Shown here: positions 1 through 40,236 of the stretch, in pieces | Layout of the letters: every line of letters starts with the position of its first letter | Numbering within the stretch: the stretch's first letter is position 1 | NCBI GenBank assembly: GCA_012520945.1 | Contig: JAAYNH010000083.1 | Coordinates: 1-40,236, forward strand | Length of the DNA: 40,236 nucleotides | Source: Treponema sp. | GTDB lineage: Bacteria > Spirochaetota > Spirochaetia > Treponematales > Treponemataceae | Direction of reading: 5' to 3' | Position numbers and translations under genes: made by a program | Notes under the pieces: model-generated | What the model saw: the letters and a program-made list of their open reading frames with translations, nothing else | Databases searched by the model: none | Told to the model about the DNA's origin: nothing

Positions 1-100
1 GAGTCAAAATAAGAGCAACACAACGAGATTTTTTTACTAAATCTTGTGAAAAAACAATACTCTTAAATGATTTAAACACACTTTCATCAATCGTAGCCAT
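1..100 (-). CDS. Unknown gene, 5' end only (runs off window)
   Basis: The reading frame starts at the ATG at 98-100 and is open to the window edge, giving 33 residues that begin MATIDESVFKSFKS. An AGGAAAG Shine-Dalgarno-like stretch lies about 9 nt upstream, and a good sigma70-type promoter lies at 225-253, so this gene appears to have its own leader of roughly 120 nt. The first 33 residues look amphipathic and turn hydrophobic at the edge (VALIL). In other treponemes fliF follows fliE, but I do not recognise this N-terminus as FliF. Function unknown. Confidence 0.55.
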   Translation of the reverse strand, partial: MATIDESVFKSFKSIVFSQDLVKKSRCVALILT

Positions 101-207
101 TTTTTTATAACTTTCCTATCTAATCAAGCATGATGAAACTATATCTTTTCAAATAACTTTTCTAAATGCTCTTGCTACAAATTAAAAAATCACCCTGACT
201 AGTCCAC

Positions 208-233
208 TTTTATTATATAATTATATAATAAAA
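208..233. repeat. 26-bp perfect AT-only palindrome over a promoter
   Basis: Positions 208-233 are self-complementary and made only of A and T. The palindrome covers the -10 box (225-230) and the predicted start point of the promoter serving the gene at 1-100, a normal place for a repressor operator. It could also be chance in AT-rich DNA or an unstable hairpin. Confidence 0.5.
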
Positions 234-253
234 CACAAAAACATAATTGTCAA
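225..253 (-). promoter_or_regulatory. Sigma70-type promoter for the gene at 1-100
   Basis: On the minus strand TTGACA (248-253), a 17-nt spacer and TATTAT (225-230). The predicted start point falls near 218, leaving a leader of about 120 nt with a Shine-Dalgarno site. Confidence 0.6.
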
Positions 254-301
254 TGAGATTAAAACAGAATTTAAATAGAAAATAAAAAAAATAGGAAAAT
301 A

Positions 302-655
302 TTAGCGAGTTGTAGTAATTTCGTTCCAACCTTTAATAATGCGATCTATTAATGTTTGAGCTAAATCTAAAGACATTTGTGCTTCAGCCATAGCTGTTGT
401 TACATCATGAACATCTACTGAATCAGGGTCAATGATTAGCTGGTTTGCAATATCGGTTTGACGAACTTGTTTACCGTTAACATAATTTACAGCATTTATA
501 AGATAATCTTGAAAAGTAGTTTTGTTAGCAACTCCACTTGTAGATTTCACTGTGTCTTTTGTTTGCACAGATGTTAAATTTTGGATTGGAGAAATTCCCA
601 CATGAGCGGGATTAGTGCGAATCATCTGTAATGGTTGCATCTTTGGAATTTCCAT
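302..655 (-). CDS. fliE: Flagellar hook-basal body protein FliE
   Basis: 117 residues, normal for FliE, which forms the junction between the MS ring and the proximal rod of the periplasmic flagellum. The C-terminal half has the family pattern (DVHDVTTAMAEAQMSLDLA then a helix ending near IIKGWNEI). It lies 18 bp after flgC on the same strand. The ATG at 653-655 has no Shine-Dalgarno; instead a TTGAAA-17-TATAAT promoter within the flgC 3' end puts the -10 box just 6 nt upstream, so fliE may also be made from its own leaderless message. fliF does not follow immediately, unlike the order known in Treponema pallidum. Confidence 0.93.
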   Translation of the reverse strand: MEIPKMQPLQMIRTNPAHVGISPIQNLTSVQTKDTVKSTSGVANKTTFQDYLINAVNYVNGKQVRQTDIANQLIIDPDSVDVHDVTTAMAEAQMSLDLAQTLIDRIIKGWNEITTTR

Positions 656-661
656 AATCTA

Positions 662-690
662 ATTATAATTCAACTAACGACCAATTTCAA
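662..690 (-). promoter_or_regulatory. Candidate leaderless promoter for fliE, inside flgC end
   Basis: Minus strand TTGAAA (685-690), 17-nt spacer, TATAAT (662-667), then 6 nt to the fliE ATG. The -35 and part of the spacer overlap the last codons of flgC. Confidence 0.5.
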
Positions 691-1129
691 GGGCTCTTTG
701 AAACATTTCTTTTGAACCTTGAATTACGGATGAGTTTGCTTCATAAGAACGACTTGCAGCAATTAAGTCTACCATTTCATTCACTATATTTACGTTCGGA
801 TATTCTACATAACCGGCTTTTGGCCCTGAAATAATTGCATGAGGGTGTGTTGGGTCATAAACTAAGGGTCCTTCAGACAAATCTTTAGCAATTTCCATCA
901 CACGAATGCCTTTTCCTGCTCCACCGTTTAAATCTTCAGGAATAAAAGGATTTCTAAAAACAGGTTGCCCGTCTTTTGGTGCAAGAATTACACGTGAACG
1001 TTTAAATGCACCACCGTTTTGTGTACGTGTTGTACTTGCATTGGCGATATTATCTGAAATTACATCACTTCTAAGCCTTTGTGCACTCATTCCGCTTGCA
1101 GCAATATTAATACTGGAAAAAAGTCCCAT
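674..1129 (-). CDS. flgC: Flagellar basal-body rod protein FlgC
   Basis: 151 residues, typical FlgC length. The N-terminus (GLFSSINIAASGMSAQRLRS, then DNIANAST) is the conserved rod/hook family motif, and the C-terminal VNEMVDLIAASRSYEAN matches the FlgC/FlgG-type coiled-coil end. It forms part of the proximal rod. The start ATG at 1127-1129 has a perfect AGGAGG ribosome site about 5 nt upstream, in contrast to flgB and fliE. It follows flgB by 56 bp and precedes fliE by 18 bp in one apparent operon. Confidence 0.95.
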   Translation of the reverse strand: MGLFSSINIAASGMSAQRLRSDVISDNIANASTTRTQNGGAFKRSRVILAPKDGQPVFRNPFIPEDLNGGAGKGIRVMEIAKDLSEGPLVYDPTHPHAIISGPKAGYVEYPNVNIVNEMVDLIAASRSYEANSSVIQGSKEMFQRALEIGR

Positions 1130-1185
1130 ACATCCTCCTATAAAAAAAGTTAACGAAAAGCTAATAAAAATTAGCTTACTATAAA

Positions 1186-1599
1186 TTACTTCATAACAGT
1201 TTTAATTTGACTAAACTGAAAAGCTTGCAATTGACTTAACAATTGATAACTCATTTGAAGTTTTAACACTTCCATTGCCTCAGTTTCAGCATCAACATTA
1301 TTACCGTTAGCTTTTGCTGTAGACAAATAATCAACAACACGACGCGGTTGCACATCTCTGTAATCCATAATCGGATTTGGACTGATATGTCTTTCATCTG
1401 TTGCTGTAAGGCGAATTTTATCGTTTGCTTGAGCTTCAGAATCAATAGCTCTTTTGAGCATGCTTTCAAAATTTACAGAGGAACGCTTGAAATTCGGAAC
1501 TTCACTATTAGCTAAGTTATTTGCCGTAACTTGATAACGAAGAGTAGTAACGTCCATTGCTCGATGCAACATATCAACAGTTCTTGAAAAGTTATTCAT
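1186..1599 (-). CDS. flgB: Flagellar basal-body rod protein FlgB
   Basis: 137 residues. The N-terminus reads MNNFSRTVDMLHRAMDVTTL followed by YQVTANNLANSEVPNFKR, the FlgB signature, and the C-terminus (EAMEVLKLQMSYQLLSQ) is the usual helical tail. It is a proximal rod component with FlgC. No Shine-Dalgarno site precedes the ATG (1597-1599); instead a sigma28-like promoter (TAAA-15-TCCGAAAA) ends 7 nt before it, which suggests a leaderless message. The gene lies between a small membrane-protein gene and flgC on the same strand. Confidence 0.95.
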   Translation of the reverse strand: MNNFSRTVDMLHRAMDVTTLRYQVTANNLANSEVPNFKRSSVNFESMLKRAIDSEAQANDKIRLTATDERHISPNPIMDYRDVQPRRVVDYLSTAKANGNNVDAETEAMEVLKLQMSYQLLSQLQAFQFSQIKTVMK

Positions 1600-1606
1600 A
1601 TATATA

Positions 1607-1633
1607 TTTTCGGAATTTGAAAAACAGACTTTA
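1607..1633 (-). promoter_or_regulatory. Sigma28-like flagellar promoter before flgB
   Basis: Minus strand TAAA (1630-1633), 15-nt spacer, TCCGAAAA (1607-1614), then 7 nt to the flgB ATG. Compared with the FliA-type consensus TAAA-N15-GCCGATAA, the -35 matches fully and the -10 matches six of eight positions. Same layout and same 7-nt gap as the promoter at 1900-1926. Confidence 0.5.
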
Positions 1634-1652
1634 GTTTTTTTTACAAAAAAAA

Positions 1653-1892
1653 TTAACTTACAACCTCAAAGTTGTCATCGTCATCGTCATCATCATCCAT
1701 TTTTTCTTTTTCATTCGCTTTTTTTGGAGTTTCTATGACAACGCTTTTATGTTTAGGCATCTTTTTCTTTTTTCTGTATCGTAATATATAGAAGATAAAA
1801 TTCAAATATAATATTACAACAACGAATACAAAAATTACATATTTATTTATGAGGACTTTTCCTATTAAATCAAAAAGTTTTGCAAAACTCAT
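1653..1892 (-). CDS. Small membrane protein with basic and poly-Asp tail
   Basis: 79 residues if started at the ATG at 1890-1892 (MSFAKLFDLIGK); a GTG 10 codons upstream is also open but has no ribosome site. I prefer the ATG because a sigma28-like promoter ends 7 nt before it. There is one strong membrane helix (about residues 18-37), then a basic stretch (RYRKKKKMPKHK) and a run of eight aspartates near the C-terminus. It lies 53 bp upstream of flgB on the same strand. I do not recognise the family; the promoter and position suggest a flagellar role, which is inference. Confidence 0.65.
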   Translation of the reverse strand: MSFAKLFDLIGKVLINKYVIFVFVVVILYLNFIFYILRYRKKKKMPKHKSVVIETPKKANEKEKMDDDDDDDDNFEVVS

Positions 1893-1899
1893 ATTAAAT

Positions 1900-1926
1900 T
1901 TATCGACAAAATAATTGACCACATTA
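1900..1926 (-). promoter_or_regulatory. Sigma28-like promoter for the small membrane protein
   Basis: Minus strand TAAT (1923-1926), 15-nt spacer, GTCGATAA (1900-1907), 7 nt to the ATG. Seven of eight -10 positions match the FliA-type consensus. It overlaps the hisH promoter on the other strand. Confidence 0.5.
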
Positions 1927-1943
1927 ATAATGTTTTGTAAAAT
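1915..1943 (+). promoter_or_regulatory. Sigma70-type leaderless promoter for hisH
   Basis: TTGACC (1915-1920), 17-nt spacer, TAAAAT (1938-1943), then 6 nt to the GTG start at 1950. Confidence 0.6.
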
Positions 1944-1949
1944 ATAAAT

Positions 1950-2576
1950 GTGATTGGAATTATTGATTATAATGCAGGAAATCTTAAAAGTGTAGAAAGT
2001 GCATTAAGATTTATTGATACGGAATTTATCATAAGTAAAAAACCAAAAGATTTGGAAAAATGTGATAAAATTATTTTTCCAGGCGTTGGGGATGCAAAAT
2101 TTGCTATGGAACAATTGAATAAAACCGGTTTTGATTTATTTTTGAAAAACTTTGTAGCTCAAAACAAACCGCTTTTAGGCATTTGTCTTGGCAGTCAAAT
2201 TATTTTTGAACATTCGGAAGAAGGTGATGTTAAATGTCTTGGGTTGATAAAAGGCAATATTCGTCATATTAAAAATGTTTTACCTAAAAATCATGAAGTA
2301 AAAATTCCTCACATGGGTTGGAACAATATTTATTTTACAAAAATCACTTCTAATATTTTTAAGGATATAAAAGAAAGTTCCGATTTTTATTTTGTACATT
2401 CTTATTTAATTGTGCCACAAGATATGAACGTTGTTTGCACTTATACAAAATACGGAGGAATAAATATTCCTGCCGGAATTAAAAGTGGCAATATCAATGC
2501 TTTACAGTTTCATCCGGAAAAGTCCGGAGATCTAGGATTAAAGGTTTTACAAAATTTTTGTAAAAATTATTTATAA
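1950..2576 (+). CDS. hisH: Imidazole glycerol phosphate synthase, glutaminase subunit HisH
   Basis: 208 residues starting with a GTG at 1950; the N-terminus IGIIDYNAGNLKSVESAL is the classic HisH start, so this codon is preferred. The class I glutamine amidotransferase triad is visible: Cys in PLLGICLGSQIIF and His/Glu in LQFHPEKSG. The enzyme supplies ammonia to HisF for IGP and AICAR formation in histidine synthesis. There is no Shine-Dalgarno; the -10 box ends 6 nt before the start. hisF follows after 27 bp. No other his gene is in the window. Confidence 0.93.
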   Translation: MIGIIDYNAGNLKSVESALRFIDTEFIISKKPKDLEKCDKIIFPGVGDAKFAMEQLNKTGFDLFLKNFVAQNKPLLGICLGSQIIFEHSEEGDVKCLGLIKGNIRHIKNVLPKNHEVKIPHMGWNNIYFTKITSNIFKDIKESSDFYFVHSYLIVPQDMNVVCTYTKYGGINIPAGIKSGNINALQFHPEKSGDLGLKVLQNFCKNYL

Positions 2577-2603
2577 TTAATCTAATTATTTATAGAGGAA
2601 AAT

Positions 2604-3368
2604 ATGTTAAAAAAAAGAATAATTGTATGTTTGGATGTAAAAGACGGTCGTACTACTAAAGGTGTAAAATTTTTAGACAATGTTGACATTGGTGACCCTG
2701 TTGAAATGGCTGAGGAATATTACAAACAAGGTGTTGATGAACTTGTTTTCTATGACATCATGGCAAGTGCTCGTGGGCAAAAACCTTTTTTAGATTTGAT
2801 TGCAAAAGTAGCATCAAAAGTATTCGTTCCTTTTTGTGTTGGTGGCGGCATTGCATCAATCGATGATATTCGCTCCATAATTTCTTCAGGAGCAGAAAAA
2901 GTTAGTTTGAATTCACAAGCTGTGAAAAATCCAAATTTAATTTCTGAAGGAGCTCGCATTTTTGGCAGTCAAAGCATAGTTTTAGGTATGGATGCCGCCA
3001 AAGACTCAAACATGCCTTCCGGTTATAGAGTTTTTATCAATGGCGGTCGCATTGCAACAGAGTTAGATGCTTTAGATTGGGCAAAACGTGCAGTTGAACT
3101 CGGTGCAGGTGAAATTGTTTTAAATGCCATTGATACGGACGGTTGCCGCACTGGTTATGAAATGACTTTGACTAAATTAATAGCACAAGCCGTTTCCGTG
3201 CCAATTATTGCTTCCGGTGGAGGTGGCACACCTGAACACATTGCAGACGTGCTTACTGAAGGTAAAGCAGATGCCGCCCTCGTTGCAAGCATGGTTCACT
3301 CCGGCGATTATACAGTTGAATCAATCAAACAATATTTGCAACAAAAAGGCATTCCTGTTCGTCTTTAG
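2604..3368 (+). CDS. hisF: Imidazole glycerol phosphate synthase, cyclase subunit HisF
   Basis: 254 residues, full-length (beta-alpha)8 barrel. The two catalytic aspartates are present: CLDVKDGR near residue 11 and GMDAAK near residue 130. Phosphate-binding motifs VGGGI and ASGGGG are intact, as is the C-terminal IPVRL. A GAGG ribosome site lies 6 nt before the ATG. It works with HisH, encoded directly upstream. The sequence looks like ordinary biosynthetic HisF rather than a WbuZ-type sugar amidination homologue, though that was not tested. Confidence 0.95.
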   Translation: MLKKRIIVCLDVKDGRTTKGVKFLDNVDIGDPVEMAEEYYKQGVDELVFYDIMASARGQKPFLDLIAKVASKVFVPFCVGGGIASIDDIRSIISSGAEKVSLNSQAVKNPNLISEGARIFGSQSIVLGMDAAKDSNMPSGYRVFINGGRIATELDALDWAKRAVELGAGEIVLNAIDTDGCRTGYEMTLTKLIAQAVSVPIIASGGGGTPEHIADVLTEGKADAALVASMVHSGDYTVESIKQYLQQKGIPVRL

Positions 3369-3395
3369 TACAAAGATAAATATCTTAAAATGGCA

Positions 3396-3424
3396 TTGCT
3401 CAAAAGCTCACAAAAATGTAAAAT
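3396..3424 (+). promoter_or_regulatory. Candidate promoter for the mur cluster
   Basis: TTGCTC (3396-3401), 17-nt spacer, TAAAAT (3419-3424), 8 nt before the murE ATG. The -35 half matches only TTG, so this is weaker than most others here. Confidence 0.4.
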
Positions 3425-3432
3425 GAATAGCC

Positions 3433-5058
3433 ATGAAAAAGAATTTATCAGTAATTATTAATAGACTTAAAGACGAATTGAAAAAAAACAATTATGGCGA
3501 AATTGAAATTTTTTTCTATAAAGATGTAGAAATTTCATCAATTGAATTTGATTCTCGCAAAGTAAAAAAAGGCAGTTTATTTTTTGCTTTACCGGGACTT
3601 CATTTTCATGGAAACTCTTTTATTAAAGAAGCAATTAATAAATCTGCACATGCAATTGTTTTTCAAGATAAATTAAATAATGAAACATTTGCCTTAGCAG
3701 AAAAAATGCAAATCCCTTTAATTAAAGTTTCAGATACTAGATTTGCTATGTCTCCTGCAAGTGATGAATTTTATGATAAACCTTCAGAAAAATTAATTTG
3801 CATTGGAGTAACGGGAACAGAAGGTAAAAGTTCCACAGTATCTTTTGTGTGGCAACTTCTTCGACTTTGTAACAAAAAAGCAGGTTTTATTTCTACAGTA
3901 GAATATTCAATCGGTGAAGAGTCTGTTTCAAATCCTGAACATCAAACAACGCCTGAATCCCCAATTGTTCAACGACAACTTTTTGAAATGGTCAAAAACG
4001 GATGTGAGTATGCTGTTATAGAAAGCTCATCTCACGGATTATCTAAAAAAACAAATCGACTAGGAAATGTGCTTTTTGACTGTGCTATTTTTATGAATGT
4101 TACGCAGGAACATTTAGAATTTCATGGCACCTTAGAACAATATAAATTCGATAAAGCAAATTTATTTAGGGCACTAGACAAACACGAACACAAAAAAAAT
4201 ATAAATGGTAAAGAAAAACTTATTCAGCCGTTAGGCATTGTTTGTGCAGATAGTGAAAATGCAAAGTATTTTTGTGATGCAACAAAAAAAAATATTGTAG
4301 GCTTTTCAATGAATAATAATGTAGTTGAAAATTCAAAAAATTATTGTGGTAGCTTATTTGTAAAAAATTTTTATGAAGACTCTAAAGGTATTGACTTTAA
4401 TGTTAACTCTTATGAAAATAAATTACGCATAAATCTTCCTGGAACTTTCAACTTATATAATGTAAGTGCGGCAATTTTAGCAGTAAATAATTTAATTAAC
4501 AATTTTGATAAACCTGTTTTATCTTTCGATGAAACGATTGCAACATCATTGCCAAAATTAAAAACTGTAAAAGGTCGTATGTCTATTATTGATGAAGGAC
4601 AAAACTTTGAAGTTATTGTTGATTATGCACACACCCCTTCTTCTTTCCAAACTATTTTTCCGCCATTAAAAAATAGATGCAAAGGAAAAATTATTTCTTT
4701 ATTCGGTTCTGGCGGCGAACGCGATACAAAAAAACGTCCTGTGCAAGGTCAAATAGCAGATGAATTTTCCGATATAATAATATTATGTGATGAAGACCCA
4801 CGCGGTGAAAATCCAATGAATCTTTTACAAGATATTGCTAATGGTATTAAAAATAAAAAACAAAATGAAACTTTATTTTTAATTCCGGACAGACCAAAAG
4901 CAATTCGAAAGGCATTTGACATTGCAAAAGAAAATGATATTGTTTTGTTGTTAGGAAAATCTCATGAAAACTCAATTATTTATAAAGACTATATAATGGA
5001 TTATGATGAAATTACAGAAGCGAAAAAAGCATTAAATGAAAAAGGATTTACAAAATGA
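3433..5058 (+). CDS. murE: UDP-MurNAc-tripeptide synthetase, MurE family
   Basis: 541 residues. Adds the diamino acid to UDP-MurNAc-L-Ala-D-Glu in the cytoplasm. The ATP site reads GVTGTEGKSST, the carbamylated-lysine region HGTLEQYKFDKANLF, and the C-terminal domain has VDYAHTPSSF and GSGGERD. The residues that choose the third amino acid read DEDPRGEN (from D453) where DAP-adding enzymes usually have DNPR and Lys-adding ones DNPA. Treponemal peptidoglycan has been reported to contain ornithine, so the substrate cannot be fixed from sequence. It overlaps ddl by 4 bp. No Shine-Dalgarno precedes the start. Confidence 0.9.
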   Translation: MKKNLSVIINRLKDELKKNNYGEIEIFFYKDVEISSIEFDSRKVKKGSLFFALPGLHFHGNSFIKEAINKSAHAIVFQDKLNNETFALAEKMQIPLIKVSDTRFAMSPASDEFYDKPSEKLICIGVTGTEGKSSTVSFVWQLLRLCNKKAGFISTVEYSIGEESVSNPEHQTTPESPIVQRQLFEMVKNGCEYAVIESSSHGLSKKTNRLGNVLFDCAIFMNVTQEHLEFHGTLEQYKFDKANLFRALDKHEHKKNINGKEKLIQPLGIVCADSENAKYFCDATKKNIVGFSMNNNVVENSKNYCGSLFVKNFYEDSKGIDFNVNSYENKLRINLPGTFNLYNVSAAILAVNNLINNFDKPVLSFDETIATSLPKLKTVKGRMSIIDEGQNFEVIVDYAHTPSSFQTIFPPLKNRCKGKIISLFGSGGERDTKKRPVQGQIADEFSDIIILCDEDPRGENPMNLLQDIANGIKNKKQNETLFLIPDRPKAIRKAFDIAKENDIVLLLGKSHENSIIYKDYIMDYDEITEAKKALNEKGFTK

Positions 5059-6173
5059 ATGTAACTATTTTATACGGTGGAAAATCCGGAGAACATGAAG
5101 TGTCTTTAGTTAGTGCCGCATCGGTAGCAAGAAATATAGATTCAAAAAAACATAAAATTAATTTAATAGGTATCACAAAAAACGGTAAATGGTTTTTACA
5201 AAATGATAATGAACTTGAACGTATAAAAAAAGACACATCATCTTCATTAAAAATCATTGAAGATGAAAAACGTCTTGTGAGCATAAATCCAGCAGGTGGA
5301 AAATTTTTAGGACTCTTTTGTAAAGATAAAAAAATCGGTGCAATTGAAACCGACATAGTTTTTCCTGTTTTACATGGAACGTATGGTGAAGACGGTACCA
5401 TTCAAGGACTTTTTGAAATGGCGAATTTACCATATTGTGGTTGTAATGTTATGGCTAGTGCACTCACAATGGACAAAGAAAAAACTAAACAAGTTTGGGA
5501 AAATGCAAATTTACCTGTTGTGCCATATGTAACTGTTAGAAAATTTGAAATTCGCACTGAAGAAAAACTTGCACAAATTATTGCAAAAATTGAAAAAACT
5601 TTTTCATATCCCGTTTTTGTAAAACCTTGTTGTGCCGGTAGTTCTGTTGGAGCAAACAAAGCAAATAATAAAGATGAATTACTAAAAAATTTGGCAGAAG
5701 CTTTTGAGTGGGACGAAAAAGTTTTAGTTGAAAAAAATATTAACGCTCGTGAAATAGAATGTTCAGTTATTGGTAATAATGAAATTCATGTTTTTGATCC
5801 CGGAGAAATTTTACCTACACACACATTTTATAATTACGAAGCAAAATATAAAGATCCCAATGGAGCTAAATTACAAATTCCTGCAAATCTAAATGAATCA
5901 CAAAAAGAAAAAATTTTGGAAATTGCAAAAAAAGCATTTGCTATTTTAGACGCAAGAGGTTTTTCTCGCATTGATTTTTTTATAGATAAAAATGATGATA
6001 AAATCTATTTGAATGAAATTAATACTATTCCAGGTTTCACAAGCATTAGTATGTTTCCAAAAATGTGCGATGCAGCCGGTTTAAAATATCCTGAATTAAT
6101 TGAAAAAATTTTAAATCTCGGCATAGAAAATTTTAACAGCCGTCGCTCTTTGAAAACAAGTTTTAATAATTGA
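5055..6173 (+). CDS. ddl: D-alanine--D-alanine ligase
   Basis: 372 residues, ATP-grasp enzyme making the D-Ala-D-Ala end of the peptidoglycan stem. The N-terminus LYGGKSGEHEVSLVSAAS and the C-terminal metal site YLNEINTIPGFT are diagnostic. The omega-loop contains YNYEAKY; a tyrosine there is typical of D-Ala-D-Ala rather than D-Ala-D-Lac ligases. The ATG overlaps the murE stop (ATGA), and an AAGGA-like site lies inside the murE end. Part of the murE-ddl-dapF-like-murD operon. Confidence 0.95.
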   Translation: MNVTILYGGKSGEHEVSLVSAASVARNIDSKKHKINLIGITKNGKWFLQNDNELERIKKDTSSSLKIIEDEKRLVSINPAGGKFLGLFCKDKKIGAIETDIVFPVLHGTYGEDGTIQGLFEMANLPYCGCNVMASALTMDKEKTKQVWENANLPVVPYVTVRKFEIRTEEKLAQIIAKIEKTFSYPVFVKPCCAGSSVGANKANNKDELLKNLAEAFEWDEKVLVEKNINAREIECSVIGNNEIHVFDPGEILPTHTFYNYEAKYKDPNGAKLQIPANLNESQKEKILEIAKKAFAILDARGFSRIDFFIDKNDDKIYLNEINTIPGFTSISMFPKMCDAAGLKYPELIEKILNLGIENFNSRRSLKTSFNN

Positions 6174-6191
6174 TTTTATTAAGGATAATGA

Positions 6192-7082
6192 ATGAGATTG
6201 CATTTTTATAAACTACACATTGGTGGTAACAGTTTTGTTTTAATTGACGATATTAAAAATATTAAACCGAATGAATTTGAAAAAATTTCAATCTCTATTT
6301 GTTCTCGTCGTTTTGGAATTGGTGCTAGCGGATGCATTTTTTTTGATGAACAAAACAATCTACGCATTTACAATCATAGAGGTGAAAAAGAAAATGATGC
6401 ATGTGATGCTTTAATATGTGCTGCTCGTTTTGCTTTTGATTCAGGAAAAATCAATCGTGATGATAAAGGTAATAAAAAAATTATATTTAATACAAATCAT
6501 GGTGAAAAAACTTTGGATATAATTTCTTCCAGAGAATTCAAACTAAATTTAGGTACGCCTTTTTCTTTTATTTCAGGTAATATTCTTTCAAGTGATAAAT
6601 GTGATTGCATGGATACTTTTTTAATAGACGATAAACCAATTTGTGTTTCTGCAATTCATTTAATTGAAAATAATATTGTTATATTAAATCCGGAACAATC
6701 TAATTATTCATTTTTTGAATTCTATTTAAAAATGCAAAAAAGTTTTCAAAGAAAAAAAATTTATTTAACTTTTGCACGAAGCATTACTAAAGAAACAATT
6801 TCGGTACGTACTTTACATCACGGTCTATCAACTGTATGCACCTCTTCCGCTTGTGCACTTATATCTTCCTTTTATGCAAATAGAACAAACAAAGATGCGG
6901 TTTGTATTTTTGAACACGGTAAACCAAATCTTTGGACACAACAAAATAAACTCCGTGAAGATAAAGACAACTCAAGAAAGCTTTCTGTTTTTTGGGACAC
7001 TAAAATAAATGAAGTTATTGTTATCGGAACGGGAGGATATCTTTTTGAAGGATTTTTTGATTATGAGGAAATAAATGCATAG
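6192..7082 (+). CDS. Diaminopimelate epimerase-like protein, degenerate active site
   Basis: 296 residues with the two-lobed DapF layout: FYKLHIGGNSFVLID at the N-terminus, GIGASGCIFF, RIYN, and a second lobe with STVCTSSAC. Aligned without gaps on the first active-site segment, the expected catalytic Cys is Ala70, with a Cys moved to position 71 (NDACDALIC instead of the QCGNG-type motif). The second catalytic Cys is kept (C216), but the Glu-Arg pair before it is replaced by Thr-Leu. It has an AAGGA site 6 nt before the ATG and overlaps murD by 8 bp. It may act on another substrate, have lost catalysis, or be a distant epimerase; real DapF activity is doubtful. Confidence 0.75.
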   Translation: MRLHFYKLHIGGNSFVLIDDIKNIKPNEFEKISISICSRRFGIGASGCIFFDEQNNLRIYNHRGEKENDACDALICAARFAFDSGKINRDDKGNKKIIFNTNHGEKTLDIISSREFKLNLGTPFSFISGNILSSDKCDCMDTFLIDDKPICVSAIHLIENNIVILNPEQSNYSFFEFYLKMQKSFQRKKIYLTFARSITKETISVRTLHHGLSTVCTSSACALISSFYANRTNKDAVCIFEHGKPNLWTQQNKLREDKDNSRKLSVFWDTKINEVIVIGTGGYLFEGFFDYEEINA

Positions 7083-8466
7083 TTATTCAAGCAAACCAAC
7101 ATTTGAAAAACTTGATGATATTAAGAATAAAAAAATCACAATTATGGGCTTAGGATTAAATGGTGGCGGAGAGGCTTGTGTAAGATTTTTTTTAAAACAT
7201 GGAGCTTTTGTTACTGTAACAGATTTAAAAACTGAAACGGAATTAAAAACAACAATTGACAATCTTGAAAAAGATTCAAGCATTGATAAAAATTGTTTAA
7301 AATATGTTTTAGGTAAACATGAACTTTGTGATTTTGAAAATGCAGATTGTGTAATTAAAAATCCGGGTGTAAAGTTTGAAGGTAATAAATTTTTAAAAGT
7401 CGCAAAAAACATTGAAACGGATTTATCTTTATTTTTACATTTTTCAAAGTCCCCAATTATTGCTGTAACAGGAAGCAAAGGTAAGTCTTCTACAGTAAGT
7501 GCAATTCACTATATTTTACAACAGGGCGGTTTTAAAAGTTTTTTAGGTGGCAATATAACTGTAAGTCCACTTAATTTTTTAGACAAAACAGATGAAAATA
7601 CACCTGTTGTTTTAGAACTTTCAAGTTGGCAACTTTCCGATTTATGCGGACGAAAACTTTTAAAACCAAAAATTGCTGTTATCACATTAATAGTTCCTGA
7701 TCATCAAAACTGGTATCACTCAATGGAAAAATATGTTGCTGACAAAAAATTAATTTATGCAGACCAAGATAAAGACTGTTTCACAGTTTGTAATGCTGAT
7801 GACGAATGGGGAAAAGTTTTTGCACAGGAAACTCAAGCACAAGTCATTTGGTACGGCGAAGGCAAAAATGAAAACTTAATTAACGCATTATCTGTTCCAG
7901 GCAAACATATGAAAACTAATGTAACAATTGCAGCTTTAGTTTGCAAACTTTTTGGTATGAATGAAAAGCTAATTTTAAAAGCATCAAAAACTTTTCCCGG
8001 CATAGAACATCGTTTAGAATATTTTCATAGCTACAAAAATAAAAACTGTACTTTTAATTTTTATAACGATAGTGCATCAACTGTTCCTGAATCCACGAGT
8101 GCCGCCTTAGATGCATTTGAAAATGATATTTTTTTGGTGACGGGCGGCACAGACAAAGAATGTGACTTTTCTTCTTTAGCAAAAAATATTCATAAAGCAA
8201 AAAAAATTTTTCTTCTGGCAGGAACCGGTACAGATAAACTAATTACTTTATTAAAAGAAAGAAAAGTCAATTATTCAAAGCCATACGATAATGTGCAGTC
8301 TTTACTTACCGAGTTAAAAGGCACTTTAATAAAAGAAGCACAAGAAAAGTATGCCGACACAAATGTCACAATTTTGTTTTCACCGGGAGCTACATCTTTT
8401 GGAATGTTTAAAAATGAATTTGACAGAGGAAATATCTGGAAACATCTTGTAAAACAAATGTTTTAG
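7075..8466 (+). CDS. murD: UDP-N-acetylmuramoylalanine--D-glutamate ligase
   Basis: 463 residues. The N-terminal Rossmann part reads ITIMGLGLNGGGEACVRFF, the ATP loop AVTGSKGKSST, followed by VLELSSWQL and DHQNWYHSMEKYV, and the C-terminal FYNDSASTVPEST and LVTGGTDKE. These are MurD signatures. It adds D-Glu to UDP-MurNAc-L-Ala. The ATG lies inside the upstream gene (8-bp overlap) with a GAGGAAA site before it. It ends just before a strong bidirectional terminator. Confidence 0.94.
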   Translation: MHSYSSKPTFEKLDDIKNKKITIMGLGLNGGGEACVRFFLKHGAFVTVTDLKTETELKTTIDNLEKDSSIDKNCLKYVLGKHELCDFENADCVIKNPGVKFEGNKFLKVAKNIETDLSLFLHFSKSPIIAVTGSKGKSSTVSAIHYILQQGGFKSFLGGNITVSPLNFLDKTDENTPVVLELSSWQLSDLCGRKLLKPKIAVITLIVPDHQNWYHSMEKYVADKKLIYADQDKDCFTVCNADDEWGKVFAQETQAQVIWYGEGKNENLINALSVPGKHMKTNVTIAALVCKLFGMNEKLILKASKTFPGIEHRLEYFHSYKNKNCTFNFYNDSASTVPESTSAALDAFENDIFLVTGGTDKECDFSSLAKNIHKAKKIFLLAGTGTDKLITLLKERKVNYSKPYDNVQSLLTELKGTLIKEAQEKYADTNVTILFSPGATSFGMFKNEFDRGNIWKHLVKQMF

Positions 8467-8492
8467 TTATTCAAATCTAATTATTCAAAAAA

Positions 8493-8528
8493 AAAAGATA
8501 TGTTTCGTAAAAACAAAACATATCTTTT
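8493..8528. terminator. Bidirectional terminator between murD and oadB
   Basis: A perfect 13-bp stem (8493-8505 with 8516-8528), 10-nt loop, with A and T tracts at the ends that give U-runs on both strands. It separates convergent murD and oadB. Confidence 0.8.
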
Positions 8529-8549
8529 ATCTATTAATTAGTCATTAAA

Positions 8550-9950
8550 TTATTTTCCATAAGTTGCAATAAAAACACCGGCCGCAATTGCCGAACCAAT
8601 AACACCTGAAACATTTGGTCCCATTGCATGCATCAGTAAAAAATTTGACGGATCATATTCCATTCCAACTTTGTTAGAAACACGTGCTGACATCGGAACT
8701 GCAGAAACTCCCGCGGAACCAATAAGAGGATTGATTTTTTCTTTTAAGAATATGTTCATGATTTTTGCCATAATTACACCACCACAAGTTGCTACTGCAA
8801 AAGCTAAAAGACCTAATGCAATTATGCCAAGTGAAGAAGGATTCATGATTTTTTCCGGTGTCATTTGAGAACCAACTCCTAATGATAACAAAATGGAAAC
8901 AATATTCAAAAGTTCGTTTTCCATTGTTTTAGAAAGCCTGTCAACAACTCCACATTCTTTACAGAAATTACCGAATGCTAACATACCAATAAGTGGTGCA
9001 GCTGCCGGTAACAAAAGTAATGTCAAAATCAAAAGAATTATAGGAAAAAGCACTTTTTCAGTTTTAGAAACATAACGGAGTTGCTTCATTTTTATTCTGC
9101 GTTCTTTATCTGTTGTAAGCATTTTCATCAAAGGTGGCTGAATCATTGGAACCATTGCCATATATGAATATGCTGCAACTGCGATTACCGCCATCATTTC
9201 AGGTGCAAGTTTTCCTGCAACGTAAATTGATGTAGGGCCGTCTGCTCCACCAATAATTGAAATAGCACAAGCTTGTAACATATTATATTGGACACCCGGA
9301 ATCAAGTTCATCAATGCAACACCAAGCATTGTTGCAAAAACACCAAACTGTGCCGCTCCGCCAAGAAGTGCTGTTTTCGGATTTGCAATAAGTGGTCCAA
9401 AGTCTGTCATTGCACCAATTCCCATAAATATGAGCATAGGGAAAAACTCATTTCCGACACCTGCATCATAAATAATACGAAGCATTCCCGTACCTTCTGC
9501 GAACATACCTGCGCCCGGAATATTAACTAAGATAGTTCCGAACCCAATCGGTATTAAAAGCAACGGCTCAAAACCTTTTGCAACTGCTAAGTAGACAATT
9601 AAAAAACCAATTGCAATCATAAAAAGTTTTTGCCAGCCCGGAACTTGAATTCCTTCAAATGGATTTTCAGTAGGTACGTGTTCAGGAGCCGGAATTTCAC
9701 CGTTAATTATTTGATTAATACCTGTGTTTTCCCAAAGATTTTTCAAAAAATTCAAAAATGAAATCTTAGGTATTCCTTTGGAGCCCTTTAATATAGCTGT
9801 GTCCATTGTACGAAAAGATGGTACTTCTTCAATTCCTGTTTCATCAGCAATTGCTGTCGGTGTAATTATTGTAAAAACAGTTGCAAAAGCCATCACAATC
9901 ATCATAATGATGAAAACATGTTTTGATATATTTGTTTTTTGACCAAGCAT
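8550..9950 (-). CDS. oadB: Na+-transporting oxaloacetate decarboxylase, beta subunit
   Basis: 466 residues, multi-spanning membrane protein. Key motifs: [52 protein letters not shown] and [13 protein letters not shown], all typical of the beta subunit that decarboxylates carboxybiotin and exports Na+. It has about 90 extra N-terminal residues: a hydrophobic segment, then a polar stretch before the conserved core, longer than many family members. An AAGGAG site precedes the ATG. It follows oadA by 13 bp. A methylmalonyl- or glutaconyl-CoA decarboxylase beta subunit would look similar; the neighbouring alpha subunit points to oxaloacetate. Confidence 0.92.
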
Positions 9951-9961
9951 TCTTTCCTACT

Positions 9962-10773
9962 CCTTATACTAATTCTGCCATTGGTTGACCGGATGAAATG
10001 GGAGAACCGGGAGGAAGAAGGAAACGAACAGAACCGGATGCGGTTGCTTTAATTTCAAGCTCCATTTTCATTGACTCAATCATGATAATTGTATCACCGG
10101 TTTTTACATTTGTTCCTTCTGCAACAACATATTTCAAAAGTGTGCCGGCAACTGGGGCATTAATTACAACTCCTCCTGATGCAGAAGGAGCCTTTGGTTT
10201 TGCTTGAGGAGCCGGTTCTTCAATCTTTGTTTCTTGAACTGTTTGTGTTGCTACAGGGGCTGAAACTGTTCCGCCGATTGTTCCTAAAACTTGTCCGGCA
10301 GTAATTGCAGAACCGGGTGCTACAACATAATTAACAGTGCCATCAACTGTGGCTTTAATTTCAAGCTCCATTTTCATTGATTCAATCATGATAATTGTAT
10401 CACCGGTTTTTACGGTAGAACCTGCCGGAGCAACGTATTTCAAAAGTGTGCCGGCAACGGGAGCATTAATATTGGTGCCACCACCTACTACAACAGATGA
10501 TGACTGAGGTGCTGCCTTTGCAACAGGTATGTCTTGTTTTATTTGTGTTGCAACCGGAGCAGAAACTACAGTTCCGCCGATTGTTCCTAGAACTTGTCCG
10601 GCAGTAATTGCAGAACCCGGTGTTACAACATAATTAACAGTGCCGTCAATCGTTGCTTTAATTTCAAGCTCCATTTTCATTGATTCAATCATGATAATTG
10701 TATCACCGGTTTTTACGGTAGAACCTGCCGGAGCAACGTGTTTCAAAAGTGTGCCGGCAACAGGAGCTTTAAT
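9962..10773 (-). repeat. Three tandem repeats encoding biotinyl domains
   Basis: Units of about 203 bp start at about 9962, 10268 and 10571, spaced 303-306 bp. I count about ten differences over 203 bp between the units at 10268-10470 and 10571-10773. The unit nearest the gene end is more diverged. A 33-34 residue Pro/Ala-rich linker separates the units. Confidence 0.85.
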
Positions 10774-12351
10774 TTCAGAAACCGAACCTGTAATAACAAC
10801 TGCTGATGCTGAAGGAGTAACGGATGTGGCACTTACTTCACCAAAACTTACATTATAATTTGTTCCATTTACGGTCAAATTCATAGTATCTCCGGCAGGA
10901 CCAGAAGTTACATTATAACTTATGCCATTTACGTTGACAACGTATGAACCTCCGTTTGATTCACCTGTAGGTTTTGCAACCACAAAAAAATCAGACTTAA
11001 CAGGGCCTTTTGCTCTTTCAGCAAAAAAGTTCGGGGCCACTTTAGGAAACATTGCATATGTAAGAGTATCTTCATCACTTCCATTTCCACCGGCAGCTTT
11101 TGCTTCTTCAACCATTTTATCCCATTCCATTGGAATAAGGTCGGCAGGACGACATGTAACAACTTCTTCCATATTACTTTGTTTTAATGCTTCTTTTACA
11201 AGATCCGCATTCGGTTTTGCAGGTGTAGCACCGTATTTTCCCACTAACAAGTCGCGAGTTTCTTGCGTAAGTTTATTATATCTACCAAAAAGTACATTAA
11301 AAACAGCTTGTGTACCAACAATTTGTGATGTCGGTGTAACAAGAGGAATATATCCACAGTCTGCTTGAACAATGGCAATTTCTTTAAGAACTTCATCTAT
11401 TTTATCCGAAGCACCTTGTTCTTTCAATTGATTTTCAAGGTTAGAAAGCATTCCACCCGGAACTTGAGAAGCCAAAATACGTGTATCGGCACCCAAAAAT
11501 GAACTTTCAAATTTTTCATATTTTTTACGAACTTCACGGAAATAAGCTGCTATTTCTAAAAGTGCTTTTATATCTAAACCTGTGTCAAATTCCGTACCTC
11601 TAAACATTTCTACTACGGTTTCTGTCGGTGAATGTGATGTTCCCATAGCCATAGATGAAATTACAGTGTCCAAAACATCGGCTCCGGCTTCAGTAGCTTT
11701 TGCCAAAGTTGCAACAGAAAGGCCTGTTGTTGCGTGCGTATGAATTTGAACGGGAATGTCTACTTTTGCTTTTATAGCTTTTACTAAGTCATATGCAACA
11801 TATGGTTTTAACAATCCTGACATATCTTTTATACAAATTGAATCAGCTCCAAATTTTGCATATTCGGCGGCTAATTCAGCATATTTTTCATTTGTATGAT
11901 ATGGAGTAATAGCATATGAAATAGCCATTTGAACATGTTTTCCTGTTTTTTTTGCGGCATCAGCAGCTCGTTTTAAGTTGCGCGGATCATTACATGCATC
12001 AAAAATGCGAAATACACTTACACCGTTTTCTGCGGCTTTTTCAACAAATTTATCTACAACATCATCTGCATAATGACGATAGCCTAAAAGATTTTGTCCG
12101 CGCAAAAGCATCATAATAGGTGTTTTTAATAATTTACTCTTTAATGTTCGAAGGCGTTCCCATGGATCTTCATTCAAAAAGCGAATACATGAATCAAATG
12201 TGGCACCACCCCATGCTTCAAGACTTTCATAACCAATTTTATCCAATTTTTCAAGAACAGGAAGCATATCCGATGTTGTCATGCGAGTTGCATGTAATGA
12301 TTGATGTGCATCACGCAATACAAGGTCTGAAATTTTTACTTTCTTTGCCAT
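9964..12351 (-). CDS. oadA: Oxaloacetate decarboxylase alpha subunit with three biotinyl domains
   Basis: 795 residues from the ATG at 12349-12351, which has a GGAG site 7 nt upstream; a TTG four codons earlier overlaps that site and is rejected. Residues 1-460 are the carboxyltransferase and conserved PYC/OadA domains (LRDAHQSLHATRM, IHTHATTG, MAMGTSHSPTET). After a linker come three tandem biotin carrier domains, each with IESMKMELEIKAT; the acceptor lysines are K559, K660 and K762. Most OadA proteins have one such domain and about 590 residues. Domains 1 and 2 are about 95% identical in DNA. The enzyme couples oxaloacetate decarboxylation to Na+ export with OadB and OadG. Confidence 0.93.
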   Translation of the reverse strand: MAKKVKISDLVLRDAHQSLHATRMTTSDMLPVLEKLDKIGYESLEAWGGATFDSCIRFLNEDPWERLRTLKSKLLKTPIMMLLRGQNLLGYRHYADDVVDKFVEKAAENGVSVFRIFDACNDPRNLKRAADAAKKTGKHVQMAISYAITPYHTNEKYAELAAEYAKFGADSICIKDMSGLLKPYVAYDLVKAIKAKVDIPVQIHTHATTGLSVATLAKATEAGADVLDTVISSMAMGTSHSPTETVVEMFRGTEFDTGLDIKALLEIAAYFREVRKKYEKFESSFLGADTRILASQVPGGMLSNLENQLKEQGASDKIDEVLKEIAIVQADCGYIPLVTPTSQIVGTQAVFNVLFGRYNKLTQETRDLLVGKYGATPAKPNADLVKEALKQSNMEEVVTCRPADLIPMEWDKMVEEAKAAGGNGSDEDTLTYAMFPKVAPNFFAERAKGPVKSDFFVVAKPTGESNGGSYVVNVNGISYNVTSGPAGDTMNLTVNGTNYNVSFGEVSATSVTPSASAVVITGSVSEIKAPVAGTLLKHVAPAGSTVKTGDTIIMIESMKMELEIKATIDGTVNYVVTPGSAITAGQVLGTIGGTVVSAPVATQIKQDIPVAKAAPQSSSVVVGGGTNINAPVAGTLLKYVAPAGSTVKTGDTIIMIESMKMELEIKATVDGTVNYVVAPGSAITAGQVLGTIGGTVSAPVATQTVQETKIEEPAPQAKPKAPSASGGVVINAPVAGTLLKYVVAEGTNVKTGDTIIMIESMKMELEIKATASGSVRFLLPPGSPISSGQPMAELV

Positions 12352-12365
12352 TATTTTCTCCAAAT

Positions 12366-12629
12366 TCAGCTATTTTGTTTTTCTTTAACCGCCGTAGCTA
12401 TAGCAGCAACCACAGCATTATTATCACTTGTAACTGCCACTGAAGCAGATACAGCCTGTGTTTCCGTTTCATTATCATCAAGTTTGAGTGCTTTAATCAT
12501 TTTTGAAGAAAAAGACATAAACCAAATCATAATGATAAGAAAACTAAAAACAACGCCCATGCCCAGCAAAGTTAACAATCCACTTTGACCAAGCATATCA
12601 ACAATTGTCATTCCATTTTCGAATGTCAT
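12366..12629 (-). CDS. oadG: Oxaloacetate decarboxylase gamma subunit
   Basis: 87 residues from the ATG at 12627-12629, which has GGAGG 5 nt upstream; a TTG four codons earlier overlaps the ribosome site and is not used. One membrane helix (GLLTLLGMGVVFSFLIIMIWFM) and an Ala/Val-rich cytoplasmic tail match the small gamma subunit that anchors and assembles the pump. It is first in the oadG-oadA-oadB operon, 14 bp before oadA. Confidence 0.88.
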   Translation of the reverse strand: MTFENGMTIVDMLGQSGLLTLLGMGVVFSFLIIMIWFMSFSSKMIKALKLDDNETETQAVSASVAVTSDNNAVVAAIATAVKEKQNS

Positions 12630-12699
12630 ATAATCCTCCAATGATTAGTTTGATAATAAAAATATCGCTCCAATCATTTAAATATACATAATCCTTTCC

Positions 12700-12728
12700 A
12701 TTGTACTAAAAAAAAAAATTAATGTCTA
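12700..12728 (-). promoter_or_regulatory. Sigma70-type promoter of the oad operon
   Basis: Minus strand TAGACA (12723-12728), 17-nt spacer with an 11-T run, TACAAT (12700-12705). The leader to oadG is about 64 nt and holds a 7-bp AATGATT/AATCATT inverted repeat just before the Shine-Dalgarno site. Confidence 0.55.
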
Positions 12729-12751
12729 TGAAACGCAACTTTACAATGAAC

Positions 12752-12792
12752 AAAAAAACACCTTAAAAAGCTTAATATTCTTTCTAAGGTGT
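12752..12792 (-). terminator. Terminator after the pectinesterase gene
   Basis: On the minus strand an 8-bp stem (ACACCTTA/TAAGGTGT, 12758-12765 with 12785-12792) followed by a run of T. Confidence 0.65.
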
Positions 12793-12815
12793 CTTTTAGC
12801 ATAAACTATATTTTA

Positions 12816-14816
12816 TCAGTATTTAATTTTAGGCTTGAAACCCAAAACATTTTGTGTTTTATCATAGAAAGATGCTTGTGCGGCAGTAAGCCACTTGCGT
12901 GTTGCAGTTTCCGCTTGCAAAGCACCTTCTCCAGTACAACCATATTCACGGAAAAATGCTTTTTCTGCCGTATTTACATTGTCCCAATCTTTCCAACCAA
13001 TATCATCTAAGTGAGAACCTAATTCACAACGCAAATAAACGGTTTTTGCTTGATTATCACCACCATTGGAACCGCCTGTCCATGCACCGCGTCCTAAGAA
13101 TACTTTTTTGTCGGTAATATTTGCATCTCCATTAACTAAACAATCACGGAAAACATATCCGTTTGCATTTAAGCTATTTGCCATTGCAGAGTCGGCAGGA
13201 GCTGTGGCAGTAATATAACCGCCGTTTTTATAAAAAATTGAATAGATATGGCATTTGTCAAACAAAACAGTAGCACCACCACAAATAAAATCAACTTCTC
13301 CTTCAATATAACAGTTTTCAAAAAGAATGCGTCCACTTCGCAAATACATTGTATCTTGTTGTCCTAAGAAAATGCAGTTTTTAATATATCCTTCCGTAAC
13401 GCCTTTAAGTGCTAAGGCAATTGAACGACGTTCCGTACTTTTCCAAGTTGCATTCCACTCAGCACCTTTATTATAGAAGGTAATATTTTCCGCACTAAAA
13501 GATGCACCCGGAACTGCTAGTGCCGCTTTTGAAGGATCGGATGCACCGGGAGTTGTATTTTCAGAAGATTGAAGTAAATTTACTTCAACAAGCAAGTTAC
13601 CGTCTATATTTCCAAAGTCTGCTTCATATCCGTAAATAATTGTATTTGCAGGATTTTCACCAACTAATTTTAAGCCTGGCTTTTTAATAACAAGTTTTTC
13701 ACGGTAAATACCCGGTTTAATATAAATTGTACTTCCCGGAGAAGCTACTTCAACCGCGTCTGCAACGCTTTTAAATTGTCCGCCATTACCAACAACTAAT
13801 GCTTTTTTTATTTTTGCATTATTCAATGGGAATTTCGGATTACGCACAACTTTCTCAACTTTTGCCTTGCTAAATGGCAACGAATCTAAATTAAGCATAC
13901 CATTTTCAATAAATGCAGGATCTTTATAATCAGCTGCAACTTCAGGAATTCCGTCCGAAACAAGCATATTAATTCCAACAGGTTTTGCAGCAGGTTTCAA
14001 GGATTTTGGAGCAGGATCATTAATCGTAACAGGCATTGAAACAATATCAAATCCTGCTTTTTTACCGATTTCTTCCAATGTCATACCTGAAACATCTTCA
14101 TCTTCAATAAGAAGAAAATATGAATAGCGTGCAAAACCGTTTGTACTTCCATCGTTTTCACCAAATAAAAAATAATGACCATTGCCCGTAATAAGTTCAG
14201 GATTATATCCTTTTTTACGAATGTCAACGGTTTTTTTTGCATATGCTTTAGTTTGATGACGTAAAACTCCGTCAATATAGCAAGATGCAGTCATATCACG
14301 ACCTTTATTGTCCACTGTTTCAAAAACCAATCGATAATCGCGCCATTCTGAAACGATATCCTCACTTGTGCCTTCAGATGTTCGTAAATTTGTTTGACCG
14401 GTTGAACCTTTAATTTGATTTGTTTGATTATGGCGCAACACAGATTGATAATTATTGCGTTGCCAACATGCCCACAAAATTCCAAAAGGAGTTAAACCAT
14501 TATCAGGAATGAGAGAACCTTTTGCTTTAAAAATAAAGGTAATTCTATTCGCATCTTCTTTTACGGGAATCATAAAAGCCTCGGGCTTATTATCACGCGT
14601 ATCAAGCTTTAATGCTTTTTTACCGTTTGTCGTATTGTCAACAAAACTAACATGATTGTCAAAGTTCGGTGTTAAAGTCCAACCGAATTTTTCCATATCA
14701 ACTCTAGGATTTGTTGCGTCTCTTTCACCGGGAACATAAAGTTTCCAATTGTTTGGAATGGAAAAAACATTAGTTATTAATGCTAAACAAAATAGAATAA
14801 AAAGAATCTTTTTCAA
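12816..14816 (-). CDS. Secreted pectinesterase with N-terminal jelly-roll-like domain
   Basis: 666 residues if the TTG at 14814-14816 is the start: it gives a clean signal peptide (KKILFILFCLALITNVFS) and has GGAGGAG just upstream; the ATG four codons earlier overlaps that site. Residues about 20-250 resemble a concanavalin-like or carbohydrate-binding sandwich (inference). From about residue 340 the carbohydrate esterase 8 beta-helix carries GQQDTMYL, GEVDFICGGA and LGRGAW, holding the catalytic Gln, two Asp and Arg. It would de-esterify dietary pectin outside the cytoplasm. It stands alone between its terminator and the rluA-type gene. Confidence 0.9.
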   Translation of the reverse strand: MKKILFILFCLALITNVFSIPNNWKLYVPGERDATNPRVDMEKFGWTLTPNFDNHVSFVDNTTNGKKALKLDTRDNKPEAFMIPVKEDANRITFIFKAKGSLIPDNGLTPFGILWACWQRNNYQSVLRHNQTNQIKGSTGQTNLRTSEGTSEDIVSEWRDYRLVFETVDNKGRDMTASCYIDGVLRHQTKAYAKKTVDIRKKGYNPELITGNGHYFLFGENDGSTNGFARYSYFLLIEDEDVSGMTLEEIGKKAGFDIVSMPVTINDPAPKSLKPAAKPVGINMLVSDGIPEVAADYKDPAFIENGMLNLDSLPFSKAKVEKVVRNPKFPLNNAKIKKALVVGNGGQFKSVADAVEVASPGSTIYIKPGIYREKLVIKKPGLKLVGENPANTIIYGYEADFGNIDGNLLVEVNLLQSSENTTPGASDPSKAALAVPGASFSAENITFYNKGAEWNATWKSTERRSIALALKGVTEGYIKNCIFLGQQDTMYLRSGRILFENCYIEGEVDFICGGATVLFDKCHIYSIFYKNGGYITATAPADSAMANSLNANGYVFRDCLVNGDANITDKKVFLGRGAWTGGSNGGDNQAKTVYLRCELGSHLDDIGWKDWDNVNTAEKAFFREYGCTGEGALQAETATRKWLTAAQASFYDKTQNVLGFKPKIKY

Positions 14817-14906
14817 AATCTCCTCCATAAAAATTTTCTTAATTATTATTTTACATCGATATGAACAAAAATAAAAGATATTTTTTTACAAAAATTAATA
14901 AAATAA

Positions 14907-16541
14907 TCAAATGAATGACTTTGGTAGTGAAAAAGTATATTGCTTATTATTTAACATAAAAGATAAATAAAATGCATGGAGCATTAATCTTGTTTTTTTT
15001 GAAAAACAAGGAATTGAGCGACTTTTACTCGAACCGTAAAGATTATCTCCACAAATTGGAGAATTTAGACCATGAATGCTTGAAGCATGTAAACGTAACT
15101 GATGTGTTCGTCCTGTAATGGGCACAAATTCAACTATTGTTTTATTAGTCATGCGTAAAAAATTTATTTGAACATTATCATTCTTATTTAAATTTATTAC
15201 ACGAAAATTCGTAATGCCCATCTTGCCTAAATTTTCATCATAAATTTGACGCGGTCTATTTTTAACATCTAAACGAAACGGTAATTCAATGTGCCCTGAA
15301 ATTACTTTGCCTTCATCATCCGTAATGATGTTTGATACTCCTTTGCCACATTGAATAGGCTGCTCCAAAACACAAATATATTTTTTTTCAACACGATTTT
15401 CCATAAACTCAACTGAAAGGGCTCGATGCGTCCGTTCATTTAAAGCAAGAATAAGAAGTCCTGAAGTATCTTGGTCAAGTCGATGAACACTAGGCTGTTC
15501 AATACAATTTGAAAAAAAATATTTTATTCTATTTACAACACAATCTTGTTTTTTTTCACCTCGACCTGGAACAGACAAAAGTCCTGAAGGCTTATTCACT
15601 ACAACTATATTTTCATCGTGAAAAATAATATCCAAACCAAGCATTTTATTTAAAAGCGGCAAACACTTATCATCGCACGGTTCATAAAATTTTTTATGTT
15701 GTTTCGATCCGGATTTATTCGAATCACCATAATAAAATTCAGCTAAAGAAACAGGACGCAAGTTATTTCTAAAAGCATATGCTAAAAGTTTTGGAGCACA
15801 ACACTCACCTGCACCTGTTGGCGGTAAAATCTTATTTTTTTGCTTGTTAGATAATATTACTTTTTTCTCTGTATTATGATTAAAAAAACTTAATAAAGAT
15901 TTTTCTGTAAAAACAGGTTTAACTTTATATTGTGGAAAAACTTTACCGTTTTTCGGATTTTTCCATTGTGAAGTTTCCACTATAATAAATTTTTTTATTA
16001 TTGGAACAGAATATAACAAAAAAATATCTTTCATGGATTTTTGAGAAAGTTCACGACGTTTTTTTTTCAATTTTTGCAATATTACAGAAACTTTTTGAAA
16101 CATTAAATTATTTTCACATGAATCATTTTCAAAATTTTTTATAATTTTTTCATTTTCAGCAATCTTATCTGAAAGAATATGTATTTTTTTATCACTTTTT
16201 TTTGTTAGCTTTATAAATTTTTTTTCATTTAAAAGAGGTGGCACCCAACCTTCAATATTCCATATGCCATTAAATTGTCCGGAAAATGCTTTTAATACTA
16301 TTTCATTACCATTATCATCAACACAAACTAAGATACCAAACATCTGAGCGTTGCTTCGTGTTAGCGTTTTTTTTGAAAAAATACTTGAATGTGTTAAACT
16401 TTTCATTTTTTCCATAACGGTTTTTTCAGAGATATTTTCATTCAAATTCAAAATCGTTCTTTCTAAACCCAATTTATCAAATTTTTCCATGAGACGATAA
16501 CAATAAAAAATGGCTTTGTCTTGCGGTAGCGGATTAATCAT
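14907..16541 (-). CDS. RluA-family pseudouridine synthase, long form
   Basis: 544 residues from the ATG at 16539-16541 (a TTG four codons upstream is less likely). The C-terminal half is an RluA-type synthase: IVVNKPSGLLSVPGR, SVHRLDQDTSGLLIL with the catalytic Asp, and GRTHQLRLHASSIHG. The N-terminal 280 residues are an extension with a helical, lysine-rich middle, seen in a long subgroup of this family. The target uridine in rRNA or tRNA cannot be told. No ribosome site; a TTGCAA-17-TATACT promoter ends 11 nt before the start and shares its -35 with the divergent phosphatase gene. Confidence 0.85.
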   Translation of the reverse strand: MINPLPQDKAIFYCYRLMEKFDKLGLERTILNLNENISEKTVMEKMKSLTHSSIFSKKTLTRSNAQMFGILVCVDDNGNEIVLKAFSGQFNGIWNIEGWVPPLLNEKKFIKLTKKSDKKIHILSDKIAENEKIIKNFENDSCENNLMFQKVSVILQKLKKKRRELSQKSMKDIFLLYSVPIIKKFIIVETSQWKNPKNGKVFPQYKVKPVFTEKSLLSFFNHNTEKKVILSNKQKNKILPPTGAGECCAPKLLAYAFRNNLRPVSLAEFYYGDSNKSGSKQHKKFYEPCDDKCLPLLNKMLGLDIIFHDENIVVVNKPSGLLSVPGRGEKKQDCVVNRIKYFFSNCIEQPSVHRLDQDTSGLLILALNERTHRALSVEFMENRVEKKYICVLEQPIQCGKGVSNIITDDEGKVISGHIELPFRLDVKNRPRQIYDENLGKMGITNFRVINLNKNDNVQINFLRMTNKTIVEFVPITGRTHQLRLHASSIHGLNSPICGDNLYGSSKSRSIPCFSKKTRLMLHAFYLSFMLNNKQYTFSLPKSFI

Positions 16542-16552
16542 ATTACATAACA

Positions 16553-16581
16553 AGTATAATAGAAAAAATACAACATTGCAA
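16553..16581 (-). promoter_or_regulatory. Promoter for the RluA-type gene (shared -35)
   Basis: Minus strand TTGCAA (16576-16581), 17-nt spacer, TATACT (16553-16558), 11 nt to the ATG. TTGCAA is self-complementary and also serves as -35 for the plus-strand promoter. Confidence 0.6.
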
Positions 16582-16604
16582 TTACGCTTTTTTAATGATA
16601 TAAT
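16576..16604 (+). promoter_or_regulatory. Promoter for the histidine phosphatase (shared -35)
   Basis: TTGCAA (16576-16581), 17-nt spacer, TATAAT (16599-16604), 9 nt to the ATG at 16614. Confidence 0.65.
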
Positions 16605-16613
16605 GCACTTATT

Positions 16614-17180
16614 ATGAATTTATATGTACTTAGACATGGACAAACTTCCATGAACAGCCAAGATTTAATTGTTGGAACTACAGATGACACATTAACGGAA
16701 GAAGGCATTGAACAAGCAAAAGACGTTGCAAAAAAAATTGCTGCCTTTGAAGGAAATAATGCAGTTGATATTGTTATTACTTCTCCTTTAGTACGTGCTA
16801 GACATACAGCACAAATTGTAGCCGATGAAATTGAACGTAAAACCGGTCGCAAAATTGAATCGATAATTGACAATAGACTCATTGAACAAAATTATGGTAA
16901 TTTAGAAGGCACAAGTCGCTTTTCAGAGGAATTTGCCGTTTCTCGCGGTAGTTATGCTAGTCGTACAGGAAAAACCGGTGAGTCAATTTTGCAATTAGCA
17001 CAGCGTGTTTATAATACAATAGATGAAGTAAAGGCGAAATTTGCAGGCAAAACCATACTTTTTGTAACACATGGAGGAATTTGCCGTGTAATTCGTTCAT
17101 ATTTTTATGATATGACAAATGAAGAATATCCTGCATGGCGTGCATTAAACTGTCAACTGGATAAATATAAACTTTTATAA
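16614..17180 (+). CDS. Histidine phosphatase family protein (phosphoglycerate mutase-like)
   Basis: 188 residues. LRHGQTSMNSQ holds the catalytic His of the RHG motif, ITSPLVRARHTAQI the second phosphate-binding arginine, and VTHGGICRV the second His. The family covers cofactor-dependent phosphoglycerate mutases, cobalamin phosphatases (CobC) and broad phosphatases; this protein is shorter than GpmA (about 248) and fits the phosphatase group better. The substrate is unknown. There is no Shine-Dalgarno; the -10 box lies 9 nt before the ATG, so the message is nearly leaderless. It is divergent from the RluA-type gene. Confidence 0.88.
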   Translation: MNLYVLRHGQTSMNSQDLIVGTTDDTLTEEGIEQAKDVAKKIAAFEGNNAVDIVITSPLVRARHTAQIVADEIERKTGRKIESIIDNRLIEQNYGNLEGTSRFSEEFAVSRGSYASRTGKTGESILQLAQRVYNTIDEVKAKFAGKTILFVTHGGICRVIRSYFYDMTNEEYPAWRALNCQLDKYKLL

Positions 17181-17222
17181 CGAAAAATCAAAAAAAACTT
17201 ATTAATTCTTGTAAAATTGCTA

Positions 17223-17251
17223 TTGACATTTTTTATTTTGTGATTTATATT
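17223..17251 (+). promoter_or_regulatory. Sigma70 promoter of tRNA-Lys
   Basis: TTGACA (17223-17228), 17-nt spacer, TATATT (17246-17251), about 26 nt before the mature tRNA. This near-consensus RNA-gene promoter serves as a check on the spacing used elsewhere. Confidence 0.75.
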
Positions 17252-17277
17252 ATCTAAGCATTCAAAAATGAATGCAC

Positions 17278-17350
17278 GGGCCACTAGCTCAGGAGGTAGA
17301 GCAACGCCCTTTTAAGGCGTGGGTCACTGGTTCGAATCCAGTGTGGCTCA
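17278..17350 (+). tRNA. tRNA-Lys (anticodon TTT)
   Basis: 73 nt. The acceptor GGGCCAC pairs with GTGGCTC (one G-T), the D-arm contains TAGCTCAGGAGGTAGAGC, the anticodon stem ACGCC/GGCGT holds loop CTTTTAA, and the T-arm is ACTGG-TTCGAAT-CCAGT. The discriminator is A; CCA is not encoded. It is followed at once by a terminator. Confidence 0.95.
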
Positions 17351-17352
17351 AG

Positions 17353-17386
17353 AAGTTATCTTCTTTTTTGAAGGTAACTTTTTTTT
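17353..17386 (+). terminator. Terminator of tRNA-Lys
   Basis: An 11-bp stem (17353-17363 with 17370-17380, one G-T pair), short loop and an eight-T run. Confidence 0.8.
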
Positions 17387-17468
17387 ATTAAAGCACATTT
17401 ATCGAGCGTTAACAATATTCATTAAAAAAATCTTTTTCTATGATTATTCATTTTACATTTAAGACATC

Positions 17469-17500
17469 TCAATTAATACATATGTCAATTGATACATATT
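17469..17500. repeat. 16-bp tandem direct repeat before tRNA-Arg
   Basis: TCAATTAATACATATG (17469-17484) is followed directly by TCAATTGATACATATT (17485-17500), 14 of 16 identical. It lies just upstream of and touching the weak tRNA-Arg promoter, so it could be an operator or simple duplication. Confidence 0.5.
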
Positions 17501-17525
17501 GAAAAAAAAGAGTTTTTATTATATT
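17499..17525 (+). promoter_or_regulatory. Weak candidate promoter of tRNA-Arg
   Basis: TTGAAA (17499-17504) and TATATT (17520-17525) with a short 15-nt spacer, 17 nt before the tRNA. Confidence 0.35.
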
Positions 17526-17542
17526 GTTGTAAACGTAATTTT

Positions 17543-17615
17543 GATCCATTAGCTCATCTGGATAGAGCCCCCGCCTCCTAAGCGGAAGAGATGCGTTCGA
17601 GTCGCGTATGGATCA
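17543..17615 (+). tRNA. tRNA-Arg (anticodon CCT)
   Basis: 73 nt. The acceptor GATCCAT/ATGGATC is perfect, the anticodon stem CCGC/GCGG encloses loop CTCCTAA (anticodon CCT, reads AGG), and the T-arm is ATGCG-TTCGAGT-CGCGT. The fifth anticodon-stem pair is a C-A mismatch. The discriminator is A; CCA is not encoded. Only 1 nt separates it from the convergent murI stop codon, and no terminator is visible. Confidence 0.93.
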
Positions 17616-17616
17616 T

Positions 17617-18324
17617 CTATTTTGATAATCGTAAAGCTTGTTTTGCAACACCGTCTCTAGAATCAACAATCTGAATTTTATCCCCTGCAACTTTTTCAAA
17701 TTCGTCAACAAGATGAACAAAATGTGTACAACCTAAAATGATTGTGTCTACATTATTTTTCTTGAAAAAATCTATTACATCTGTGATAGCCTCAATTTTT
17801 TCTTGTTCGGAAACTTTCCATTTTACACTTAAAAGCTCACCGTTTCTAAAATCACACTGAACATTTTTTTCAACAAAATCAACAAGTTTTGTATCTGCCC
17901 TATAAACAACTTCACAATCAGAAGCATAATCTTGAACAAGTTTTTTTATATAATCGTGTTTCACCGTCATTTCAGTAGCAAGCAAACCTATTTTTTTAGA
18001 TTTGCTGCTTTTGGCAGCAAGTTTAATAGCCGGTACAGTACCAACAAAAGCAACTTCAGGATATAGCTCGCGCATTTTTTCCAAAACCGTCACTGTCATT
18101 GTATTACAAGCTAAAACAATAACTTTAGGTTTATAAAGAGAAAGAACTTGTTCAACAAATTTTTTGCTGAATTCTAAAATTTGTTCGGCGGTTTTAGTTC
18201 CGTAAGGAAAATTTTTTTCATCGGCAAAATATTTGCACTTTTTTTCAGGAACAATTTTTTGCATATATTGTAAATATGGAATGCCACCAATACCTGAATC
18301 TAAAAAAATAAAATCCGTGTCCAT
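17617..18324 (-). CDS. murI: Glutamate racemase
   Basis: 235 residues from the ATG at 18322-18324, which has a GGAG site about 9 nt upstream; longer upstream starts lie inside the preceding gene. The N-terminus DFIFLDSGIGGIPYL holds the catalytic-loop Asp, VLACNTMTVT the first Cys and ILGCTHFVHL the second Cys. It makes D-glutamate for peptidoglycan. Slightly shorter than the usual 255-270 residues. It follows the zinc-ribbon gene with a 4-bp gap. Confidence 0.9.
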   Translation of the reverse strand: MDTDFIFLDSGIGGIPYLQYMQKIVPEKKCKYFADEKNFPYGTKTAEQILEFSKKFVEQVLSLYKPKVIVLACNTMTVTVLEKMRELYPEVAFVGTVPAIKLAAKSSKSKKIGLLATEMTVKHDYIKKLVQDYASDCEVVYRADTKLVDFVEKNVQCDFRNGELLSVKWKVSEQEKIEAITDVIDFFKKNNVDTIILGCTHFVHLVDEFEKVAGDKIQIVDSRDGVAKQALRLSK

Positions 18325-18328
18325 TTTT

Positions 18329-18613
18329 TTATTCTCCGAACAAGGCAGCAAATGCATCTTTAGCTTTTGCTTTTTCTTTTGCAAATTTAGATGATTTTTC
18401 AAAACTAAACATCACCTTAAAATAATCACAAAAATTGCTTTTTTCTTTGTCTTGAACTAATTCATCAACCGTTTCATGACAATCATAATAACTGCCCGGA
18501 GAATAAAATTTACAGTTTCGACAACAATGCAAATCACTACCGCAAATACTGCAAGTTGACGTTCTAAAAATTTGTTCATTTTTATCTATATCTTTTCCGC
18601 ATTTCCAACACAT
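18329..18613 (-). CDS. Small zinc-ribbon protein, unknown function
   Basis: 94 residues from the ATG at 18611-18613 (MCWKCGKDIDKNEQ). It has CxxC pairs at 2/5 and 21/24, then further Cys in CCRNCKFY and DCHE, consistent with one or two zinc ribbons, and a helical, Lys/Ala-rich C-terminus. A longer frame upstream exists, but a TTGAAC-18-TATATT promoter ends 6 nt before this ATG, supporting this start. It is the first gene of an operon with murI and is divergent from another Cys-containing gene. I do not recognise a function. Confidence 0.7.
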   Translation of the reverse strand: MCWKCGKDIDKNEQIFRTSTCSICGSDLHCCRNCKFYSPGSYYDCHETVDELVQDKEKSNFCDYFKVMFSFEKSSKFAKEKAKAKDAFAALFGE

Positions 18614-18619
18614 GATATT

Positions 18620-18649
18620 AATATAAACCATTTGACTAAATCTGTTCAA
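18620..18649 (-). promoter_or_regulatory. Leaderless promoter of the zinc-ribbon/murI operon
   Basis: Minus strand TTGAAC (18644-18649), 18-nt spacer, TATATT (18620-18625), 6 nt to the ATG. It overlaps the opposing promoter at 18632-18660. Confidence 0.5.
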
Positions 18650-18660
18650 TGCCTTAACAT
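18632..18660 (+). promoter_or_regulatory. Leaderless promoter of the pentapeptide gene
   Basis: TTGACT (18632-18637), 17-nt spacer, TAACAT (18655-18660), 6 nt to the ATG at 18667. Confidence 0.5.
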
Positions 18661-18666
18661 AAATAT

Positions 18667-19305
18667 ATGTTTGCAGTTCATACATGTAGTAATCCTAATT
18701 GTCAAAATTCTTCACTGTCTTTTTTTGATAAAAACAGTGTAATGCACTATGGTCAAAACTTATGCATTAACCATTGTATTGATGTTGAAAAAGCAAAAAA
18801 AGATATTATTCAATATATTGAAAACAACGATAAAATCATTGGCATTTCTGCATCTGGAATGTCTTTTTCAAATTTAGATTTATCTAACAAAAAGTTTTAC
18901 GGTTGCAATTTTCAAAACTGTAATTTTACAAATATAAATTTTGAATCATGCCGTGTAAGAATTTCTATGTTTGATTTTTCTACATTCAGTGATTGCAACA
19001 TGATAAATAGTAATATTCAATATGCTTCTTTTGCGGGCTCTACAATGAGTCATATTCTTTTTACCAACTCAGACTTAGTTCATAATAATTTTTGTGGAAT
19101 TAAAGCATTTCAATCTTCTTTTGATGATAGCGATTTATATAATTCACGTTTTATAAAATCATATTTAGCAAATACATCTTTTAGAAATTGCAATATAAAA
19201 AAAACGATTTTTTATGAAATGGAACAACTCAATGTTTCTTTCAAACTTTCAAACACAAGGGAAGCCCTTTTTTCTAAAGATACAAATGCGGAGGAATTAA
19301 TTTGA
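18667..19305 (+). CDS. Pentapeptide-repeat protein with N-terminal Cys cluster
   Basis: 212 residues. The N-terminus has two cysteine pairs (HTCSNPNC and LCINHC), a likely metal site. From about residue 60 it is a run of pentapeptide repeats (SFSNLDLSN, FYGCNFQNCNFTNINF, SFAGSTM, LFTNSDL, SSFDDSDLYNSRF, TSFRNCNI), which fold into a right-handed beta-helix. Some relatives mimic DNA or scaffold complexes, but nothing shows the role here. No ribosome site; -10 box 6 nt before the ATG. It overlaps the next gene by 4 bp. Confidence 0.8.
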   Translation: MFAVHTCSNPNCQNSSLSFFDKNSVMHYGQNLCINHCIDVEKAKKDIIQYIENNDKIIGISASGMSFSNLDLSNKKFYGCNFQNCNFTNINFESCRVRISMFDFSTFSDCNMINSNIQYASFAGSTMSHILFTNSDLVHNNFCGIKAFQSSFDDSDLYNSRFIKSYLANTSFRNCNIKKTIFYEMEQLNVSFKLSNTREALFSKDTNAEELI

Positions 19306-19886
19306 AAGTATATTTTCATCTTTCTATTAATGGTTTTTCAAATTCATATTTAGTAAAAAATCCAATAACAAAAGAAGCTTTAATAATTGATCCGGGAACA
19401 ATTACACAAGAAATAATAAATCAAATTGAAAATGAGCATTATAATTTAGTTGCAGTTTTAATAACACATCATGAAATAAATAATACCAGGGGTGTTCCAA
19501 CTTTGCGTTGTATTTATTCACCCAAAATATATACAGCAGATTTGGGCATTGCCGGAAATGATACAATTGTTTTAAAAGGTGACGGTTCTTTCAAAGCTGC
19601 CGGCTTGAACATAAAATATCTGTCCATGCCCGGACACACATCAGATTCATTATGTTTCAAAATAGGTCGTGTTATTTTTACAGGAGATGCACTCACTGCC
19701 GGTCTTACAGGAAACAGCTCTAATTCATATGCTGAAAAAAATTTATTAACAAATATTGAGAAAAAAATTTTTTCACAAACCGACAACACAATAATCATGC
19801 CGGGTCAAGGACCGCCTTCAAGTGTTAAAGCAGAAAAAAAATTTAATTTGAGCTTCTTGAAATTAGAAAAACACGACCTGCATTAA
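19302..19886 (+). CDS. Metallo-beta-lactamase-fold protein with degenerate metal site
   Basis: 194 residues with a TTG start at 19302 overlapping the upstream stop (TTGA) and GGAGG 8 nt before it. The fold is clear: NSYLV, IIDPG, LITHHEINN, SMPGHTSDS, FTGDAL. In the normal THxHxDH motif only the first His (H56) is kept; E58, N60 and N61 replace His, Asp and His. H112 and D129 are kept, while the last His is Gln169 (MPGQGP). It therefore cannot bind two metals in the usual way and may be non-hydrolytic. Its 3' end overlaps the convergent metallopeptidase gene by 44 bp. Confidence 0.8.
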   Translation: MKVYFHLSINGFSNSYLVKNPITKEALIIDPGTITQEIINQIENEHYNLVAVLITHHEINNTRGVPTLRCIYSPKIYTADLGIAGNDTIVLKGDGSFKAAGLNIKYLSMPGHTSDSLCFKIGRVIFTGDALTAGLTGNSSNSYAEKNLLTNIEKKIFSQTDNTIIMPGQGPPSSVKAEKKFNLSFLKLEKHDLH

Positions 19887-21171
19887 GTGCATAATTTTCA
19901 TAAACATAATTATCCAATGCTATAGCCGCATCAGTTAAACTTTGTGCCCTGGTTTCTTTAATTTTTTTACATAACTCAGGTGTTGCTGCATTTACAAATT
20001 TTCTGTTCGCTAAATTATCTGCAAAATAACTTGAACATGCTTTTGTGCTTTGCTGCAAAAGATAAGCCATAAATTCATTTTTCAAAAGATAGTCATCTTT
20101 TGGATTATATGACAAATTTGGTGTATTTACAAAATAACTTTTCATGAATGCCCATTCTGTTGAGTCTACTTTTTCAAAAACTGTTTGAACATAATTTCTG
20201 AATTTTTCATCAGTAAAATAAATTCCGTGAAAGCATTCATGAGCAAGCAATAAGTGACGCAAAGCACCATTGGATTGTTGGCTAATTGAAATAATTGCTC
20301 CATTAAGTGGAACAAATTTTTCATTACCGTTTTCCAAAACAATACGTTTTATAATTTTATTATTTTCTAAAATTTTGCACAGAATTTTTTCTTTTTCATT
20401 TAATGAAAAATTTGTTTGATTTGCAAGATTGAAAAAGTCAGCTAAACTTTCTGCTTTATAATCATGTGCATTAAAACCGTGCAAATGTTTGATTTTTTCA
20501 TCTTCATGTAATTTTCCTGAATAACCTACCTTTTCAACAAAAAATGCTAGGCGTTTCAAATATAAGTCTTGAATTGCATAATCTAAAAAATCAAAAACCA
20601 AAACATTTTCTAAAAGCTCCCACGAAAATAATTCAAAATCATTTGTTCGCCATAATTCTTTATTCCAATAAATCACACTTCCCATGTCAGCAACAAGAGG
20701 CATAAGATTTTCCGGATTGTCTGTTTTAGTAAATTGTATATTATCATTTTCTAAAATAATTGCTTTTATAATTTTTGCATTTTCTAAAAAAACAATACTT
20801 GTGTCAGTTTGTAAAAAATCATTTTCTTTTTTAAATGAACCTAAATGAAGTGTTGTTAAATTTTGATTTGGAAATAATCTTATATTAAATTTTTCTGTTG
20901 TAGTTGAGCTTTGAAAATTTGCAATTAAAATTTTATCTTTAACTTTTTCACTGTCATAAAAAAATTTTATATAACTATTTTTTAATGCCGGAAAGCTCAC
21001 TGCATTATTTGGAACAAGTTTAGTATTTATTAATTTAACATCTTGAAAACTTTCAATAAAAAAATATTTTAAAACATTATTTAAAATAACATTTTTTAAA
21101 TTTAACGCAACAGAACTTTGTCCATTTTGTAAACCATATTCAATAAAATTATTTTTTTTCTTTCTTGTCAT
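19843..21171 (-). CDS. Putative zinc metallopeptidase domain (separated from its lipoprotein N-terminus)
   Basis: 442 residues. AHECFH at 310-315 is an HExxH zinc site, and NEFMAY with E366 fits a gluzincin third ligand. It lacks an export signal itself; the overlapping upstream frame (21149-21391) provides one. Removing one A from the A8 run at 21152-21159 (minus strand) would join the two frames into a lipoprotein of about 515 residues. The ATG used here (21169-21171) lies inside the upstream frame and has no clear ribosome site. The substrate is unknown. Phase variation, transcription slippage, gene decay and sequencing error are all possible. Confidence 0.7.
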   Translation of the reverse strand: MTRKKKNNFIEYGLQNGQSSVALNLKNVILNNVLKYFFIESFQDVKLINTKLVPNNAVSFPALKNSYIKFFYDSEKVKDKILIANFQSSTTTEKFNIRLFPNQNLTTLHLGSFKKENDFLQTDTSIVFLENAKIIKAIILENDNIQFTKTDNPENLMPLVADMGSVIYWNKELWRTNDFELFSWELLENVLVFDFLDYAIQDLYLKRLAFFVEKVGYSGKLHEDEKIKHLHGFNAHDYKAESLADFFNLANQTNFSLNEKEKILCKILENNKIIKRIVLENGNEKFVPLNGAIISISQQSNGALRHLLLAHECFHGIYFTDEKFRNYVQTVFEKVDSTEWAFMKSYFVNTPNLSYNPKDDYLLKNEFMAYLLQQSTKACSSYFADNLANRKFVNAATPELCKKIKETRAQSLTDAAIALDNYVYENYALNAGRVFLISRSSN

Positions 21172-21391
21172 TTATAAAACCAATTTTTACATTTGCTTTT
21201 TCTTCACAATAAAAAGTAAAAATTAAAAAAGCACAATTATCTTTTTTTTGAGCTTCATAAATTTGAGTTTTTACTTCATCATTAATTTTTATTTTTAAGA
21301 AATTTATTTTAGCTTCTGCTTTACATGATACAAAAAAAACAGACAAAAAAATAAACACAAAAATGAATTTAATTTTAAACACGTTTATCAT
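21149..21391 (-). CDS. Lipoprotein signal peptide and N-terminal part of the metallopeptidase
   Basis: 80 residues: FKIKFIFVFIFLSVFFVSC is a signal peptide with a lipobox-like FVSC (Cys23), followed by about 55 residues of an extracytoplasmic domain ending at a stop immediately after the A8 tract. On its own it looks cut short. The ATG at 21389-21391 has TAAAAT ending 6 nt upstream and no ribosome site. Best read as the 5' part of the 19843-21171 gene. Divergent from the unknown gene at 21438. Confidence 0.65.
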   Translation of the reverse strand: MINVFKIKFIFVFIFLSVFFVSCKAEAKINFLKIKINDEVKTQIYEAQKKDNCAFLIFTFYCEEKANVKIGFINDKKEKK

Positions 21392-21397
21392 AAAAAC

Positions 21398-21403
21398 ATT
21401 TTA
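21398..21403 (-). promoter_or_regulatory. -10 box of the lipoprotein gene
   Basis: Minus strand TAAAAT, 6 nt before the ATG. No convincing -35 at 17-18 nt, so weak. Confidence 0.3.
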
Positions 21404-21430
21404 CACTATTTTTTATTTTAATGCTATAAT
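21400..21430 (+). promoter_or_regulatory. Leaderless promoter of the gene at 21438
   Basis: TTTACA (21400-21405) and TATAAT (21425-21430) with a long 19-nt spacer (18 if TTACAC is used), 7 nt before the ATG. Confidence 0.45.
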
Positions 21431-21437
21431 AATATTT

Positions 21438-21968
21438 ATGGACAAACAAGATATTACATCACTTTCAATTTTACCACATAGAAACATTTGTTTTGAATTA
21501 CGTCAACTTCAAAAAAAAATTCCGACAATACCTTTTTTGCCCATTTTTGCACCTACTAATTTTGAAACTTTTTCTTCCCCTCTTTTTATTCACAAACCTG
21601 TTTTTATAAATTTATGGCTTTGTTGTCCTGTTTCAAAATCTGAAAATTATTTTCATATTGATAAAAACAAAACCATTTCAATTGCAAGTTTTTTAGACAT
21701 TCCTATAAATACAATTCCGCTTTGTTTTTTTAAAACTAAAAATGAAAAAGATTTATTTTTAAAAAATGATTTTAAAAATTTTATATCTACTGAAAAAAAC
21801 TTTCCTAAAAAAATGCGTGTTTTTAGAACTGCAAAAATTAATTTTTCATGGCCATTGGATAATAAGAATATTGAAAAAATAAATGAAAAAAGAGAAAAAA
21901 AAATAATGACGCAAAATTTATTTTTTGCATTTAATTGGCAAATTGAAAATGCAAAATGGCATCATTAA
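21438..21968 (+). CDS. Hypothetical protein
   Basis: 176 residues from the ATG at 21438 (MDKQDITSLSILPHRNICFE); a start further upstream would run through the promoter. It is rich in Lys, Phe, Asn and Ile, with no signal peptide, membrane helix or motif I recognise. It is divergent from the lipoprotein metallopeptidase and convergent with tsaD, overlapping the tsaD 3' end by 4 bp. Confidence 0.6.
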   Translation: MDKQDITSLSILPHRNICFELRQLQKKIPTIPFLPIFAPTNFETFSSPLFIHKPVFINLWLCCPVSKSENYFHIDKNKTISIASFLDIPINTIPLCFFKTKNEKDLFLKNDFKNFISTEKNFPKKMRVFRTAKINFSWPLDNKNIEKINEKREKKIMTQNLFFAFNWQIENAKWHH

Positions 21969-22975
21969 CGCGGATGGCGAAATCCTTCAATGCGAGATGA
22001 ACAACCAACGTTCCAATCACTTGTTTCTCCGCGTTGAAAAAACTTATATGCAATACCTGCAATCATCGCTCCATTGTCACCACATAATTTCAGTGGCGGA
22101 AAAATGCAATGCAAGTCATCGCGTTCAGCCAATAATTCACGTAGCCTAGAATTTGCCGCCACTCCACCACCGGCAACAATTGTTTTAAGTCCTGTATCTT
22201 CAATAGCTAAGAACAATCTACTAACTAAAGTTTTTACAGCAGCTTCTTGAAAACTTGCCGCAATATTTTCCGGCGTTTTTTCAAAGTCTTTATTCCAAAA
22301 TTGATCAATTTGATTTATCACGGCAGTTTTTAATCCACTGTATGAAACATCATACCTATGCTTTGGGTCATGAAATATTGGAACAGGAAATTTTGCTGCA
22401 AGGCGATTTCCTTTTTGTGCTAATTTGTCAATTATTGCACCGCCGGGATATCCAAAGTCATAATATTTTGCAATCTTATCAAATGCTTCTCCTGCCGCAT
22501 CATCAATGGTAGTTCCAAGTATTTCAATGTCATCAAAATTATTTACTTTACAAATAATTGTATGACCGCCGGAGACAAGCAAACCTAAATACGGATATGA
22601 AACATCTTCTAATAAATGTGCTGCATACAAATGTGCAAGCATATGATTAACTGCTAAAAACGGTTTCCCTAGTGACCAAGCTAACGTTTTTCCAAAAGTT
22701 AATCCAACCAAAAGACTCCCCATGAGTCCGGGTCTATTTGTAGCAACAACAGCATCTATATCATTTATTGACAAAGATGCTTCCTCTAATGCTTCATGTA
22801 CAACAGGTTGAATCCATTCAATATGTTTACGACTAGCTAATTCCGGCACAACACCTTGATACTTTGTATGAAAAGGTATTTGTGTGGCCACAACATTACT
22901 TAAAATTTTCTTGCCGTCTACTACTACTGACGCTGCTGTTTCATCACATGAAGACTCAATGCCTAAAATTTTCAT
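21965..22975 (-). CDS. tsaD: tRNA N6-adenosine threonylcarbamoyltransferase TsaD
   Basis: 336 residues. The N-terminus LGIESSCDETAASVV, the metal-binding HMLAHLYAAH, and GLLVSGGHT, GEAFDK and AGGGVAANSRLR are diagnostic. It transfers threonylcarbamoyl to A37 of ANN-reading tRNAs, working with TsaB and TsaE. Its ATG overlaps the stop of the upstream deacetylase gene by 4 bp (ATGA), so the two are translationally coupled, with an AGGAAG stretch upstream. Confidence 0.96.
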   Translation of the reverse strand: MKILGIESSCDETAASVVVDGKKILSNVVATQIPFHTKYQGVVPELASRKHIEWIQPVVHEALEEASLSINDIDAVVATNRPGLMGSLLVGLTFGKTLAWSLGKPFLAVNHMLAHLYAAHLLEDVSYPYLGLLVSGGHTIICKVNNFDDIEILGTTIDDAAGEAFDKIAKYYDFGYPGGAIIDKLAQKGNRLAAKFPVPIFHDPKHRYDVSYSGLKTAVINQIDQFWNKDFEKTPENIAASFQEAAVKTLVSRLFLAIEDTGLKTIVAGGGVAANSRLRELLAERDDLHCIFPPLKLCGDNGAMIAGIAYKFFQRGETSDWNVGCSSRIEGFRHPR

Positions 22976-24096
22976 TTAATTTTACTTCCTGCTTTTGAAA
23001 TAGTACTGAAGGCAAAACCAGCATCTTCCCATTTTTTATAATTATCCGTTAGTAATTTAGCCAAACCGTGAGGGCGAACGTGTCCTATCATAATCACATA
23101 ACCTTTTCGCTCACAAATTTTCAAGCCTTTTTCAATTTCTTTTAACATATCTGCATGACTATTTGTATTGTCAATAAAAATATCGCGTTCATATATTTTC
23201 ATACCACGTTCTTTTGCGGCAATCGGAACAGCAGATTCAGAGGTTGTGCGCGAATCTAAAAAATAAATATTTTTTTCACGACATATATCCAAAATTAAAC
23301 CGCTTGCCCACGCATTTTCAGTAATAAGAGAACCTTCGTGATTATTCATGCCACTAACTTTTCCGACTTCTTTTAAGTTTTCCAAAACAATATTTTTAAT
23401 TGCCCACTCGTCCATATCATCCGTTGGTAAAATAGCTCCCGGACCGGGATTTATATTCAAATTTTTTGCTTGCATCGGTTGATGTAACATGACTTCTTTG
23501 CCGGCTAATCTACTGCGATTAGCAGCCTCTGCAGAAAATGGTAATTTAGGCAAAACAGAAATGGTTATTGGAAATGGTATTTCTAAATAAGGTTGTAAAT
23601 AATTTAAATTATGTCCTGCATCATCAAAGACAAAAATTACAATGCCTTTGCTGCCCGGTTTTACTTTTGGTAAAATGGGCTCAATTTTTTCCTTTATGCC
23701 ACCGGCCACTGTACTTGATTCTGAAACTATGTTTTTTGTTGTTTGCGTTTTTAATTCAGGTGTTTCATTTTCTATAATTTTTTCTTCTTTGACAACATTT
23801 ATTTTCGGCTCTTCCAAATCATTTTTTTTATCGATAATTTGATTTGTTAAATCTATTTGTATTTTTGGTTGAATAACTTCTTTAGTTTTTTCTAAACTTT
23901 TTTCTGCAATTGACGAAACTATATTTTCTTTTTTTTCAACTTTAGTTACATCTTTTTCCTTTGTCTTTTTTAATGTTTCTTTGTTCGCAATTGTAACGCT
24001 TACGAACAGCATTGTAACACAAATTGCTATAATAGAAAAAGAAAGGGCTAAAGTTTTTTTATGATTAATTTTTAGTTTTTTATTTTTTTTCGCCAT
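22972..24096 (-). CDS. Divergent polysaccharide deacetylase family protein, membrane-anchored
   Basis: 374 residues: a membrane helix at about residues 13-32, a Lys/Glu-rich linker to about 140, then the YibQ-type NodB-like domain (IVIFVFDDAGHN, ISVLPKLPFS, EVMLHQPMQ, MNNHEGS, FLDSRTT, IGHVRPHG). The FDDAG aspartates and late histidine match the family. It probably acts in the periplasm; the substrate is not known. A TTGAAA-17-TATTAT promoter ends 6 nt before the ATG with no ribosome site. First gene of a unit with tsaD. Confidence 0.85.
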   Translation of the reverse strand: MAKKNKKLKINHKKTLALSFSIIAICVTMLFVSVTIANKETLKKTKEKDVTKVEKKENIVSSIAEKSLEKTKEVIQPKIQIDLTNQIIDKKNDLEEPKINVVKEEKIIENETPELKTQTTKNIVSESSTVAGGIKEKIEPILPKVKPGSKGIVIFVFDDAGHNLNYLQPYLEIPFPITISVLPKLPFSAEAANRSRLAGKEVMLHQPMQAKNLNINPGPGAILPTDDMDEWAIKNIVLENLKEVGKVSGMNNHEGSLITENAWASGLILDICREKNIYFLDSRTTSESAVPIAAKERGMKIYERDIFIDNTNSHADMLKEIEKGLKICERKGYVIMIGHVRPHGLAKLLTDNYKKWEDAGFAFSTISKAGSKIK

Positions 24097-24102
24097 AATA
24101 AT

Positions 24103-24131
24103 ATAATACTGTTATGAGAAAAATTTTTCAA
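24103..24131 (-). promoter_or_regulatory. Leaderless promoter of the deacetylase-tsaD unit
   Basis: Minus strand TTGAAA (24126-24131), 17-nt spacer, TATTAT (24103-24108), 6 nt to the ATG at 24096. Confidence 0.6.
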
Positions 24132-24220
24132 CATAGAAAAGTATTAAAAAATAAAATTAATTTTCATTATGCTTTAATATTTGTATTTAACAAATATCGA
24201 TACTAAAAATATCGAATAAC

Positions 24221-24262
24221 AAAAAAAGACTGTACTACAGGAGGATTATTCAGTACAGTCTT
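24221..24262 (-). terminator. Terminator of the sigma factor gene
   Basis: A perfect 11-bp stem (24226-24236 with 24252-24262), 15-nt loop, then seven T on the minus strand. Confidence 0.85.
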
Positions 24263-24297
24263 CTAAAACTCTCAATATTGCCGACTTTTTATTATGG

Positions 24298-25119
24298 CTA
24301 TGCGGTTGCATTTTTTTTCTGTTTGATTGCCGCACGCAATCGTAAAATGGCTCTTATTTCCATTTGACGTACAGTTTCAGAAGAAACACCTAGCATTTCT
24401 CCAACTTGGCGTAATGTTTTATTTTTCTCGTCATAATTAAAATTATATCGATAATATAAAACTTCTTTTTCCATATGAGGTAATTCATTTAATAAATTTG
24501 CCACTTCCTTCCTTGATTCTTCAGCTAATACATATTCTTCCGGAGTCAATGTTTCATCAGGAATTAGATCACTAATTGTTGCAGCGGATGAATCGCCAAC
24601 GGGACAATCCAAACTAGAAACTGTGTATGAATAAGTTAATGCTTCATTAATCTCATCCGGCATAACTCCAAGATAAGTAGCCATTTCTTCAACATAAGGC
24701 TCACGACAATTTTTTTCTAAAAGCACTTCACGGGCATTTTTTATGCGACGTAACAAAGCTTCTTTTCTATAAGGTATGGTAATAATATTATGCTTGTTTC
24801 GTACATAACGCAAAATTGCCTGTGTAATCCATAAATATGCATATGTTGAAAAACGTGTGTTAAAAGAAGCTCGATATCTTGAAGCGGCTGTTATTAAACC
24901 GATGTTTCCTTCTTGAATTAAATCCATAAATGAAATTTTAAAGCTATTATATTTTTTTGCAGCACTAATTACTAATCGCAAATTACTTTGTACAAGTTTT
25001 TTTTCAGCATTTTTATCGCCGGATTCACTTCTTTTAGCAAGTTCAATTTCTTCTTCTGCTGTCAAAAGCGGATAGGATTTTACTTGATTAATATAACTAT
25101 TAAAAAGTTCTTTTTCCAT
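24298..25119 (-). CDS. Secondary sigma70-family factor (RpoS/RpoD-like, group 2)
   Basis: 273 residues, too short for the housekeeping factor. Region 1.2 (LFNSYINQVKSYPLLTAEEE), region 2 (FMDLIQEGNIGLITAASRY, FSTYAYLWITQAILRYVR), region 3 (EPYVEEMATYLGV) and region 4 (LRQVGEMLGVSSETVRQME) are all intact; region 1.1 is absent. GAGG lies 7 nt before the ATG. The gene is preceded by a sequence matching the sigma54 consensus, so it is probably switched on by RpoN and an enhancer-binding protein. A perfect terminator follows. Which genes it controls is unknown. Confidence 0.9.
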   Translation of the reverse strand: MEKELFNSYINQVKSYPLLTAEEEIELAKRSESGDKNAEKKLVQSNLRLVISAAKKYNSFKISFMDLIQEGNIGLITAASRYRASFNTRFSTYAYLWITQAILRYVRNKHNIITIPYRKEALLRRIKNAREVLLEKNCREPYVEEMATYLGVMPDEINEALTYSYTVSSLDCPVGDSSAATISDLIPDETLTPEEYVLAEESRKEVANLLNELPHMEKEVLYYRYNFNYDEKNKTLRQVGEMLGVSSETVRQMEIRAILRLRAAIKQKKNATA

Positions 25120-25141
25120 TGTATTACCTCAGTTATATTAA

Positions 25142-25158
25142 AGCAAAAATCGTGCCAA
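25142..25158 (-). promoter_or_regulatory. Sigma54 (-24/-12) promoter of the secondary sigma factor
   Basis: Minus strand TTGGCAC, five nt, TTGCT: the core TGGCAC-N5-TTGC matches the RpoN consensus completely, with the GG and GC pairs 10 nt apart as required. The start point would fall near 25132, giving a leader of about 13 nt that begins with the Shine-Dalgarno site. Confidence 0.75.
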
Positions 25159-25190
25159 CTTTTTAAAATATTTATATTTAAATGCAAAAC

Positions 25191-25202
25191 GGCTCTAAAG
25201 CC
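25191..25202. promoter_or_regulatory. Small inverted repeat upstream of the sigma54 promoter
   Basis: GGCT-ctaa-AGCC, about 35-45 bp upstream of the -24 element, the most GC-rich spot in this AT-rich stretch. Enhancer sites usually lie farther away, so its role is uncertain. Confidence 0.25.
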
Positions 25203-25257
25203 TTATTATTACTTGATTTACGACATTTTTTCGGCTAAAAATATTTTGATACGATAC

Positions 25258-25296
25258 AAAAAAAAATCTATCTGTATACATTTTTATACAGATAGA
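25258..25296 (-). terminator. Terminator of the outer-membrane-like gene
   Basis: A perfect 12-bp stem (25267-25278 with 25285-25296), 6-nt loop, nine T on the minus strand. It insulates the sigma factor promoter from the upstream gene. Confidence 0.85.
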
Positions 25297-25362
25297 CTAA
25301 TACAAATCTATACATTCAGATTTTTGACAATTTTGACATATTTAACAAAATCTACAAAAATT

Positions 25363-26325
25363 TTAGAACTTAACCTCATAACTAAATGCTATACGATTAA
25401 AGCACCATTCACGGCTAGCAAATGTTTTATTATATGCACTTTCGTTTTCTGCAATTGCTTCAGTATAAGAACGTCTGCTTTTAAAACGTGCCTGAATTGT
25501 CAATTGATGCATTTTATTAAATTTCAAAATTGCAACAGGGCTCAAAGCTATTTCCATAAAAGCCGGATTCCAGTTTTCATAACGTGTTGCAAAATTACCG
25601 CCTCCTAAATATCCTTCCAGCTCACACTGTAAGGCTACTGTTTGCAAAAGTAAAGGCATTTGGTAACCTAGTAAAAATGATGAATAATATTTCCAGCCAT
25701 TACAATAATCGGCTGTTCCCTGCCATTTCCAAATTTCACCGTCAGGAGCACTTGTTAGTCTTTGATAAAATACTTTATAGGAAGCTAACATTACAACGTG
25801 AGTCCAATCACCCGGCACAATGGCACCTATGTCAAATTGGAACAATGAATCGAACCAAAATTGCATCATCCATGTTTGAAAAGGATTTGTGGAGGTAAAT
25901 TTTTTTGTTGTGTCGTTATAAATTGCACTTCCTTGAACATTAAGTGGAGCAAAATCCCAACCTGTTCCAATTTTTCCGCCGGCTGTAAAAACCAAAAAAG
26001 CGATGGGTGTAAAATTCGCCTGAAAGATTGGCATAACTGAAACGGGTGATAGTTCAAATGCTGCATTTAATTTTAAATTATTGTCTTTAACTAATGGATT
26101 TGTGCCAAATGGTGTAGGTATGGTATAAAAATAATTTCCTGTTACACGTGCTTCAAGAGCAGAAAAAGGGCCGTTAATAAAACTAAAGTGTGTATTATTT
26201 ACATTGATTTTACTTTCGGATCTTGGATAATATGCCAAATCAGTAACAACGGAAAAGGAGTGTGATTTTGCATAAACGCCACTAATAACAAGCAATAATA
26301 ACAAAAAACATATAATCTTTTTCAT
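25363..26325 (-). CDS. Putative outer-membrane beta-barrel protein
   Basis: 320 residues. KKIICFLLLLLVISGVYAKS is a signal peptide with cleavage near residue 19. The rest alternates short amphipathic beta segments rich in aromatic residues (Trp, Tyr, Phe) with turns and ends in a beta strand with C-terminal Phe (AFSYEVKF), as in outer-membrane barrels. I cannot name the family. A TTGTCA-17-TATAAT promoter ends 7 nt before the ATG and no ribosome site is present; a strong terminator follows. Single-gene unit. Confidence 0.65.
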   Translation of the reverse strand: MKKIICFLLLLLVISGVYAKSHSFSVVTDLAYYPRSESKINVNNTHFSFINGPFSALEARVTGNYFYTIPTPFGTNPLVKDNNLKLNAAFELSPVSVMPIFQANFTPIAFLVFTAGGKIGTGWDFAPLNVQGSAIYNDTTKKFTSTNPFQTWMMQFWFDSLFQFDIGAIVPGDWTHVVMLASYKVFYQRLTSAPDGEIWKWQGTADYCNGWKYYSSFLLGYQMPLLLQTVALQCELEGYLGGGNFATRYENWNPAFMEIALSPVAILKFNKMHQLTIQARFKSRRSYTEAIAENESAYNKTFASREWCFNRIAFSYEVKF

Positions 26326-26332
26326 AATGTAA

Positions 26333-26361
26333 ATTATATATCAAGAGATTTAATTTGACAA
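26333..26361 (-). promoter_or_regulatory. Leaderless promoter of the outer-membrane-like gene
   Basis: Minus strand TTGTCA (26356-26361), 17-nt spacer, TATAAT (26333-26338), 7 nt to the ATG at 26325. Confidence 0.65.
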
Positions 26362-26390
26362 GAAAAAAAACAATAAAAACACGAAAAAAA

Positions 26391-26650
26391 CCACGAATGC
26401 ACACGAATTAACGCGAATGTTTTAGATAACCGCGAATGAACGCGAATCTATGGGAAAAACTACGGTTATCATAAAACTGCACCTAAAATAAAGCTGTAGT
26501 TTACAGAGATTTATCGACACACCCGAGATTATCGCTCAACAAACCAACCTTATTCGTAGCTAATTCCCATTGAATCACCTTATTCGTAACCATTCGTGTC
26601 TATTTGTGGCTCTTTTTTATTATTCGTGGCCATTCGTGTTCATACGTGGC
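26391..26650. repeat. Intergenic CGAAT repeat element with inverted arms
   Basis: The left arm has CGAAT on the plus strand at about 26394, 26404, 26414, 26433 and 26443; the right arm has the complement ATTCG (or close variants) at about 26552, 26582, 26592, 26602, 26622, 26632 and 26642. Most spacings are exactly 10 bp, one helical turn, and the arms are inverted relative to each other around a 100-bp centre. The element is richer in GC than its flanks and codes for nothing I can see. Similar ACGAAT-type intergenic repeats occur in other bacteria (recollection, not checked). It fills most of the 429-bp gap between the outer-membrane-like gene and thrH. Confidence 0.75.
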
Positions 26651-26682
26651 TTAACTCCATTAAAACCTAATATTTTCTTATA

Positions 26683-26711
26683 TTGAAATTAATAAATTCT
26701 TTCTATATAAT
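26683..26711 (+). promoter_or_regulatory. Sigma70 promoter of thrH
   Basis: TTGAAA (26683-26688), 17-nt spacer, TATAAT (26706-26711). The leader is about 37 nt with a GGAGG ribosome site. Confidence 0.65.
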
Positions 26712-26754
26712 AATGTAAACACAAAAAACGTATGCAAAAATATTTGGAGGTTTT

Positions 26755-27360
26755 ATGTACATAACTTGTTTAGATTTAGAAGGCGTTTTAGTACCTGAAA
26801 TTTGGATTGCATTTTCCGAAGAAACACACATAAATGAATTGCGTTTGACAACTCGCGATATTCCTGATTATGATGTTTTAATGAAAAAACGAATAGATAT
26901 TTTAAAAGAACATAAATTATCATTAAAAGATATTCAAAACACAATTGAAAAAATTGAGCCCATGGAAGGAGCAAAAGAGTTTTTAGATGAATTGCGAAGT
27001 ATTTGCCAAGTAATCATTTTATCAGACACATTTACTCAATTTGCGGCACCTTTGATGAAAAAACTGGGTATGCCCACAATTTTTTGTAATATATTAAATA
27101 TCGATAAAAATAATATGATTTATGACTACACTTTGCGCCAAGAAAATGGAAAATTCCATGCAATAAAGGCTTTTCAATCTATAGGATATAAAACGATAGC
27201 GGCGGGCGACTCATTTAATGATTTAGAAATGATTAAACAAAGTGAAGCCGGTTTTTTGTTTCGCCCACCTAAACATATTGCACAAGAATATAGTCAATTT
27301 CCTGCATTCACAGAATATGCACAATTACTTGATGCTATAAAAAAGCAAATTTTTCAATAA
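26755..27360 (+). CDS. thrH: Phosphoserine phosphatase / homoserine phosphotransferase ThrH
   Basis: 201 residues, HAD-superfamily. The N-terminus CLDLEGVLVPEIWIAF followed by LTTRDIPDYDVLM is the ThrH signature; the nucleophile is in DLEG, motif II in ILSDTF, and motif III/IV in AAGDSFNDLEM. ThrH dephosphorylates phosphoserine and can move the phosphate to homoserine, linking serine and threonine synthesis. GGAGG lies 5 nt before the ATG. It is convergent with paaK; no serine or threonine genes adjoin. Confidence 0.93.
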   Translation: MYITCLDLEGVLVPEIWIAFSEETHINELRLTTRDIPDYDVLMKKRIDILKEHKLSLKDIQNTIEKIEPMEGAKEFLDELRSICQVIILSDTFTQFAAPLMKKLGMPTIFCNILNIDKNNMIYDYTLRQENGKFHAIKAFQSIGYKTIAAGDSFNDLEMIKQSEAGFLFRPPKHIAQEYSQFPAFTEYAQLLDAIKKQIFQ

Positions 27361-27386
27361 TCATAAATTTTATTAAAGATTATAAT

Positions 27387-28703
27387 CTATTCTTTTGGAC
27401 GCTTATCTTCAACGCGCTTTGCTTTTCCTTCCGCAATAGGCATGGAACCTGGTTCTTTTAGTTCAACAGAAGGATTAATTGAAATAAGTGCCGACACTTC
27501 CGCTTTGATTTTATCTTTTAGATTATTCAAAACGCGAGCGTCATCTGCAAATATTTCAGGTGTAACTTCGCATTGTACAGTAAGTTTGTCAAGTAATCCA
27601 TGCTTTTCAACAACAATAAGATAATTTGCACCTACACCGTGCATTTTCAAAAGCACTTCTTCTATTTGACTTGGGAAAACATTTACGCCATTAATAATGA
27701 GCATATCATCTGTGCGACCAGTAAAACGTGCAATGCGTCTGTGAATGCGACCACATTTACAAGGCTCAGGAATTATTCGTGTCAAATCACGTGTTCTGTA
27801 ACGAATAAGTGGCATGGCATCGCGACACAAAATAGTCATAACAAGCTCACCTATCTGACCGTCTTCTACAGGCTCCAATGTTTCCGGATTTATAATCTCC
27901 ATAATATAACGATCTTCCCAAATATGTAAGCCACTACGATAGATGCATTCAAAGGCAACTCCCGGACCATTCAACTCACTCATGCCATAACAATTAAAAA
28001 CACCTATTCCTAATTTATCTTGAATTTTACATCTTAATTCTTCTGAGTGCGGTTCTGCTCCTGTAATTGCTATGCGCCATTTAAATTCTTCACGAGACCA
28101 TTCACTGTTTTCAATGGCTTGATGCAAATGCAATAAATAACTTGGTGTTGCATGCGTAACAGTAGTTCCAAAATCATGCATAAATTTTATTTGCCTTAAT
28201 GTATTTCCGGAGCTTGTAGGAATAACAGTCATGCCTAATTTTTCGGCACCATAATGAAAACACAAACCGCCTGTAAAAAGACCGTATGTCATCATATTTT
28301 GGCAAATATCATCGGGGGTGCATCCGACAGCAGCCAAAGAACGTGCCATTGTATCAGCGGCTACATCAACATCTTTCATTGTTTGATAAATAACTGTAGG
28401 TGTGCCCGTTGTGCCACTTGACGCATGAATACGTACACATTCACGTTGAGGAACTGCTAATAGCCCAAAAGGATATGCTTCACGTAAATCATTTTTCGTT
28501 GTCAACGGCAAACGGCGTAAATCATCCAATGACTTAATATCCGAGCCGCTTTTAATTCCGTTTTTTTTCAAACGTTCTGAATAAAACGGTGTACGCAATG
28601 CATTATCAACTTGTTTTTTTAATGCTTCCAACTGAATAATCTCCAATTGGCTACGTTCCATTAATTCAATTTTTTTATCCCAAAAAGGCACTTCCATTTC
28701 CAT
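27387..28703 (-). CDS. Phenylacetate-CoA ligase family protein
   Basis: 438 residues, AMP-forming acyl-CoA ligase of the PaaK type. ASSGTTGTPTVIY is the AMP-binding loop, NCYGMSELNGPGVAFEC and GELVMTILCRDAMPLIRYRTRDL are the A5/A7-type motifs, and FTGRTDDMLIINGVNVFPSQIE the C-terminal hinge. An AAGGATG site precedes the ATG. It is third in the iorA-iorB-paaK unit, 5 bp after iorB, a pairing that suggests handling of aryl-acetates made by fermenting aromatic amino acids. The direction of the reaction is inference. Confidence 0.9.
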   Translation of the reverse strand: MEMEVPFWDKKIELMERSQLEIIQLEALKKQVDNALRTPFYSERLKKNGIKSGSDIKSLDDLRRLPLTTKNDLREAYPFGLLAVPQRECVRIHASSGTTGTPTVIYQTMKDVDVAADTMARSLAAVGCTPDDICQNMMTYGLFTGGLCFHYGAEKLGMTVIPTSSGNTLRQIKFMHDFGTTVTHATPSYLLHLHQAIENSEWSREEFKWRIAITGAEPHSEELRCKIQDKLGIGVFNCYGMSELNGPGVAFECIYRSGLHIWEDRYIMEIINPETLEPVEDGQIGELVMTILCRDAMPLIRYRTRDLTRIIPEPCKCGRIHRRIARFTGRTDDMLIINGVNVFPSQIEEVLLKMHGVGANYLIVVEKHGLLDKLTVQCEVTPEIFADDARVLNNLKDKIKAEVSALISINPSVELKEPGSMPIAEGKAKRVEDKRPKE

Positions 28704-28708
28704 TATAA

Positions 28709-29281
28709 TTACATCCTTTTTTGCGAACCAAGTGATAATGCTTTCACATTAATATCTACAAGTTTTGGATCTTTTTTCGCAAAACGATCATAAATAGCTT
28801 TTTCAATTGTTGAACGAGCAACAGGTATATAATCTAAAGCAGCTCCTACTAAAACCATATTTTCAGTTTTTGCATTTCCAGCCTCTTTAGCAAGCTCATT
28901 TGCTTTAATAATGAATCCCTTTGGTAAATCTTTAATTACATCATAAATTTTTTCAATTTCAGGATAATTTGGAATATTAACAAAAGGATCTGCTGCAGTT
29001 ATCAAAACACCATCTATAGAAAGCCATGAAAGATAACGTAAACTTTCCATCGGTTCTAATGATAAAATCATATTAGCACTTCCTGTCGGAATTAAGTCTG
29101 ATGAAATACGTTCGTCGGAAATGCGCAAATGTGCCTGAACTCCTCCGCCTCGCTGACTCATTCCGTGAACTTCACTTTGACGCACTTGTAAGCCGTCTGC
29201 CATGGCCGCTTGTGCAATAATTGCAGCAATTGAAAGAACACCTTGTCCGCCAACTCCTGCCAATATAATATCATATTTCAT
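28709..29281 (-). CDS. iorB: Indolepyruvate ferredoxin oxidoreductase, beta subunit
   Basis: 190 residues from the ATG at 29279-29281 (MKYDIILAGVGGQGVLSIA), which has AAGGA 9 nt upstream; a longer upstream frame exists but lacks that support. GVGGQG and SEVHGMSQRGGGVQAHLRI are gamma-type oxidoreductase motifs shared with pyruvate oxidoreductases. With IorA it oxidises aryl pyruvates to aryl-acetyl-CoA. It lies between iorA (44-bp gap) and paaK (5-bp gap). Confidence 0.9.
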   Translation of the reverse strand: MKYDIILAGVGGQGVLSIAAIIAQAAMADGLQVRQSEVHGMSQRGGGVQAHLRISDERISSDLIPTGSANMILSLEPMESLRYLSWLSIDGVLITAADPFVNIPNYPEIEKIYDVIKDLPKGFIIKANELAKEAGNAKTENMVLVGAALDYIPVARSTIEKAIYDRFAKKDPKLVDINVKALSLGSQKRM

Positions 29282-29325
29282 AAAATTTATCCTTTTAGGA
29301 GTTTTATCCTCTCTCATATCTTCAA

Positions 29326-31035
29326 TTATTTTTCAATAGTTTCAGCCACTTTTTTTGATTTATTACGTAAACGAAAAGCTTCCAAGCATTCTCTGACTAA
29401 AATTATTACTGACAAACCTTCATATTCAGCTTCTTCGGTAATAATATGAGCATTTTCATCAATTTGACTCGGATTCGTGGATAAAACTTTAATATGTTCT
29501 TTTTCAACTCCCAATCCTAAAATTAATGGCTCAAGCTGACTTGAAGGCAAAATAGTTTTTTGACAACCTGTCATAGCAACAATACTATTATCTAAAATTA
29601 TTGCCGTCATGGATGTTTTAGTTGAAATTGCATCTATTAAATTTGTAATTCCTGAGTGTAAAAATGTTGAATCGCCAATTACACCAAATGTGTACTTACA
29701 ACCGGCTTGAGAAGCACCACGTGCCATTCCTAATGAAGCACCCATGCACACAATAGTTTCAATAGCATTTAATGGTGGTGTTGCACCTAAAGAATAGCAA
29801 CCTATATCTGCCATAACGGCAACATTATCACTACCGGCTTTTGCAACTAATCCTTCTACAGCTTTATTTAATGCACTATATGAATCATGGTGAGGGCAAC
29901 CTTTGCACAATTGAGGCGGACGGTTCGGTAATTTTTCTAAAAATGTAGCGGCATTTCTGTTTTTGCTTATCAAAAAAGATTGCATTGAATCATTTATCGG
30001 CAGGCCTAATGCTTTTCGCACAATATCGGGATTTAATTCTCCCGTTCTAGGCAGATGTCCGGAAAGTTTTCCTATTACTTGAATATTTTGTGGTAAAACA
30101 CCTCTCAAGGCTTTTTCAATAAAAGGCATACCTTCTTCAATAACTAAAATATTTTTCACAGAAGCGGTCAGTTTATGTAATAATTCATGTGGTAAAGGTA
30201 AAGTTCCAATATGTAGTGTGCTTGGAGTACCACGCATATCATAACGAGCGTTACAAAGTTTTTCATAATCGGAAAAGTTTTCCATGTAATAATTACGTGC
30301 TAAACCACTTGTAACGATTGCCATATCATCACGGTTCGAATTTATTGAAAGCCGGTTCCATTTTGTGTTCACCACATAATTTTGCATATCTTTTTGCTTG
30401 GCAATCATTTTTTCATAATTTTTACGTGCCAAAGCAGGAAGTAACATCCATTCCGTGCGTTCAGCCTTAGATAAGTCATTTTGATTTTTCCATTTATTTG
30501 CAGAAAGTGGAGTTATAGCCGCACGACTGTGAGCCAAACGCGTTACCATACGCATCAAAACAGGTACGTGTAGTTTTTCTGAAAGCTCAAAAGCATCAAA
30601 AATCATTTCATATGCTTCCTGCTGAGTTGTAGGCTCAAAACAAGGAATCATAGCAAATTCGGAATAAAAACGTGAATCTTGCTCACCTTGTGAAGAATGC
30701 ATACTCGGATCATCTGCAACAACAAGAACCAACCCTCCTTTAATTCCAACTAAAGATGAGTTCATAAATGGATCTGCAGCTACGTTCAACCCTACATGTT
30801 TCATTGTAATGATTGTACGCTTTCCTGCAAAAGAGCAACCTAAAGCACTTTCATATGCTGTTTTTTCATTTGTACACCATTGTGCCACAGGTCCGGCATT
30901 TTTTTCATGATTTTCAATCAAAAACTCCATTATTTCAGTAGAAGGTGTTCCCGGATATCCAAAGGCACAAGAAAGCCCTGCATGGATAGCTCCTAATGCA
31001 AGGGCTTCATCGCCTAGCAAAACTATATCATTCAT
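29326..31035 (-). CDS. iorA: Indolepyruvate ferredoxin oxidoreductase, alpha subunit, lacking the C-terminal ferredoxin module
   Basis: 569 residues. LLGDEALALGAIHAGLSCAFGYPGTPSTEI starts the pyrimidine domain (split here by length), with later WCTNEKTAYESALG, PPQLCKGCPHHDSYSAL and the thiamine diphosphate region DIGCYSLGATPPL...GDSTFLHSG. Known IorA proteins continue with a two-cluster ferredoxin domain after a segment like VIILVRECLEA; here the protein stops about 17 residues later with no CxxCxxC motif. Electrons must then leave by another route, or the gene is shortened. A TATACA-17-TATAAT promoter ends 9 nt before the ATG. Confidence 0.88.
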   Translation of the reverse strand: MNDIVLLGDEALALGAIHAGLSCAFGYPGTPSTEIMEFLIENHEKNAGPVAQWCTNEKTAYESALGCSFAGKRTIITMKHVGLNVAADPFMNSSLVGIKGGLVLVVADDPSMHSSQGEQDSRFYSEFAMIPCFEPTTQQEAYEMIFDAFELSEKLHVPVLMRMVTRLAHSRAAITPLSANKWKNQNDLSKAERTEWMLLPALARKNYEKMIAKQKDMQNYVVNTKWNRLSINSNRDDMAIVTSGLARNYYMENFSDYEKLCNARYDMRGTPSTLHIGTLPLPHELLHKLTASVKNILVIEEGMPFIEKALRGVLPQNIQVIGKLSGHLPRTGELNPDIVRKALGLPINDSMQSFLISKNRNAATFLEKLPNRPPQLCKGCPHHDSYSALNKAVEGLVAKAGSDNVAVMADIGCYSLGATPPLNAIETIVCMGASLGMARGASQAGCKYTFGVIGDSTFLHSGITNLIDAISTKTSMTAIILDNSIVAMTGCQKTILPSSQLEPLILGLGVEKEHIKVLSTNPSQIDENAHIITEEAEYEGLSVIILVRECLEAFRLRNKSKKVAETIEK

Positions 31036-31044
31036 AATGAATAT

Positions 31045-31073
31045 ATTATAGTAAATTTTTAATTTCTTGTATA
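31045..31073 (-). promoter_or_regulatory. Promoter of the iorA-iorB-paaK unit
   Basis: Minus strand TATACA (31068-31073), 17-nt spacer, TATAAT (31045-31050), 9 nt to the iorA ATG, no ribosome site. Confidence 0.5.
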
Positions 31074-31088
31074 TAACTTACTCAAGCA

Positions 31089-31298
31089 TTAATTGGTATA
31101 ACTATAACTATTTGTAGCCGAATATATTGTACCGTCATTACAAGTTAGAATAATCGTTACAGAATATACTTTATAATTTGTACCAAAATATGTATACATT
31201 ATTGTAAGATCTTTGCCACTAATCGTTATATCGGATGTACTGACCGTTACTTCAGTTCCGTCAATATAAAAATTATATGAACTTGCAGTGCCGTCAAA
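31089..31298 (-). pseudogene. C-terminal fragment of a beta-rich protein
   Basis: A 69-codon open stretch begins after a stop with FDGTASSYNFYIDGTEVTV and ends NSYSYTN then TAA. It is rich in Thr, Ser and Tyr like an Ig-type surface domain, has no start codon, and overlaps the fecR remnant in another frame. It reads as the tail of a lost gene joined to fecR by a deletion. Confidence 0.45.
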
Positions 31299-32722
31299 CC
31301 GTCAATTGAAGAATCATGAACAGGTGAAACAAGTTGCATAGATCTAGGTGTACGCAAAGAAAAATCATTCGTTGCCACAAGTCCTGTTCTGGCAACTGAA
31401 TTTTCGGAATTATTTGCAAATGCCTGAACTGTTGCAATATATTTATCCGAAGGTAAAACTAAATTTTCTACTGTTTGTTTTGTTGTAACTTGTTTTACCA
31501 AAACATCTTTTTGCCCGTCTTTTTGTTTGTAAATGCTAAGTTTGTAATAATCTGCACCGTTTATATCCTGCCATGAAAACTCAACGCTCTTATCGCCATA
31601 AATCCATTGTTGTGAATTAGGTTTTGGTGTCATAAAAACAGGTTCAGGCAAAACATTTTCCACAAAAAGCACACGACTGTCCGAATATAATGCCAGTTCC
31701 GGTAATTTTATACGCCAAAACCACTTACCTTTAGGCAAAATCACTTGCGTTGCAGAATTTCCCGGTGCATTAATTTCATGAACATCATCAGAAAAATCTT
31801 TAGTTTTTGAAAATTATAATGTACAATTTAATTAAGGTGACTGTTTTTTCCACATAAAATTTATGCCGGAAACAGAAAGTTCTTCTGCCACAAAATAATT
31901 CGGCGGATAAACAAGACGATTTTCTTCTAATTTACGTGACTGTGTTTCAAAAGAAAAAACTTCAGAAGAACTTTGACCGCGCATGACTTTCCAAAACCAT
32001 TGTCCGTCTTTTAATAATTCTTTATTTATAATTTCACTGTAAAAATTTTCCGAAACTTCTTTATTAATAATCGGATTTTCAAAATCGGAATTATTTGCCA
32101 CAAGTAAAGTACAGTTTTCTTGTTCTTGATTTTGCCAAATAAAATTTAGTTTACTATCTTCTTCAGATGTATAAACTTTTGTACCGCTTAAAGGGGACCT
32201 CAAAACAGGTGGCAAAATATCTCTTTGTTTTTTTAGCACAAAATTTTTAACAATTGTAGAATCTCCCAATCCTACATTTCCAATTGTATAATACGGTGTT
32301 ATACGCCAAAAATATTCACCTTCAGCCAAATTTGGCAAAACAAAATTTTCATTTTCACTTTTTTCATAAATGATTGGTTCTTGCATATTTGCATTTTTTG
32401 TATCAATATCAATATTTCCGCCACCACTTAAAGAAATTGTAGCTCCACTGTCAGTATAAAAAACTTGTATCATAGTTTTTTCAAATACTTCAATTTGGCT
32501 ACCGTCAATAAATGTTAAAGTAGCTTGCGAAAGTTTTTCCGTACTAATTGTATCTGCATTATATATGGGCGAATTTTGTTTCATTCGTTCCCAGACAACA
32601 CGGTCTGAAAATTTACGTTGAACAACTCTGTGACGATATTTTATTGTTGCAATTTGTTCTTTATCATGGCGAATTGTATTTTTATTTAAGTCATTCCAAA
32701 ATAAAACCAAAATGTAATTAAA
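31247..32722 (-). pseudogene. Broken FecR-domain protein with WFW-type repeats
   Basis: Two open stretches (32722-31832 and about 31813-31247) are in the same frame, interrupted by TAA at 31832-31834 and at 31814-31816. The first begins inside a likely membrane helix (YILVLFWNDLN), then a FecR-like domain (VVWERMKQNSPIYNADTIS, ATLTFIDGSQIEV), then repeats with GEYFWRI and GQWFWKV. The second carries on the same pattern (SKTKDFS, GKWFWRI, SPVHDSSIDGLTALQ) before losing frame. The 5' end lacks a start and signal. Such proteins are usually periplasmic. Two in-frame stops, a missing start and a scrambled 3' end all point to decay. Confidence 0.75.
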
Positions 32723-32800
32723 ATGTTAGAAACAATTGTTAAAGTCAGTGAAAATGGTCGTGAACAAGCGGCAGCTCTTCAAGAGTTAACTAGCGATTAA
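32723..32800 (+). pseudogene. 25-residue remnant, possibly a chemoreceptor tail
   Basis: ATG at 32723, then 25 codons with good coding character (LETIVKVSENGREQAAALQE) and a TAA. No ribosome site. The Glu/Gln/Ala helix resembles the end of a methyl-accepting chemotaxis protein, but it is too short to be sure. It abuts the broken 5' end of the fecR pseudogene. Confidence 0.35.
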
Positions 32801-32903
32801 TATTAATTTTTTTGAAATTTCATTGTATGACACAAACAAACTTTTCTCATAAAATATTTAATTTAGTTTATTTTGTAGATTTTATCTTTTATTCAGGTTT
32901 ATA

Positions 32904-32932
32904 TTGACAAATATATTTTCAAATGATATAAT
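32904..32932 (+). promoter_or_regulatory. Consensus sigma70 promoter of feoA-feoB
   Basis: TTGACA (32904-32909), 17-nt spacer, TATAAT (32927-32932): both hexamers are perfect. The start point falls near 32939. Confidence 0.8.
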
Positions 32933-32937
32933 TAAAA

Positions 32938-32955
32938 TGTTAGGATAAGCTAACA
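32938..32955. promoter_or_regulatory. Inverted repeat over the feo start point, candidate operator
   Basis: TGTTAG-gataag-CTAACA, perfect 6-bp arms, sits 6 nt after the -10 box and covers the predicted start point. The half-site GTTAG/CTAAC recalls DtxR-family boxes, whose centre differs; the regulator is not in the window. Confidence 0.5.
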
Positions 32956-32969
32956 AAAAAAGGATAATA

Positions 32970-33320
32970 ATGAAACTTTCAGAACTAAAACCCGGTGAAT
33001 CCGGAATTATTATAAACGTTGGCGGAACTGGTGCTCTCCGAAGACATTTGCTTGACATTGGACTTACGCCAAAAACGTCCGTATTTGTTAGAAAAGTGGC
33101 ACCCATTGGTGACCCGATAGAATTGTGCCTTCGCGGATATGAGTTAACCTTACGCCTTTCGGAAGCAGAACAAATTGAAATAGAAAAAACTAGCAATGGA
33201 TATGATTTTTCTATATGTAAAGGAAACTGCAATTGTTGTAATAACCACAGAAAAAGACGACGTTTTCGTTTATGGGGCAAACATACTCTTTGTGATAGCC
33301 AAAATTCTTTTAAAAACTAA
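32970..33320 (+). CDS. feoA: Ferrous iron transport protein FeoA with Cys-rich tail
   Basis: 116 residues. The first 75 form the SH3-like FeoA domain (LSELKPGESGIIINVGGTG, RRHLLDIGLTPKTSVFV, LRGYELTLRLSEAEQIEI). The remaining 40 residues add a cysteine cluster (ICKGNCNCC) and a basic stretch (HRKRRRF) not present in short FeoA proteins. An AAGGA ribosome site lies 6 nt before the ATG. It is the first gene of feoA-feoB and is thought to assist FeoB gating. Confidence 0.9.
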   Translation: MKLSELKPGESGIIINVGGTGALRRHLLDIGLTPKTSVFVRKVAPIGDPIELCLRGYELTLRLSEAEQIEIEKTSNGYDFSICKGNCNCCNNHRKRRRFRLWGKHTLCDSQNSFKN

Positions 33321-33346
33321 ACTTTTCGCAATAAGTGGAGAATTTT

Positions 33347-35401
33347 ATGAAACTTACCATCGCTTTAATAGGTAACCAAAACTGTGGTAAATCCACACTT
33401 TTTAATCAATTAACCGGAAGCAAACAGCATGTTGGAAACTTTCCCGGTGTTACCGTTGAAAAAAAAAGCGGTTTAATAAAACATCAGTTTGTGCATCCAC
33501 AAGATAATATTCACAAAATTCAAGTTGAATTAGTGGATTTACCGGGCATATATTCTCTTTCGCCCTATACACCTGAAGAAATTCTTACGCGCGATTTTCT
33601 CATAAATGAAAAAATTGATGCGGTAATTAATATTGTAGATGCCACAAATCTTGAGCGGAATTTATATTTAACATTACAACTAATGGAAATGCAACTGCCT
33701 ATGGTTCTAGCACTAAATATGATGGATGAAGTACTAAATGCCGGTAATTCCATTAATGTAGAAAAATTATCTAGCATGCTAGGCATTGATGTAGTTCCCA
33801 TTGTGGCAAACAAAGGAGATGGCATAACGGAATTAAGCCAAATTACAATTGAAAATGCGCTAAAAAACAAAGTACCTAGTAAAACGGATTTTTGTGAAGT
33901 AGGAAGTGCTTACCACAAAGCAATTCATGCCATAGCTCATTTAATTGAAAATAATGCACAAAAAGCAAAAATCCCTTTACGTTTTGCCGCAACAAAGTTA
34001 GTTGAAGGAGATGAAATAATTTTAAAAAAATTATCATTAAACAAAAATGAAACGGATATTTTAGAACATATTACAACAGAAATGGAATCGGAATTAGAAA
34101 CCGACCGCGAAGCTGCATTAGCAGACATGAGATATGCATTTATTGAAAAATGTACAAAATTAGCTGTAAATAAAGTTAGTGAAACAAAGGAACAACTTCG
34201 TTCCGTAAAAATTGACAAGGTTTTGACACATCGTATTTTTTCCATTCCAATTTTTATTGCAATCATGGCGATAATTTTTTATCTGACCTTTAATATAATC
34301 GGTGGCACTTTAAGTGATTGGCTTACAATTATTATTGACACTTTCACTGCATTTGTCGACAATGCTTTAACAAAAATAAATCTTGCTCCTCCTGTACACT
34401 CACTCATAATAAACGGTATTTTTGCCGGAGTCGGAAGTGTTTTATCTTTTTTACCTTTTATTATAGTATTGTTTTTTTTCTTATCTCTTTTAGAAGATTC
34501 AGGATATATGGCACGCATTGCTTTTGTGATGGACGGTTTTTTGCGTAAAATAGGACTTTCGGGCAAGTCCATTGTTCCAATGCTCATAGGCTTTGGTTGT
34601 TCCGTGCCTGCAATTATGGCAACACGTACATTAAATAGTCGTCGCGACAAACGCCTTACAATTTTTATTACTCCGTTTATGTCTTGTAGTGCAAAACTGC
34701 CTGTTTATGCATTATTATCTGCGGCTTTTTTTCCGGGCAAAGAAGTAATTGTTATGATATGTTTGTATCTTGGCGGAATAATCGTTGCAATTTTGTCTGC
34801 ACTTTTGTTGAAAAAAACCATATTTACAGGTAAACCCATTCCTTTTGTAATGGAACTTCCCGCATATAGAATGCCCACTGCTAAAACTTTAGCACTTCAT
34901 CTTTGGGAAAAAGCTCGCGACTTTTTAAAAAAAGCATTTACTGTAATTTTTATGGCAACGATTATTATTTGGTTTTTGCAAACTTTTAATTTCCGCTTTG
35001 AGATGATAGAAGATTCCGGCACAAGTATTTTAGCCGCCTTTGGTAAAGTTATCTCTCCCGTATTCAAACCTCTAGGATTCGATGACTGGAGACTCTCCAC
35101 CGCACTTATCACAGGACTTTCTGCGAAAGAAGTAGTCGTAAGTACACTAGCTGTTTTAACAGGAACAGGGGCGGAATTATCTGGAAGTGCAGGGTTGCAA
35201 AATGCTTTATCATCAATGATGTCTCCTCAAGCAGCTCTTGCATATTTAGTTTTTATTTTATTATATATGCCTTGCGTTGCCACATTAGCGGTAACTAAGC
35301 GCGAACTTGGCACAAAGCTTGCTATTTTTGCAGTAACTTTTCAAACAGTTACTGCATGGATTGTTGCATTCTTTGTGCACCTTGTCGCAAATTTTTTTTA
35401 G
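33347..35401 (+). CDS. feoB: Ferrous iron transporter FeoB
   Basis: 684 residues from the ATG at 33347 (MKLTIALIGNQNCGKSTLFN); GGAG lies 6 nt upstream, and a GTG four codons earlier overlaps that site. N-terminal G domain: GNQNCGKST (G1), VGNFPGVTVE (G2), DLPGIYSLSPY (G3), NMMDE (G4). A helical spacer follows, then the membrane part with two Gate-type segments (GFGCSVPAIMATRT and TGLSAKEVVVSTLAVL). It imports Fe2+ across the inner membrane. Ends 5 bp from the convergent DUF4340 gene. Confidence 0.96.
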   Translation: MKLTIALIGNQNCGKSTLFNQLTGSKQHVGNFPGVTVEKKSGLIKHQFVHPQDNIHKIQVELVDLPGIYSLSPYTPEEILTRDFLINEKIDAVINIVDATNLERNLYLTLQLMEMQLPMVLALNMMDEVLNAGNSINVEKLSSMLGIDVVPIVANKGDGITELSQITIENALKNKVPSKTDFCEVGSAYHKAIHAIAHLIENNAQKAKIPLRFAATKLVEGDEIILKKLSLNKNETDILEHITTEMESELETDREAALADMRYAFIEKCTKLAVNKVSETKEQLRSVKIDKVLTHRIFSIPIFIAIMAIIFYLTFNIIGGTLSDWLTIIIDTFTAFVDNALTKINLAPPVHSLIINGIFAGVGSVLSFLPFIIVLFFFLSLLEDSGYMARIAFVMDGFLRKIGLSGKSIVPMLIGFGCSVPAIMATRTLNSRRDKRLTIFITPFMSCSAKLPVYALLSAAFFPGKEVIVMICLYLGGIIVAILSALLLKKTIFTGKPIPFVMELPAYRMPTAKTLALHLWEKARDFLKKAFTVIFMATIIIWFLQTFNFRFEMIEDSGTSILAAFGKVISPVFKPLGFDDWRLSTALITGLSAKEVVVSTLAVLTGTGAELSGSAGLQNALSSMMSPQAALAYLVFILLYMPCVATLAVTKRELGTKLAIFAVTFQTVTAWIVAFFVHLVANFF

Positions 35402-35406
35402 ATATT

Positions 35407-36312
35407 TTATTGTAAATCTTTTAATGCTTTAATAAATTTCTCACCCGTATAGCTACTAACAAAAAATGCATACGGAATTTCAGAACACAAAATAAGATAT
35501 TTGCCTTCTTCGTCACTTTCATAAACTGCAACATTTATTTCACGATTTTGCACAGTCATTGTCATATTTACTAAAGAATAAGAGGGCAATTTAGTATTTT
35601 CAGAAGCAAAACTTTGAACACGCAAATTAGTCAAACCGGCAACCCAAGAATTTACTTTTTCAATATTTAGTTTTCCATCTTGAATAGATTTACCATTTTG
35701 TGAAACAAGAGTCCAAACAGACGGCTCCCCTACTTTAGCTATTTCATAATTAATATCTTTTGTAGTAACAGAAATTTTCATAATATCCGAAACATTTAAT
35801 GCATAAACATTTTTATCACGCAAATCGTCTACTGAAACGCTTGCATTGCTTAATAAATTTCCTGAAACTAATTTTATAGCTTTATCATTATCTAAAGTAA
35901 TGTAGGACTGCTGTCCTGTAGCGGCACTCTTGCCTATTTTAACTGTGCGTAATTCTTTACCTTTTTCACTTAATGTAACAAATAGTGCATTATTGTCATT
36001 TAAGCCATAACGTTCATCATCGCCGTTTTTAGAAACTGTGTCCAAAACACGAATGCTTTTCATATCATTCAAAATATTTTCAACTGCATTTGCATCTGCA
36101 GGATATTTTGATTCATTAATGAGCCACTTACCTTCGGTTTTGGACAAAACTGTTTTTTCACCATTAATACCACGTGTGATAACAATTTGATCGGGATTAC
36201 CCTCAAGATTAAAATCTTTAATTTGAGTCCTGTTTGAAAAAACAAGTTGTAATATATAAACCAAAGCTAAAATGGCAATGGCAGAAAGTAAAAATATTTT
36301 TCTTTTATTCAT
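35407..36312 (-). CDS. DUF4340-domain protein of the Gld-like ABC system
   Basis: 301 residues from the ATG at 36310-36312, with GGAGG 5 nt upstream (an ATG five codons earlier overlaps that site). An N-terminal membrane helix (IFLLSAIAILALVYILQLVF) anchors a periplasmic domain with the DUF4340 pattern (ITRGINGEKTVLSKTEGKWLI, YPADANAVENILNDM, RYGLNDNNALFVTL, IGKSAATGQQSYI). This domain commonly follows GldG-type proteins. It is last in the four-gene unit, 18 bp after the gldG-like gene. Exact role unknown. Confidence 0.8.
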   Translation of the reverse strand: MNKRKIFLLSAIAILALVYILQLVFSNRTQIKDFNLEGNPDQIVITRGINGEKTVLSKTEGKWLINESKYPADANAVENILNDMKSIRVLDTVSKNGDDERYGLNDNNALFVTLSEKGKELRTVKIGKSAATGQQSYITLDNDKAIKLVSGNLLSNASVSVDDLRDKNVYALNVSDIMKISVTTKDINYEIAKVGEPSVWTLVSQNGKSIQDGKLNIEKVNSWVAGLTNLRVQSFASENTKLPSYSLVNMTMTVQNREINVAVYESDEEGKYLILCSEIPYAFFVSSYTGEKFIKALKDLQ

Positions 36313-36330
36313 TTTTCCTCCAATCATAAA

Positions 36331-38460
36331 CTATTTTATTTGTCTGGAATCGTTTGCATTATAACGATTGCGAATGCGTTTGCGTCTGGAAACTCTGGAA
36401 CGCCAAACAATAAACCCTCCTAAGGCTACTAAAATAGGCAAGCCGTACTGGTTAAACGCTTTTGCCGTGCTAATAGCAGGTTTACTCACTTTCTTCAATG
36501 TATCTAATGCTAAACCTTTTGTTCTCATGGCACATAAATCTTCATTACCATTCATATAATCAATAGCATTACGAATAAAAAGTGCAATTGGCTGTCTTCC
36601 GCTTTCATCAATTACTTGTGAAGTTGTGATACTGGAAGTTGTTGTCACAAAAATTTTACCTTTTTGAACACTGCTTTTTATGTGATTTTCAGCAGCCATT
36701 GCAACTTCACCGGCCATTTTTGCAGATTTTTTTTCTTCCGCACTTGCAACTTTTTCTTCATCTAATACTTCAGTTATAACTGGATTTTCAAACGCACTGT
36801 CAAAATTTCCTTCCAAAAGAACAGCTAAATTTTCTTTTTTCATCGTTTCTTTTGCAGGCACACTCATCATCATAGGATTCAAAACGATATTGTTTGCCAT
36901 GAGCCAAGATTCTGCAGAACTATTTGCTAAAATTGTTGCAGTATGTTTTGCATTTTCAGGAATTTCAACATCAATTGAACCGGGATTAACCATAATCACA
37001 AAACCCAAATTTTTTGTAATAGGATGCTTTTTGTTCAAACCGTCCTTTTGCAAAATCGGTGCAAAATACAATGCAACTTTACCAAGACGTTGATCCATCG
37101 TTTCATAACAATTTTTATCCAAAACATAATTTTTGCCTAATTTAACACCGTGTTTTGTCAAAAGTTTTTCCAAACCCGTATCAATAGGTACATATTGTGG
37201 TTGTTGATAATATGACATTTGTCCTTGCATCGTTATTTCTTCAAAAGGATCAATAAAAAGTATTAAATTACCGCCTTTCATTAAAAACTGATCTATTTTA
37301 TAAAGCTCCAAATCACTGAAAGATTGTTTTGGTCCATTAATCACTATAGAAGTAATATTTGCAGGAATGTCTTCATCTGACAAATCAAGCGAATAAAATT
37401 CATAAGTATCTGAAACAATTGATGCCAAAGGTGCAGAACCGGAATTCTTATCACTCAAATCTTTTTCGCCATGTCCTACAACGTAGCCAACAACTGACGA
37501 TTTTGAAACTAACGACTGCAAACTTTCCGTAATCGATTCTTCAAGATTATCCAAACCGCTTATACCAAAATTACCGAAAAATCCACGAACCAACTGCAAT
37601 GGCACAATGCGAAAATTATCTCCATATTCCAACACCATACCGATGACACCTTCGTCCATTCCGCTTTGTGAATTTTTATCTTTCCAAGTAATTTTTTGCA
37701 TTCCGTATTTTGATACAATCTCTGCAATTTGTTCTGAACTGGGATCTACTTTTTCATAAGAAATACGATCACGATTTTTTCGATTCACCGTATTATATGC
37801 TTCATTTACAACTTTATCCAAGTAATCGAATCCGTTGATATTAAAAGCCTTTAATTTAGATGAAGCATACAAAGTCATTTTTACTTTTGATGAAAGACCT
37901 GCCAATGTATTTGTCGTTGCTATCATCTTGCTCATTGTTGTTGTAATTTTATATTCCAGACCTTCGGCACTTTGTAAACCGTCTAAAAGCTCAATTCTGT
38001 CCGAATATGTTAAAACAATTCCCATATAAGCGTTTTTGAAACCCACTTCATTATCTTTTACTTCTTGAATTTGAATTTGCCTCAAGTTATAATCACGAGC
38101 CATATTCTGATTTTCAGGTTTATCCATATCAAAAAATTCATATGAAAAATTATCATTTGCTTTACCTGAATATTCTACAAGTAAATCATGCACGTATTGC
38201 TCAACGGAATTATACGGTGAAGGTAATTTTTTTGTAAAAAAAACTTTTACGGAAAGAGGTTCTTCTAAATTTTTAACAACTTGCACTGAAGCTTTTGAAA
38301 GCGAATATGAACGTGCAGATGTTAAGTCAAGGCGAAAAAAAGCATGACTTCCGACAAGATTTAAAAGAACAAGAAATACAACGAAAAGAACAAAATCACT
38401 GTCCGAACTTTTTATCCATGACCAAAATCGTTTGAAAATATTATTGTTTTTATTTTCCAT
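36331..38460 (-). CDS. GldG-like ABC auxiliary protein
   Basis: 709 residues. A membrane helix near residues 23-42 (FVLFVVFLVLLNLVGSHAFF) is followed by FRLDLTSARSYSLSKASVQVVKNLEEPLSVKVFFTKKLPSPYN, the GldG N-terminal signature, a periplasmic domain, then SSVVGYVVGHGEKDL and GGNLILFIDPFEE, and a C-terminal helix (LPILVALGGFIVWRS) ending in a basic tail. The stop/start with the permease overlaps by 1 bp (TAATG), with a GGGAGG site. Part of an exporter-like ABC system named for gliding bacteria; spirochaetes do not glide that way, so the substrate is open. Confidence 0.85.
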   Translation of the reverse strand: MENKNNNIFKRFWSWIKSSDSDFVLFVVFLVLLNLVGSHAFFRLDLTSARSYSLSKASVQVVKNLEEPLSVKVFFTKKLPSPYNSVEQYVHDLLVEYSGKANDNFSYEFFDMDKPENQNMARDYNLRQIQIQEVKDNEVGFKNAYMGIVLTYSDRIELLDGLQSAEGLEYKITTTMSKMIATTNTLAGLSSKVKMTLYASSKLKAFNINGFDYLDKVVNEAYNTVNRKNRDRISYEKVDPSSEQIAEIVSKYGMQKITWKDKNSQSGMDEGVIGMVLEYGDNFRIVPLQLVRGFFGNFGISGLDNLEESITESLQSLVSKSSVVGYVVGHGEKDLSDKNSGSAPLASIVSDTYEFYSLDLSDEDIPANITSIVINGPKQSFSDLELYKIDQFLMKGGNLILFIDPFEEITMQGQMSYYQQPQYVPIDTGLEKLLTKHGVKLGKNYVLDKNCYETMDQRLGKVALYFAPILQKDGLNKKHPITKNLGFVIMVNPGSIDVEIPENAKHTATILANSSAESWLMANNIVLNPMMMSVPAKETMKKENLAVLLEGNFDSAFENPVITEVLDEEKVASAEEKKSAKMAGEVAMAAENHIKSSVQKGKIFVTTTSSITTSQVIDESGRQPIALFIRNAIDYMNGNEDLCAMRTKGLALDTLKKVSKPAISTAKAFNQYGLPILVALGGFIVWRSRVSRRKRIRNRYNANDSRQIK

Positions 38461-39182
38461 TATGCTGCCCTCCCTGCTGAAAGTGATTTTACAGTCATGG
38501 AAAAAAATAAAACGGTTAAAGAAATAAAATAAAGTAAATCACGACTGTCCAAAATGCCTCTTGAAATTGACGAAAAGTGACTGCCTGCACTGAAAAAAGC
38601 TAAAAAATTTACAATACCGGCAGGTAAAAGGAAAAGAAAACTTTCAATCATTACCAATAAAATGGAAATAGAAAATGCAATAAAAAAAGCGATAATTTGA
38701 TTTTTTGTTACGGATGACGCAAATACACCGATGGCGGAAAAACTTCCTGCTAAAAAAATCGCTCCGATATAACCGCCTAAAATGGGTCCATAATCGGGAG
38801 AACCGAAAATAGCGGCAGTCAAAACATAAAACAATGTTGGAGCTAACATTGCACAACTGAAAATAAAGCTCGCCAAATATTTACCCAAAACTACATCAAA
38901 GCATGTAACGGGTAATGTCATCAATGTTTCCAAACTACCGCTTCTGGTTTCTTCTGAAAAAACTCGCATTGTAAGTGCAGGAATGAAAAAAGAAAACAAA
39001 ATTGGCAATAATCCAAAAAAGTTGCGCAAGTCCGCTCTTCCGATTATGAAAAATGTTGAAAAAAATAATAAACCTGAAAAAATTAAAAAAAGTCCGGTAA
39101 CGATATATGCAATCGGACTTGTAAAATATGCGGAAAGTTCCCGTTTTAATATTACACAAACAGGAGATTTTGCCTTTGTCAT
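38460..39182 (-). CDS. ABC-2 type permease (GldF-like)
   Basis: 240 residues with six predicted membrane helices: VILKRELSAYFTSPIAYIV at the N-terminus, then FFIPALTMRVFSEETRSGSLETLMTLPV, the conserved ABC-2 loop, and later GYIGAIFLAGSFSAIGVFASS. It forms the membrane channel for the ATPase encoded just upstream. The ATG overlaps the ATPase stop by 1 bp; GGAGG lies 9 nt before the ATG. Confidence 0.88.
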   Translation of the reverse strand: MTKAKSPVCVILKRELSAYFTSPIAYIVTGLFLIFSGLLFFSTFFIIGRADLRNFFGLLPILFSFFIPALTMRVFSEETRSGSLETLMTLPVTCFDVVLGKYLASFIFSCAMLAPTLFYVLTAAIFGSPDYGPILGGYIGAIFLAGSFSAIGVFASSVTKNQIIAFFIAFSISILLVMIESFLFLLPAGIVNFLAFFSAGSHFSSISRGILDSRDLLYFISLTVLFFSMTVKSLSAGRAA

Positions 39183-40138
39183 TATAAATTACCTCCTACA
39201 GTCAATGTGCGGAATACGTCTTCAATTGAATTGCGTTGCATAGACATCTCATACAATGTCCAACCACGACGATTTACCAAGTTAAAAACATCTTTACGCA
39301 CATCAGTATCTCCTGAGATGGACAAACTTGCACACGTGATTTTGTCCCCTTCACTCAACAATGGAGCATCTTCTGTTTCATAAGGATTAACTGAAGCAAC
39401 TGCGAAAATTTCTTTTGCGTCTTTTACAAAATCATCATAGTCAACACCACTTACAATTAAATTAACACTGGCAGAACTACCGTAACGATTGCGTAATTCA
39501 GGAGTTGGACTGTCGGCAACAATTTTACCTTTGGAAATAATTATTACGCGGTCACAAAGATTTTCCACTTCACTCAAAATATGTGTTGAAATTATGACTG
39601 TACGCGTTTTTCCAATTTCTTTAATGAGCGAACGCACTTCACCAATTTGATTTGGATCAAGACCGCTTGTAGGTTCGTCTAAAATTAAAATTTCAGGGTC
39701 ATTAATCAAAGAATGTGCTAAACCTACTCTTTGTCTGTACCCGCGCGAAAGCTCAGAAATATTTTTGTGCATAACTTCGTGCAAACCACAAACATCTGCC
39801 AAATGCGGCACTTTTTCTTGAGCATTCACCACCTGCATATCGGCAACATATTTTAAATAATCTTCTACAATCATATCGCTGTAAAGTGGTGCACTTTCCG
39901 GCATATAACCGATTTTTTTCTTTGCTTCACGCGGATTCGTATTTATATCTTCGCCATCAATTTTTATGATTCCACTTGATGATTCTAAAAAACCCGTAAC
40001 CATCCGCATCGTTGTAGTTTTGCCCGCGCCATTAGGACCAAGAAGTCCAACAATCTCACCTGTTTTAATGGAAAAACTAATATTATCCACAGCAAGAAAA
40101 TTGCCAAAGGCTCGGGACACATTTTCAACTTCTATCAT
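39182..40138 (-). CDS. ABC transporter ATP-binding protein (GldA-like)
   Basis: 318 residues from the ATG at 40136-40138 (MIEVENVSRAFGNFLAVDNI), with GGAGG 6 nt upstream; the longer frame adds ten unlikely residues. Walker A is GLLGPNGAGKTTT, the signature ELSRGYRQRVGLAHSL, Walker B ILILDEPTSGLDPNQ, and the switch His lies in ISTHILSE. The C-terminal 90 residues are an accessory domain common in this exporter group. First gene of the four-gene unit. Confidence 0.92.
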   Translation of the reverse strand: MIEVENVSRAFGNFLAVDNISFSIKTGEIVGLLGPNGAGKTTTMRMVTGFLESSSGIIKIDGEDINTNPREAKKKIGYMPESAPLYSDMIVEDYLKYVADMQVVNAQEKVPHLADVCGLHEVMHKNISELSRGYRQRVGLAHSLINDPEILILDEPTSGLDPNQIGEVRSLIKEIGKTRTVIISTHILSEVENLCDRVIIISKGKIVADSPTPELRNRYGSSASVNLIVSGVDYDDFVKDAKEIFAVASVNPYETEDAPLLSEGDKITCASLSISGDTDVRKDVFNLVNRRGWTLYEMSMQRNSIEDVFRTLTVGGNL

Positions 40139-40176
40139 GTATCCTCCAAGTATTTTTAAAATATACAATTATATTT

Positions 40177-40206
40177 ATTATATACTAAACAATGTTACTT
40201 TGTAAA
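40177..40206 (-). promoter_or_regulatory. Sigma70 promoter of the Gld-like ABC unit
   Basis: Minus strand TTTACA (40201-40206), 18-nt spacer, TATAAT (40177-40182). The leader is about 32 nt with GGAGG. Confidence 0.6.
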
Positions 40207-40236
40207 TGTTACACAAAAAACTTGTTACACAAAAAA
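40193..40236. repeat. TGTTAC repeats at the ABC promoter
   Basis: TGTTAC occurs at 40193, 40207 and 40223. The last two sit in a 14-bp exact repeat (TGTTACACAAAAAA at 40207-40220 and 40223-40236) reaching the window edge. They overlap and lie upstream of the -35, where an activator could bind. Confidence 0.5.

Follow-up and report, generated by a model that had tools for sequence, protein, structure and literature searches.

A conserved sigma54-type promoter and an enhancer-like palindrome precede a group-2 sigma factor gene in Treponema

Introduction

Virulence in Borrelia is governed centrally by the RpoN-RpoS cascade, which is commonly portrayed as an acquisition particular to that genus. 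To our knowledge, hardly anything has been learned about how Treponema pallidum controls its genes. In B. burgdorferi RpoS requires Rrp2 (PMC4014564); the rpoS transcription start has been mapped downstream of a -24/-12 element, where Rrp2 acts without an enhancer (PMC1976401). A 2019 study described RpoN as "appropriated" by Borrelia (PMC6719511). Sigma54 control of an alternative sigma factor is also described for QseE/QseF-rpoE of E. coli, where a sigma54 promoter is combined with upstream activating sites (PMC6075780). In the literature searched, from which subscription journals were largely absent, we found no treponeme sigma factor described as being under sigma54 control, and a 2025 survey of sigma54 regulons mentions neither treponemes nor Borrelia by name.

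Here we analyse a window of 40,236 nt, the whole stretch of DNA under study (positions 1 to 40,236 of contig JAAYNH010000083.1, assembly GCA_012520945.1, Treponema sp.). Judged from its sequence, the treponeme system resembles the Borrelia cascade and differs from it in its predicted use of enhancers and its two branches. As in the Rrp2-RpoN-RpoS system of B. burgdorferi, a -24/-12 element immediately precedes a group-2 sigma gene, and rpoN and an Rrp2-type activator are present. Unlike Borrelia rpoS, which is enhancer-independent (PMC1976401), the treponeme promoter is accompanied by a conserved enhancer-like palindrome, for which there is no functional proof; also unlike Borrelia, the treponeme encodes three activators, and a second sigma gene, a paralog, stands behind a sigma54 promoter of its own. 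E. coli rpoE likewise has a sigma54 promoter with upstream sites (PMC6075780); the E. coli system differs in that its product is the ECF factor sigma24, its activator is unrelated and it is gamma-proteobacterial.

Results

A one-gene sigma unit

The sequence-only reading had named the product a group-2 sigma factor, and Pfam agrees: the 273-aa protein encoded at 24298-25119 (minus strand) has sigma70-family regions 1.2, 2, 3 and 4 and lacks region 1.1 and the long N-terminal part of RpoD. The RpoD of the source genome is a separate frame of 613 aa. Like proteobacterial RpoS (sigma38) the window sigma is a group-2 member of the sigma70 family, but it scores below the cut-off of the NCBIfam model rpoS_proteo (199 vs 378.7 bits) and so is not RpoS by NCBIfam membership.

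Sigma70 uses a pair of tryptophans in region 2.4 for -10 opening. Alignment places STYAYLWITQ of the window sigma against STYATWWIRQ of sigma70, so that the first tryptophan of the two is missing (YLW vs WW). Within the sub-clade of the window sigma this position is variable, being occupied by A, T or L. The change in region 2.4 suggests an altered promoter specificity, a prediction from the alignment.

Upstream, at 25363-26325 on the same strand, the list of open reading frames gives an exported, outer-membrane or porin-like protein, an assignment made from the appearance of its sequence only. Terminator-like hairpins stand on both sides of the sigma gene, at 24224-24264 on its 3' side (minus strand; -16.0 kcal/mol, z -3.5, followed by a T-run) and at 25265-25298 upstream; we therefore treat the gene as a one-gene unit.

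The -24/-12 element

The promoter TTGGCACGATTTTTGCT occupies 25142-25158 on the minus strand. Read 5' to 3', T25158 is followed by TGGCACGATTTTTGCT (25157-25142), giving TTGGCAC-N5-TTGCT; the GG of -25/-24 falls at 25156-25155 and the GC of -13/-12 at 25144-25143, an exact match to consensus with the correct spacing. The minus-strand sequence AGTTGGCACGATTTTTGCTTTAATATAACTGAGGTAATACAATG closes with the start codon at 25119. The complete TGGCAC-N5-TTGC(T) element reported earlier before the ATG is thus present and close to it, but at a distance of 22 nt by our count, not 23. Transcription is predicted from the position of the GC doublet to start at 25131/25130, about 12 nt past the C of -12; the start is unmapped. 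It falls on the Shine-Dalgarno sequence GAGG (25127-25130, minus strand), at the extreme 5' end of the predicted leader, which bears out the earlier remark that the leader begins at this site.

A strict pattern, TGGCAYNNNNNTTGCW, matched the 2.19-Mb genome 12 times, compared with 2 matches for its reversed control. Eight of these lie within genes and four are intergenic, just upstream of a gene. The four intergenic sites precede the window sigma gene, a second sigma gene (contig C106), a gene for the small heat-shock protein Hsp20 (C46) and a gene for a 283-aa protein (C55); of the source genome's four strict sigma54 promoters, two thus stand before sigma factor genes. The window contains one other exact match, at 35307-35323 (plus strand), which lies inside feoB in frame with the coding sequence and was dismissed as chance. 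Relaxed -24/-12 patterns added matches that were mostly coding and occurred at background frequency.

Conservation of the promoter

Homologs of the window sigma (E ≤ 1e-40) were present in 134 of 145 genomes of the family Treponemataceae. Upstream DNA was read at 90 loci, 71 in the group of the window sigma and 19 in that of the paralog; the own-genome copy (L166) and the copy of a T. pallidum-like genome (L167) bring the paralog set to 21. The labels T. pallidum-like (G019) and Borrelia-like (G333) rest on gene positions, among other things. A -24/-12 element was found within 260 nt upstream of 70 of the 71 window-group orthologs and 20 of the 21 paralogs, counts that tolerate a single relaxed position and accept TAGCA, the variant found in genus g16. 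A tighter rule, with the element within 150 nt, was met at 78 of the 90 loci. Controls for this rule gave nothing for the reversed string or the opposite strand; neighbouring DNA totalling 390,874 nt held 2 matches, a background of about 0.0008 per 150 nt. The proteins share no more than 31–54% identity with the window sigma, and the flanking DNA does not align.

Outside Treponemataceae, the element precedes 37 of 47 homologs in the phylum, among them three Borrelia-like rpoS genes, which are a known positive control. Seven of the ten homologs without it belong, in the tree, to a single subgroup of paralogs that lies outside the class. The T. pallidum-like homolog is also preceded by the element; the upstream regions of rpoD and fliA contain none. 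rpoN was found in all 20 spirochaete genomes tested. These data indicate that the predicted promoter wiring is common to nearly the whole class Spirochaetia, including commensal, free-living and T. pallidum-like lineages. In a contig profile scan with the sigma alignment, most of what came back were sigma factors from other phyla, Firmicutes among them, with few named spirochaetes.

In a tree rooted with rpoD the homologs form two clades (SH-aLRT 98 and 95). One holds the window sigma together with Borrelia-like RpoS; in the other are the paralog from the source genome and the sigma of the T. pallidum-like genome. The placement of Borrelia RpoS is tentative, since Borrelia has a long branch and its shift to the other clade was not rejected (AU p = 0.357).

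A palindrome inside the upstream hairpin

The hairpin at 25265-25298 (minus strand) folds at -16.3 kcal/mol (z -5.3) and carries a T-tract. It encloses the perfect palindrome CTGTATA-AAAATG-TATACAG (25272-25291, minus strand; 14/14), 114 bp upstream of -24 and the sole match in the genome to CTGTATA-N6-TATACAG with at most one mismatch.

Inverted repeats upstream of the elements were searched in pooled loci and then per group. At window-type loci the dyads GTATA-N6-TATAC and TGTAT-N8-ATACA occurred at 22 and 19 of 70 loci, with a shuffle maximum of 3. The full palindrome reached at least 11/14 at 53 of 70 Treponemataceae orthologs (1.9% in shuffles; 1 of 541 tiles of other real DNA) and at least 12/14 at 37 of 70 (none in shuffles, 0 of 541 tiles); the remaining 17 orthologs score under 11/14. 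The palindrome was noticed and scored on the same loci. In a set from other families, itself only partly independent, 12 of 29 loci reached at least 11/14 (shuffles 1.2%). Perfect or near-perfect palindromes with a -24/-12 element at most 300 bp downstream, or at the sigma gene, numbered five, four of them at the same gene in other genomes. The palindrome is absent from other sigma54 targets (paralog 0/20, 283-aa gene 0/20, Hsp20 1/25), and upstream DNA of Borrelia-like rpoS scores just 8–9 of 14.

Across orthologs the palindrome lies 80–220 bp upstream of -24, and at 52 of 70 loci it is present at least twice with a score of 10 or more; this position and the tandem copies are as expected of an enhancer. 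Extended arms followed by a T-run are no general feature of the palindromes at orthologous loci, so that what is conserved is the palindrome and not the hairpin. The sequence-only reading had seen here a strong terminator insulating the sigma gene. Hairpin and T-run are real, and the structure probably does also terminate the gene at 25363-26325, but with a perfect conserved palindrome inside it insulation can be at most half its role. Without binding data, we read the hairpin as also, or mainly, a putative enhancer.

A second predicted sigma54 circuit

Because the window consensus fails at the promoters of the paralog, Hsp20 and the 283-aa protein, a second consensus was sought, and was found for the first two: TGTATC-N5-GATACA or, in another form, TGTRTCA-N3-TGAYACA, upstream of both genes. 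It reached at least 10/12 at 11 of 20 paralog and 13 of 25 Hsp20 loci, where shuffling predicted 0.2 and 0.1; the rate in real DNA was about 1.5% per 250-nt tile. Two parallel enhancer-controlled circuits leading from sigma54 to a sigma70-family factor thus seem to exist in treponemes, as far as promoter and palindrome sequences can tell. In the T. pallidum-like genome the element stands before the sigma gene and neither palindrome is present there.

The small heat-shock gene Hsp20 (L181, G000:C46:20220-20755; orthologs L341-L370) is itself a conserved sigma54 target that has the putative enhancer TGTRTCA-N3-TGAYACA in common with the sigma paralog. A script counted the element at 25 of 30 Hsp20 ortholog loci; it missed the own copy solely through start-codon choice. 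The 283-aa protein (L178:4060-4911, G000:C55, minus strand) is conserved in 91 of 140 family genomes, has no Pfam match and is preceded by a sigma54 element in most of the orthologs read. A region-2-like motif raised the idea of a cryptic sigma factor, which gained no support: profile comparison gave probabilities of 28% and 7%, and neither a PDB profile search nor Pfam backed it.

Two further sites were noted in relatives. The T. pallidum-like genome has a perfect sigma54 element (L215, G019:C1:1136989-1137005, minus strand) 24 nt before a Dps/ferritin-like gene. In G042, two identical divergent elements (TTGGCATAAAAATTGCT; L222, G042:C1:2547370-2548015) lie between permease-like and dehydratase-like genes.

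RpoN and candidate activators

The source genome encodes an intact RpoN of 481 aa, with its DNA-binding domain and the RpoN box SRRTVAKYR. Three proteins have strong sigma54-activator domains: a GAF-AAA+-HTH protein (L177:2338-3855); an AtoC-type response regulator (REC-AAA+-HTH) with its histidine kinase upstream (L178:11799-14395, comprising 11799-12998 and 13046-14395); and a protein with the sigma54-interaction domain and no DNA-binding domain (L179:2872-4068, G000:C25). Proteins similar to the last occur in some relatives and are missing in others (G005).

The AtoC-type pair has the make-up of an Rrp2-type activator, namely REC-AAA+-HTH with an adjacent histidine kinase. An AtoC-type protein is present in all treponemes examined, and that of the source genome is 56% identical to the sole activator found in the Borrelia-like genome. 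True orthologs of the GAF-type protein, with a conserved DNA-binding helix, were found in five genomes (G000, G014, G009, G005 and G301), all of which carry the window-type sigma and the palindrome. It was not found in the T. pallidum-like genome, and the activators retrieved for the Borrelia-like genome and for G322 did not include it. In G042, although a window-type sigma is lacking, a diverged relative persists. This distribution suggests the GAF protein as best candidate for the window enhancer and the AtoC/Rrp2-type protein as candidate for the second circuit. Both assignments are inferences from few genomes, without binding data.

Discussion

The earlier reading had proposed a two-step sigma cascade like that of Borrelia, to be checked by looking for rpoN, sigma54 activators and conservation of the element at orthologous treponeme loci. 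All three were found, and an intact rpoN with the element at 70 of 71 orthologs supports the proposal well at the level of sequence; expression and dependence on rpoN remain inferred. We consider it highly probable that a sigma54 promoter, an enhancer and an activator together drive the window sigma, and that a second such circuit exists. Sigma54-RNA polymerase would transcribe the one-gene unit 24298-25119 from 25142-25158. An enhancer-binding protein of the NtrC/AAA+ kind would bind the palindrome at 25272-25291, about 115 bp upstream, loop to the promoter and open it through ATP hydrolysis; the resulting group-2 sigma would redirect RNA polymerase to a regulon of its own. As the palindrome sits inside the hairpin that probably terminates the upstream gene, one DNA segment may serve two roles. 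In parallel, the paralogous sigma and Hsp20 would be read from their own sigma54 promoters, which in relatives lie behind TGTRTCA-N3-TGAYACA. Promoter, putative enhancer, their conservation and the intact rpoN and activators can be read directly in the DNA, and from them we infer promoter activity, looping and the choice of activator.

It is hardly credible that the -24/-12 match is accidental and the gene driven by a sigma70 promoter. The genome is AT-rich and exact matches do fall inside genes (8 of 12), yet the element is kept at nearly all orthologs and elsewhere in the phylum, and the DNA before the gene showed no sigma70-like site on the gene's strand. If the sigma54 promoter is real, the palindrome might still be nothing more than the upstream gene's terminator, with activation occurring from solution as at Borrelia rpoS. 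The hairpin and T-run fold well and would suit a terminator for 25363-26325; Rrp2 activates rpoS enhancer-independently in Borrelia (PMC1976401), and the genome has an Rrp2-type activator. We nevertheless think this unlikely, given that the palindrome recurs upstream of -24 in most orthologs and in this ortholog group only, that it is often tandem, and that extended arms and a T-run are mostly missing. A palindrome does not by itself name its protein, and with no activator binding shown it could be the operator of some other regulator, such as a repressor. This too we hold to be quite unlikely: enhancers would be expected at this spacing, in tandem and in the company of -24/-12 elements, and a different palindrome takes the same place at the sigma54 promoters of the paralog and Hsp20. 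Our preferred reading remains an enhancer-dependent sigma54 promoter.

With somewhat more confidence than doubt, we propose that sigma54 control of group-2 sigma factors is ancestral in Spirochaetia. It would have had two enhancer-specific branches, one pairing CTGTATA-N6-TATACAG with the GAF activator, the other pairing TGTRTCA-N3-TGAYACA with the AtoC/Rrp2-type activator and serving the second sigma and Hsp20; what is left in Borrelia and at the T. pallidum homolog would be reduced remnants whose enhancers have been lost. The enhancer-independent circuit of Borrelia is probably a reduced form. A promoter known until now mainly from the Lyme disease spirochaete is now seen across nearly the whole class, and with concrete enhancer sequences and candidate activators in hand, the origin of enhancer-independent activation in Borrelia becomes testable.
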